DNA of 52,330 nucleotides from Actinomycetota bacterium (GTDB taxonomy: Bacteria; Actinomycetota; Actinomycetes; Nanopelagicales; Nanopelagicaceae), in NCBI GenBank assembly GCA_009698845.1, contig WLPI01000003.1, positions 1 to 52,330 of the forward strand, written 5' to 3'. The notes under the pieces are model-generated. The model was given only the letters and a program-made list of their open reading frames with translations, ran no database searches and was not told the origin of the DNA. Position numbers and translations under genes: made by a program. Of this stretch, positions 1-52,330 are shown in pieces; within the stretch, counting starts at the first letter, position 1; each line of letters starts with the position of its first letter.

Positions 1-703
1 ATAGAACGATGTTTGCACCAGATGACTTGATCTTTGCAACAACTGATGACCAGTCTGCAGTCTTCTGAGCAACTGAGTCTGTTCCAACGATTGTGCCAAG
101 CTTCTTAGCTGTTGGTGTTACGTCGTTCTTGATAAGTGGAGCACCGTATGGTGACTGATCGTCAACCAAGAAGTACTTAGGATCCTTAACTCCGCTTGCG
201 CCGTAACGTGCAAGTGCTGGACCCTGGAATGAGTCGTTAGCAACAACGCGGTGGAACACTGGGAAGCCGTTTGACTTTGATTTACGGTTTGTAAGGTCAA
301 CAGCAGAAGCTGATGGTGCAACCATTGTTAGGCCAGCAGCCTTGTATGCAGGGAATGAGTTACGAGCTTCACCAGAACATGCTGTTCCGATAACGCCAAT
401 AATTGCCTTATCTGCAGCAACACCAGGAGCTACGTTTGCAGCAACTGTTCCGTCGCACTGTGCGTCAGCCTTAACAAGCTCAATCTTTGTCTTTGGGTTT
501 GTGCGGTTGTACTGATCAATAGCCCAGATAGCACCTGGAATCTGATCCTGACCAAGCGCAGCAGCTCCACCTGTAAGTGGGCCCATGTATGCAAGCTTTA
601 CTACCTTCTTTGTTGCTGCGTTCGCTGGTGCTGTTGCAACTGCACCAAGTGCAAGTGTTGCAGCAGCGGCAATTGCGAAGCCGCTTACGATCTTCTTGTT
701 CAT
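1..703 (-). CDS. Branched-chain amino acid ABC transporter substrate-binding protein (LivK-like), 3' part cut by window edge
   Basis: Hand translation from ATG at 703: MNKKIVSGFAIAAAATLALGAVATAPANAATKKVVKLAYMGPLTGGAAALGQDQ... Signal peptide followed by a periplasmic-binding type 1 fold; SD AGGAAGG upstream. Confidence 0.85.
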   Translation of the reverse strand, partial: MNKKIVSGFAIAAAATLALGAVATAPANAATKKVVKLAYMGPLTGGAAALGQDQIPGAIWAIDQYNRTNPKTKIELVKADAQCDGTVAANVAPGVAADKAIIGVIGTACSGEARNSFPAYKAAGLTMVAPSASAVDLTNRKSKSNGFPVFHRVVANDSFQGPALARYGASGVKDPKYFLVDDQSPYGAPLIKNDVTPTAKKLGTIVGTDSVAQKTADWSSVVAKIKSSGANIVL

Positions 704-731
704 GTATTGCCTTCCTGTTTTGTCTTTCATG

Positions 732-743
732 TGTCCCGGGACA
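732..743. promoter_or_regulatory. 12-bp perfect palindrome TGTCCCGGGACA in the leader of the LivK-like gene
   Basis: Read directly from sequence; about 30 nt upstream of the start codon. Confidence 0.35.
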
Positions 744-849
744 GGGAAGCCGCAATGGTAATGCTCAACCCCTAGTTGAGACAAGACAGAAAGGTCCTAA
801 TTCGCGCGTGGGAGGTTACTTTTTGATTACGAAAATGAGCAGTTTTGGC

Positions 850-1449
850 CTATTTATCGAGTGCGGCCTCTGGGGAGATGACGGCTTGGGCGACCTCTTT
901 CATAGTCAATCTACGGTCCATGGCAGCTCGTTGAATCCATGAAAATGCTTCGGGTTCTGAGAGGTTGAGGGCTTTCATCAATATTCCCTTTGCTCTGTCG
1001 ATGATTTTTCTTGTTTCAAGGCGTTCGTGAAGGTCTGCGACTTCCTCGGCAAGTGACCGCATTTGGGTATGTCTGCTGATTGCGATTTCAATTGCTGGAA
1101 CTAAATCCCCGATTGTAAATGGCTTAACAACATATGCCATGACACCAGCATCTCGCGCGCGATCGACAAGTTCTCGCTGGCTAAATGCAGTGAGCATTAA
1201 TACAGGTGCAATGGAAATGATTTTCTCTGCTGCTGAAATTCCATCAAGAACTGGCATCTTTACATCGAGAATTGCCAGATCTGGTTGATGTTCTGTTGCA
1301 AGAGCAATTGCTTCTTCACCGTTAGTTGCTTGTGCGATGACGTGATAACCGGCTTCTTCCAACATCTCAACTAAATCCATACGAATCAGAGCTTCATCCT
1401 CGGCAACGAGAATGCGCACCGGCGATTTCGTTGTTGCATCTTTGCTCAT
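850..1449 (-). CDS. pdtaR: Response regulator with C-terminal ANTAR RNA-binding domain (PdtaR/Rv1626-like)
   Basis: Receiver motif VRILVAEDEALIRMDLVEML...LAILDVKMPVLDG plus ANTAR-type C-terminus TRKIIDRAKGILMKALNLSEPEAFSWIQRAAMDRRLTMKEVA. Confidence 0.88.
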   Translation of the reverse strand: MSKDATTKSPVRILVAEDEALIRMDLVEMLEEAGYHVIAQATNGEEAIALATEHQPDLAILDVKMPVLDGISAAEKIISIAPVLMLTAFSQRELVDRARDAGVMAYVVKPFTIGDLVPAIEIAISRHTQMRSLAEEVADLHERLETRKIIDRAKGILMKALNLSEPEAFSWIQRAAMDRRLTMKEVAQAVISPEAALDK

Positions 1450-1450
1450 G

Positions 1451-1523
1451 TGCCTCGAGTCGGATTCGAACCGACACTATGCAGTGTTTGAGACTGCCCT
1501 CTCTACCGTTGGAGTACCGAGGC
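1451..1523 (-). tRNA. tRNA with anticodon CAA (tRNA-Leu by anticodon), short variable loop
   Basis: Manual fold: acceptor GCCTCGG/TCGAGGC, D-stem CTC/GAG, anticodon arm GCAGT-CTCAAAC-ACTGC, 5-nt variable loop ATAGT, T-arm GTCGG-TTCGAAT-CCGAC, discriminator A; CCA not encoded. Confidence 0.88.
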
Positions 1524-1533
1524 GTACTCCCCT

Positions 1534-1566
1534 ATCTTATGCGAAGACTTGGTCGTATGCGAAGAC
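1534..1566 (-). promoter_or_regulatory. Candidate promoter for tRNA/pdtaR: -10 TAAGAT (1534-1539), embedded in an 18-bp-period repeat of GTCTTCGCATA
   Basis: TAAGAT lies 10 nt before the tRNA 5' end; TTCGCA about 18 nt further upstream could act as -35. Confidence 0.45.
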
Positions 1567-1589
1567 AGGGCTGTAATCGAAATTTAAGT

Positions 1590-3029
1590 TTAACGGTACG
1601 CAGCAACTACGCCGTTTACAGCATCGCCTACCCTGTGAACGCGCATCGCATTTGTAGAGCCTGGGATTCCCGGAGGCGAACCAGCGACAATCATTACTGC
1701 CTCACCAATTTCCGCGCGCTTTCCTTCAATGAGCATTTTATCTGCCTGTAGAACCATCTCATCAGTGTGCTTCACCATTGGTGTTACTAACGGCTCAACT
1801 CCCCACGAGAGAGAAAGGCGGTTGTAGGTTCCAATTTCTGGAGTGATTGCAATAATTGGAATTGGTGAACGAAGTCTCGAAATACGTCGTGCTGAATCCC
1901 CTGATTGCGTAAAAGTAACAAGGTACTTTGCACCAACGATCTGACCAACTTCTGCAGCCGCTTTAGTAATTGCGCCACCCTTTGTACGTGGGTTATTTGT
2001 TAATGGACGAATTCGATCGAGACCAAGTTCTTCAGTGCGTTCGATAATGCGGGCCATAGTTTCAACTGCTTGAATCGCAAATTCACCGATAGACGTTTCA
2101 CCAGAGAGCATCAGAGCGTCTGCCCCATCCAGGACTGCATTTGCGCAATCGGTTGCTTCTGCGCGAGTAGGCGAAGAATTTGAAATCATGGAATCGAGCA
2201 TCTGCGTAGCGACAATTACAGGTTTAGCTGCATCGCGAGAGAGTTCTACGCATCGTTTCTGGACCATCGGAACATCTTCAATCGGAAGCTCTACGCCAAG
2301 ATCTCCTCGAGCAACCATGATGCCATCAAAAGCTGCAATGATTTCTACAAGATTATCAACTGCTTGCGGTTTCTCGATTTTAGCAATTACCGGAATGCGT
2401 ATTCCAACTTCATCCATAATTGCATGGACATCACTTACATCTGCGGCGTTTCGCACAAATGAAAGCGCAATAAAGTCTGCACCGGCGCGAAGCCCCCAGC
2501 GGAGATCATCTTCATCTTTTTCAGACATTGCAGGAACAGATACAGCTACCCCAGGTAAGTTGATTCCTTTGTTATTGCTCACCACACCGGGTTGAATGCA
2601 TTTTGTAATCACATCGTTGCCCTTGACTTCAATAACTTCGACAGTCACTTTTCCATCATCAATCAGGATGCGATCGCCAACTTTGCAATCTCCTGGGAGG
2701 CCTTTATATGTCGTTCCTACACGATCCTTTGTGCCTGCAACTTCATCGGTTGTGATTGTGAAGATATCTCCACGAGCTAGTTCATGGGGGCCATTTTCAA
2801 AACGTGCTAAACGAATCTTTGGACCCTGAAGGTCAACAAGGACTGCAACAGCTTTGCCTGCTTCTTTGGCTGCCGCACGCACATTATTGAGTCGAAGCTG
2901 GTGCTCTTCATAAGACCCGTGGGAAAGATTCAAGCGCGCCATATTCATGCCAGCTGCAATGAGTTCCTTCACTTTCTCTGGAGACTCAACTGCTGGACCC
3001 ATGGTGCAAACTATTTTCGCGCGGCGCAT
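1590..3029 (-). CDS. pyk: Pyruvate kinase
   Basis: MRRAKIVCTMGPAVESPEKV...MNMARLNLSHG...VMVARGDLGVELP...ATQMLDSMI; full length 479 aa. Confidence 0.97.
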   Translation of the reverse strand: MRRAKIVCTMGPAVESPEKVKELIAAGMNMARLNLSHGSYEEHQLRLNNVRAAAKEAGKAVAVLVDLQGPKIRLARFENGPHELARGDIFTITTDEVAGTKDRVGTTYKGLPGDCKVGDRILIDDGKVTVEVIEVKGNDVITKCIQPGVVSNNKGINLPGVAVSVPAMSEKDEDDLRWGLRAGADFIALSFVRNAADVSDVHAIMDEVGIRIPVIAKIEKPQAVDNLVEIIAAFDGIMVARGDLGVELPIEDVPMVQKRCVELSRDAAKPVIVATQMLDSMISNSSPTRAEATDCANAVLDGADALMLSGETSIGEFAIQAVETMARIIERTEELGLDRIRPLTNNPRTKGGAITKAAAEVGQIVGAKYLVTFTQSGDSARRISRLRSPIPIIAITPEIGTYNRLSLSWGVEPLVTPMVKHTDEMVLQADKMLIEGKRAEIGEAVMIVAGSPPGIPGSTNAMRVHRVGDAVNGVVAAYR

Positions 3030-3068
3030 ATGACTACCTTATCTTTGCTTGTTGTGTACTAACCAGTT

Positions 3069-4523
3069 CTAAACGGTTAATGATCGGGTTGTTGGTTCAA
3101 TCGGTGAATGTAGTTGAGTCTCTCCGGCAAGATAACGATCTACAGCTGCAGCAGCAGAACGGCCTTCTGCAATAGCCCAGACAATGAGTGATTGGCCACG
3201 ACCAGCATCACCAGCGACGAAAATTCCTTCTTCTGAAGATTGGAAATTTTCATCTCGTTTAATATTTCCGCGCTCATCAAGTGCTACTTCTAGCTGATCG
3301 ATGAGTGCTGATTTTTCTGGTCCAGTGAATCCCATTGCAAGAAATACGAAATCTGCAGGAATCTCTTTCTCTGTTCCAGGAACTGGTTCAAACTTACCGT
3401 TCTCGAACTTCGTTTCAATAATTTTCAGAGCCTTTAGGTTTCCATTTCCATCACCCACGAACTCTTGTGTGCTTACAGAAAAGACTCGATTATCAAGTTC
3501 TTCGTGTGCACTAGAAACGCGGTAAATCATTGGGTACGTTGGCCAAGGTTGTGCAGATGGACGCTCTTCAGTTGGGCGAGGCATGATTTCTAGTTGAGTA
3601 ACACTTGCAGCTCCTTGGCGAACTGAAGTGCCAAGACAATCTGCACCAGTATCTCCGCCACCCAGAATCACAACGTGCTTTCCGGCAACATTGATAGGCG
3701 GTTCTTTAACTTCACCAAGTGCTTGCTTATTGCCCCATGGTAGAAATTCCATCGCTTGATAAACACCTTTATTATCGCGACCAGGAATTGAAATATCGCG
3801 CCACTGTGTAGCGCCAATAGATAAAACGATTGCATCGTACTTAGTACGCAACTGAGATCCTGTCAGATCAACTCCGACATTTACACCTGGGCGGAATCGA
3901 GTTCCCTCTTGTTCCATCTGTGTAAGTCTGCGATCTACGATGTGCTTCTCCATTTTGAACTCTGGAATTCCGTAGCGAAGTAGACCGCCAATTTTTTCTG
4001 CGCGCTCATAGACAGCGACTGTATGGCCGGCGCGAGTAAGTTGTTGTGCTGCTGCGAGACCTGCTGGTCCAGAACCGATAACAGCAACGGTTTTACCTGA
4101 GAGACGATCTGGCGCGAGCGGTTTGACGTTATTTGCATCGAAGGCTTCTTCAATTGTGCGAAGTTCAATCTGCTTAATTGTGACTGCATCGCGGTTGATA
4201 CCGACAACGCAAGCAGTTTCGCACGGTGCTGGGCAGAGACGACCAGTAAATTCTGGGAAGTTATTGGTTGCGTGAAGACGATCGATTGCTTCGTTCTTAT
4301 CCCCGCGCCACATTAAGTCATTCCACTCGGGAATGAGATTTCCTAGCGGGCACCCAGAGTGACAGAAAGGAATTCCACAGTCCATGCAGCGCCCTGCTTG
4401 CTTCTGCAAGTGCTCGATGGATTGCGGTTCATAGACTTCACGCCAATCTTGAATACGCACATCAACTGGGCGCCTCTTAGGAGTCTCTCGAGGAGTATTC
4501 ATAAATCCTTTTGGATCAGCCAT
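3069..4523 (-). CDS. gltD: Glutamate synthase small subunit
   Basis: [13 protein letters not shown]...[17 protein letters not shown]...; the ORF-track start (4532) is TTG; ATG at 4523 has SD GGAGG at good spacing. Confidence 0.95.
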
Positions 4524-7500
4524 TTGCTGCAACCTCCATTATGTATTCATCCACTGGTAAGCCTTCGCGGTTAGCTTTCTCAATTGCTTCAAGAACTCGG
4601 GCGTAGTCACGCGGCATAATCAGTGAGAATCTCGACAGTTGTGCATCCCAATTCTTCAAGAGATTATCGGCAACGACCGAACCTGTTTCAACATAGAAGG
4701 AAGAAACTAGTCCACGCAATATTTCTTTCTGATCTGCTGGGACTGCAAGTACATCCACCATTTCAGCATTGACAACAGCTGTGTCAAGGTCGAGCACGAA
4801 TGCGCGACCACCTGACATGCCTGCTGCAATGTTTCTCCCAGTGCGACCAAGAATTACTACGGTTCCACCAGTCATGTATTCGAGTGCGTGATCACCGACA
4901 CCTTCAACGATTGCTATAGCTCCTGAGTTTCGAACACAGAACCGCTCACCAGCGAGACCTCTGATGAAGATTTCTCCCGAGGTGGCGCCATAACCGATAA
5001 CGTTTCCAGCAATCACATTCTGCTCTGAAACAAATGTTGCCTTCTCATCTGGTCGAACAACAACGCGTCCACCTGAAATGCCCTTTCCAACGTAGTCATT
5101 GGCATCTCCGTAGAGACGAAGTGCAAGTCCTTGGGGAATAAATGCGCCCAATGATTGTCCAGCCGAACCGTGAAGTGTCACATCGATAGTTCCAGCAGGA
5201 AGTCCCACTGCGCCATACCGACGAGTGATTTCTGCACCCAGCATTGTTCCGACTGTGCGGTTGACGTTGCGTACGGGAAGATCGATACGTACCGACTCAC
5301 CTTTTTCAAGTGCTGCCTTGGAAAGATCGATTAATTGATTATCAAGTGCTGCAGTTAAGCCATGATCTTGCGTAGTGGTGTTGTGCAACGGTGAATCAAC
5401 TTCTGGTCGCACAAGGAGTGGCGAGAGATCGAGCCCACTTGCTTTCCAATGGTTAACAGCGTCCCGTGTATCGAGATATTCCACGTGACCAATTGCTTCT
5501 AAGAGCGTTTTGAAACCAAGTGATGCCAAGATTTCTCGAACTTCTTCGGCAATGTATTCAAAGAAAGTTTCTACAAATTCTGGCTTGCCTGTGAACTTCT
5601 TACGCAGCTCAGGGTTCTGTGTTGCGACACCAACAGGGCATGTATCTAAGTGACATACGCGCATCATGATGCAACCAGAAACAACTAGTGGAGCTGTAGC
5701 AAATCCGTATTCCTCGGCACCAAGTAGAGCTGCGATAACGACATCGCGGCCTGTCTTTAACTGACCATCCGCCTGCACGACGATTCTGTCGCGTAATTTA
5801 TTGAGTAGAAGAGTCTGTTGAGTCTCAGCTAAGCCGAGCTCCCATGGTGCACCTGCATGCTTGAGTGATGTCAGTGGAGATGCTCCGGTACCGCCATCAT
5901 GACCAGAAATAAGCACCACATCAGCATGTGCCTTAGATACACCTGCAGCAACGGTTCCAACACCAACTTCGGCAACCAGTTTTACGTGAACGCGCGCATC
6001 CTTATTTGCATTCTTTAAATCGTGGATGAGCTGCGCTAAGTCTTCGATTGAATAAATATCGTGATGAGGAGGCGGTGAAATTAGTCCTACACCCGGAGTC
6101 GAATATCGTGCCTTAGCAACCCATGGATAAACCTTGTACCCAGGAAGCTGTCCACCTTCACCAGGCTTTGCACCCTGTGCGATTTTGATTTGAATATCTG
6201 TTGCGTTAATCAAGTAATTACTTGTTACTCCAAAACGCCCCGAAGCAACTTGCTTAATAGCACTCTTCTTCGAGTCACCGTTAGGCATTGGAATAAATCG
6301 TGCAGGATCTTCTCCGCCTTCACCTGTATTGGATTTGGCTCCAAGACGGTTCATTGCGATAGCGAGAGTCTCGTGCACCTCTTGAGAAACTGAACCGTAA
6401 GACATTGCTCCGGTAGAGAAGCGTTTCACAATCTCTGAAATTGGTTCTACTTCGTCGATAGAAATTGGCGCGCGTTCGCCCTCTTTAAACTTAAAGAGTC
6501 CTCGAAGAGTCATGAGCGTCTTGCTCTGGTCATTAACCTGATCTGTGTAACGCTTAAAGATGTCATAACGCTTATTGCGTGTTGAGTGCTGCAAGGCGAA
6601 AACTGTCTCAGGGTTAAAAAGATGTGGTTCGCCATCACGTCGCCACTGGTATTCGCCACCTACTGCAAGTCGCTTCGCACCAGGAATTTCTCCGCCGACT
6701 GGATATGCAAAGTGATGGCGCTTAATTGTCTCTTCAGCAATCACATCGAGATCAACGCCACCTAAGCGAGATGTGGTGCCCACGAAGAACTCGTCGACAA
6801 CATTCTGCGCAATACCAATTGCTTCAAAAACCTGCGCTCCGGTATAGGAAGCGATAGTTGAGATGCCCATCTTCGACATTACTTTCAGCACACCTTTACC
6901 TAACGCCTTGATGACGTTACGTACTGCCTTTTCTGGAGTAATTCCAGTAATGACTCCTTGATTAACTAAATCTTCAGCAGTCTCCATTACAAGGTACGGG
7001 TTAACCGCAGCTGCGCCATATCCAATGAGAAGTGCAACATGGTGCACTTCTCTGACATCGCCTGCCTCTACAACGAGGCCTACCTTTGTGCGAGTCTTTT
7101 CTCGAATCAAATGGTGATGCACTGCAGCTGTCAGAAGTAATGAAGGAATTGGGCAATCTTCTGCATCGCCATCACGATCAGAGAGAACAATGACGCGCGC
7201 ACCTTCGGTGATCGCATCGGAGACTTCCTTTTTAATTTCTTCAAGACGCTTACGTAGAGTGTTGCCATCGCCAGTTACTGGGAAAAGACCACGCACTACA
7301 TATGACTGAAGCCCTGGATAGTCGTCATCAGCGTTAACGTGAATTATCTTCGCAAGTTCATCATTATCGATAACTGGAAATGCAATAGAGATTTGCTTAC
7401 AGGACTCTGGGCCAGGATCGAGCAAATTATGCTCTGGACCAATTGATCCACCAAGGCTTGTTACCAACTCCTCGCGAATTGCATCAAGCGGTGGATTTGT

Positions 7501-9033
7501 CACTTGAGCAAATAGCTGAGTGAAATAATCAAATAGTAGGCGCGGCTTAGCAGAGAGTGCTGCAATTGGAGTATCGGTTCCCATAGAACCAAGTGCTTCT
7601 CCCCCGCCTTTTGCCATTGGGGTCACAAGAATCTTGATTTCTTCCTCTGTATATCCGAAAGCTTTCTGTCTGCGTATTACAGATTTGTGCGGATAAATAA
7701 TGTGCTCACGTGAAGGAAGATCGGAAAGTTTGATCATTCCATCTGCAATCCACTTTCCATACGGTGCAGACTCTGCCAATGAATCCTTGATCTCATCATC
7801 TTCAATAATGCGACCAGCTTCGATATCTACTAAGAACATCTTTCCTGGTTGCAAACGTCCCTTACGAACAATCTTCTCTGCTGCGAAGTCAAGAACTCCA
7901 ACTTCGGATGCAAGAACAACAATGCCATCATCTGTTACCCAGAAGCGAGATGGACGAAGTCCGTTGCGATCAAGTACTGCGCCTACTTGGTGACCATCGG
8001 TAAATGTCACACACGCTGGACCATCCCATGGCTCCATTAATGATGCGTGGAATGCATAGAAGTCGCGACGCTTGGCAGACATTGTTGCGTGGTTCTCCCA
8101 AGCCTCGGGAATCATCATCAACACTGCATGTGGAAGTGAACGACCACCGAGATAGAGAAGTTCTAGAACTTCATCGAAAGAAGCTGAATCAGAACCTGAC
8201 ATTTCAACAATCGGAAAAAGTCTCTTTAAGTCCCCACCGATGAGATCGCTTGCTAATAAAGATTCACGTGCGCGCATCCAGTTACGGTTTCCCTTAACTG
8301 TATTGATTTCACCATTGTGTGCGATGAAGCGATAGGGGTGGGCCAGCGGCCATGATGGAAATGTGTTGGTAGAAAAACGTGAGTGCACGAGTGCAAGTGG
8401 TGAAACAACGCGAACATCGCTGAGGTCTGGGAAGAATTCTTCGAGCTGACCAGTAGTAAGCATTCCCTTGTAGACAATTGTTTGGGATGAAAGCGAAGGA
8501 AAATACAGATCGAGGGTGTGCTCTGCACGCTTACGTAGAGCAAACACTAAACGGTCAAGCACAATTCCAGACTCATTATTCTTTCCAGCAACAAAGAGTT
8601 GTTCGAACTTTGGCATGACAGAAAGTGCAGTCTTGCCCAGCGATTTCGAATTAACTGGGAGCTCGCGCCAACCAAGAACTGTAAGTCCTTCTTCATTTGC
8701 AAGTTTTTCAATATCAGCACGAACTTCGGCGCCCTGGGCAATAAATGCAATTCCTGTTGCATATGAGCCCTCAGTAGGAAGTTCAAATTTAGTTTCTGCA
8801 CGATAAAAGGCATCCGGAACACGAATCAGAATTCCAGCACCATCACCACTATCTGGTTCAGCACCTGAAGCACCACGATGTTCAAGATTGCGAAGTGCGG
8901 TGAGAGCTTTTTCAACAATGTCGTGAGTGGCAATTTTATTTAGGGTAGCAACCATCGCAACGCCGCATGCATCGTGTTCTTGAGCAGGATCGTAGAGTCC
9001 CTGCGCTGCGGGGTAATTAGATGAAAGTGCCAT
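4516..9033 (-). CDS. gltB: Glutamate synthase large subunit
   Basis: 1505 aa; [14 protein letters not shown]-terminal Ntn glutaminase, FMN domain [16 protein letters not shown]-terminal GXGXG repeats. Confidence 0.97.
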
Positions 9034-9123
9034 AACCCGTTGTCCTTTTTATTTGAATTGCAAAGGGACAACATTGGCCCGACTAGATATGTGTTACTGG
9101 AGAAAGGGTAGCAAGGGGGTGGG

Positions 9124-9837
9124 CTAGATGCCACTCACATGCAAAGCTTGCCCGATTCCCGCAGTGATGGTCATGCCTAAAATGCCGCCGCCGATGACGC
9201 GCAAGGTAGGGACCATAATCTTCGAACCAGCAATGCGCGCACTGATTACGCCGGTGGCAAGCAGGCCGAGAATAGTGAAGATGACAATACTTGTGGCTGC
9301 GGCGCCGGGAGTTGGCGCAAAGGCTCCAGCAAAGGGAATCAATCCGCCAGCGGTAAATGAGAGCGCTGAAGCAATAGCTGCTTGGACAGGGCGTGCTTTG
9401 GAATGTGGATGTTGACCAAGTTCATCGCGTAGATGCGCTTCAAGAGGATCTCTCTTATGCATCGCTTCAACAACTTGTACCGCAAGTTCACGTGATAGTC
9501 CGCGTTGAATATAAATATGAACAAGTTCTTCAAATTCGCCTTCAGGATCGATCGCTAAATGTTGAATCTCTAGCAAGCGATCAGACTCTTCAATGTCATT
9601 TTGCGAACGAACTGAAACGTATTCACCAACTGCCATAGACATGGCACCGGCTGCAATGCCTGCTGCACCTGCTGTTACTAGGAAACTTTGTTCGCCTGCT
9701 CTTGCCGCTGCGACACCAATCATTAAACTTGCAGTAGAAACCAATCCATCATTTGCGCCAAGTACTGCAGCACGCAACCATCCAGCGCGGTGAGTGCGGT
9801 GATGCAAATTGCGCTGATAGACATCTTCTAAAGCCAT
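9124..9837 (-). CDS. VIT1/CCC1 family membrane protein (putative iron/manganese transporter)
   Basis: HRAGWLRAAVLGANDGLVSTASLMIGVAAA...AGAMSMAVGEYVSVRSQNDIE is typical of the VIT1/CCC1 family. Confidence 0.9.
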   Translation of the reverse strand: MALEDVYQRNLHHRTHRAGWLRAAVLGANDGLVSTASLMIGVAAARAGEQSFLVTAGAAGIAAGAMSMAVGEYVSVRSQNDIEESDRLLEIQHLAIDPEGEFEELVHIYIQRGLSRELAVQVVEAMHKRDPLEAHLRDELGQHPHSKARPVQAAIASALSFTAGGLIPFAGAFAPTPGAAATSIVIFTILGLLATGVISARIAGSKIMVPTLRVIGGGILGMTITAGIGQALHVSGI

Positions 9838-9846
9838 ATCCGAAGC

Positions 9847-10653
9847 CTACCGCGAGGTACGGGAAATCTTCAGGAGGGCAGCGATAGCGCCTGCCACAGC
9901 AAGGATTGCAACGTACTGGTTAAGACGTAATCCTGCCCATTCATGCGCACGATCTATGCGAATGCTTTCGATGATAAATCGTCCTAGCGCATAGAGAAGT
10001 ACATACTGTGAAAAAATAGTTCCTGGTTGTCTTCGGTTGCCAAGTGCAATCAAAATTGCTGCAATTAGGAAGCACCATATGGATTCATAGAGAAATGTTG
10101 GATGGAACGTTCCAAATGATTCAAAGCCACTTGGTCTGGCATATTCTGGAATCTCCAGCGCCCATGGAGCGTTCAGTGGTCTGCCGAATAACTCAGCGTT
10201 AAACCAATTTCCCCAACGTCCTATACCTTGAGCAATCAGTAGGCCAGGTGCAACTGCATCTGCAAAGATAAGAAAAGATGGTAACTCCTTCTTCTTTGCA
10301 ATGTGACGGTAAGAAAAAAACGCGGCGATTACACCTACAGCTATGGCTCCCCAAATTCCCAAACCACCATTCCAGATTTTTACAATGTCGAAAAGGTTTC
10401 CAGCGCGACCAAAATAATCTTCCGGTGTTGTCACTACGTGATACAGGCGTCCACCAATTACTCCGGCAGGTACTGCATAGATTGCGACGTCAGCTACGAC
10501 ACCTTTGCCATTTTCGGTATGCGCACAGAATCGTTTAGTGCCAAGACAAATCGCTGCAGCTACTCCTGCAATGATGCAGAGAGCATAGAAGTGAATGGTG
10601 AAAGGGCCAATTTCCACCGCTGAAGTTGTCGGCGTGGGAATTGCAAAGCGCAA
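9847..10653 (-). CDS. lgt: Prolipoprotein diacylglyceryl transferase
   Basis: IGPFTIHFYALCIIAGV...GRWGNWFNAELFGRP...HPTFLYESIW signature; 268 aa multi-TM. Confidence 0.95.
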   Translation of the reverse strand: MRFAIPTPTTSAVEIGPFTIHFYALCIIAGVAAAICLGTKRFCAHTENGKGVVADVAIYAVPAGVIGGRLYHVVTTPEDYFGRAGNLFDIVKIWNGGLGIWGAIAVGVIAAFFSYRHIAKKKELPSFLIFADAVAPGLLIAQGIGRWGNWFNAELFGRPLNAPWALEIPEYARPSGFESFGTFHPTFLYESIWCFLIAAILIALGNRRQPGTIFSQYVLLYALGRFIIESIRIDRAHEWAGLRLNQYVAILAVAGAIAALLKISRTSR

Positions 10654-10656
10654 GAA

Positions 10657-11331
10657 TTATCCGCGCTCTACTGCAGCTTTAAACAAATTGCGATCGTAGT
10701 AGTCGTTGCCACGATTGAGCTCTTTGCCGTTGATAAACACTGTCGGAGTTGAATTCACATTCTTCTTTGCACCTTCAGTCGCAACGTTTCCAACCCAATC
10801 CGCAAACTTGCCTTTGTTTACGCAGGTGGCGAACTTATCTGACGTGATACCGACAGATTTTCCGAATTCAGCAAGATTAGCGTTTGACCAAGCGCCAGAA
10901 TTCTCTTTTGGTTGATTGACGTATAGCAATTTATGGAAATCAAGGAACTTGCCTTCATCGGCCGCGCATGCTGCTGCGTTTGCCGCTGCAATGGATTCTG
11001 GACCTAAGAATGAAAGGGTGTGATACACAACTGTTGCCTTCTTTTCAGCAATGAGAGATTCAAGATAGTCACCTTGTGCTGCTTCAAATTGTCCGCAGAC
11101 TGGGCATTGGAAATCTTCATAAATATCGATAACCGGAACACCCGTAAGTTCGGCGTTGTATGTAATTCCATAACCATGTTTTGCTGAAGCAAAAGTTGGC
11201 ACCGCGGCATCGCTCTTGGTCTGCTTCGAAAGAAGTGTTGGCACGAGCATTATGAGAACAACTCCCACGACAACTCCAATAACTAAGTTGCGAGTAAAAT
11301 TGTCTTTTCCAGGTTGTTGCTTATTGCTCAT
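10657..11331 (-). CDS. DsbA-family thiol:disulfide oxidoreductase, membrane-anchored
   Basis: N-terminal TM then VPVIDIYEDFQCPVCGQFEAAQG (CxxC) and ...STPTVFINGKEL cis-Pro motif; likely start at MSNKQQPGKDN. Confidence 0.88.
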   Translation of the reverse strand: MSNKQQPGKDNFTRNLVIGVVVGVVLIMLVPTLLSKQTKSDAAVPTFASAKHGYGITYNAELTGVPVIDIYEDFQCPVCGQFEAAQGDYLESLIAEKKATVVYHTLSFLGPESIAAANAAACAADEGKFLDFHKLLYVNQPKENSGAWSNANLAEFGKSVGITSDKFATCVNKGKFADWVGNVATEGAKKNVNSTPTVFINGKELNRGNDYYDRNLFKAAVERG

Positions 11332-11815
11332 CTTTGCTTTCCTTTTGGTCCGGGGTGTCGTGAGTGGCAAATTTATCTAGGGCAAATTTACTTTGTGGCA
11401 AGAGAAATAGGTAAATTCCCATGACGGCTAGCCCAAGATCACGCAAGAGTTTGGGCAAGTAGTTGGCAGTGCCAGGCTCAACTGGGCCTCCACCACCGAA
11501 GCAACCGCAATCAATCGAAAGTCCACGGGCCCAAGCCCATGAAATTCCAAATGAGAAGGCAAGCATCAGGACGGCTCCTGCTAATCCTATAAACCGGGTT
11601 CCTGCCCCGAGAATGAGAAGTATTCCCATTCCAATTTCTGCAAACGGCAAAACTATTCCCATAAAATTTGCAAAACCAACAGGTAGAAGCTCAAAGGCAC
11701 GAACTGCCATCTGTGATTTATCAAGCTCTTGAAATTTCAGCAAACCGGCAGCGAGCAAGACTCCACCAAGTGTCAATCGAGAGATTAATCCGATCCATGG
11801 TTTCAACGCAGTCAT
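11321..11815 (-). CDS. MauE/DoxX-like integral membrane protein
   Basis: ISRLTLGGVLLAAGLLKFQELDKSQMAVRAFELLP...GISWAWARGLSIDCGCFGGGG; overlaps the dsbA-like start. Confidence 0.82.
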   Translation of the reverse strand: MTALKPWIGLISRLTLGGVLLAAGLLKFQELDKSQMAVRAFELLPVGFANFMGIVLPFAEIGMGILLILGAGTRFIGLAGAVLMLAFSFGISWAWARGLSIDCGCFGGGGPVEPGTANYLPKLLRDLGLAVMGIYLFLLPQSKFALDKFATHDTPDQKESKDEQ

Positions 11816-12615
11816 CGTCCCTCACGAACTCCTAACGCAAGTTGTTCCGCTAATTCCTTTACAGCCTGTACACCTGCTGCTTCATCAGGTGCATCGATAA
11901 TCTTATTGATAAATGCTGACCCAACAATGACGCCGTCAGCGTAACCTGCAACACCTTTTGCCTGTTCGCGAGTTGAAACTCCAAGCCCGACAGCCACTGG
12001 TGTGTCTGTGACTGACCGCACTCGGGCAACTAAATCTGGGGCGCCACTCGAGACAGCGGTACGTGTGCCAGTTACTCCCATCAAACTTGCTACATATACA
12101 AATCCGGAACATCGCGCAGTTACTTGGCCTAAGCGTGAATCAGTTGTGCTTGGAGCCACTACATAAATTGGATTGATTCCAATTTTTTCTACTGCAGCTT
12201 TCCAGTCGGAAGATTCTTCAATAGTGAGGTCTGGAGTGATGACGCCAGATCCACCATTGTCTGCAATAGATAGTGCAAATTTTTCAACACCGTACTTTTC
12301 TATCGGGTTCCAGTACGTCATGACAACTGCTGGAACACCTAAGTCGGTTGCATATTTCAGAGCATCGAAAACCTCTGCGGCGCCTGTACCTTGCGAAAGC
12401 GCTTTATCTGCGGCTGCTTGAATAGTGGGCCCATCCATAACTGGATCGCTATATGGAAAACCTATTTCGATTGCGTCAACTCCACCATCAACGAAAGCTT
12501 TGATGATTTTCTTGCAGCCTTCTTGGCTAGGAAATCCTGCCGGTATGTAGGCAATAAGTGCTGCACGATTCTCTGAACGTACTTTTACGAATAGCGATGC
12601 TAGTGGTGTCTGCAT
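11812..12615 (-). CDS. trpA: Tryptophan synthase alpha chain
   Basis: DAIEIGFPYSDPVMDGPTIQAA; VVMTYWNPIEKYG; GLGVSTREQA. Confidence 0.97.
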   Translation of the reverse strand: MQTPLASLFVKVRSENRAALIAYIPAGFPSQEGCKKIIKAFVDGGVDAIEIGFPYSDPVMDGPTIQAAADKALSQGTGAAEVFDALKYATDLGVPAVVMTYWNPIEKYGVEKFALSIADNGGSGVITPDLTIEESSDWKAAVEKIGINPIYVVAPSTTDSRLGQVTARCSGFVYVASLMGVTGTRTAVSSGAPDLVARVRSVTDTPVAVGLGVSTREQAKGVAGYADGVIVGSAFINKIIDAPDEAAGVQAVKELAEQLALGVREGR

Positions 12616-13809
12616 TTAAAGAGGAATTCCGAAGTACTGCGCAGCTGTTTGTACATCTTTATCCCCGCGCCCAGAAAGATTAATGAGAATGACAGCATTT
12701 GGTCCTAATTCTTTCCCAACCTGCATAGCTCCTGCCAATGCATGTGCAGTTTCGATAGCAGGAATGATTCCTTCGGTTTTTGAAAGAATCGAGAATGCTT
12801 CCATCGCTTGCGCATCTGTAATCGCACGATATTCAGCCCGACCGATGTCATGCAGATATGCATGCTCTGGTCCGACACCTGGATAATCAAGACCTGCCGA
12901 AATTGAATGAGACTCAATGGTCTGTCCATTTTCATCTTGCAATACGTACGTACGATTTCCATGAAGCACGCCAGGTGATCCACCAGTAATCGTTGCCGCA
13001 TGGCGACCAGTTTCAACTCCGTCACCAGCTGCTTCTAAACCAATAAGGCGGACCTCACGATCTGAGATAAAGGGGTGGAAGATTCCTATTGCATTTGATC
13101 CGCCACCTACACAGGCAAGAACTGCATCAGGCAATCTTCCAGTGAGTTCTAAAACTTGTTCACGTGCTTCTTCACCAATTATCTTGTGAAAATCGCGAAC
13201 CATAGATGGAAAAGGATGTGGACCAGCTACCGTACCTAATAGGTAATGTGTTGTTTCGACATTGGTAACCCAATCTCTCATCGCCTCGTTAATCGCATCT
13301 TTCAATGTTTTAGAGCCAGATGTCACTGGGATTACTTCTGCGCCTAACAACTTCATTCGTGCAACGTTGAGAGCTTGCCGCTTCGTGTCTTCTTCTCCCA
13401 TGTACACAACACAATCCAGACCCATAAGCGCTGCTGCAGTTGCTGATGCAACTCCATGTTGACCTGCTCCGGTTTCTGCGATGATTCGTTTTTTGCCCAT
13501 GCGTTTAGTAAGAAGTGCTTGTCCTAAAACATTATTAATCTTGTGACTTCCTGTGTGATTTAAATCTTCACGCTTCAAGATAATTCGAGCACCACCCGCG
13601 TGCTCAGCAAATCGTTTTGCCTCTGTGATGATGCTAGGTCGACCGGTGTATGTGCGGTGAAGTTCGGCTAGCTCTTCGATAAATACTGGATCAGTTTGCG
13701 CAGCAATTCGCGCAGCATCGAGTTCTTCGAGTGCACCAATGAGAGCCTCTGGAACAAATCGACCACCATAAGGACCAAAATGGCCAGCTAGTTCTTGCAT
13801 GGTCGTCAT
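12616..13809 (-). CDS. trpB: Tryptophan synthase beta chain
   Basis: GRFVPEALI...[16 protein letters not shown]...[13 protein letters not shown]...LSGRGDKD. Confidence 0.98.
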
Positions 13810-13819
13810 GAGGCAAAGA

Positions 13820-14593
13820 CTACCTGTGACCTAGCAACTCTTGCATGGCGGAAATTGGATCCCCAGATTTCACAAGAGCTTCCCCTACCAAAATCACACT
13901 CGCTCCGACGCTCTGGGCGAGTTCAACATCTATGTGCGTAGAAATTCCAGACTCTGCCACTCGAATAATCTCGGATGGGATTTCGGGGATGAGTTCGGAA
14001 AATGCCTGTGTATCCACCTCGAGGGTTTTCAAGTTTCTTGAATTAACGCCAATCATCCGTGGAGAAATTTCCATTGCACTTTCTAGTTCTTGCCCCGTAT
14101 GGACTTCTACAAGCACCGACATACCTAATTCAGTTGAAAGATCGTAGAAATCTCTTAGTTGTGATTTAGACAGTGCAGCAACTATCAGTAGAACGATGTC
14201 AGCACCGTGCGCACGAGCTTCAAGGAATTGGTATTCATCAACCATAAAATCTTTACGCAATACAGGAATTGAAATTCTCTTCTTCACCGCATCGAGATCT
14301 TCAAGTGATCCGCTAAATCTTCTTCGTTCAGTCAGAACACTTACGGCACCTGCGCCAGCTTCTTGATACTGCTCTGCAAGCGCTGCTGGATCTGTAATCG
14401 ATGCCAAAGAACCCTTGCTTGGTGAAGAACGTTTAACTTCTGCGATGACGTTCATCTCGTTACGTGACAGTGATAGATATCCGTCGAGTGGTGCAGATGC
14501 ACGCTCCATCGCCTCGTGGACTTGCGACAAAGGTAAACGTCGGGCTGCTAGATCTTCACGCACGCCTTCAATGATTGAATCTAGAACGCTCAT
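13820..14593 (-). CDS. trpC: Indole-3-glycerol phosphate synthase
   Basis: [16 protein letters not shown]...[16 protein letters not shown]...[14 protein letters not shown]...VAESGI. Confidence 0.97.
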
Positions 14594-14775
14594 GGTTTGT
14601 CTTCAATCGTCTTGTCTTGAGTGTTCTTATCATCAGTTGGATCAATTCCTTTATCAATCGCGTTCCACTCAGAGAGTTCTCGTGGTGCCCGCTCGTATCG
14701 ATTCGATAACTTCAGGGAGCGGCTCAAGACGATTGCAATTGATGCAACGGCCAAGAGGGAGAGAAATAGTTTCAC
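14590..14775 (-). CDS. Small single-TM protein between trpE and trpC, possibly a shortened Trp-associated membrane protein
   Basis: 61 aa: MKLFLSLLAVASIAIVLSRSLKLSNRYERAPRELSEWNAIDKG...; 4-bp overlap with trpC start; one N-terminal TM. Confidence 0.6.
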   Translation of the reverse strand: MKLFLSLLAVASIAIVLSRSLKLSNRYERAPRELSEWNAIDKGIDPTDDKNTQDKTIEDKP

Positions 14776-14785
14776 TTCTTCGCTC

Positions 14786-16267
14786 TTATTTCTTTAATTC
14801 ATTCGCTGCAGCTATTGCACCCAATACGGCAGCTGCCTTGTTAAGAGTCTCTTCATTTTCAGAAGCTGGATCAGAATCTGCTACGACACCAGCACCGGCT
14901 TGAACATAGGCAACTCCGTTATGAATGAGCGCTGTTCGAATTGCAATACATGTATCGATATTGCCAGTGAAATCAAAATACCCGATTGCGCCGCCATAGA
15001 GGGCGCGTCTGGTTGGTTCGAGTGATTCAATGATTTCCATAGCGCGTGGTTTTGGTGCACCAGAGAGCGTGCCGGCTGGGAACACTGAGAAGAGTGCATC
15101 GATTGGTGCGGAGTTCTTTCCGAGTTTCCCAATAACAGTAGAAACAATATGCATCACATGCGAATAACGTTCTATATGCATAAAGTCGATAACCTCAACT
15201 GTGCCCGGAGCGCAGACGCGTCCCAAATCGTTGCGCCCAAGATCTACCAACATCAGGTGCTCCGCCCGCTCTTTAGGATCTGCAAGGAGTTCTTCGCCTA
15301 AGCGAATATCTTCTTCAATGGACGCTGAGCGTTTACGCGTTCCAGCGATTGGATGCACCATCACCTGAATTCCGGTAACTTTCACAAGCGCTTCTGGGCT
15401 TGAACCTACAACGTCATAGCCATCTTCAAATCTAAAGAGGTACATGTACGGACTCGGGTTGTTAAGTCGCAGCATGCGATAGATATCTAGCGCATCTGCC
15501 TTGGTATCCATTGCAAATCTTTGCGAGATAACTATCTGGAAAGCCTCTCCAGCACGGATTTCTTCTTTAGCTATCTCGACTTTGGTAATGAATTCCTCTG
15601 AGGAAAGATTTCGCGAAAACTCTGGTGCCGTGCGAGCCGGAATTTGTGCCACATCTCCAGCAAGTGGAGTCAGTAACTCGTTCTGCATGCGATCCAAACG
15701 TGCAACTGCCTCAACGTAAGACTCGTCAATTCGTTGATCTGAACCGTCCCAATTGATGGCATTAGCAATCAAAATAATGGTTCCATCACTGTGATCCATA
15801 ACCGCCAAATCACTTGTGAGCATAAAAGTTATTTCAGGAAGAGCGATATCTTTCCTGGATAACTCTGGAAGTTTTTCAAGACGACGAACGGCGTCATAAC
15901 CCATATAGCCAACAAGTCCACCAGTCAGTGTTGGAAGTCCTTCAATTTTTGGGGACTTCAAATGTGCGACGGTAAGTCGTAGAGCAGTGAGCGGATCCAT
16001 GCCGACAGGTACTCCCGCGGGAGGTGTGCCAATCCACACTGCTGCCCCATCTTTTTCAGTCAGTGAAGTTTGGCTATGTGCCCCAATAAATGAATATCGT
16101 GACCACACTCCCCCATGCTCTGCAGATTCCAAAAGAAATGTTCCAGGTCTGTTGTGTGCTAATTTTTTATAGATATTTACAGGTGTTTCTCCGTCGGCAA
16201 TTAGTTTGCGGTAGACAGGGATTACATTGTTGCTCTTTGCGTACTCGCGAAATTCCTCGATCTTCAT
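14786..16267 (-). CDS. trpE: Anthranilate synthase component I
   Basis: [20 protein letters not shown]...FLLES...[32 protein letters not shown]. Confidence 0.97.
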
Positions 16268-16623
16268 GCAGAGTCACTTACTGTTGAAGTGGGTAGAGAG
16301 CGATAAAAACATGAAGCGTTACCTGTGTGACATGCAGCTCCGGATTGCTCGACCGAAATCAAAAGCGCATCACCATCACAATCAAGTGCAACTGAGTGAA
16401 CCAATTGAGTGTGTCCCGAAGTTTCGCCTTTAATCCACAACTCATTTCGGCTTCGTGAAAAGTACGTGGCTTTTCCTGTCTGAAGCGTCATCGCAAGAGA
16501 TTCGGAGTTCATATAAGCAAGCATGAGAACTTCTTTAGTTACGAAATCCTGAGCAATCGCCGGGATAAGCAAGTCGGGATCCTTGAGAAGAGCAGAAACC
16601 TCAGGGGGAAGTTGATAGCTCAT
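16264..16623 (-). CDS. hisI: Phosphoribosyl-AMP cyclohydrolase
   Basis: [42 protein letters not shown]...[28 protein letters not shown]. Confidence 0.97.
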
Positions 16624-16637
16624 ACGCTTATTCTGCC

Positions 16638-17411
16638 TTACGCCGTATGTGCGTTGCGCACTGAATAGTTGTTCTTACTCAGGTGCTTCTTCACATCGCC
16701 GATGCGATGGACTCCGAAGTGGAAAACACTTGCCGCCAATAGCGCATCCGCCCCCGCATCTAGTGCAGCGCTAAAATCCTCCAGCGCCCCCGCTCCGCCA
16801 CTTGCTATCAGTGGCACCTTTGAGACAGCGCGTACTGCAGTAATCATGCCAATGTCATATCCGGCGCGAGTTCCATCGGCATCCATAGAATTTAAAAGAA
16901 TTTCGCCAACTCCGAGTTCGCATGCTTTCTCCACCCAAGTCAGTGCATCTAATCCAGCGCTTTCTCTGCCACCGTGTGTTGTGACTTCGAAACCAGATTC
17001 CGTACGTGCACGCCGTGCATCAATAGAAATAACCAGGACTTGCGATCCAAAACGATCTGCAATTTCAGCGATAAGTTCGGGGCGAGCAATTGCCGCAGTA
17101 TTAATACTTACCTTGTCGGCACCTGCTCTGAGTAAGCGATCGACATCTTCAACGGTGCGAATGCCGCCGCCTACAGTAAGTGGAATGAAGACTTGTTCTG
17201 CAGTTCTTCTCACAACATCCAATGTGGTTTCTCGCCCAGCAACGCTTGCAGAAATATCAAGAAAAGTTAATTCATCTGCACCTTCTCTTCCGTACAGTGC
17301 AGCCATCTCTACGGGGTCTCCGGCGTCAACCAGATTTGTGAAATTGACTCCCTTGACTACGCGCCCATCAGTCACATCAAGGCACGGAATAATTCGAACT
17401 GAAAGTGTCAT
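16638..17411 (-). CDS. hisF: Imidazole glycerol phosphate synthase subunit HisF
   Basis: [20 protein letters not shown]...LTVGGGIRT...[12 protein letters not shown]...ASGGAG. Confidence 0.98.
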
Positions 17412-18133
17412 GATTTAGTGAGTTCCAACGCTTGCTGCAATGTGAATGCACCGGCATAGAGCGCCTTGCCAACAATCGCACCTTCAACACCAGTTGCATG
17501 AAGTGAGATGAGCGCTGAGATATCTTCAAGTGAAGAGATACCACCGGATGCAACTACTGGAGCCTTCGTCACAGCACACACTTCTGCAAGAAGGGTGAGG
17601 TTTGGACCTTTCAGAGTTCCATCTTTAGTTACATCTGTAACTACATACCGTTGGCAACCATCGCGCTCTAATCGTTCGATAGTTTCAAAGAGGTCACCAC
17701 CTTCTTGCGTCCAACCACGCGCTGCCAAAACATGACCTCTCACGTCAAGACCTACTGCAATTCGATCCCCATGTTCTGCAATAACTCGAGCAGTCCATTC
17801 AGGATTTTCAAGAGCGGCAGTACCTAGATTTACTCGTCTACATCCGGTGGCAAGTGCGCGAGCAAGTGATTGATCATCGCGGATTCCACCAGAGAGCTCG
17901 ACTTTAATATCTAATTTTCCTACCACCTCTGCCAAGAGCGCACTATTTTCTCCACGACCAAATGCAGCATCTAAATCAACAAGGTGAAGCCACTCAGCAC
18001 CTGCTGCTTGAAATTCCAAAGCAACTTCTAGTGGGTTGCCATATGCCGTTTCGGCGCTGAGCTCTCCTTGCACGAGTCTTACAGCGCGAGCATCTTTTAC
18101 ATCTACGGCTGGCAGAAGTTCTAAGTAGCTCAT
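17408..18133 (-). CDS. hisA: HisA / phosphoribosyl isomerase A (PriA-type)
   Basis: [20 protein letters not shown]...[14 protein letters not shown]...[10 protein letters not shown]...; actinobacterial context without a trpF. Confidence 0.93.
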
Positions 18134-18723
18134 AACGTTGAAATCCAGTTCTCAATCAGTTGTAAACCTGCCTCGCCTGACTTCTCAGGATGGAATTGAG
18201 TTGCAGAGATAACACCGTCTTCTACTGCGGCAAGAAAGTCTTCACCATGATGTGAAAATGTAGAGAATTCTCCCGCACTGTCCTTAACCGCAAACGAATG
18301 AACGAAGTAGAAAGACTCATTCTCAATTCCTGTAAAGAGCTTGCTCGAAGGGTGCACTGACACGGTATTCCATCCCATGTGCGGCAAGATTGGCGCATCA
18401 AGTTTCTCAACCGTGTTCTTCCAGATTCCTACTCCTTTATGATTTCCATGTTCAATTCCATGTGCGAAGAGAATTTGCATCCCGACACAGATGCCGAGAG
18501 TCTGACGCTTAAGCGCAATTCTCTCCCGTACTAATTGATCTCCACGCACAGCGATTAATCCATTCATACAAGCTGCGAATGCACCCACGCCAGGAACAAC
18601 TAACCCCTCAGCATTGAGTGCAGTTTCGTAATCAGAAGTAATCAGCACTTCACGCCCACTGGTTTCGAAAGCACGTTGTGCAGAGCGAAGATTTCCAGAT
18701 CCGTAATCGAGAATTGCAATCAC
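18130..18723 (-). CDS. hisH: Imidazole glycerol phosphate synthase subunit HisH
   Basis: [20 protein letters not shown]...[10 protein letters not shown]...[13 protein letters not shown]. Confidence 0.97.
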
Positions 18724-18727
18724 GAAA

Positions 18728-19312
18728 TTAGAGAGAACCCTTTGTAGAAGGGATTCCTGATACGCGGGAATCTAGAGCTACCGCATCGCGCAATGCGCGA
18801 GCAACTGCCTTGAATTGTGCTTCGAACACGTGATGTGCATTGCGTCCTTCAAGAACGCGGACATGCAGACAAATTCGCGCTTCGGCAACCATTGATTCCC
18901 AGATGTGCTTACCAAGTGTTGTATCAAAAGTTCCAATGAGTTCGACAATTTCTGGTTGGCGATGAACAAGATATGGACGTCCTGATAAATCTACGGCTGC
19001 CTGAACCAAGACTTCATCGAGTGGAACCATCGCATCGCCAAAGCGACGGATGCCTGCTTTATCTCCGAGCGCTTCTCGAAGTGCCTGTCCGAATGCAAGA
19101 GAAGTGTCTTCAACTGTGTGGTGCGAGTCAACATCAACATCACCAGTTGTCTTTACGGTGAGATCGAATCCCGAATGCTTTCCAAGTTGCGAGAGCATAT
19201 GATCAAAGAATGGAACTCCTGTATCAACTGAAATCTGTCCGGTTCCGTCGAGATTTAAATCGACAAGAACACTTGATTCTTTCGTTGTGCGTTCTACTCG
19301 TGCTTTTCTCAT
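18728..19312 (-). CDS. hisB: Imidazoleglycerol-phosphate dehydratase
   Basis: [24 protein letters not shown]...[20 protein letters not shown]...[12 protein letters not shown] at 19312 with SD preferred over TTG at 19327. Confidence 0.96.
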
Positions 19313-20397
19313 TCTTCTCCCAAGCAAGCCGATAGTGTTTCGATGAATTTTCTATTTTCGGCTTCATTGCCAATCGTGACTCGTAAGTACCCTAATAATC
19401 CCACATCCCGAATGAGAACGCCCCTATCTAACATCTGCTGCCACAGTTGAGCAGAAGGTTGCTTGAAGCCAGTAAAGAGGAGGAAGTTTGAACTGCTGGG
19501 CAAAACAATCAGCCCAAGTCGCTCCAGATCAACTCTCATACTTTCTCGGTCTTTGCGAAGTTGGGCAACGGTGCCCAATAGTTCATCTCTGAAATCTAGT
19601 GCAACTTCCGCTGCCACTTGAGTGAGTGCGCTGAGGTGATAAGGAAGGCGCACTAAAAACATAGATTCGATAACTGAAGGATGCGCAACCAGATATCCCA
19701 ATCGAGCACCGGCAAATGCAAACGCTTTGCTCATGGTGCGAATTACGACGATGTGTGGATACTTTTCGATAAGGGTGACTGCTGATTTTTCATCGGAGAA
19801 TTCTGCATAGGCCTCGTCAATCACAAGCAGTCCTGTGCAGTGCTGAGCAATTTTCTCGATTTCAGCAAGAGCAATCGATGCACCAGTTGGATTATTTGGA
19901 GTCGTAAGAAAAACAAGGACTGCTTGAGACTGTTTTATCTGCGCTATTGCACTTTCAGTATCAAGTGAGAAATCTGATTCACGTGTGCCAGCGATCCATT
20001 GAACTTGGGTCACTTTTGCAATCAGCGGATGCATTGAGTACGAAGGAATAAATCCGATTGCCTTACCAGAACCAAAAGCAAGGAATAGAGATTGGATAAT
20101 CTCGTTACTTCCATTTGCTGCCCAGATATTTTCTCGAGTTAAGTTTGTCCCCGAGAGATCATTGATAAAGTCAGAGAGTTTAGTGCGCAGCATGAAAGCA
20201 TCTCGATCTGGATAGCGATTGAGAGTGAGAGATGCCTCTTTAATGCGCTCTGAGATCGCATCTGCAAGCTGAGCAGATGGTGGGTATGGGTTCTCATTTG
20301 TGTTCATGACCGCAGATGCAGGAACTTGTGGCGCACCGTAGGGCGAGAGCTCTCGTAAGTTCGCACGTAAAGGTAACCACGATGGCCAGGACGTCAT
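19309..20397 (-). CDS. hisC: Histidinol-phosphate aminotransferase
   Basis: [11 protein letters not shown]...[12 protein letters not shown]...[11 protein letters not shown]...[15 protein letters not shown]. Confidence 0.96.
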
Positions 20398-21701
20398 GGC
20401 TTCTCCAAACGTGCAGAGATTGCTTCACCGTGTGCAGGAAGGTCTTCTGACTTTGCCAGAGTTATTACCGTTGCAGCGATATCTGTAAATGCTTTCTCGT
20501 TGTATTCGATGAAATGCAAGCCGCGTAAGAATGTCTGGACAGATAGACCGGAACTATGGCAGGCGCATCCCCCAGTTGGTAACACATGGTTTGAGCCCGC
20601 AGAGTAATCTCCAAGTGACACAGGTGAGAAGCGACCAATAAACACTGCACCGGCATTTCTTATGCGCTGAGCATCCTGTGACGATTGCGCTGTCTGAATT
20701 TCTAAGTGCTCTGCAGCGTAAGCATTCACAACATCAATTCCTTGTTCAATAGAATCAACCAAAGCAATTGCTGACTGAACTCCTGACAGCGCTGTTCTAA
20801 TTCGTTCCGAGTGCTTCGTACGGGAAACACGAGATTCAAGTTCAGCTTCAACTTCTCGGGCCAATTTTTCGGACGGAGTTACAAGTACTGCAGCTGCAAT
20901 GACGTCGTGTTCTGCTTGGCTAATCAGATCAGATGCGACATCTGAAGCGAGAGCTGTGTCATCGGCAAGAATTGCGATTTCTGTCGGCCCAGCTTCGGAA
21001 TCGATTCCAATGATTCCACGAAGTGCTCGCTTAGCTGCAGCAACGTAAATGTTTCCTGGACCCGTGACTAGATCGCATTTCTCACAGAGACCTTTCATCC
21101 CGTATCCGAATAGCGCTATTGCTTGTGCGCCGCCAACGGCATAGACCTCTGTTATTCCAAGTAACGCACAGGTTGCAAGAATCGTTGGATGAGGCAGTCC
21201 ACCAAATTCCTTCTGAGGCGGGGAGGCGACAGCGATACTGGGAACTTGCGCAATTTGAGCAGGGATGACATTCATCATCACACTGCTTGGATACACAGCT
21301 CGTCCGCCAGGAACATAGAGTCCGACACGATCAACTGGAATCCACTTTTCTGTAACGATTCCGCCGTCCACAACTGTTGTGCTGTGCCCAGAACGAACTT
21401 GATTGCTATGTACTTTACGAATTCTTTCTGCAGAAATTTCTAGGGCTCGGCGAATTTCAGGATCAAGTTCTGCCAGAGATTTATCCAACTCGGACTGTGG
21501 GACGCGAATTGCTTTGGGGGTTACGCCATCGAATTCTTGCGCCAGTGCGATGAGGTCTGATTCGCTCCCTTCGCGAACACGTTTCATAATTGGTTCGATC
21601 GCAATCATTGCTTTGGCAACATCAAGAGTTGCTCGCGGCAAAAGACCTTGGTAGCCAGCTTTATCCAAGGACTTTCCACGTAGGTCTACGGTGCGAATCA
21701 C
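20394..21701 (-). CDS. hisD: Histidinol dehydrogenase
   Basis: [26 protein letters not shown]...[13 protein letters not shown]...EAGPTEI...[16 protein letters not shown] start. Confidence 0.96.
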
Positions 21702-21707
21702 ATACGT

Positions 21708-21713
21708 ATTCTA
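21708..21713 (-). promoter_or_regulatory. Candidate -10 (TAGAAT) for the his-trp operon; predicts leaderless hisD mRNA
   Basis: TAGAAT lies 6 nt before the hisD GTG; no SD-like sequence in between. Confidence 0.45.
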
Positions 21714-21752
21714 CTTTGCGGAACTTTGTTGGCGAGACGAGATTTGGGCAAA

Positions 21753-24700
21753 CTAAATACGAACGAGGCAGTCCGGCCCCAAGAGTGCTTTCAAATCTGC
21801 GCTCAAACTTGGTGATGATGTTACTAGTGCGTCAATTTTCAGAGTCGTCGATTTCTGTTGGTCAATTACTTGCAGGTGTACTTCGCGTTTGCCTGGATGA
21901 GAGCGCAAAATCTCTTTCACTCGTTCGATGATTGGCGGAGTCACCTGTGATGCAGGAAGTGAAATCAGGAGCGGTCCAGTAGGAGCAGCGGAGATATCTG
22001 GCATCTTCATTTCAAGAGCAGTAAATCGAACCTGCTCATCGGTGCGCGAGAATCGTCCACGAACGACTACAACTCGATCTTCAGTAAGTGAAAGCGCGTA
22101 CTGGTTGTAGGTGTTTGAGAAGAAGAGAACTTCAATGGCACCTTCTAAATCTTCAACATTGACCACGGCCCATGAAGCACCTTGTCGAGAAACTTTTCTC
22201 TGGATTCCTGTAATGAGTCCACCAATGGTGATAACTCCTTCTGGCGGGGCGTCATTGAGCAATTCGCTGATTGACATATCTGTATGTGATCGAAGCACGT
22301 GTTCGACGCCGAGCAATGGGTGATCAGATACGTAGAGCCCTAACATCTCTCGTTCAAAGGTAAGCAAAGTAGATTTGTCCCACTCGGTATCTGGTATCTC
22401 AACATCTAATCCAACTACTGTTGAAATCGAGTCACCACCGAAGAGATCGAATTGGCCAATGGCTTCGGCTCGCTTAGTTTCAATGACTGAATCAATAGCT
22501 TCAAGATGGATAGCCATCAATCCCTTGCGAGGATGGTTAAGTGAGTCAAATGCGCCAGCTTTGATAAGTGACTCGATTGTTTTCTTATTGCACACATTGG
22601 CATCTACTTTTGCTAAGAAATCACCGAAGGAAGAAAAAGCGCCTTTAGTTATGCGTGATGCCTTTACCGAGGCGACAACACCTTCACCTACGTTTCTAAT
22701 CGCAGCTAAACCAAATCTAATATCTTGACCACGCGGGGTGTATTCGGCATCAGATTCGTTGACATCTGGTGGGAGAACTTTGATTCCCATTCTTCTGCAC
22801 TCAGAGAGGTAGAGGGCTGATTTATCTTTATCATCGCGAACACTAGTAAGTAGCGCCGCCATGTATTCGGTAGGGAAATTAGCCTTGAGATAAGCCGTCC
22901 AGAATGAAACAACTCCATATCCAGCGCTGTGCGCACGGTTAAAGGCGTAGTCAGAGAAGGGAATAAGAACTTCCCAAAGCCGTTTGATTGCTGCTTCAGA
23001 GAATCCGTTAGCTTTCATGCCAGCTTCAAAAGGAATGTACTCCTTGTCAAGAATTTCCTTATTCTTCTTTCCCATTGCTTTACGCAATAGATCTGCACGT
23101 CCTAAAGTAAAACCAGCTACTTTCTGAGCGATTGCCATTACTTGCTCTTGATAAACAATTAGTCCGTAGGTATCCCCCAAAATATCTTGCAGCACATCTG
23201 AAAGCTCTGGATGAATTGGTTCGACTGGTTTGCGACCATTCTTGCGGTCTGCATAGTTATTGTGTGCGTTCTCACCCATTGGTCCTGGTCGATAGAGCGC
23301 GATAACTGCCGAAATATCTGCAAATGAATCCGGGGACATGCTTCGAAGTAGTGCACGCATTGGTCCGCCGTCTAGTTGGAAAACTCCGAGCGTATCTCCA
23401 CGAGAGAGAAGTTCAAAAGTTTTCTGATCAGATAATGGAAGGTCTTCAAGTACGAGATCAATACTCTGATTGGACTTAATGTTTAGCAGAGCATCATCTA
23501 GAACTGAGAGATTTCGAAGTCCAAGAAAATCCATCTTGAGCAAACCGGTTGATTCGCATGCGCCCATATCGAATTGAGTAATGATTGCGCCATCTGCTTC
23601 TCGGCGGTGAATGGGAATAACATCGAGCAGCGGTTCGCGAGATAAAATCACGCCAGCTGCGTGCACTCCCCACTGACGCTTAAGCCCTTCAAGTCCCTTG
23701 GCAAGATCTACGACACGTTTTGAATCAGGGTCGGTTTCATAGAGAGTTCTAAACTCCCCGGCTTCACCGAAACGTGAGTCTTTGTTATCGAATACTCCAG
23801 AGAGAGTGATGTCTTTACCCATCACTGATGGAGGAAGAGCTTTGGTTAATTTCTCACCAATTGCATAGGGGTAACCGAGAACTCGTGTTGCATCCTTAAG
23901 TGATTGCTTCGATTTAATTGTTCCGTAAGTAATGATCTGCGCAACGCGATCTTCGCCGTACTTTTCGGTCGCGTAACGAATCATCTCTGAGCGTCTACGC
24001 TCGTCAAAGTCGAGATCGATATCGGGCATCGAGATACGCTCAGGGTTAAGGAATCGTTCAAAAAGTAATCCATGCTCTATTGGATCAAGTCCTGTGATTC
24101 CAAGTGCATATGCAACAAGTGAACCGGCTGCAGATCCACGACCTGGTCCTACGCGAATTCCAACCTTCTTTGCATGCGTTACCAAATCTGCAACAACAAG
24201 GAAGTATCCAGGGAATCCCATTTTGATCATTACATCGAGCTCGTAATTAAGGCGAGTGAAATGTTCTGGAGTTGCCCTATCCCCCATTCTTTCTCGTAAA
24301 CCACGTTCTGCTTCTTTGCGAAGCCAAGAATCTTCGGTTTCTTCTTTAGGTACCTCAAAAGCCGGCATGAGGTTTTCATCTTCACGAAGTTTTACATTGC
24401 AACGCTCTGCAATCAGCAACGTGTTATCGCAAGACTCAGGAATCTCTTTAAAGAGTTCGCGCATTTGCGCAGGTGTCTTTAGGTAGAACTCGTGATTGTC
24501 GAACTTAAATCGCTTCGGGTCGGCCAGCGTTGATCCAGACTGCACACATAGAAGTGCTTCATGTGCAGGGCCATCTTCGTGGAAGGTGTAATGCAGATCA
24601 TTCGTGGCAAGCAATGGAAGCTTGAGTTCTCTTCCAAGCTTAATCAAGTCAGCTTTCACTCGACTTTCAATATCAATTTGGTGATCCATGATTTCAAGGA

Positions 24701-25286
24701 AGAAATTGTTTGCCCCAAAAATATCTCGGTAATCGCTGGCCGCTCTTAACGCTTCCTTGTAGTTTCCCATGCGAAGTCGAGTTTGAATTTCTCCACCAGG
24801 GCATCCTGTTGTTGCAATCAAACCATCGGCATAACGTGAAATGAGTTCACGATCCATGCGAGGTTTGTAGTAATAACCTTCAAGCGATGCCAAAGATGAA
24901 AGCCGGAAAAGATTTGCAAGACCCTGATTGTTCTCCGCCAAAATGGTCATGTGCGTATATGCACCGCCGCCAGAAACATCGTCTTCACCGCCGTCGGCCC
25001 ACTGCACACGCTTCTTATCAAATCGGGATTCAGGTGCAACATAAGCTTCAATACCGATGATTGGTTTGACGCCAGCTTTAGTTGCTTGTTTATAGAAATC
25101 AAATGCACCAAAAACATTTCCATGATCTGTCATGGCTATCGCTGGCATTTCTTGGCGAGCGACTTCAGTTACAAGATCACCGACGCGCGCGGCACCATCG
25201 AGCATCGAGTACTCAGTATGTACATGAAGATGTACAAACGAGTCTTTCGTCGATGCCCGTGAAGCTGAAAAATCTTCAGATGACAT
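21753..25286 (-). CDS. dnaE: DNA polymerase III alpha subunit (replicative DnaE1)
   Basis: 1177 aa; PHP domain FVHLHVHTEYSMLDGAARV; PDIDLDFDERRR catalytic motif; RAHSAGYGVVSFWTAYLKANFP. Confidence 0.96.
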   Translation of the reverse strand: MSSEDFSASRASTKDSFVHLHVHTEYSMLDGAARVGDLVTEVARQEMPAIAMTDHGNVFGAFDFYKQATKAGVKPIIGIEAYVAPESRFDKKRVQWADGGEDDVSGGGAYTHMTILAENNQGLANLFRLSSLASLEGYYYKPRMDRELISRYADGLIATTGCPGGEIQTRLRMGNYKEALRAASDYRDIFGANNFFLEIMDHQIDIESRVKADLIKLGRELKLPLLATNDLHYTFHEDGPAHEALLCVQSGSTLADPKRFKFDNHEFYLKTPAQMRELFKEIPESCDNTLLIAERCNVKLREDENLMPAFEVPKEETEDSWLRKEAERGLRERMGDRATPEHFTRLNYELDVMIKMGFPGYFLVVADLVTHAKKVGIRVGPGRGSAAGSLVAYALGITGLDPIEHGLLFERFLNPERISMPDIDLDFDERRRSEMIRYATEKYGEDRVAQIITYGTIKSKQSLKDATRVLGYPYAIGEKLTKALPPSVMGKDITLSGVFDNKDSRFGEAGEFRTLYETDPDSKRVVDLAKGLEGLKRQWGVHAAGVILSREPLLDVIPIHRREADGAIITQFDMGACESTGLLKMDFLGLRNLSVLDDALLNIKSNQSIDLVLEDLPLSDQKTFELLSRGDTLGVFQLDGGPMRALLRSMSPDSFADISAVIALYRPGPMGENAHNNYADRKNGRKPVEPIHPELSDVLQDILGDTYGLIVYQEQVMAIAQKVAGFTLGRADLLRKAMGKKNKEILDKEYIPFEAGMKANGFSEAAIKRLWEVLIPFSDYAFNRAHSAGYGVVSFWTAYLKANFPTEYMAALLTSVRDDKDKSALYLSECRRMGIKVLPPDVNESDAEYTPRGQDIRFGLAAIRNVGEGVVASVKASRITKGAFSSFGDFLAKVDANVCNKKTIESLIKAGAFDSLNHPRKGLMAIHLEAIDSVIETKRAEAIGQFDLFGGDSISTVVGLDVEIPDTEWDKSTLLTFEREMLGLYVSDHPLLGVEHVLRSHTDMSISELLNDAPPEGVITIGGLITGIQRKVSRQGASWAVVNVEDLEGAIEVLFFSNTYNQYALSLTEDRVVVVRGRFSRTDEQVRFTALEMKMPDISAAPTGPLLISLPASQVTPPIIERVKEILRSHPGKREVHLQVIDQQKSTTLKIDALVTSSPSLSADLKALLGPDCLVRI

Positions 25287-25305
25287 GGTGGCGCAACATT
25301 AGCGC

Positions 25306-26244
25306 CTAAGGCAGCACTGCCTCGGATAGCAACGCCAAAGAAGCTTGCAAGTCAGCTGGGTAAGGGGCTGTTAACACGAGCGGAATTCCGTTGGTGGGAT
25401 GGTTGAAACGTAGTTCAAGAGCGTGAAGCCAAGGTCGAGACATCTGCATTTTCTTTCCAAGCACCGGATCGGCTCCGTATGTCGTATCACCAACGAGTGG
25501 GTGATTAAGTGCAGAGAAGTGAACACGAATTTGATGAGTACGCCCTGTTTCAAGTTCTACCTTTACCAATGAAACTGATCTGTAATACTCGATTACTTCG
25601 TAATGTGTGATGCTCTCTTTACCTGTAGCAACAACAGCAAACCGATGATCTTCTTTTGGATGACGATCGATTGGCGCGTCAATTGTTCCAGTCGAAGGGT
25701 CCATATGGCCTTGGACAAGTGCGTGATACGTTTTTTCAACATCATGGCTACGAAACATCTCTTTCAACTTTAAATATGCGGCATCGGTTTTTGCAATAAT
25801 CATGAGACCCGATGTGCCAGCATCTAAACGGTGCACTACTCCTGCGCGCTCCGCTGGGCCTGATGTGGAGATCGTGTAACCAGCTGCAAGAAGTGCGCCC
25901 ACAACAGTGGGTCCCATCCAGCCAGGACTTGGATGCGCAGCACAACCGACAGGTTTATCAATAACAACGATGTCGTCATCGTTGTAGATAACAGTAAGTC
26001 CTTCTAAAGGTGTCAGTGGAATGGGATCTTGATTTACCGGTGCGGGAAGGAGTATTTCAATAACTTGGCCGGCCACTACACGGTCTGATTTACCCATGGA
26101 CTTACCGCTGGTTGTTATGTCGCCATCCTCAAGCAATTTAACGATAGTTGTACGAGATAAGCCAAGTACTCGGGTTAGGGCGCTATCAATTCGCTCGCCC
26201 TCTACGCCTTCGGGCACACTCAGCGTTCTCAACTCACGTGACAT
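25306..26244 (-). CDS. rluD: Large-subunit rRNA pseudouridine synthase, RluD family
   Basis: S4 domain; VIDKPVGCAAHPSPG...VHRLDAGTSGLMIIAKTDAAY...LETGRTHQIRVH. Confidence 0.94.
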   Translation of the reverse strand: MSRELRTLSVPEGVEGERIDSALTRVLGLSRTTIVKLLEDGDITTSGKSMGKSDRVVAGQVIEILLPAPVNQDPIPLTPLEGLTVIYNDDDIVVIDKPVGCAAHPSPGWMGPTVVGALLAAGYTISTSGPAERAGVVHRLDAGTSGLMIIAKTDAAYLKLKEMFRSHDVEKTYHALVQGHMDPSTGTIDAPIDRHPKEDHRFAVVATGKESITHYEVIEYYRSVSLVKVELETGRTHQIRVHFSALNHPLVGDTTYGADPVLGKKMQMSRPWLHALELRFNHPTNGIPLVLTAPYPADLQASLALLSEAVLP

Positions 26245-26250
26245 CAGCGC

Positions 26251-26736
26251 CTACCTTACCGGTGTTATTGGCGGGATATTTCGCATAGTCAAATAAAAGG
26301 CAAGAAATGCTGCAACAACTATTGCTGAATCAGCAATATTGAAAACGGGCCAATTAGGAATTTGAATCCAATCAATCACGTTACCACTGAGAAAACTGGG
26401 CTCTCGAAAGATTCGATCTGTGAGGTTTCCTAGAACTCCCCCCAATAGAAGTCCTGCAGTTGCTTGCCATCCTCGTGAAGAGATCCGAGTTGAGTAATAG
26501 GTAACCCCGATTACAACGGCTAGAGAAAGTAGGGCAAAGACTATTGCAAAACCAGTTGCAAAACTGAATGCTGCTCCAGAATTTCTGACAAGGGTGAGAG
26601 TTAAGAAATCGCCCAATACTTTCACTGGCGTAGTTGCAAGTGCAGAGACCGCCCATTGTTTTGTTGCAAAATCGAAAAGCCAAATGCACCAAGCAGTAAC
26701 CCAGATTAGTCGTGAAGGTAGTTGGCGTTGGCGCAC
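26251..26736 (-). CDS. lspA: Lipoprotein signal peptidase II
   Basis: FLTLTLVRNSGAAFSFATG...GVLGNLTDRIFRE...VIDWIQIPNWPVFNIADSAIV. Confidence 0.95.
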   Translation of the reverse strand: MRQRQLPSRLIWVTAWCIWLFDFATKQWAVSALATTPVKVLGDFLTLTLVRNSGAAFSFATGFAIVFALLSLAVVIGVTYYSTRISSRGWQATAGLLLGGVLGNLTDRIFREPSFLSGNVIDWIQIPNWPVFNIADSAIVVAAFLAFYLTMRNIPPITPVR

Positions 26737-26737
26737 C

Positions 26738-27532
26738 TTAGCGCCGCTCTTCTTTCTGCTTGCAAATCATGCACAAAGTTGCGCGAGGAAATACTTGAAG
26801 ACGTGCCTTTCCAATTGCTGTGCCGCAGTCCTCGCAGAGTCCATAGGTTTTGTTTTCGATGCGCTCAAGAGCTCTCTCTGTTTGAAGAACCATGTCGCGT
26901 GCATTTATTACCAGTGACATTTCGTGCTCACGTTCAAAAGTCTTGGTACCTGAATCTGCTTGATCATCTCCAGCACCTTCACCTGAATCTGAAATGAGCT
27001 CATCCATTTCTGCTTCAACTGTTGCAAGTTCTTTACGCAATCTTTCTAAATCTTTTGAAATCTCTGCTTTAACTGATTTGAGTTCGGCAGCGGTCCAAGG
27101 CGCTTCACCCGCAGATGCAACTACTGGTGTGGGTGCTGCCTTGATTGGCTTTAGCGGAGCAACTTTCTTTCCACTTTTAACTGGACGTGGTGGTGGTGGC
27201 ATGACAAGTCGACGCTCTTCTACAACCGGTGCCGCACTAGGTGCAACTACTGTGGCGACTGAAACAGTCTGAGATTTCTCATCAACTGTAAGAGTTGTCT
27301 TTCCAACCTTTGAAGGAAATGGACGACCCGGAGCTTTCTTAACTGGGATTGACTTCTTCGCGGCAGTTTTTTTTGCAGGTGCTTTTTTTGCAGGGACTTT
27401 TTTTGACGCAGCCTTTTTCGCAGGAGCCTTCTTCGCTACTTTCTTAGGCGCAGCTTTTTTGGCAGGTGCTTTCTTCGCGGGAGCCTTCTTGGCTACTTTC
27501 TTGGCTACTTTTTTTCCTGGCACGCCGCGCAC
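26738..27532 (-). CDS. DksA/TraR-type zinc-finger protein with N-terminal Lys/Ala/Pro-rich histone-H1-like repeats
   Basis: C-terminal LERIENKTYGLCEDCGTAIGKARLQVFPRATLCMICKQKEERR; N-terminal (A)KKAPAKKA repeats. Longer ORF-track start (27673) would run antisense through the ileS T-box; in-frame GTG at 27532 is a plausible start. Confidence 0.82.
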   Translation of the reverse strand: MRGVPGKKVAKKVAKKAPAKKAPAKKAAPKKVAKKAPAKKAASKKVPAKKAPAKKTAAKKSIPVKKAPGRPFPSKVGKTTLTVDEKSQTVSVATVVAPSAAPVVEERRLVMPPPPRPVKSGKKVAPLKPIKAAPTPVVASAGEAPWTAAELKSVKAEISKDLERLRKELATVEAEMDELISDSGEGAGDDQADSGTKTFEREHEMSLVINARDMVLQTERALERIENKTYGLCEDCGTAIGKARLQVFPRATLCMICKQKEERR

Positions 27533-27604
27533 CTTATGCGTTTTTCTCTGCGTAACCAACTTTGCCACGCATGGTTTAGACTCAGAACCTGCAAGTCCTT
27601 GTAC

Positions 27605-27815
27605 GAGAAGTGCGTTGAAGAGGCCATCACCTCGGGAGCACGCTGGAAGATCCGATAGCCATCTGTTCGACAAATGGTCCGGGGTAGAACTAGCCGTGGC
27701 AAGTAAATAAAGAGGTACGAATCCGCACCAGCGGAAACGTACAAGGCGGGTGGTACCGCGAACTTCGACTCTGAAGTTCGTCCCTCCAAGAGTTACTGAC
27801 TTCTTGGGGGATTTT
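27605..27815 (+). promoter_or_regulatory. T-box leader of ileS (actinobacterial short stem-I type)
   Basis: T-box core GGCGGGTGGTACCGCG (27745-27760); short hairpin GAGG-CCATCA-CCTC presenting ATC as candidate Ile specifier (27626-27628); GAACTTC/GAAGTTC hairpin; SD (GGGGG) paired in a hairpin before the ATG. Confidence 0.88.
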
Positions 27816-27817
27816 TT
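27784..27817 (+). terminator. SD-sequestering hairpin / terminator-like element of the ileS T-box (CCTCCAAGA...TCTTGGGGG then ATTTTTT)
   Basis: 9-bp stem (with G-U) whose 3' arm holds the SD, followed by a T6 run directly before ATG 27818. Confidence 0.7.
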
Positions 27818-30800
27818 ATGTCATCACCATTTCGCGCAATAAGCGCACAGATTGACCTTCCCGCAATGGAACGTTCAATTCTGGAGTTTTGGCAGAAGAA
27901 TCAAATCTTTGAGAAGAGCACTGACTCTCGTTCGCATGCAACTCCCTGGACATTTTATGAAGGTCCCCCAACTGCCAACGGCATGCCTGGAACTCACCAC
28001 ATTGAAGCTCGAGTATTTAAAGATGTTTTCCCGCGCTTTCAAACAATGAAAGGCAAGTATGTAACCCGTAAAGCAGGTTGGGATTGTCACGGACTTCCAG
28101 TTGAAATCGCAGTTGAGAAAGAACTTGGATTTGCTGGCAAAGGCGATATTGAAAAGTATGGCATCGCGCCATTTAACGAGAAGTGTCGTGAGTCTGTAAC
28201 GCGCCATGTGGATGCGTTTACAACCATGACAGAGCGCATGGGTTTCTGGGTTGATTTTGATCAAGCTTATTGGACGATGGCTCCTGAATATGTTGAGTCA
28301 GTCTGGTGGAGTCTGAAAGAGATTTGGAAGAAAGGACTTTTGGTCCAAGATCATCGCGTTGCACCATACTGCCCACGTTGCGGTACCGGATTATCCGATC
28401 ATGAACTTTCACAAGGGTACGAAACTGTCGTAGACCCATCTGTGTATGTTCGCTTCCCAATTACATCAGGAGAGCTCGCAGAACTTGGTGCATCACTCTT
28501 AGTATGGACAACTACGCCGTGGACCCTTGTTTCAAATACAGCTGTGGCCGTACATCCCGACGTTACATATGTCGCGGTGCAAACAACAGTCGATGACAAC
28601 AGCGAAGTGTTGCTTGTTGCCCAACCACTACTTTCCAAAGTAGCTGGCGAACATAAAATCCTCAAGACATTTAGTGGCAAAGAGTTAGAACGTACAACCT
28701 ATAAACGTCCCTTTGATTATGTTGAAATTCCAGATTCCCATTTTGTTGTATTGGCTACATATGTAACCACCGAAGATGGAACAGGACTTGTCCACCAGTC
28801 CCCTGCATTTGGTGCGGATGACCTTCAAGTTTGTCGCGCTTACGGACTGCCAGTTGTGAATCCAATTGCTCCCGATGGAACTTTTCTTGCTGATGTGCCT
28901 GTTGTAGGTGGACTCTTCTTTAAGGAAGCAGATAAACCACTCGTAAAGGAACTTAAGGCAAGTGGTGCGCTCTACAAGCACCAGCCCTACGAGCACGAAT
29001 ACCCACATTGTTGGCGCTGTCATACAGCGCTTATCTATTACGCACAACCATCGTGGTACATCCGTACGACCTCAATAAAAGAAGAATTAATTCGTGAAAA
29101 CCAAAAGACAGATTGGCATCCAGAGACGATAAAAACTGGACGTTACGGAGATTGGCTCAATAACAATATTGATTGGGCTCTCTCTCGCAATCGTTACTGG
29201 GGTACGCCACTTCCAATCTGGCGATGTGAAAACAAACATGAAGTCTGTGTTGATTCACTCAAAGAACTAGGAGCTCTGGCAGGTCAAGAGCTCAGCAATC
29301 TAGATCCCCACCGTCCTTTCGTAGATGACATTTCATTTGCGTGCGCAGAATGTTCTAGCACCATGAATCGCGTGCCTGAAGTAATCGATTGCTGGTATGA
29401 CTCAGGGGCAATGCCATTTGCGCAATGGGGGTATCCACATAAAGAGGGATCTGTCGAGAAATTCAAGGCGGCTTACCCTGCTGACTTTATTTGTGAAGCC
29501 ATTGATCAAACTCGTGGCTGGTTCTACACACTCATGACGATTGGAACACTGGTCTTTGATCAGAGTTCATATAAGAGCGTTTTATGTCTTGGCCATATTC
29601 TTGATAAAGATGGACGCAAGATGAGTAAACACCTTGGAAACGTTCTTGAACCTATTTCACTGATGGATCAACATGGTGCAGATGCTGTGCGTTGGTACAT
29701 GTTGGCAGCAGGCTCTCCATGGTCTGCGCGTCGCGTGGGTCATGATGCGATCTCGGATGTAGTTCGTAAGACACTTCTTACTTATTGGAACACAATCTCT
29801 TTCCATGCTCTCTATGCGCAAGCGTCAAACTTTGACTTATCACAAAGTCCATCAATCAAAGATCGACCATTGATGGATCGATGGATTATCAGTGAGCTCA
29901 ATGCTCTTATCTCTGAAGTTGATCAGGCATATTCAGCCTTCGATTCTCAAAGTGCAGGGAAAGTACTTGCACGATTTATTGACGATCTTTCAAATTGGTA
30001 CGTACGTCGCTCGCGACGCAGGTTCTGGGAAGGCGATGTCGCCGCACTAGCAACGCTTCATGAATGTCTTGTAACTCTGACACAGTTACTAGCGCCCATG
30101 GTTCCATTTATCGCAGAACACACGTGGCAAGAATTAGTAAAGGTTGCCGACCCAAAGGCTGCAGAGTCTGTCCACTTGACTGACTTTCCTATTTCGCAAT
30201 CTTCGTTGGTTGATATCTCTCTTAACGCTCATGTTGCAATGACTCGTCGTGTTGTGGAACTTGGTCGCGCAGCCCGAGCTGAATCAGGAATCAAGATTCG
30301 CCAACCACTTCAGAGGGCTCTCATCTCTGCACAGGGGTGGTCACAGCTACCTGCCGATATGAAGGAGCAGATTTCAGATGAACTCAATGTGATTGACTTG
30401 CAAGATATTGCTGATGCAGATGGAGATCTCGTTGATGTTTCAGTAAAGGCGAACTTCAAATCACTCGGTGCAAAATATGGCAAGGCAGTGCAAGATGTTG
30501 CCAAGTTAATCTCAGCAACTGATGCGACAGAGCTAGTGCGAACCCTGCGCCAAAGTGGTTCGACAACAGTCGGCGAGTACCAGATTGCCCTTGACGATTT
30601 GGTTATCACTGAAGTACCAAAGAGCGGCTGGATGGTTTCAAGTCACGATGGCGAAAGCGTGGCACTTGATTTAGCGCTCACGCCAGAACTCATTGCATCC
30701 GGGCAAATCCGAGAAGTAATTCGACTTATCCAGGAACGTCGCAAGTCTGACGGGTTTGATATTTCAGATCGGATTCATATTCGTTGGAGTGCACCTGCCG

Positions 30801-30934
30801 AATTAGTCGCAACAATTAATGCGAATATCGCTCATATTTCCGATGAAGTTCTTGCTCTTTCGATGACAGAAGACAAAACTGTAGAAAAAATCGAAAGTGA
30901 ACTTGGGGTAAATATCTCTCTAGCGAAAGCTTAG
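27818..30934 (+). CDS. ileS: Isoleucyl-tRNA synthetase (type 2, eukaryote-like architecture)
   Basis: 1038 aa; WTFYEGPPTANGMPGTHHIEARVFKD...GWDCHGLPVEIAVEKELG...GRKMSKHLGN; long C-terminal domain. Confidence 0.97.
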   Translation: MSSPFRAISAQIDLPAMERSILEFWQKNQIFEKSTDSRSHATPWTFYEGPPTANGMPGTHHIEARVFKDVFPRFQTMKGKYVTRKAGWDCHGLPVEIAVEKELGFAGKGDIEKYGIAPFNEKCRESVTRHVDAFTTMTERMGFWVDFDQAYWTMAPEYVESVWWSLKEIWKKGLLVQDHRVAPYCPRCGTGLSDHELSQGYETVVDPSVYVRFPITSGELAELGASLLVWTTTPWTLVSNTAVAVHPDVTYVAVQTTVDDNSEVLLVAQPLLSKVAGEHKILKTFSGKELERTTYKRPFDYVEIPDSHFVVLATYVTTEDGTGLVHQSPAFGADDLQVCRAYGLPVVNPIAPDGTFLADVPVVGGLFFKEADKPLVKELKASGALYKHQPYEHEYPHCWRCHTALIYYAQPSWYIRTTSIKEELIRENQKTDWHPETIKTGRYGDWLNNNIDWALSRNRYWGTPLPIWRCENKHEVCVDSLKELGALAGQELSNLDPHRPFVDDISFACAECSSTMNRVPEVIDCWYDSGAMPFAQWGYPHKEGSVEKFKAAYPADFICEAIDQTRGWFYTLMTIGTLVFDQSSYKSVLCLGHILDKDGRKMSKHLGNVLEPISLMDQHGADAVRWYMLAAGSPWSARRVGHDAISDVVRKTLLTYWNTISFHALYAQASNFDLSQSPSIKDRPLMDRWIISELNALISEVDQAYSAFDSQSAGKVLARFIDDLSNWYVRRSRRRFWEGDVAALATLHECLVTLTQLLAPMVPFIAEHTWQELVKVADPKAAESVHLTDFPISQSSLVDISLNAHVAMTRRVVELGRAARAESGIKIRQPLQRALISAQGWSQLPADMKEQISDELNVIDLQDIADADGDLVDVSVKANFKSLGAKYGKAVQDVAKLISATDATELVRTLRQSGSTTVGEYQIALDDLVITEVPKSGWMVSSHDGESVALDLALTPELIASGQIREVIRLIQERRKSDGFDISDRIHIRWSAPAELVATINANIAHISDEVLALSMTEDKTVEKIESELGVNISLAKA

Positions 30935-31212
30935 AGCAGAACTCGAATTGCGCCTTGCAGTAGATTGATTGCAATCAACAGCACGATGAATGAGAGATCT
31001 AGCGCTACTCCACCTAATCGCAGAGGTGGGACAAAACGCTGTACAAATTTCATTGGTGGATCAGTAATTGAATAGATGAACTCAAAAAATGCTAAGAGAA
31101 TTGAGTTGGGACGCCAGTTCTTTGCGAACATCCGAACATAGTCAATAATGATGCGCGCGAACAGAGCTAACTTATACAGCCCAAGTATCTGGAGAATGAG
31201 TGATGTCAGCAC
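30931..31212 (-). CDS. YggT family membrane protein
   Basis: LYKLALFARIIIDYVRMF...RPNSILLAFFEFIYSITDPPMKFVQRFVPPLRLGGVALDLSFIVLLI. Confidence 0.92.
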   Translation of the reverse strand: MLTSLILQILGLYKLALFARIIIDYVRMFAKNWRPNSILLAFFEFIYSITDPPMKFVQRFVPPLRLGGVALDLSFIVLLIAINLLQGAIRVLL

Positions 31213-31223
31213 GAAGAGTTAAT

Positions 31224-31691
31224 TCAGCTTTGGTTAAAGAATGTCGCTTGGGCCGCAGTTTTATCTTCATTGCTGACACTTACATTTGCAGGTGAGAGTA
31301 GGAAGACCTTGAGGCTAATTCGTTCAATTCGACCATGAAGACCAAAAACTAATCCACTTGAAAAGTCAACGAGTCGCTTACGTTCGCCTTCTTCCATATC
31401 ATCGAGATTAATGATGACTGGATTTCCTTCGCGGTAGTACTCTCCAACTTTGCGAGCCTCTGAATATGAACGTGGTTGCAAAGTGATGATGTTGTAAGAC
31501 GAAGCTGGTTCTTCAAGCATTGCAGGTTGAGTCGCAGTGAGAGTGTTTGGATGCGTCCCTAGAACTGTCACACCTGTGCGATCGCGCTGTGGACGCGAAG
31601 CAGCTTGGCGCGAAGGAACTTCTGAAACTGAGGTCACTTCATCTGTATCGACGAGGCCCAGGAAGCCCATCATTTTATTGAGTGCTGACAT
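31224..31691 (-). CDS. sepF: Cell division protein SepF
   Basis: MMGFLGLVDTD...ITLQPRSYSEARKVGEYYREGNPVIINLDDMEEGERKRLVDFSSGLVFGLHGRIERIS..VFLLSPANV. Confidence 0.95.
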   Translation of the reverse strand: MSALNKMMGFLGLVDTDEVTSVSEVPSRQAASRPQRDRTGVTVLGTHPNTLTATQPAMLEEPASSYNIITLQPRSYSEARKVGEYYREGNPVIINLDDMEEGERKRLVDFSSGLVFGLHGRIERISLKVFLLSPANVSVSNEDKTAAQATFFNQS

Positions 31692-31700
31692 GAGATTAGG

Positions 31701-32348
31701 TTACCTGTGAGCGCTTCGAGGACCGAGGATTTGGCTACCAACTCGTATGTGTGTCGCACCGCAATCAATTGCTATTTCGAAATCTCCGGACATGCCCGCT
31801 GACAGTTTTCTAGCCCCAGGAAATTCCCTTTGGAAGTTCTGATGAATCTCTGCCACTTCTGTGAAGCCTTCTCTGGGATCTCTTCCGAGAGGAAGGACAC
31901 ACATGAGTCCGAGGATGTTGATTTTGCCACACTCAGATATTTCTTGAGCAAGTTTTGAGAGGTTTTCTCTAGATACTCCCCCGCGTTCGGGATCTCCATC
32001 CAGCGAGAGTTGTAGAAATACATCTATATCTTCAGTGAGGACGTTAGATAACTTCTTTGCATGGCTAAGTTCATCAAGTGAATGAATCACATCTGCCCAT
32101 TGGGATATATCACGGAGCTTTCGACTTTGGATTTCTCCTTGATAGTGCCACTGCGCAGGCACGATTGCTGATTTTTCCGAACCCTCTTCACTTCGATTCT
32201 CGCCAAAATTTTCTATCCCTAACTCTTTCAGAATCTGCACATCGGTGACTGGATACGTCTTGGTAACCACTATCAGGGTCACATCCGGACGCGTGATTCT
32301 TTTTTGTACAGCATGCAAGTTTTCTTCTAGCTCTTCTCGACGGCTCAT
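31701..32348 (-). CDS. YggS family PLP homeostasis protein
   Basis: TLIVVTKTYPVTDVQILKELGIENFGENR...HYQGEIQSRKLRDI...SAGMSGDFEIAIDCGATHIRVGSQILG. Confidence 0.94.
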   Translation of the reverse strand: MSRREELEENLHAVQKRITRPDVTLIVVTKTYPVTDVQILKELGIENFGENRSEEGSEKSAIVPAQWHYQGEIQSRKLRDISQWADVIHSLDELSHAKKLSNVLTEDIDVFLQLSLDGDPERGGVSRENLSKLAQEISECGKINILGLMCVLPLGRDPREGFTEVAEIHQNFQREFPGARKLSAGMSGDFEIAIDCGATHIRVGSQILGPRSAHR

Positions 32349-33007
32349 AAGGTGATTATTCCTGCCTGTCTTCCAGTAACTCCATCGCGCCGATAGGAAT
32401 ACAAATCCTGATTCTCAACTGTGCATTGTGACTCATTGAGCACGGTTAACACGCACCCAGAGATTTGTTCAACAAGTGCTCGAGGCAAATCAAGTGCTAG
32501 GGAGCCTTTCGCGGTTTTTGACTGAGCGAAGGGGTGCATGGCAATTACTTCTTGATAGATATCTTCTGAGACTTCATAGCATGTACCGCAAATTGCTGGT
32601 CCGATAATTGCCGTGATCTCACCAGCCCCCATCTCGTGCATGACATCTATTGTCTTTAGCGCAACCTCATTCATTAACCCTTTTCGGCCAACGTGTACTG
32701 CAGCTACTGCCTCAACCGATGAAAGTAAAAGTGGAATGCAATCTGCAACTTGAACTGCCAAAGAAATTCCGCGAATACCAGTCACTAGTGCATCTGAAGT
32801 TGGATCTGGTTGAGTTACTTGTTCAATAATGGCCACTCGATTGCCGTGGATTTGATTCATAAACTGGATATCGCCAGTGGACTCTGCCACTAGAGAACGA
32901 TTGCGCATAACATCATCAAGATCATCTCCGACATGGGTGCCAAGGTTGAGAGATGCAAAAGCACCGGTGCTTAAGCCTCCGGTGCGATTGGTAAAGCGAT
33001 AGTTCAC
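32345..33007 (-). CDS. pgeF: Purine nucleoside phosphorylase / laccase-domain protein (YfiH/PgeF)
   Basis: FTNRTGGLSTGAFASLNLGTHVGDD...QIHGNRVAII...VQVADCIPLLL...AAVHVGRKGLM..GPAICGTCYEV. Confidence 0.92.
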   Translation of the reverse strand: MNYRFTNRTGGLSTGAFASLNLGTHVGDDLDDVMRNRSLVAESTGDIQFMNQIHGNRVAIIEQVTQPDPTSDALVTGIRGISLAVQVADCIPLLLSSVEAVAAVHVGRKGLMNEVALKTIDVMHEMGAGEITAIIGPAICGTCYEVSEDIYQEVIAMHPFAQSKTAKGSLALDLPRALVEQISGCVLTVLNESQCTVENQDLYSYRRDGVTGRQAGIITL

Positions 33008-33013
33008 GAAGAA

Positions 33014-34144
33014 CTACTTCATGAAGTCAGGGACATCAATTTCATCCTCAGAAACCAACTCTTCAAATGTCACGCGTTTACGTGGAGTAGATGAATCCAA
33101 ATCGAGTGCTACCGAGAGCGGATCGTTGGAAGGGATTGGATCGGCATTTCCACTGAGAGTGGATGCATTAATTACTGGCATCTGGACTTTCTTTGGCTCC
33201 CCGCCAGCAAAGCCAGCAGCAATAACAGTGATTCGAACTTCGTCGCCTAGTGCGTCGTCAATTGTGGTTCCAAAAATAATTCGAGCCTCTGGATGCGCAG
33301 CACTTTGTACAAGTTCACACGCTTCATTAATTTCAAAGAGGCCGAGATCAGATCCGCCCGCAACGGAGAGAAGGACTCCCATAGCTCCATCGATTGATGC
33401 CTCAAGAAGTGGACTTGAGATTGCTAATTCAGCAGCGCGGGTTGCACGATTTTCACCGCGAGCAGAACCGATTCCCATAAGTGCTGAACCAGCATCCGTC
33501 ATAACGGTCTTTACATCTGCAAAGTCAAGGTTGATGAGTCCTGGTTGAGTAATGATTTCTGTGATGCCTTGAACACCTGAAAGGAGCACCTGATCTGCAC
33601 TCTTAAATGCGTCGACTGCAGTAATGGCGCGATCAGAGATTGCAAGAAGTCGATCATTTGGAATAACGATAAGAGTGTCTACTTGTTCGCGAAGAAGTTC
33701 AATTCCTTCATCTGCCTGGCGAGTACGAATCTTTCCTTCAAAAGAAAATGGTTTCGTAACTACACCAATTGTGAGCGCACCGAGATCGCGTGCAATCTTT
33801 GCAACGATTGGCGCTCCACCAGTTCCTGTTCCGCCACCTTCGCCTGCTGTAACAAAAACCATATCTGCACCACGAAGAATTTCTTCAATTTCTTCAGTGT
33901 GATCAATTGCAGCTTGCCGACCTTTTTCAGGTGCAGCACCTGCGCCTAAACCTTTTGTGGATGCGCGACCAATATCAAGTTTTACATCTGCATCACTCAT
34001 TAATAAATGTTGTGCATCTGTATTAATTGCAATGAACTCAACGCCTTTTAAACCGACATCAATCATTCGGTTAATTGCATTTACTCCGCCGCCGCCAATA
34101 CCGACAACCTTGATGACAGCTAAGTAGTTCTGTGGTGCAGCCAC
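33014..34144 (-). CDS. ftsZ: Cell division protein FtsZ
   Basis: [19 protein letters not shown]...[20 protein letters not shown]-terminal tail [14 protein letters not shown] start with GGGGG SD. Confidence 0.98.
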
Positions 34145-34170
34145 GTGAGTCCCCCTTAAGAACTGTAAAC

Positions 34171-34181
34171 CTCAACTTGAG
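34171..34181. promoter_or_regulatory. 11-bp palindrome CTCAAcTTGAG upstream of ftsZ
   Basis: Seen directly in the ftsQ-ftsZ intergenic region (34145-34298), the longest gap inside the minus-strand dcw cluster except the mraZ-rsmH leader. Confidence 0.3.
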
Positions 34182-34298
34182 AATTACATTTCTTCCATTT
34201 ATTGTGGCCTGAAGGTATGGCGTTAAGAGGGTGTAATCAAAGACCGCCACGAACTATTTTCTCAACCACACCTTTATAGAATTTTGATTATTCAGCAG

Positions 34299-34970
34299 CT
34301 ATTTAACGATCGGTGCATGTGGCGCCGACAAGTCAATTGTTCGCACTCTCTTGTTTTCTTTCTCTTTCATAAGTGCATTAAATACTTGAATTTTAAGGTC
34401 ATTGGCTTCACTCGGACCCCATTTAACATTTAATAATCGATTCTCATGACGAACTTTCATTGTGAAATTAGTATCGGGACGAGCAGTGAGGGAAGTGATT
34501 TTGAGGCTAAAGCTCCGAGGTAGGGATGTAAAGAGGGCAATCGCCTGAACACCATCAACTGGGTTCGATGCAATAACCATTGGCAACTCTGTACCTTTAA
34601 ATCCAGGTAGTTCGAAGACTGTCCCTGAAAGATCCAAGGTCTTGCCATTGAAGAAAGCTTTAGGAGTTCTTGGCACTACATCCACGTGGACATGACCATC
34701 AATCCAATTGCGAGAGATATTGACCTGCTTTACCCAGGCAAAAGACTTCAAGCGCTGCTCAACAGAGCGAGGTTCAATTCGAGCCATTTTTTCCCCGATA
34801 GTGATTTCAGATGCTCGAGTAATCAAAACTTTTGATTCTGCTGTCGGTGCGCCGGTTATCTCAATTCTCTTGACTGTGAATACCGGAGACCACGCAAAGA
34901 GATAAACACAGCTTGAGAAAACTAACACAAGAGCTAATGTGATTACTGAAAATCTCTTTGGTCTAGGCAA
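34299..34970 (-). CDS. ftsQ: Cell division protein FtsQ (POTRA domain)
   Basis: N-terminal TM; FTVKRIEITGAPTAESKVLITRASEITIGEKMARIEPRSVEQRLKSFAWVKQVNISRNWIDGHVHVDVVPRTPKAFF. Confidence 0.92.
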   Translation of the reverse strand: MPRPKRFSVITLALVLVFSSCVYLFAWSPVFTVKRIEITGAPTAESKVLITRASEITIGEKMARIEPRSVEQRLKSFAWVKQVNISRNWIDGHVHVDVVPRTPKAFFNGKTLDLSGTVFELPGFKGTELPMVIASNPVDGVQAIALFTSLPRSFSLKITSLTARPDTNFTMKVRHENRLLNVKWGPSEANDLKIQVFNALMKEKENKRVRTIDLSAPHAPIVK

Positions 34971-36336
34971 AGCGCTTCGCTAACCCTTCGGCAATTATTG
35001 GAGCTAAAGAATTAACATCTCCGGCACCCAGGGTGATAATCACATCTCCCGGTTTAGCCATATCAATGATGCGCTCTGATGCCTGCACGAAATTTGGAAC
35101 AAAGTGGCCGTGCTTCATTTTCTCTGCAATGAGCAGTGAAGAAACTCCTGGAATTGGTTTCTCGCTCGCTGCATAGATTTCGAGAAGTGTTACATCATCT
35201 GCAACATCGAGTGTTGTGGAGAAATCATCGAGAAAAGCTTGAGTGCGCGAATAGCGATGCGGTTGGAAAACTACCAATACGCGTCCTTCTCCTGCGTATC
35301 TGCGAGCTGCCTCCAGAGTTACCTTAATCTCTGTTGGGTGATGACCGTAATCATCAATGATCCGAATCCCATGTTCTGTTGCCTTTAATTCAAAGCGACG
35401 ACCTGCACCTCTAAAACTATGCAGACCTTCTAGCAATTGATGAATAGGTAACTCGAGGGTTAGGCCCATGGCTAAACAAGCCGCAGCATTGAGGAGATTG
35501 TGCTCACCTGGGACCTCTAGCTCTAAAGTCCCTACAGAACGCCCGTGCCATAGAACCCGAGCAGAGGATCCCATAGGTAACAGATTAATCTGATCTATTC
35601 TCAAATCAGAGTTTTCGCTCTTGCCGTACGAGACAGACTTGCAGTGCTTATTTCTCTCGCCCAATTGGCGTGAACCCGAATCATCTGCGCAATAAACCAT
35701 AAATCCTTGAGGCGAAATCGTAGAAACAAATTTCTTGAAAACCGCCGTAACATCTTCTGGAGTATGAAAGAAATCCACGTGATCATGTTCAACGTTGGTA
35801 ACTATTGCAGCCATAGGTTTGTATTCAATAAATGACCCATCGGATTCATCTGCTTCTGCAACAAAGAATTCTCCGGTGCCTCTGTGAGCGTTTGATCCGG
35901 AAGCCATCAGGGTCCCACCGATAGCAAATGATGGATCCGTGCCACACGCTTGAAGTGCGACAGTCAGCATTGAAGATGTCGTAGTTTTCCCATGAGTACC
36001 TGCGACTGCAATACTTTTTGAGCCATACATAAGCAGAGCTAGCGCTTGTGCGCGAGTGAGAATAGGGATAGACCGCTCTACTGCATAGGTCATTTCAGGG
36101 TTACTGGCTGCTATTGCAGTCGAATAAATAATCACATCAGCATCTGCGACATTTTCGGCAGCATGATGAGAGTAAACAGTTGCGCCTAGAGTTTTAAGTG
36201 CTGAGAGAACGCTAGATTCCTTTGCATCGGATCCGCTAACAGAGATTCCATCTGAGAGGGCAATTCTTGCCAGACCACTCATGCCAGAGCCGCCGATTCC
36301 AATAAAGTGAATCTTTTTCCCAGCTAGTGATTGCAC
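34963..36336 (-). CDS. murC: UDP-N-acetylmuramate--L-alanine ligase
   Basis: IHFIGIGGSGMSGLARIAL...VAGTHGKTTTSSML...RRFELKATEHGIRIIDDYGHHPTEI. Confidence 0.97.
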   Translation of the reverse strand: MQSLAGKKIHFIGIGGSGMSGLARIALSDGISVSGSDAKESSVLSALKTLGATVYSHHAAENVADADVIIYSTAIAASNPEMTYAVERSIPILTRAQALALLMYGSKSIAVAGTHGKTTTSSMLTVALQACGTDPSFAIGGTLMASGSNAHRGTGEFFVAEADESDGSFIEYKPMAAIVTNVEHDHVDFFHTPEDVTAVFKKFVSTISPQGFMVYCADDSGSRQLGERNKHCKSVSYGKSENSDLRIDQINLLPMGSSARVLWHGRSVGTLELEVPGEHNLLNAAACLAMGLTLELPIHQLLEGLHSFRGAGRRFELKATEHGIRIIDDYGHHPTEIKVTLEAARRYAGEGRVLVVFQPHRYSRTQAFLDDFSTTLDVADDVTLLEIYAASEKPIPGVSSLLIAEKMKHGHFVPNFVQASERIIDMAKPGDVIITLGAGDVNSLAPIIAEGLAKRFA

Positions 36337-37419
36337 CTACTTACCTCCAGATAAAGCAAACTCCATGAGTGAGGCAATCTTAGATGCAGCAATGATGTCT
36401 TGCTCTGAACCATCGATTGGCGATTTCCGACTTGCTTCCAAAAGTCTTTGAACATTCTGTTCAAGCCACTGCGCAGTGAAATCGGATTGAGAAATTACTT
36501 CGGCGCGACCTTGTTCAACTAGGGAATTCGCATTGAGTTCTTGCTCTCCATTACCTACTGGCAAGGGAATAAACAGGGCATACCTGCCTAATGTATTAAT
36601 CTCGGCGCAAGAGACCGCACCACTTCTAGAGATAATCAGATCTGCTGCGATGTATGCAGTAGCCATATCTGAAATGTAATGCGAGGATTTGTAATGCGAA
36701 TCTGATTCTGGCAATGAGTTCTTTGCCCCTACAGAATGCAGAATTTGAATCTCTTGTGATTTCAAATTCAATTTACTCTGCTCGATAACTGAATTGATTG
36801 CCAAAGAACCTTGAGAGCCACCAAAAACGAATAGCAGTGGGAGTTCGTCGCTGAATCCAAGTGAACTCTTGGCACTTTTGCGCGCTTTGTTCCAGTTAAA
36901 TTCGCTGGCTTGATGAGCCTTAACGATGTTCTCCTTCAGGGGCAATCCTGTAATAAGTGCTCGCGAGAGTTGTCCGGTTGAAATTGGATATGTAGTTGCC
37001 AAATAATTCGTGAAAAGTGCTCCAAGTCTATTTGCGATTCCAGGGCGCGCATTTGCTTCGTGAATCACGATCGGAATTCTGCGCAACGCTGCTGCGATGT
37101 ATGCCGGACCTGAAACATATCCCCCGAAACCCACGAGGAGCTCGGCGCCAGCAAGAGCTTTAGAACATTGAACAACAGAACGAATAAGTGTGAAAGGAGT
37201 AAGTAAGAGTGAAGGAGAGAGCGCACGAGAAATACGAACTTTGGTTATTTGGCATAATTGGAAACCTGCCTCAGGAACCAAGCGATTCTCTAAACCTGAA
37301 GAGGTTGCGAAAAACAAGATTCGATCCTCTGGGTTTCTTGATCGCCATTCGCGAGCAACCGCAAGAGCAGGCTCTACATGTCCGGCAGTTCCGCCTCCTG
37401 CAAAGAATACTTTTCTCAT
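36337..37419 (-). CDS. murG: UDP-GlcNAc:undecaprenyl-pyrophosphoryl-MurNAc-pentapeptide GlcNAc transferase
   Basis: VFFAGGGTAGHVEPALAVAREW...GFGGYVSGPAYIAA...IHEANARPGIANRL...ISRSGAVSCAEI. Confidence 0.96.
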   Translation of the reverse strand: MRKVFFAGGGTAGHVEPALAVAREWRSRNPEDRILFFATSSGLENRLVPEAGFQLCQITKVRISRALSPSLLLTPFTLIRSVVQCSKALAGAELLVGFGGYVSGPAYIAAALRRIPIVIHEANARPGIANRLGALFTNYLATTYPISTGQLSRALITGLPLKENIVKAHQASEFNWNKARKSAKSSLGFSDELPLLFVFGGSQGSLAINSVIEQSKLNLKSQEIQILHSVGAKNSLPESDSHYKSSHYISDMATAYIAADLIISRSGAVSCAEINTLGRYALFIPLPVGNGEQELNANSLVEQGRAEVISQSDFTAQWLEQNVQRLLEASRKSPIDGSEQDIIAASKIASLMEFALSGGK

Positions 37420-38579
37420 CTTTGTCTTTTCTTAATTAGCTCAGTTCTCACTTCTGGATCTCGTAGTGCGACTCCTACGACAAATCCAAGTGCACAAAGC
37501 GTTGCAAGGAGTGCTGATCCCCCATAGGAAACCAGAGGCAACGTCACACCCACAACAGGAAGCATGCTGGTTGCAGAACCGATGTTAAGAAATGATTGAA
37601 CCGCGATCCAAATACCAATTCCAGAAGCTGCATATCTACTCATAGGATCCTGTGCGCGCAATGCAATTCTAAATATGGAATACACCAAAATCCCAATAAG
37701 GATAAGCACTGCCAAAGTTCCAACTAATCCCAACTCTTCACCGATAACGGAGAAGATGAAGTCCGTATGTGCTTCGGGAAGATTTCCCCATTTTTGCCTA
37801 CTGCCACCAAGTCCTACACCGAAGAGTCCGCCGCTAGCAAGACCCAGCAAACTATGTGCTGGCTGCCACCCGAGATCTTTGTAATCTTCCGGTGCAAATG
37901 GATTGAGAAATACTAGAAAACGCTTTGATCGATATCCGGAAGTTAGAATTAACACAGCAAAGACAACTGCACCTATCGCAGTGATGCTTCCAAGAATTTT
38001 CATTTTTATTCCAGAGACAAACAGTAGTCCTGCAAGAATCATTGCAATCACAGACGCAGTACCTAGGTCATTGCCCATCATGACGAGGATGAGAACCACT
38101 ATGAATGCTGGCGTGATCAGCTTAAGTACATTTGTGTTGAATCTTCCTTTTAACTCTCGACGCGAGAGTTGGAAACTTGCCCAGATAATCATAAAGAATT
38201 TTGCGAACTCACTTGGCTGGACATCAAAGAAGCGTAAATTGATCCAGTTAGTATTTCCATGAACCGTTTTTCCAACGCCTGGGATGAGAAGAATTCCAAG
38301 AATTATGATGGAAACAATGAAACCGTACTTTCCGATTCTCTCCCAATTCTTAGTAGAAAGTTTAGAGAGATAGATTGCAATCGGGATAGAGGCTACTAAG
38401 AAAAGGAACTGTCTGATTACAATTGAAAGTGCTGAGCCGCGAGTATCGATGGCGTGAATTGAAGATGCAGAGAACACCATAATTAGTCCAAGAAAACTCA
38501 AGGCGCCTGCCGTTGCAAGGAGCATGTATAGATGATTTACAGGCTTGGTGAGGATTGTCTGCGGGGATTTATGCTTCAT
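37416..38579 (-). CDS. ftsW: Peptidoglycan glycosyltransferase FtsW (SEDS)
   Basis: WINLRFFDVQPSEFAKFFMI...AHTDFIFSVIGEELGLVGT...TSMLPVVGVTLPLVSYGGSALLATL. Confidence 0.95.
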   Translation of the reverse strand: MKHKSPQTILTKPVNHLYMLLATAGALSFLGLIMVFSASSIHAIDTRGSALSIVIRQFLFLVASIPIAIYLSKLSTKNWERIGKYGFIVSIIILGILLIPGVGKTVHGNTNWINLRFFDVQPSEFAKFFMIIWASFQLSRRELKGRFNTNVLKLITPAFIVVLILVMMGNDLGTASVIAMILAGLLFVSGIKMKILGSITAIGAVVFAVLILTSGYRSKRFLVFLNPFAPEDYKDLGWQPAHSLLGLASGGLFGVGLGGSRQKWGNLPEAHTDFIFSVIGEELGLVGTLAVLILIGILVYSIFRIALRAQDPMSRYAASGIGIWIAVQSFLNIGSATSMLPVVGVTLPLVSYGGSALLATLCALGFVVGVALRDPEVRTELIKKRQR

Positions 38580-39966
38580 TGTTGATTACTTTCTTCACTG
38601 CCCGAGTGAATCTATCTCCGCGATCTGCGTAAGAAATAAACTGATCCATCGAAGCGCATGCTGGTGCCAAAATAACGGTATCTCCTGCAACTGCCTTTTC
38701 GCGTGCTTGCTTGACAACCGTCTCCATTAGCGAATTATCTTCACCGCCACGCGTGTACTCGGCAGGCGTCTGAATTGCAATGATTTCAACACGAGGTGCT
38801 CGTGCTTGTAATTCACGTGCGATCAAATCGCGATCTTGGCCGATAAGAATTGCTACCCGCACACGAGATTTCACTCGCTCTACTAATTCATCCATAGGTG
38901 CACCTTTTGCGAGCCCGCCGGCAATCCAAATGACTGACAACGCAGACATAATTGACGCCGCAGCTGCATGTGGGTTTGTTGCCTTTGAATCATTGACCCA
39001 CGTGATGGAGTCTTTCTCTAGTACGCGCTCAATTCGATGTTTTCCTGGAGTAAAACTCTTAATCGCATCCCTAATACTTTCGTGAGATACACCAATTGTT
39101 CGTGCAAGGCCTGCAGCAGCGAGTGCGTTCGAGACATTGTGTGGGGCAACTGGAGTGACTTCAGTAAGTTCTGAAATCATCGCAGCCTCTTCTGGGTTGG
39201 CAACAAAGGCGCGATCAACTAGAAGTTCCTCGACTATTCCGAGTTCTCCTGGGCCTGGAGTCTCGAGTGAGAAAAATACTTTTCTCCCAAGCCAGTGCTG
39301 GGTACGAGTAACAATCTCGCCATCATTTGCATTAAGAATTCCTGTGTTGCTCTTATCCAGAAGAGAAATCTTGGCTTCAGCATACGCATCAAAACTTCCG
39401 TGCCAATCTATATGATCATGAGCGATATTTAGAATGGCAATGGATACGAAATGTGCATCTTCTAGCCAATGCAACTGAAACGATGAAAGCTCGAGGATGA
39501 GATATTCGTAATTCTCTGTAGCTTCTACTGCCTCAATGACGGTTGTACCAACATTGCCACAGGCCAGAGCCGAGAAACCGCCTGAGCGAACCATGTGCGC
39601 AGTGAGTTCTACAGTAGATGTCTTTCCGTTAGTTCCTGTAAGGCCGAGCCACTTTTGTGATGGTTTTTTCAAACTCCAAGCAAGATCAATCTCATTAATT
39701 ATAGGAATGCTTGCCGCGCGTGCTGCAATAACGAGCTGATGGTCTTCCTGCCAGCCGGGCGAGACAAGGAATAAATCAAATTGTGAGAAATCTACAGAAC
39801 TTGGTGCAAGAACTTCATAGGCCTCTGTGGCCAGGATTTTTTCATCCGTGAATGTAACAACTGACCCACGTTTAGTGAGAGCGTGTGCAGCTGCAATTCC
39901 TGTTACACCTGCTCCGGCAATAAGGATTCGTTTTTCACTGAGGTCGCTATATAAATTTTGGGCCAT
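38569..39966 (-). CDS. murD: UDP-N-acetylmuramoylalanine--D-glutamate ligase
   Basis: KRILIAGAGVTGIAAAHALTKRG...GLTGTNGKTSTVEL...LSSFQLHW...LAPACASMDQF; ATG 39966 has SD AGGA. Confidence 0.95.
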   Translation of the reverse strand: MAQNLYSDLSEKRILIAGAGVTGIAAAHALTKRGSVVTFTDEKILATEAYEVLAPSSVDFSQFDLFLVSPGWQEDHQLVIAARAASIPIINEIDLAWSLKKPSQKWLGLTGTNGKTSTVELTAHMVRSGGFSALACGNVGTTVIEAVEATENYEYLILELSSFQLHWLEDAHFVSIAILNIAHDHIDWHGSFDAYAEAKISLLDKSNTGILNANDGEIVTRTQHWLGRKVFFSLETPGPGELGIVEELLVDRAFVANPEEAAMISELTEVTPVAPHNVSNALAAAGLARTIGVSHESIRDAIKSFTPGKHRIERVLEKDSITWVNDSKATNPHAAAASIMSALSVIWIAGGLAKGAPMDELVERVKSRVRVAILIGQDRDLIARELQARAPRVEIIAIQTPAEYTRGGEDNSLMETVVKQAREKAVAGDTVILAPACASMDQFISYADRGDRFTRAVKKVINNEA

Positions 39967-39980
39967 AGATTTCCTAGAAG

Positions 39981-41039
39981 TTATCCAGCAACCCACTCTG
40001 TGTAGAAGAGTCCTAGGCCAAGTGCAACGCTCAGTCCAGCAATAATCCAGAATCTCAGCACAATGGTGACTTCTCCCCAGCCCATTAATTCAAAGTGGTG
40101 CTGAAGTGGAGCCATTTTAAATAGTCGCTTTCCACCCGTTGCCTTGAAATAAAGCACTTGTAGTGCCACCGAAAGAGTAATAATTACGAAAATGCCACCT
40201 AGCGGAATAAGGAGTAACTCCACTCGTAATGAAGTGGCCAGCCCTGCCAGTGCTCCACCAAGTGCTAGCGAGCCTGTATCGCCCATAAATATTTTTGCAG
40301 GTGAAGCATTCCACCATAAGAATCCTGTACATGCGCCCGCAAATGCTGCAGCAACTACAGCAAGATCAAGAGGGTCACGAACGTTGTAACAATTATCTGT
40401 TGCAACAACCGCACAACTTTGTCCAAATTCCCAAACTCCAATAAGCACAAAAGCTAGGAAGGTCATTACAGAGGCTCCGGTTGCTAATCCGTCAAGACCA
40501 TCGGTCAGATTGACCCCGTTGCTAGTTGCAGTCACCATGAAAGCAACCCAAATAACTACCAGTACTACCCCAAGCGTGATGCTGGTATCTCGTACTGTTG
40601 AAAGTTGAAGCGAGATTGGTGTGAGACCGTCTTTGTCAGGAAAATGTGTTCCGAGGTACCCAAAAGTTGCCGCGAAAACAACTTGACCAAAAATTTTTTG
40701 TTTTCCTGAAATCCCTGCAGAATTTTGGCGAGAGACTTTCATGTAATCATCAATGAATCCAACCAACCCAAGAGCGATTACAAGTCCAAAAATCAAAATT
40801 GCAGAAACTGAAATAGGACTTCTCATGACTAGGTGAGCAAGAAGATATGCAACGAGTGCAGCAAAGATGATGATGATGCCGCCCATTGTGGGTGTACCGC
40901 GTTTTGTGTGATGGCTAGATGGACCATCATCTCGAATTATCTGGCCATAGCCTCTACGAGCTAACGCCTTGATGAGAGCAGGTGTTCCGAAAAGGGAAAA
41001 GAAAAGGGCGAGTGCTCCAGCAATCAAAATAAGTTTCAC
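39981..41039 (-). CDS. mraY: Phospho-N-acetylmuramoyl-pentapeptide transferase
   Basis: [20 protein letters not shown]...GFIDDYMKV...[12 protein letters not shown]...[27 protein letters not shown]. Confidence 0.97.
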
Positions 41040-42415
41040 GCTTCGTCCTCCCTTTCACTCCATTGTGCTGATATCGCTTCGGCTAACACTTCTAATTTCT
41101 CTGATCTGGATGCTTTAACAAGTACAACATCTCCTGGGTTCATGCTTTGCGCGATGACAAGCGCTTGCTCTTTGTCATCACACACATGAACCATGCTCGA
41201 CCCATTTTCTGGCAGATGCAGTGCATATTCGGGTGCGCCCACACAAACTAGATGATCGATTCCAAGCTCTGAGGCAAGGGTGCCAATTGCGGCATGGTCA
41301 GATTGGGATGACTCGCCGAGTTCATGCATCTTTCCTAAGTAAGCCCACGATTGCCCGCCACGCTCTTGGGCAAATAATGACAATGTAGAAAGTGCCGCTG
41401 CAGTGGCTTCGGGGCTGGCGTTATAGGCATCATTAATCAAAAGCAGTTGAGGTAATTCGATGATCTCCATGCGCCATTTAGCCCGGGTTTCGGCCGTCGA
41501 CAAACCGCCTGCAATTTGATCGAGAGTTAATCCAAGTTCAGTTGCAACTGCTGCAACGGCTAGTGCATTGGCAACTTGGTGAAGTCCGACGATGCGTAGT
41601 CCGACTGCACTTCGCCCTTCAGGAGTCACGAGATCAAAATGAGCACGACCTTCTCTGAATTCAATGTCAGTCGCTCTTACATCGCAATCAGAACTCTCTC
41701 CAAAAATAACTTTTTTACCTTTGTGCAGTGAGGCCATCGCCGGTGTGTATTTGTCGTAATTCCCTAAGATTGCTACTGCGTTGTCTTGAAGTGATGAAAT
41801 GAGTTCTGACTTAGTTTGAGCAATCTTTTCTATCGAACCAAACTCGCCTAAATGAGCAGAACCAACTTTAAGAACTACACCTATATCTGGACGCGCTATT
41901 AATGCTAAACGTGCAATATCACCAAGATGACGTGCACCCATCTCGACGATACAAAACTTAGTCTCAGCCGTACATTGCAAGAGCGATAATGGGGCACCAA
42001 GATCATTGTTGTAATTCCCACTTGGACTGACTGTGGGTCCTACTTGAGATAGAACCGAATTCAGTAGCTCTTTTGTCGTTGTCTTACCTTGTGAACCCGT
42101 AATCCCAATGACTTTTAAGTCCTTCAGTGAACTTCTTACATAGTGAGCAAGCTTCCCAAGAGCAACAGTCACATCCGTCACCAGAATATGATTTCCATTC
42201 ACTGGTTTGCTGCAGATAACTAAGACTGCTCCGTTATTTAGCGCCTCTTCTGCGAAATTGTGGCCATCTGTATTTGCGCCTTCCAGCGCAAGAAAAATAG
42301 AGCCTGCAGTAGCCAATGAAGAGTTAAGAACTGGTGCTGAGGTAACCGTGACATCGTCTCCAAAAAGTTTTCCTTCGACAACTTTTGCAATCTCGGATGC
42401 GCGTAGAGATATCAT
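41036..42415 (-). CDS. murF: UDP-N-acetylmuramoyl-tripeptide--D-alanyl-D-alanine ligase
   Basis: [19 protein letters not shown]...[15 protein letters not shown]...[13 protein letters not shown]...[16 protein letters not shown]. Confidence 0.96.
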
Positions 42416-43896
42416 TTCTTCTTCTCAATCGCTTGCGCTAAGTGCAACCTGTCATCAAAAGCGGTGACGACGCCATCAATTTCCTGTCCATTCTCGTGAC
42501 CTTTACCGAGTATCAGCACTGTATCTGTTGGCAATGCAAGGTTTACAGCATGTTCTATGGCGCGTGCTCGGTCTTCGATGACAAGACTTGGTGATGTTAC
42601 GTTTAGCCCAGAAGTCATTGCCTTAAGAATATCTGCTGGCTTCTCACTGCGAGGGTTATCGCTAGTAAAAATCGCGATATCGCTACCATCGATAAGTGCT
42701 TTGCCCATAAGTGGGCGCTTGCTCGAATCGCGGTTTCCACCACAGCCCAGAACTGCAATCACTCTGCCCGCTGTGAATTCGCGAGCAGCTTTCAAAACAT
42801 TGCTGACAGCATCTGGTGAATGTGCATAATCAACGAGCGCTGCAAAATCTTGACCGATATTGACTGGATCAAGTCGGCCTGGTGCGCCCACAAGGGCGGG
42901 AATAATCATTGCCATTTCGATGGGATCTACTCCCGATTCATGTGCGATTGCAACCGCCAAAAGAAGATTATCGAGATTGTATGAACCTACTAGGTAAGTC
43001 CTACTCTCAATTAAGATTCCACCAGTTCCAAGCATCTTGAACTCATAACCTTTTGAAGTCGCATGCACCTCAGTGAAGTGCCATTCTGCTTGTGAATTTG
43101 AATGCGAGATAGACGCGAAGGGGATTTCGCATTCTTTTGCAAGTCGAGCACCGTACTCTGAATCAATGTTGATAAAAGCCCGATCAGCATATTCGTTGGT
43201 AAATAGTTTGGCTTTTTCTCTGAAGTAACTTTCCATATCTCCGTGGAAATCTAGATGGTCTTGACTCAGATTGGTAAAGCCAACCATTGCAAAATGCGAG
43301 CCTTTGACTCTCTTGAGTGCAATTGCATGGCTTGAAACCTCCATGACAAGGTGTCGCATATGTCTTTCTCGCATTACCGCTGCAAGTGACTGCAATTCAG
43401 GTGCTTCAGGCGTCGTTCTAGAACTCTCAATAACGTCCGAACCAATACGCGTTTCAACTGTCCCGATAAGCCCATTATCCCGGTGCGCTGCTGTAAAGAT
43501 TTGATTAAGTAGCATCGTAACCGTGGTTTTCCCATTTGTTCCAGTGATGCCGATGGAGGATAGATCACGAGTTGGATTCTTATAGAGTGATGCTGAAACG
43601 ATTGCTGCCGCAGTGCGCACATCCTTAACGATGAGAGTTGGAAACTCTTTTACAAACTCTGCACCAGTGGCATCGGTGAGCACTGCAACTGCACCTCGAC
43701 TTCTCGCACTTTCAAAGAAACTTGCTCCATGAACGTTCGCGCCCGAAACTGCAACAAAGAGATCGCCTGCTTCAACGTCTATATCCCGCAGTGCGACGCC
43801 AGTAAAAGTCGCATCTGAGGAATTGAGAAACTCTGCGCCTACAAGGTTTACCACCTCAGAGAGTGCGAGGGAATACGTTGTAAGCGGGCGAATCAT
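42412..43896 (-). CDS. murE: UDP-N-acetylmuramoyl-tripeptide synthetase MurE
   Basis: GITGTNGKTTVTMLLNQI...EVSSHAIALKRVKGSHF...FTSDNPRSEKPADIL...ILGKGHENGQEI. Confidence 0.96.
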   Translation of the reverse strand: MIRPLTTYSLALSEVVNLVGAEFLNSSDATFTGVALRDIDVEAGDLFVAVSGANVHGASFFESARSRGAVAVLTDATGAEFVKEFPTLIVKDVRTAAAIVSASLYKNPTRDLSSIGITGTNGKTTVTMLLNQIFTAAHRDNGLIGTVETRIGSDVIESSRTTPEAPELQSLAAVMRERHMRHLVMEVSSHAIALKRVKGSHFAMVGFTNLSQDHLDFHGDMESYFREKAKLFTNEYADRAFINIDSEYGARLAKECEIPFASISHSNSQAEWHFTEVHATSKGYEFKMLGTGGILIESRTYLVGSYNLDNLLLAVAIAHESGVDPIEMAMIIPALVGAPGRLDPVNIGQDFAALVDYAHSPDAVSNVLKAAREFTAGRVIAVLGCGGNRDSSKRPLMGKALIDGSDIAIFTSDNPRSEKPADILKAMTSGLNVTSPSLVIEDRARAIEHAVNLALPTDTVLILGKGHENGQEIDGVVTAFDDRLHLAQAIEKKK

Positions 43897-45698
43897 TCTT
43901 TCTTATTCGCAATCTGAGTTGCTTGGTGCGCCTTCAGTTCGGCTTTGTTGAGCGCAACAGGGAGAACAGTTGTTCCTGTTGGAGCAACATTTTCGGACTG
44001 TAAAACAAATGTCATTACTTTCTTAAAGACTGGCCCACCAAGAGCTCCTCCGTAGTAACCATTCTTTGGTTCTTGAAGAGTAACGCTGATGACATATCGA
44101 GGAGAATCTGCTGGTGCGAATCCGATAAAGGAAGCTGTGTAACCGCTGTACTTTTTTGTACGAGAGTCATAACGCATTGCAGTTCCAGTTTTCCCAGCAA
44201 CTCTGTATCCAGGGATTGCCGCACTAGGCGCCGTTCCGTGTGCTGATACAACGTTTTCCATCATCAAACGCATCTTTATGGCGGTGTCTTCACTAATGAC
44301 ACGAGTCGTGGTTCTATTTCCAGCTGGCGTGAAATGACCAGATGCATCACTAGTTCCAGCAATTACTGTAGGAGAAACACGAAGACCGTTGTTTGCAATT
44401 GTTGCAAACACACTTGTGGCCTGCATAGTCGTCACAGAATAACCCTGGCCGAATGCAACTGTTGGCGCGGTTGTGCCTGACCAATCAGAAACTGGACGCA
44501 AAATCCCTGCAGACTCTCCTGGAAGTCCTGATCCAGTTTTTATCCCGATCCCAAATTTCGTTAAGTAGTCATGCAAAGTGTCATGGCTTAAGGTCTCGCC
44601 CACTTTGATTGTGCCAGTGTTGCTTGAAACAGCCAAAATTCCAGTGCTTGTTAAATACTGAATTGGATGTTTATCGTGATCATGAAATTTTGATCCTCCG
44701 CGAGTTAATGAGTAAGGAACCGAAAACACTGTTGTTGGAGTAATGGTTTTCTCTTCAAGTGCGGCTGCCATGGTCATTACTTTTCCAGTTGATCCTGGTT
44801 CGTAGACATCCTGAACAGATGGGTTACGCATCAATGAAAGTGCAACCTTTTTTGTATTGTTTGGATTAAATGTCGGCGCAGTTGCATGGGCAACTATCGC
44901 TCCAGTCTTTGGATCCATGACTATGACTGTGCCACTCGATGCAGCCGAACTCTTAACAGCCGATGCAATCGCTTCTGCTGCAACCCACTGGACGTCTCTG
45001 TTTATTGTGAGGCGTATATTTGTTCCAGCCTTAGCGGCAACGAGTTCCTGTTGGGATCCAGGTATTTCAGCGCCATTGCCTCTTGCATATGAATATCTAC
45101 CTTCAGTTCCAGTGAGTGTTGAATTCAATCCTGATTCAATGCCAGATGCGCCCACTCCATCAGATCTAACAAAACCAATCAAGGATGAAATCAATTCTCC
45201 TGACGGATATTCGCGGATGAATACTCTCTCTGGGAAAAAGCCAATGATTCGCTCTCCGAGATCCTTGTTCTCGAGGACTTTGTTGTAGTCGTTGAGAGCT
45301 TTTGTGAGCTGGTCCCACATTGCAGGTCGGGCATTTCTCATGACTATCGCATACTTCCGCGTGCCAGTGATGCTGGTTTGAATATCAGTTTCGGACAAAC
45401 CAAGAATCGGAGCTACAAATGCAGCTACTCGAGCTGGATCAGTAATTTGAGTTTGATCAACAACTATGTTGATAGCAGAAACGCTGCGTGCAAATGCAAT
45501 TCCATTAACGTCAGTAATCTCTCCACGAGGTGCCTGAATAACACGCGTGGACTGCATCTCATTACTAGCTTTAAGTTGGTACTCACTTGCTTGAATTATC
45601 TGAACTCGAATCAATTGGCAAGCGAAAATTGTTAGAATTCCCAGAATCACGGTGAAGAGAATCGCAATGCGTGATTTAGATAAAAGTAGATTACCCAC
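43893..45698 (-). CDS. ftsI: Peptidoglycan transpeptidase FtsI / class B PBP
   Basis: YEPGSTGKVMTMAAALEE (SxxK), SSNTGTIKVGE, VAGKTGTAMRYDS (KTG); single N-terminal TM. Confidence 0.95.
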   Translation of the reverse strand: MGNLLLSKSRIAILFTVILGILTIFACQLIRVQIIQASEYQLKASNEMQSTRVIQAPRGEITDVNGIAFARSVSAINIVVDQTQITDPARVAAFVAPILGLSETDIQTSITGTRKYAIVMRNARPAMWDQLTKALNDYNKVLENKDLGERIIGFFPERVFIREYPSGELISSLIGFVRSDGVGASGIESGLNSTLTGTEGRYSYARGNGAEIPGSQQELVAAKAGTNIRLTINRDVQWVAAEAIASAVKSSAASSGTVIVMDPKTGAIVAHATAPTFNPNNTKKVALSLMRNPSVQDVYEPGSTGKVMTMAAALEEKTITPTTVFSVPYSLTRGGSKFHDHDKHPIQYLTSTGILAVSSNTGTIKVGETLSHDTLHDYLTKFGIGIKTGSGLPGESAGILRPVSDWSGTTAPTVAFGQGYSVTTMQATSVFATIANNGLRVSPTVIAGTSDASGHFTPAGNRTTTRVISEDTAIKMRLMMENVVSAHGTAPSAAIPGYRVAGKTGTAMRYDSRTKKYSGYTASFIGFAPADSPRYVISVTLQEPKNGYYGGALGGPVFKKVMTFVLQSENVAPTGTTVLPVALNKAELKAHQATQIANKKE

Positions 45699-46107
45699 GT
45701 TTTACCTCGACTCCTGCAGCCCCGCTGAGGTCAAGAAACACGGGAGTCTCCGAAGGGCGCATACCAAGTCCTGCGGCTGCTTTTGCAAGATTTTCTGGAG
45801 CAGCATAAGAATCAATAGAGCGATTAATCGCATCACGTTGATCTGCCACGTGCTTTGCCTCTAACTTCAATTCTGAAAGCGTAAAGGCGTCTTGTGCAAG
45901 AAGAGTGTTAACGCCAAGTAGAGCAAGGAATCCGGCGAGACTAACCACCGTCAGAAACTTTGCGAAGTACTTATGTGTTGCACGCGCTCCACTTGTCATA
46001 TCTGGAAATAGGCCCAAAATGATTTCTGCGGTGCGCTCTCCTACTGGTTTGCGATTTCGACCAGGAATTCGAAGCGAAGATTGAATTCGAGCAGTTGCGA
46101 GTGACAT
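45691..46107 (-). CDS. FtsL-like septum protein
   Basis: 138 aa, one central TM (FLTVVSLAGFLALLGVNTLLAQ) then a short coiled-coil-like domain ending in AAAGLGMRPSETPVFLDLSG; located between rsmH and ftsI. Confidence 0.75.
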   Translation of the reverse strand: MSLATARIQSSLRIPGRNRKPVGERTAEIILGLFPDMTSGARATHKYFAKFLTVVSLAGFLALLGVNTLLAQDAFTLSELKLEAKHVADQRDAINRSIDSYAAPENLAKAAAGLGMRPSETPVFLDLSGAAGVEVKRG

Positions 46108-47051
46108 TAGGCAGCCACCCTCTCTATCGCACGAAGTCGCACAGATGCAGAACGTGGGTTATTAGCTAGCTCTTCATCAGACGGAGTCTCACTTGATCGA
46201 AAAACGAGAGAGAACTTCGCTGCATACTCCGGTAGTTCAACAGGAAGATTTCGTGGACTCTTTGATGTAGAAGCTTCAGTAAAAATCTCTTTTACGATGC
46301 GATCTTCAAGCGATTGGAATGACATGACTACTAGACGGCCACCGACCATGAGTAGTTTCAGCGCTTCAGGAAGTGCTCGTGAAATTGCACCAAGTTCATC
46401 ATTTGCTTCTATGCGTAGCGCTTGGAAAGTGCGCTTTGCGGGATTGCCGCCGGTACGTCGAGTAGCTGCCGGAATGCTCTCCTTAACAAGTGTTGCGAGC
46501 TCGGTCGTTGAATTCAGTGGCGCCTTTGCGCGAGCTTTGACAATGTTTTCAACGATTCGAGTGGCAAATTTCTCTTCGCCGTATGTGCGCAAGATATTTA
46601 CAAGTTTTCCGGGCTCGTACGTGTTAAGTATTTCGGAGGCAGTGATTCCACGACTGCGGTCCATTCGCATATCAAGTGGAGCATCTTGGGAGTATGAAAA
46701 TCCGCGATCAGATTCATCAAGCTGAATTGAAGAGACACCAAGATCAAAGAGCGCGCCGTTTAAATGTGTAAATCCAAAGTCAGCAACTACTGTTGAAATT
46801 TCATCGAATACACAATGTGATGTCTTTAGCCGATCTCCAAAACGTGCAAGTCTTTTAGTTGCGCGCTCTAAAGCAATTTCATCACGGTCAATTCCAATTA
46901 CAGTCAGCTTTTCAAATCGTTCGAGCAGTGCCTCTGTGTGCCCACCAAGTCCAAGAGTTCCATCAACAACAACTGGGTTATCACTCGCTAGAATTGCAGG
47001 AGCGAGCAGGTCTACACATCGATCGCGCATTACAGATATGTGTTGCATCAT
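46107..47051 (-). CDS. rsmH: 16S rRNA (cytosine(1402)-N(4))-methyltransferase
   Basis: HISVMRDRCVDLLAPAI...VVDGTLGLGGHTEALLE...GALFDLGVSSIQLDESDRGFSYSQDAPLDMRMD. The ORF-track GTG at 47105 lies inside the structured leader; ATG 47051/47048 preferred with AGGAAG/GGGGG SD. Confidence 0.94.
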   Translation of the reverse strand: MMQHISVMRDRCVDLLAPAILASDNPVVVDGTLGLGGHTEALLERFEKLTVIGIDRDEIALERATKRLARFGDRLKTSHCVFDEISTVVADFGFTHLNGALFDLGVSSIQLDESDRGFSYSQDAPLDMRMDRSRGITASEILNTYEPGKLVNILRTYGEEKFATRIVENIVKARAKAPLNSTTELATLVKESIPAATRRTGGNPAKRTFQALRIEANDELGAISRALPEALKLLMVGGRLVVMSFQSLEDRIVKEIFTEASTSKSPRNLPVELPEYAAKFSLVFRSSETPSDEELANNPRSASVRLRAIERVAA

Positions 47052-47087
47052 CTCCCCCACTTCCTGTTCACTCGTTGCTTGTTTTCT

Positions 47088-47204
47088 GCGCTCATCTCTG
47101 GTCACCGCCGGCCGACGGATCTATTTCGATAGCGACGTCGGGGAAGGGACGTCGCTGCCGGCCCAACTGGTAAGGAGAGGTCGGCGGTGGCCACAGATGA
47201 GCGC
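47088..47204 (-). ncRNA. Structured 5' leader RNA of rsmH, consistent with the actinobacterial mraW RNA motif
   Basis: Outer arms 47088-47110 and 47182-47204 are complementary at 21 of 23 positions; inner perfect hairpin AGCGACGTC-(CCTTCCCC)-GACGTCGCT on the transcribed strand; located directly upstream of rsmH (mraW). Confidence 0.82.
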
Positions 47205-47274
47205 TCTATGTAGTTTTTGTCTTTCTGATTCAGTTGTACTTCTTATTTAGTTTTAAATGTTTTTTGCTGATGTC

Positions 47275-47706
47275 TTAAAAAAGTCCCGGAAAAACTTCTT
47301 CAGAAACATCAGCAAAACTTTTTTCGCGATCCGCGAGATATTCATTCCATGCAGCGCTATCCCAGATTTCAACGCGAGTATTTGCGCCAATAACGACGCA
47401 CTCTTTTTCAAGACCTGCATATGTGCGAAGTCCTTGTGGAATAGTCACGCGACCTTGGCGATCAGGAATTTCATCGTGTGCACCGGCAAACATCACGCGC
47501 TGGTAATCGCGAGCGCTCTTTGCAGTAACAGGTGCTTGTCGCAACGTTTCAGTGATCGTTGCAAATTCAGTTGCAGGAAATACATACAGGCATCTCTCTT
47601 GTCCTTTAGTAATGACAAGTCCTGGTGAAAGCTCTTCGCGGAATTTCGCGGGAAGGATCAGGCGACCTTTTTCATCAAGGCGGGGTTCGTGCGTGCCGAG
47701 AAACAT
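47275..47706 (-). CDS. mraZ: Transcriptional regulator MraZ
   Basis: [26 protein letters not shown]...[13 protein letters not shown]-like second AbrB repeat ([18 protein letters not shown]); ATG at 47706 has AAGGGG SD. Confidence 0.95.
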
Positions 47707-47750
47707 CAGATACCCCTTCCCCAAGTGGTGGTGAGCGTGTAATCCCGCTC

Positions 47751-47790
47751 AATTCCCCACTTTACACCACTTTCCTCCTTTTTACACCAC
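47751..47790 (-). promoter_or_regulatory. Predicted MraZ-binding repeat array (4 x 10 nt) upstream of mraZ
   Basis: Minus-strand GTGGTGTAAA AAGGAGGAAA GTGGTGTAAA GTGGGGAATT, exact 10-nt phasing. Confidence 0.75.
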
Positions 47791-47863
47791 TCTGGCCCAT
47801 TTTTTCCCTAACCCTCCCCCAATAGCCCCTTCGCGCCCCACCTCCAAAATCGGCGTCACAACG

Positions 47864-47893
47864 CAAAAAAGCCCCGACCAAGTGGCCAGGGCT
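47864..47893 (-). terminator. Rho-independent terminator downstream of the DUF3040 gene
   Basis: Minus-strand AGCCCTGGCC-ACTT-GGTCGGGGCT-TTTTT: 10-bp stem (two G-U), 4-nt loop, U-tract. Confidence 0.88.
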
Positions 47894-47910
47894 CTCTTTG
47901 GTTGACTTAC

Positions 47911-48273
47911 TTATTCGAAGTTTCGACGATCCCAACGCTCCTGCATGCGATCTGAAAACGATGTGCGCGATGCCTTAGAGCGATTTCCTGACTTTCCTGC
48001 CCCCGCTGCAATAGCTCCGATTGAACGTGCCAGTGTGAGCACGCCCGAGAGTGCAAAGAGGAAGCCCAGTACGCCGACCGGGGTGTTCTTGGCAATGAGG
48101 CCAGCGAAAATCACAGCTATTCCAAGAGCTACAAGGGCGCCACCTAGCAATAGGCGCGGCTTTGTAGCCGAGATCGTTGACCCGGCAAGACGTGATTCCA
48201 GACGTGGGTCATCGGTAGCAAGTGCTGCTTCCATCTCGTCTAAAAGGCGACGTTCGCGATCGGATAAGGCCAT
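47911..48273 (-). CDS. DUF3040-family membrane protein
   Basis: MALSDRERRLLDEMEAALATDDPRLESRL then two TMs; typical actinobacterial DUF3040 N-terminus, near mraZ. Confidence 0.87.
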   Translation of the reverse strand: MALSDRERRLLDEMEAALATDDPRLESRLAGSTISATKPRLLLGGALVALGIAVIFAGLIAKNTPVGVLGFLFALSGVLTLARSIGAIAAGAGKSGNRSKASRTSFSDRMQERWDRRNFE

Positions 48274-48321
48274 AAACACACTGTAGAACACTTCTTTTTC
48301 CTGCGCTAGTTGATACGCCGG

Positions 48322-49500
48322 CTAGTCCTCTTCTGGCTGAATCAGGCGCCCTGGACGCACACTTTCGCGGCCAAAGCGCGCCTTGGCCTTATCAATGGCG
48401 GTGTCGGCATCGCGCCAACCCTTATCTCGCGCACCAAGTTCTAGCTGAACGGGCGACTCTTCAGTCAGATTACCCAGGGATACGCCCACTAAGCGAATGC
48501 GCGCACCCTCATTGCGAAGTGCGAGATACAAAGCCTTCACAATCTCGTATACCTCGTGAGTGCTATCGATTCCTAGTGGCACAGTCTTTGAGCGAGTAAT
48601 CGATGTGAAGTCTGCAAATTTAATCTTGATGCTAATTGTTTTTGCGTACAGATTTCTTTCGCGCAGTCGAGCCGTTGATTTCTCGGTCATGCGCAAGAAC
48701 TCTGTCAATATTTCTTCAGGGCTATCTATATCTCGTGCAAAAGTCTCTTCGTTGCCAATACTCTTTTCGGGTTCATCAGGAATCACATCACGATAATCAC
48801 GCCCCCATGCAAGCTCATAGAGTGACTCTCCCGTTGCTTCCCCAAGTGCTCTTACAAGTGTGGAGCGCGGAGTGTTAGCAATATCTGCAACAGTATGAAG
48901 TCCAAGGCGATCAAGTGACTCTGCTGTCTTTGGACCTACTCCCCATATTGCGCGCACTGGCAGAGGATGTAGGAATTCAAGAATGCGATCAGATTTAATC
49001 TCGAGTACTCCATTAGGTTTGCAATGTTGCGATGCCAGTTTTGCGATGAACTTGGATTGAGAGATTCCAACAGAACACGTGATGCCTTCTTGCTGTTCAA
49101 CCTGTGTGCGGATCTTCTGTGCAATCTCGCGGCCGTCACCAAATAGTTTCTGCGAACCTGTGACGTCCAGGAATGCCTCGTCGAGTGAAATTGGTTCTAC
49201 AAGCGGTGTAAATGAATGAAATATCTGCATAACTCGCTCTGATATCTCTGAATACCTGTGATGCTCTGGCGCGATAAAGATTGCATGCGGTGCCATTCGC
49301 TTTGCTCGTCCCACCGGCATTGCAGCGCGAATCCCAAATTTGCGAGCCTCATAGTTCGCCGAGAGAACTACGCCTCGAACTCCTGCCCCGACTACCAGTG
49401 CCTTACCTTTATATTGTGGGTTATCGAGTTCTGCAACGGATGCGTAGAACGCATCCATATCTACATGAAGAATTACAGACTCGCTCTGCTCTTCACTCAT
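48322..49500 (-). CDS. dinB: DNA polymerase IV (Y family)
   Basis: ILHVDMDAFYASVAELDNPQYKGKALVVG...YSEISERVMQIFHSFTPLVEPISLDEAFLDVTGS; catalytic acidic residues intact. Confidence 0.95.
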   Translation of the reverse strand: MSEEQSESVILHVDMDAFYASVAELDNPQYKGKALVVGAGVRGVVLSANYEARKFGIRAAMPVGRAKRMAPHAIFIAPEHHRYSEISERVMQIFHSFTPLVEPISLDEAFLDVTGSQKLFGDGREIAQKIRTQVEQQEGITCSVGISQSKFIAKLASQHCKPNGVLEIKSDRILEFLHPLPVRAIWGVGPKTAESLDRLGLHTVADIANTPRSTLVRALGEATGESLYELAWGRDYRDVIPDEPEKSIGNEETFARDIDSPEEILTEFLRMTEKSTARLRERNLYAKTISIKIKFADFTSITRSKTVPLGIDSTHEVYEIVKALYLALRNEGARIRLVGVSLGNLTEESPVQLELGARDKGWRDADTAIDKAKARFGRESVRPGRLIQPEED

Positions 49501-52330
49501 ATCGCCACACTATCTCTTTCCCCCTTTTGTTTCAGCCACTTGTCGTAGGCAATGCGCAAGTCCCATACCGCAGTAGCCCGTATTGATATTCCGCGCTTTC
49601 CAGTACGTCGTGTTTGTCCGCGTACAAGAAGCAGGGATGTCGAGTACAGAGTTGAAGCGTGGTCCTCTTGTGCATCAGGGAAAAATGTTGAATCGCTACA
49701 TCCATAACCATCATCGAGGGTAAGAAAAATAACGCGACGTCCAGATCGTACTGGTGGCGTTTGTAGTGCCACTTTTATTCCAGCAACAAGTACAGATGAC
49801 TCAGAGCGCAGAGTAAGGAGATCTGATGACTTAACTGCCCCAATTGCATTAAGGAATTCGGCATAGAAGCTGAGCATATGTTGGGTTACATCCATCCCAA
49901 GGCGCTCTACTTCGCTGCGCACTTTCTCTGCAGGGTTCATGGGTGCAAGCCCACTGCTTTCAAGTGCAGGGGGTGCGAAACCAAAGGTAAGTTGCGAGCC
50001 AGGCAAATGCGCAACTGGTGATTTCTGTAAATCACTAAAATGCAATAAGAGATCGCGCTGATTATTGTGAATCGAATCGAAAGCACTGGTGAGAATAAGA
50101 TTTTCGATAACGGGGACAGAGGCGCCTGATCTGCGATAGAAATCAGCAAGGTCTATATATGGCTGTCCAGTAATAATTGATGCAATCTCTTTCTCGGATA
50201 TCCCTGACACGGTAGAAAATGCGATACGAATTGCATCTCCATCAAGTGTTCGCTCGACGTGATATTCATCTGATGATTTATTGATATCAAGTGCTGCTAT
50301 ACCAACTCCCATCTGACGCACTTCATCGAGCATTAATCGTTTGGGATACATGCCAGGATCATGTGTCAGCACGCCCGCCATAAATGCTGCAGGGTGATGA
50401 GTCTTAAGCCATGCAGATTGATAAGTGGGTAAAGCAAAAGCTGCAGCATGTGCTTTACAGAAACCAAATGATGCAAAGGCGCGCAGGACATCCCAAATCT
50501 CGGTAACCACTTTTAAGTGATACCCACGTTCTGTTGCAGCAGGGAAGAACCAATCGCAGACTTCTTGTTGGCCTGCCTTATCCCCCAGCGCCCGTCGTTT
50601 CTCATCGGCAGCAGCGAGAGAAATACCTGTCATCACCGAGATAATTGAAATTACTTGTTCGTGAAAGACGACAACGCCTTCAGTTTCAGACAAAATCGGT
50701 AACAAATCTGGATGAATGATTTGCGCTGGGTTCCAGCCATGTCGCGCATTAAGAAATGGGCGAATCATGTCGCTCTTTACCGGCCCAGGCCTGAAGAGTG
50801 AAATATCAATAATGAGATCGCTGAAGGTTCGCGGTTCAAGTTTTCCTACGAGTTCGCGTTGTCCTGGACTTTCTACTTGAAAAATACCTAGCGTGCGCGT
50901 TGATTGAATCAATGAATACGTATCTGCATCATCGAGTGGTACCGCATCGATATCAATCTCTTTCTCTTCTATTCTTTTAATCTCGTGGATTGCATGCGCA
51001 ATTGTGGATTGCATGCGCACGCCTAATATGTCGAGCTTCAGCAGACCAATATCTTCGACATCATCCTTATCAAATTCGACCATAGGAAAACCGCCAGCAT
51101 TAATCTGTATCGGTGCGCGATCAAGAAAAGATGCATCAGATAAGACCATCGCGCATGGATGCATTGCAAGATGTCGTGGCAGACCATCAAGACGCGCGGC
51201 AAGAGCAATCGTGGCGCGAGTAAGAGGCGCTGATGTATTAAGTGACTTAAGTTCTGGCAACGAGTTCAGCGCTGCATCGATATTTCCTGCACGAATATGT
51301 GGCATTGATTTTGCAAGGAGATCTATCTCCATTGCAGGCATTCCCAGGGCTGCCCCGGCATCGCGAATCGCATTACGTGCACGATATGTATCGACCATTG
51401 CCACAGTTGCGCACCGCGAGATTGCGCCAGGCTTGCTCCAATCTTGTGGGCCATAGCGTTTAAAGACCATGTCATAGATTTCAAGGCGACGTGCAGATTC
51501 GACGTCGATATCAATATCAGGAAGTGCGCGGCGCAGCGGTGAACAAAAACGCTCCATCAACAAACCATGTTGCATCGGATCAACACCAGAAATTCCAAGT
51601 AAGTGACAGATAAGTGAACCTGCACCACTGCCTCGCGCTGCTACACGGATATCTGCAGCTCGCGCCATATCGGTGATATCTGCAACGGTAAGAAAATATG
51701 ATTCGTATCCAAGAGTTGCAACAGTTGCGAGTTCATCATCAAGGCGTGCACGCGCTTTCGCAATTGTTGTGCCATCGTTATAGCGCCAGTTGATACCTGC
51801 TTCAGAACGAGTGCGTAGCAGGGTCCGCATAGCAGCTGCCGAATCGGCGCCAACTATGTGTGCCTCTGGTAAATGAATTGCACCTAAGCCAATATCGCGT
51901 TGCGGAGATAAGACTGCACGCTCTGCCCACTGCCGAGTTGTTTTAAGAAGTGCGCGTGGTGTGCGCTCCCCTGCTGCTCGGGCAATCTCTGCGGCCAATA
52001 GAACCATTTCATCTGTACTCTTTAAATACGCCTCAGCGTTACGGCGTTCTACATTGCGTGGATGCAGCGGAACTAATTGACGGGCGCAATCTAGGACATC
52101 GGCAACAGGTCCATCGGCGCGATCTCGCATCCGCACTGCATTAGTGATTACTGCATCAATATCGTTATCGCGAGCAAAGATCAGCGATCGAGCAGCATGA
52201 GCTGTAGAGCGAGGGCCGTTACCTGCAACTAGATGCGAGACACATTCGATAGCGTGGTCTGCAAAGAGATCGCGCGTCTGGTTAAAGATATCTAGCGCTG
52301 CATCAAAGCGGTGCGCAGCAAGTGCTTGCG
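49497..52330 (-). CDS. dnaE2: Error-prone DNA polymerase DnaE2 (ImuC-like), 5' end beyond window
   Basis: Reading frame stays open upstream of ORF-track start to the window edge (...AARSLIFARDNDIDAVITNAVRMRDRADG...). RGSGAGSLICHLLGISGVDPMQHGLLMERFCSPLRRALPDIDIDVES; GIFQVESPGQRELVGKLEPRTFSDLIIDISLFRPGPV; FGFCKAHAAAFALPTYQSAWLKTHHP; no proofreading subunit. Confidence 0.88.
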   Translation of the reverse strand, partial: QALAAHRFDAALDIFNQTRDLFADHAIECVSHLVAGNGPRSTAHAARSLIFARDNDIDAVITNAVRMRDRADGPVADVLDCARQLVPLHPRNVERRNAEAYLKSTDEMVLLAAEIARAAGERTPRALLKTTRQWAERAVLSPQRDIGLGAIHLPEAHIVGADSAAAMRTLLRTRSEAGINWRYNDGTTIAKARARLDDELATVATLGYESYFLTVADITDMARAADIRVAARGSGAGSLICHLLGISGVDPMQHGLLMERFCSPLRRALPDIDIDVESARRLEIYDMVFKRYGPQDWSKPGAISRCATVAMVDTYRARNAIRDAGAALGMPAMEIDLLAKSMPHIRAGNIDAALNSLPELKSLNTSAPLTRATIALAARLDGLPRHLAMHPCAMVLSDASFLDRAPIQINAGGFPMVEFDKDDVEDIGLLKLDILGVRMQSTIAHAIHEIKRIEEKEIDIDAVPLDDADTYSLIQSTRTLGIFQVESPGQRELVGKLEPRTFSDLIIDISLFRPGPVKSDMIRPFLNARHGWNPAQIIHPDLLPILSETEGVVVFHEQVISIISVMTGISLAAADEKRRALGDKAGQQEVCDWFFPAATERGYHLKVVTEIWDVLRAFASFGFCKAHAAAFALPTYQSAWLKTHHPAAFMAGVLTHDPGMYPKRLMLDEVRQMGVGIAALDINKSSDEYHVERTLDGDAIRIAFSTVSGISEKEIASIITGQPYIDLADFYRRSGASVPVIENLILTSAFDSIHNNQRDLLLHFSDLQKSPVAHLPGSQLTFGFAPPALESSGLAPMNPAEKVRSEVERLGMDVTQHMLSFYAEFLNAIGAVKSSDLLTLRSESSVLVAGIKVALQTPPVRSGRRVIFLTLDDGYGCSDSTFFPDAQEDHASTLYSTSLLLVRGQTRRTGKRGISIRATAVWDLRIAYDKWLKQKGERDSVAI
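50985..51019. repeat. 16-bp direct repeat GTGGATTGCATGCGCA at 19-bp period inside dnaE2
   Basis: Exact copies at 50985-51000 and 51004-51019. Confidence 0.95.

Follow-up and report, generated by a model that had tools for sequence, protein, structure and literature searches.

Spacing between tRNA-Leu(CAA) and pdtaR in Nanopelagicaceae suggests a bacterial version of mitochondrial tRNA punctuation

Analysis of a minus-strand locus in the window (the whole stretch of DNA that was analysed, 52,330 nucleotides) suggests, with a probability of about 0.8, that the arrangement of a tRNA-Leu(CAA) gene and the pdtaR-like gene behind it is a bacterial version of mitochondrial tRNA punctuation. According to this model, a transcript that starts just before the tRNA, or that reads through from the pyruvate kinase gene pyk, would carry tRNA-Leu(CAA) followed by pdtaR. 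RNase P would trim the 5’ end of the tRNA, and a candidate actinobacterial endonuclease would cut on its 3’ side, separating position 74 from position 75. C74 would be completed to CCA by the CCA-adding enzyme, which is present, and the downstream product, starting exactly with AUG (GUG in some relatives), would be translated as a leaderless mRNA. About a dozen other Nanopelagicaceae genes may use the same design. We infer that the tRNA serves as the 5’ ‘leader’ of the pdtaR transcript, and this role is strongly supported because the start of pdtaR is pinned to the tRNA end throughout the family, neither an in-frame start codon nor a suitably placed -10 box was found inside the tRNA, and an SD-like stretch appears where the leader is longer.

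The tRNA-Leu(CAA)-pdtaR locus

The tRNA-Leu(CAA) gene lies at 1451..1523 on the minus strand (73 nt with a 5-nt variable loop; ARAGORN and Rfam RF00005, 54.2 bits) and is kept across Nanopelagicaceae. Both ARAGORN and RF00005 placed its discriminator A at 1451. Positions 74-76 are C-A-T, which means that CCA is not encoded, and C74 at position 1450 (minus strand) is the sole encoded base of the CCA end. The ATG of the pdtaR-like ORF (850..1449, minus strand, 199 aa) follows at 1449-1447, a start that is conserved in relatives. Pfam matches to REC (PF00072, residues 13-120, 2.8e-25) and to a C-terminal ANTAR domain (PF03861, residues 138-191, 1.5e-23) fit the PdtaR architecture. These results agree with an earlier note on this DNA, which had placed the discriminator, the single C and the ATG at the same positions, had reported that CCA is not encoded, and had described the regulator as a pdtaR-like ANTAR protein. 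It had also seen no room for a Shine-Dalgarno sequence outside the tRNA, and indeed only tRNA sequence plus one C lies upstream of the start.

A -10-like TAAGAT that the same note had reported 10 nt upstream of the tRNA was found at 1534..1539 (minus strand). It is likely the promoter of the tRNA-pdtaR transcript, although such a hexamer is by itself a weak indication. Similarly, about three in four relatives have a TANNNT at a distance of 10-25 nt upstream of the tRNA at the pdtaR locus, which weakly suggests a promoter there. The tRNA and pdtaR are on the same strand, with no promoter-like hexamer at the ATG, and their co-transcription is plausible. The pyk gene lies upstream on that strand (1590..3029), its stop codon is 11-125 nt from the tRNA in relatives, and read-through from pyk into the tRNA and pdtaR is possible.

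Judged by its pdtaR, the window genome falls close to Candidatus Planktophila versatilis (Nanopelagicaceae, acI); its assembly is 80% complete and consists of 75 contigs. We also observed that the 5’ flank of the tRNA, GGAGTAC, could pair perfectly with GTACTCC of the D arm (window 1511-1530), a pairing that would rival the acceptor stem and was seen by eye in the close relatives L031 and L038 only.

Conservation of the 1-nt spacing at pdtaR

The earlier note had proposed that conservation of the spacing be checked in related genomes, and the spacing was found to be conserved. Of 296 genomes of the order, 213 contained the exact string of tRNA end, C and RTG; it was present in 89 of the 108 genomes of high quality and was represented in 13 of the 17 genera. 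A reversed control pattern gave 0 matches; the spacing is beyond chance. We then considered the 81 distinct loci of the family with a recognisable pdtaR. An ATG or GTG was present exactly 1 nt after the discriminator (+1) in 68 of them, with 58 ATG, 10 GTG and 0 TTG. The distance from this codon to the conserved REC motif varied from 3 to 21 codons and was in frame throughout the 68 loci, indicating that the tRNA end, rather than the protein core, fixes the position of the start. In several relatives, no more than 3-4 codons separate the ATG from the REC motif and there is no other start, which disfavors the in-frame GTG that the earlier note had considered as an alternative.

In the 13 exceptional loci, the first possible start was 10-50 nt from the tRNA, and all except L134 contained an SD-like purine stretch recognized by eye, e.g. 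GAAAGGAT, GGAAGG or AAAAAGG. Thus, the locus appears in two states, having either a leader with a Shine-Dalgarno sequence or no leader. In L134 and L044 (G001), an ATG following the tRNA meets an in-frame stop after 7 codons (MTIKTRM*), and pdtaR seemingly restarts at a GTG located 28 nt past the tRNA, as if a leaderless mini-ORF had been retained.

Order genomes that lack the string were sampled as well. Twelve of the 25 gave no match to the tRNA at all, which probably reflects assembly gaps, and in others the tRNA was inverted or adjoined another gene. pdtaR is not behind tRNA-Leu(CAA) in genera g28, g30 and g37; in g28 and g30 the tRNA lies between pyk and pdtaR in inverted orientation. The tRNA-Leu(CAA) of Streptomyces adjoins pdtaR too, on the opposite strand. 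The inverted tRNA in these three groups suggests that the co-directional, punctuated form is probably derived.

C74, the predicted cut and other origins of the pdtaR 5’ end

We surveyed 126 tRNAs, read from genome stretches, in three complete genomes of three genera (G014, G095 and G125). C74 was encoded in 125 of the 126. Among the 89 CCA-less tRNAs, 88 had C74, and position 75 was C in only 4. Such retention of C74 where CCA is absent is expected if processing retains this base. Mapping of 5’ ends in P. acnes, which has no obvious tRNase Z (PMC3848588), and in S. coelicolor (PMC4681348) showed tRNAs cut on the 3’ side between the first and the second C of CCA. These inter-C cuts were mapped at CCA-encoding tRNAs, and for CCA-less tRNAs the same studies reported only cuts close to the 3’ end or a few nt beyond it (PMC3848588, PMC4681348). 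The retention of C74 together with the actinobacterial maps suggests that the cut probably falls after C74, which in the window would be between position 1450 and the A of the pdtaR ATG. The downstream RNA would therefore begin with AUG or GUG and be exactly leaderless. A leaderless mRNA with a 5’-monophosphate could be unstable.

The earlier note had proposed that the tRNA is the leader and that RNase Z releases a C-AUG mRNA. Sequence comparison strongly supports the first part, in which 3’ processing of the tRNA would yield a leaderless pdtaR mRNA, but neither the nuclease nor the C-AUG end was borne out. Cleavage by RNase Z after the discriminator is how CCA-less tRNAs are classically matured in other bacteria and would leave a 1-nt leader on pdtaR. 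However, a search of 11 Nanopelagicaceae genomes, among them the 80%-complete one of the window, found no full-length canonical RNase Z (TIGR02651); these genomes gave either no match or scores of 19-30 bits, with the best matches lying within larger ORFs, as compared to 245-282 bits in several other Actinomycetes. Furthermore, a cut after the discriminator leaves the conservation of C74 unexplained, and start codons at +2 to +5 were less effective in mycobacteria (PMC4633059). We therefore consider this route unlikely.

Alternatively, an unprocessed tRNA-mRNA might be translated using GAGG of the acceptor stem as a Shine-Dalgarno sequence, in which case folding of the tRNA would control translation. 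In the window and in many relatives, this GAGG does lie 3 nt before the AUG (CGAGGCAC-AUG). However, it is too near the AUG and is inside the acceptor stem, CGGGGC takes its place at many +1 loci, other tRNA-gene pairs have unrelated acceptor sequences, and the loci with a real leader bear separate SD-like stretches. A Shine-Dalgarno sequence inside the tRNA was rejected because it is not conserved and is too close to the AUG, and we regard this explanation as slightly less probable than cleavage by RNase Z.

Less probable again is a promoter of pdtaR within the tRNA gene, from which a leaderless primary transcript would start at the ATG. Leaderless-type promoters do occur in this genome: pyk has TAAGGT exactly at -12 of its ATG, and 6 of the 25 window genes examined, pyk included, had TANNNT at -12 or -13 from the listed start. 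Promoter-made leaderless genes thus look common in the genome, but pdtaR is not among them. No TANNNT was present at -9 to -16 of the start in any of the 68 +1 pdtaR loci, which argues against a leaderless promoter inside the tRNA at these loci, and at many different tRNAs it is C74 that sets the position of the start. An in-frame start inside the tRNA was rejected, as 0 of the 68 loci had one.

Other tRNA-gene pairs and known systems

To the earlier note’s account of the locus, the survey of 126 tRNAs adds that the same spacing recurs after many other tRNAs. Counting as a gene start any ATG or GTG of an ORF of at least 70 aa, we found 11 starts at +1 and 3 over +2 to +20 (binomial p = 1.5e-12 against uniform placement over 20 positions), and all 11 RTG codons at +1 opened such an ORF. 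The least probable explanation is that genes crowd tRNAs by coincidence in these streamlined genomes (1.2-1.4 Mb), with the true start or expression signal elsewhere; crowding would spread the distances, in contrast to the observed 11 versus 3, and it sits poorly with the relatives in which the ATG is so close to the REC core.

The family contains about 14 different tRNA-gene pairs with the +1 spacing, most of whose downstream genes are clearly assigned to families. Besides Leu(CAA)-pdtaR, the pairs with a family assignment are Ala(TGC)-cyclophilin, Ala(GGC)-SDR oxidoreductase, Gln(TTG)-glmU, Pro(GGG)-cardiolipin synthase/pgsA-like, Arg(TCG)-Sbt_1 transporter, Arg(TCT)-oligoribonuclease, Leu(CAG)-GDPD, Leu(GAG)-apt, Asn(GTT)-ACT protein or DoxD/Rieske protein, and Ser(GCT)-FAD oxidoreductase (partial). 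Ala(GGC)-leucyl-tRNA synthetase was identified by reading the sequence only, and Ile(GAT) is followed by a small ORF of 38-41 aa. The window’s own genome has at least 3 pairs, namely pdtaR, a cyclophilin gene starting with GTG (L003), and leuS starting with GTG (L013, cut by the contig end). A special coupling of tRNA maturation to an RNA-binding ANTAR regulator, as the earlier note had suggested, is not indicated, and we downgraded ANTAR-specific regulation since the genes for cyclophilin, LeuRS, GlmU, Apt, oligoribonuclease, a cardiolipin synthase-like protein and other housekeeping functions have the same arrangement. In G000 contig 70 (L005), tRNA-Lys(TTT) ends with CC-ATG, so that the start codon overlaps the A of CCA; this ATG opens an ORF of more than 233 codons.

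A pattern of T-arm, 11 nt and C-RTG had at least one match in 40 of 40 high-quality family genomes. It was also present in 39 of 80 genomes of a class sample that includes the genus, where most tRNA matches outside the family open no long ORF, and in 52 of 150 genomes of a phylum sample, mostly without a long ORF where checked. However, tRNA-Gln(TTG)-C-RTG-glmU with the same exact spacing was found in four non-family genomes (L281, L414, L415 and L427), ruling out strict confinement to the family. We consider it somewhat probable that Nanopelagicaceae, and several Actinomycetota lineages at least at tRNA-Gln-glmU, generally make leaderless mRNAs through an RNase Z-independent endonuclease cut after C74, which would tie the expression of a dozen housekeeping genes to tRNA maturation.

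To our knowledge, gene starts at tRNA ends are otherwise known mainly from mitochondria. In animal mtDNA, tRNAs abut reading frames and their excision creates mRNA 5’ ends that are essentially leaderless; at the Nanopelagicaceae loci, tRNAs likewise abut reading frames with no room for a leader. The systems differ in that the present one is on a bacterial chromosome, where only 2-5 of the 39-46 tRNAs per complete genome directly abut a gene, a minority, whereas most mitochondrial genes are separated by tRNAs. In addition, most Nanopelagicaceae genes still rely on promoters of their own for expression, and the mitochondrial cut is made by the RNase Z ELAC2, whereas the Nanopelagicaceae cut is likely made after C74 by another candidate enzyme.

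Mycobacteria translate leaderless mRNAs efficiently, from AUG or GUG only. The leaderless mRNAs of Mycobacterium, Streptomyces and P. acnes (PMC4633059, PMC3848588, PMC4681348) have a 5’ AUG or GUG and no Shine-Dalgarno sequence, and the +1 pdtaR loci similarly start only with AUG or GUG and have no separate Shine-Dalgarno sequence upstream. However, in the known actinobacterial examples the 5’ end is a transcription start site preceded by a -10 box, whereas at the present loci it would be generated by processing of the tRNA. Leaderless mRNAs attributed to MazF in E. coli, which are disputed (PMC9031893), are also made by RNA cleavage, but MazF is a stress toxin that cuts within leaders and does not act in tRNA maturation as proposed here.

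A bacterial tRNA-mRNA operon is known from E. coli, where tRNA genes precede tufB. As predicted for the present locus, operons of this type carry tRNA and mRNA on one transcript, but they keep an mRNA leader and a Shine-Dalgarno sequence, whereas the +1 loci of Nanopelagicaceae would retain none. In our literature searches, which covered few of the subscription journals, bacterial mRNAs punctuated by tRNAs were not described. While tRNA punctuation itself is known, what would be new here is that it yields leaderless mRNAs in bacteria.

If the model is correct, mitochondrial-type punctuation with release of leaderless mRNAs evolved also in free-living bacteria, and the retention of C74 and the odd actinobacterial cut between the Cs gain a consequence for gene expression. 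It would also explain the expression of genes without promoters or Shine-Dalgarno sequences in bacteria that rank among the most abundant in fresh water, predict exact mRNA 5’ ends at many loci, and provide a genetic handle on the putative tRNA 3’ endonuclease.

Finally, the tRNA-Leu(CAA) lacks the long variable arm of class II tRNAs, a feature that the earlier note had overlooked; in the same genomes, ARAGORN gave lengths of 82-87 nt for the UAG and GAG tRNA-Leu. The two tRNA-Leu that decode UUR in these genomes (CAA and UAA) are without the long arm and about 73 nt in length (also in L102, L350 and L377), yet their D stem of 3 bp is still class II-like. Where tRNA-Leu(CAA) adjoins pdtaR in other Actinomycetes, including the Streptomyces-type loci L155-L195, ARAGORN gave either a short form of 74-77 nt or a long one of 83-88 nt.
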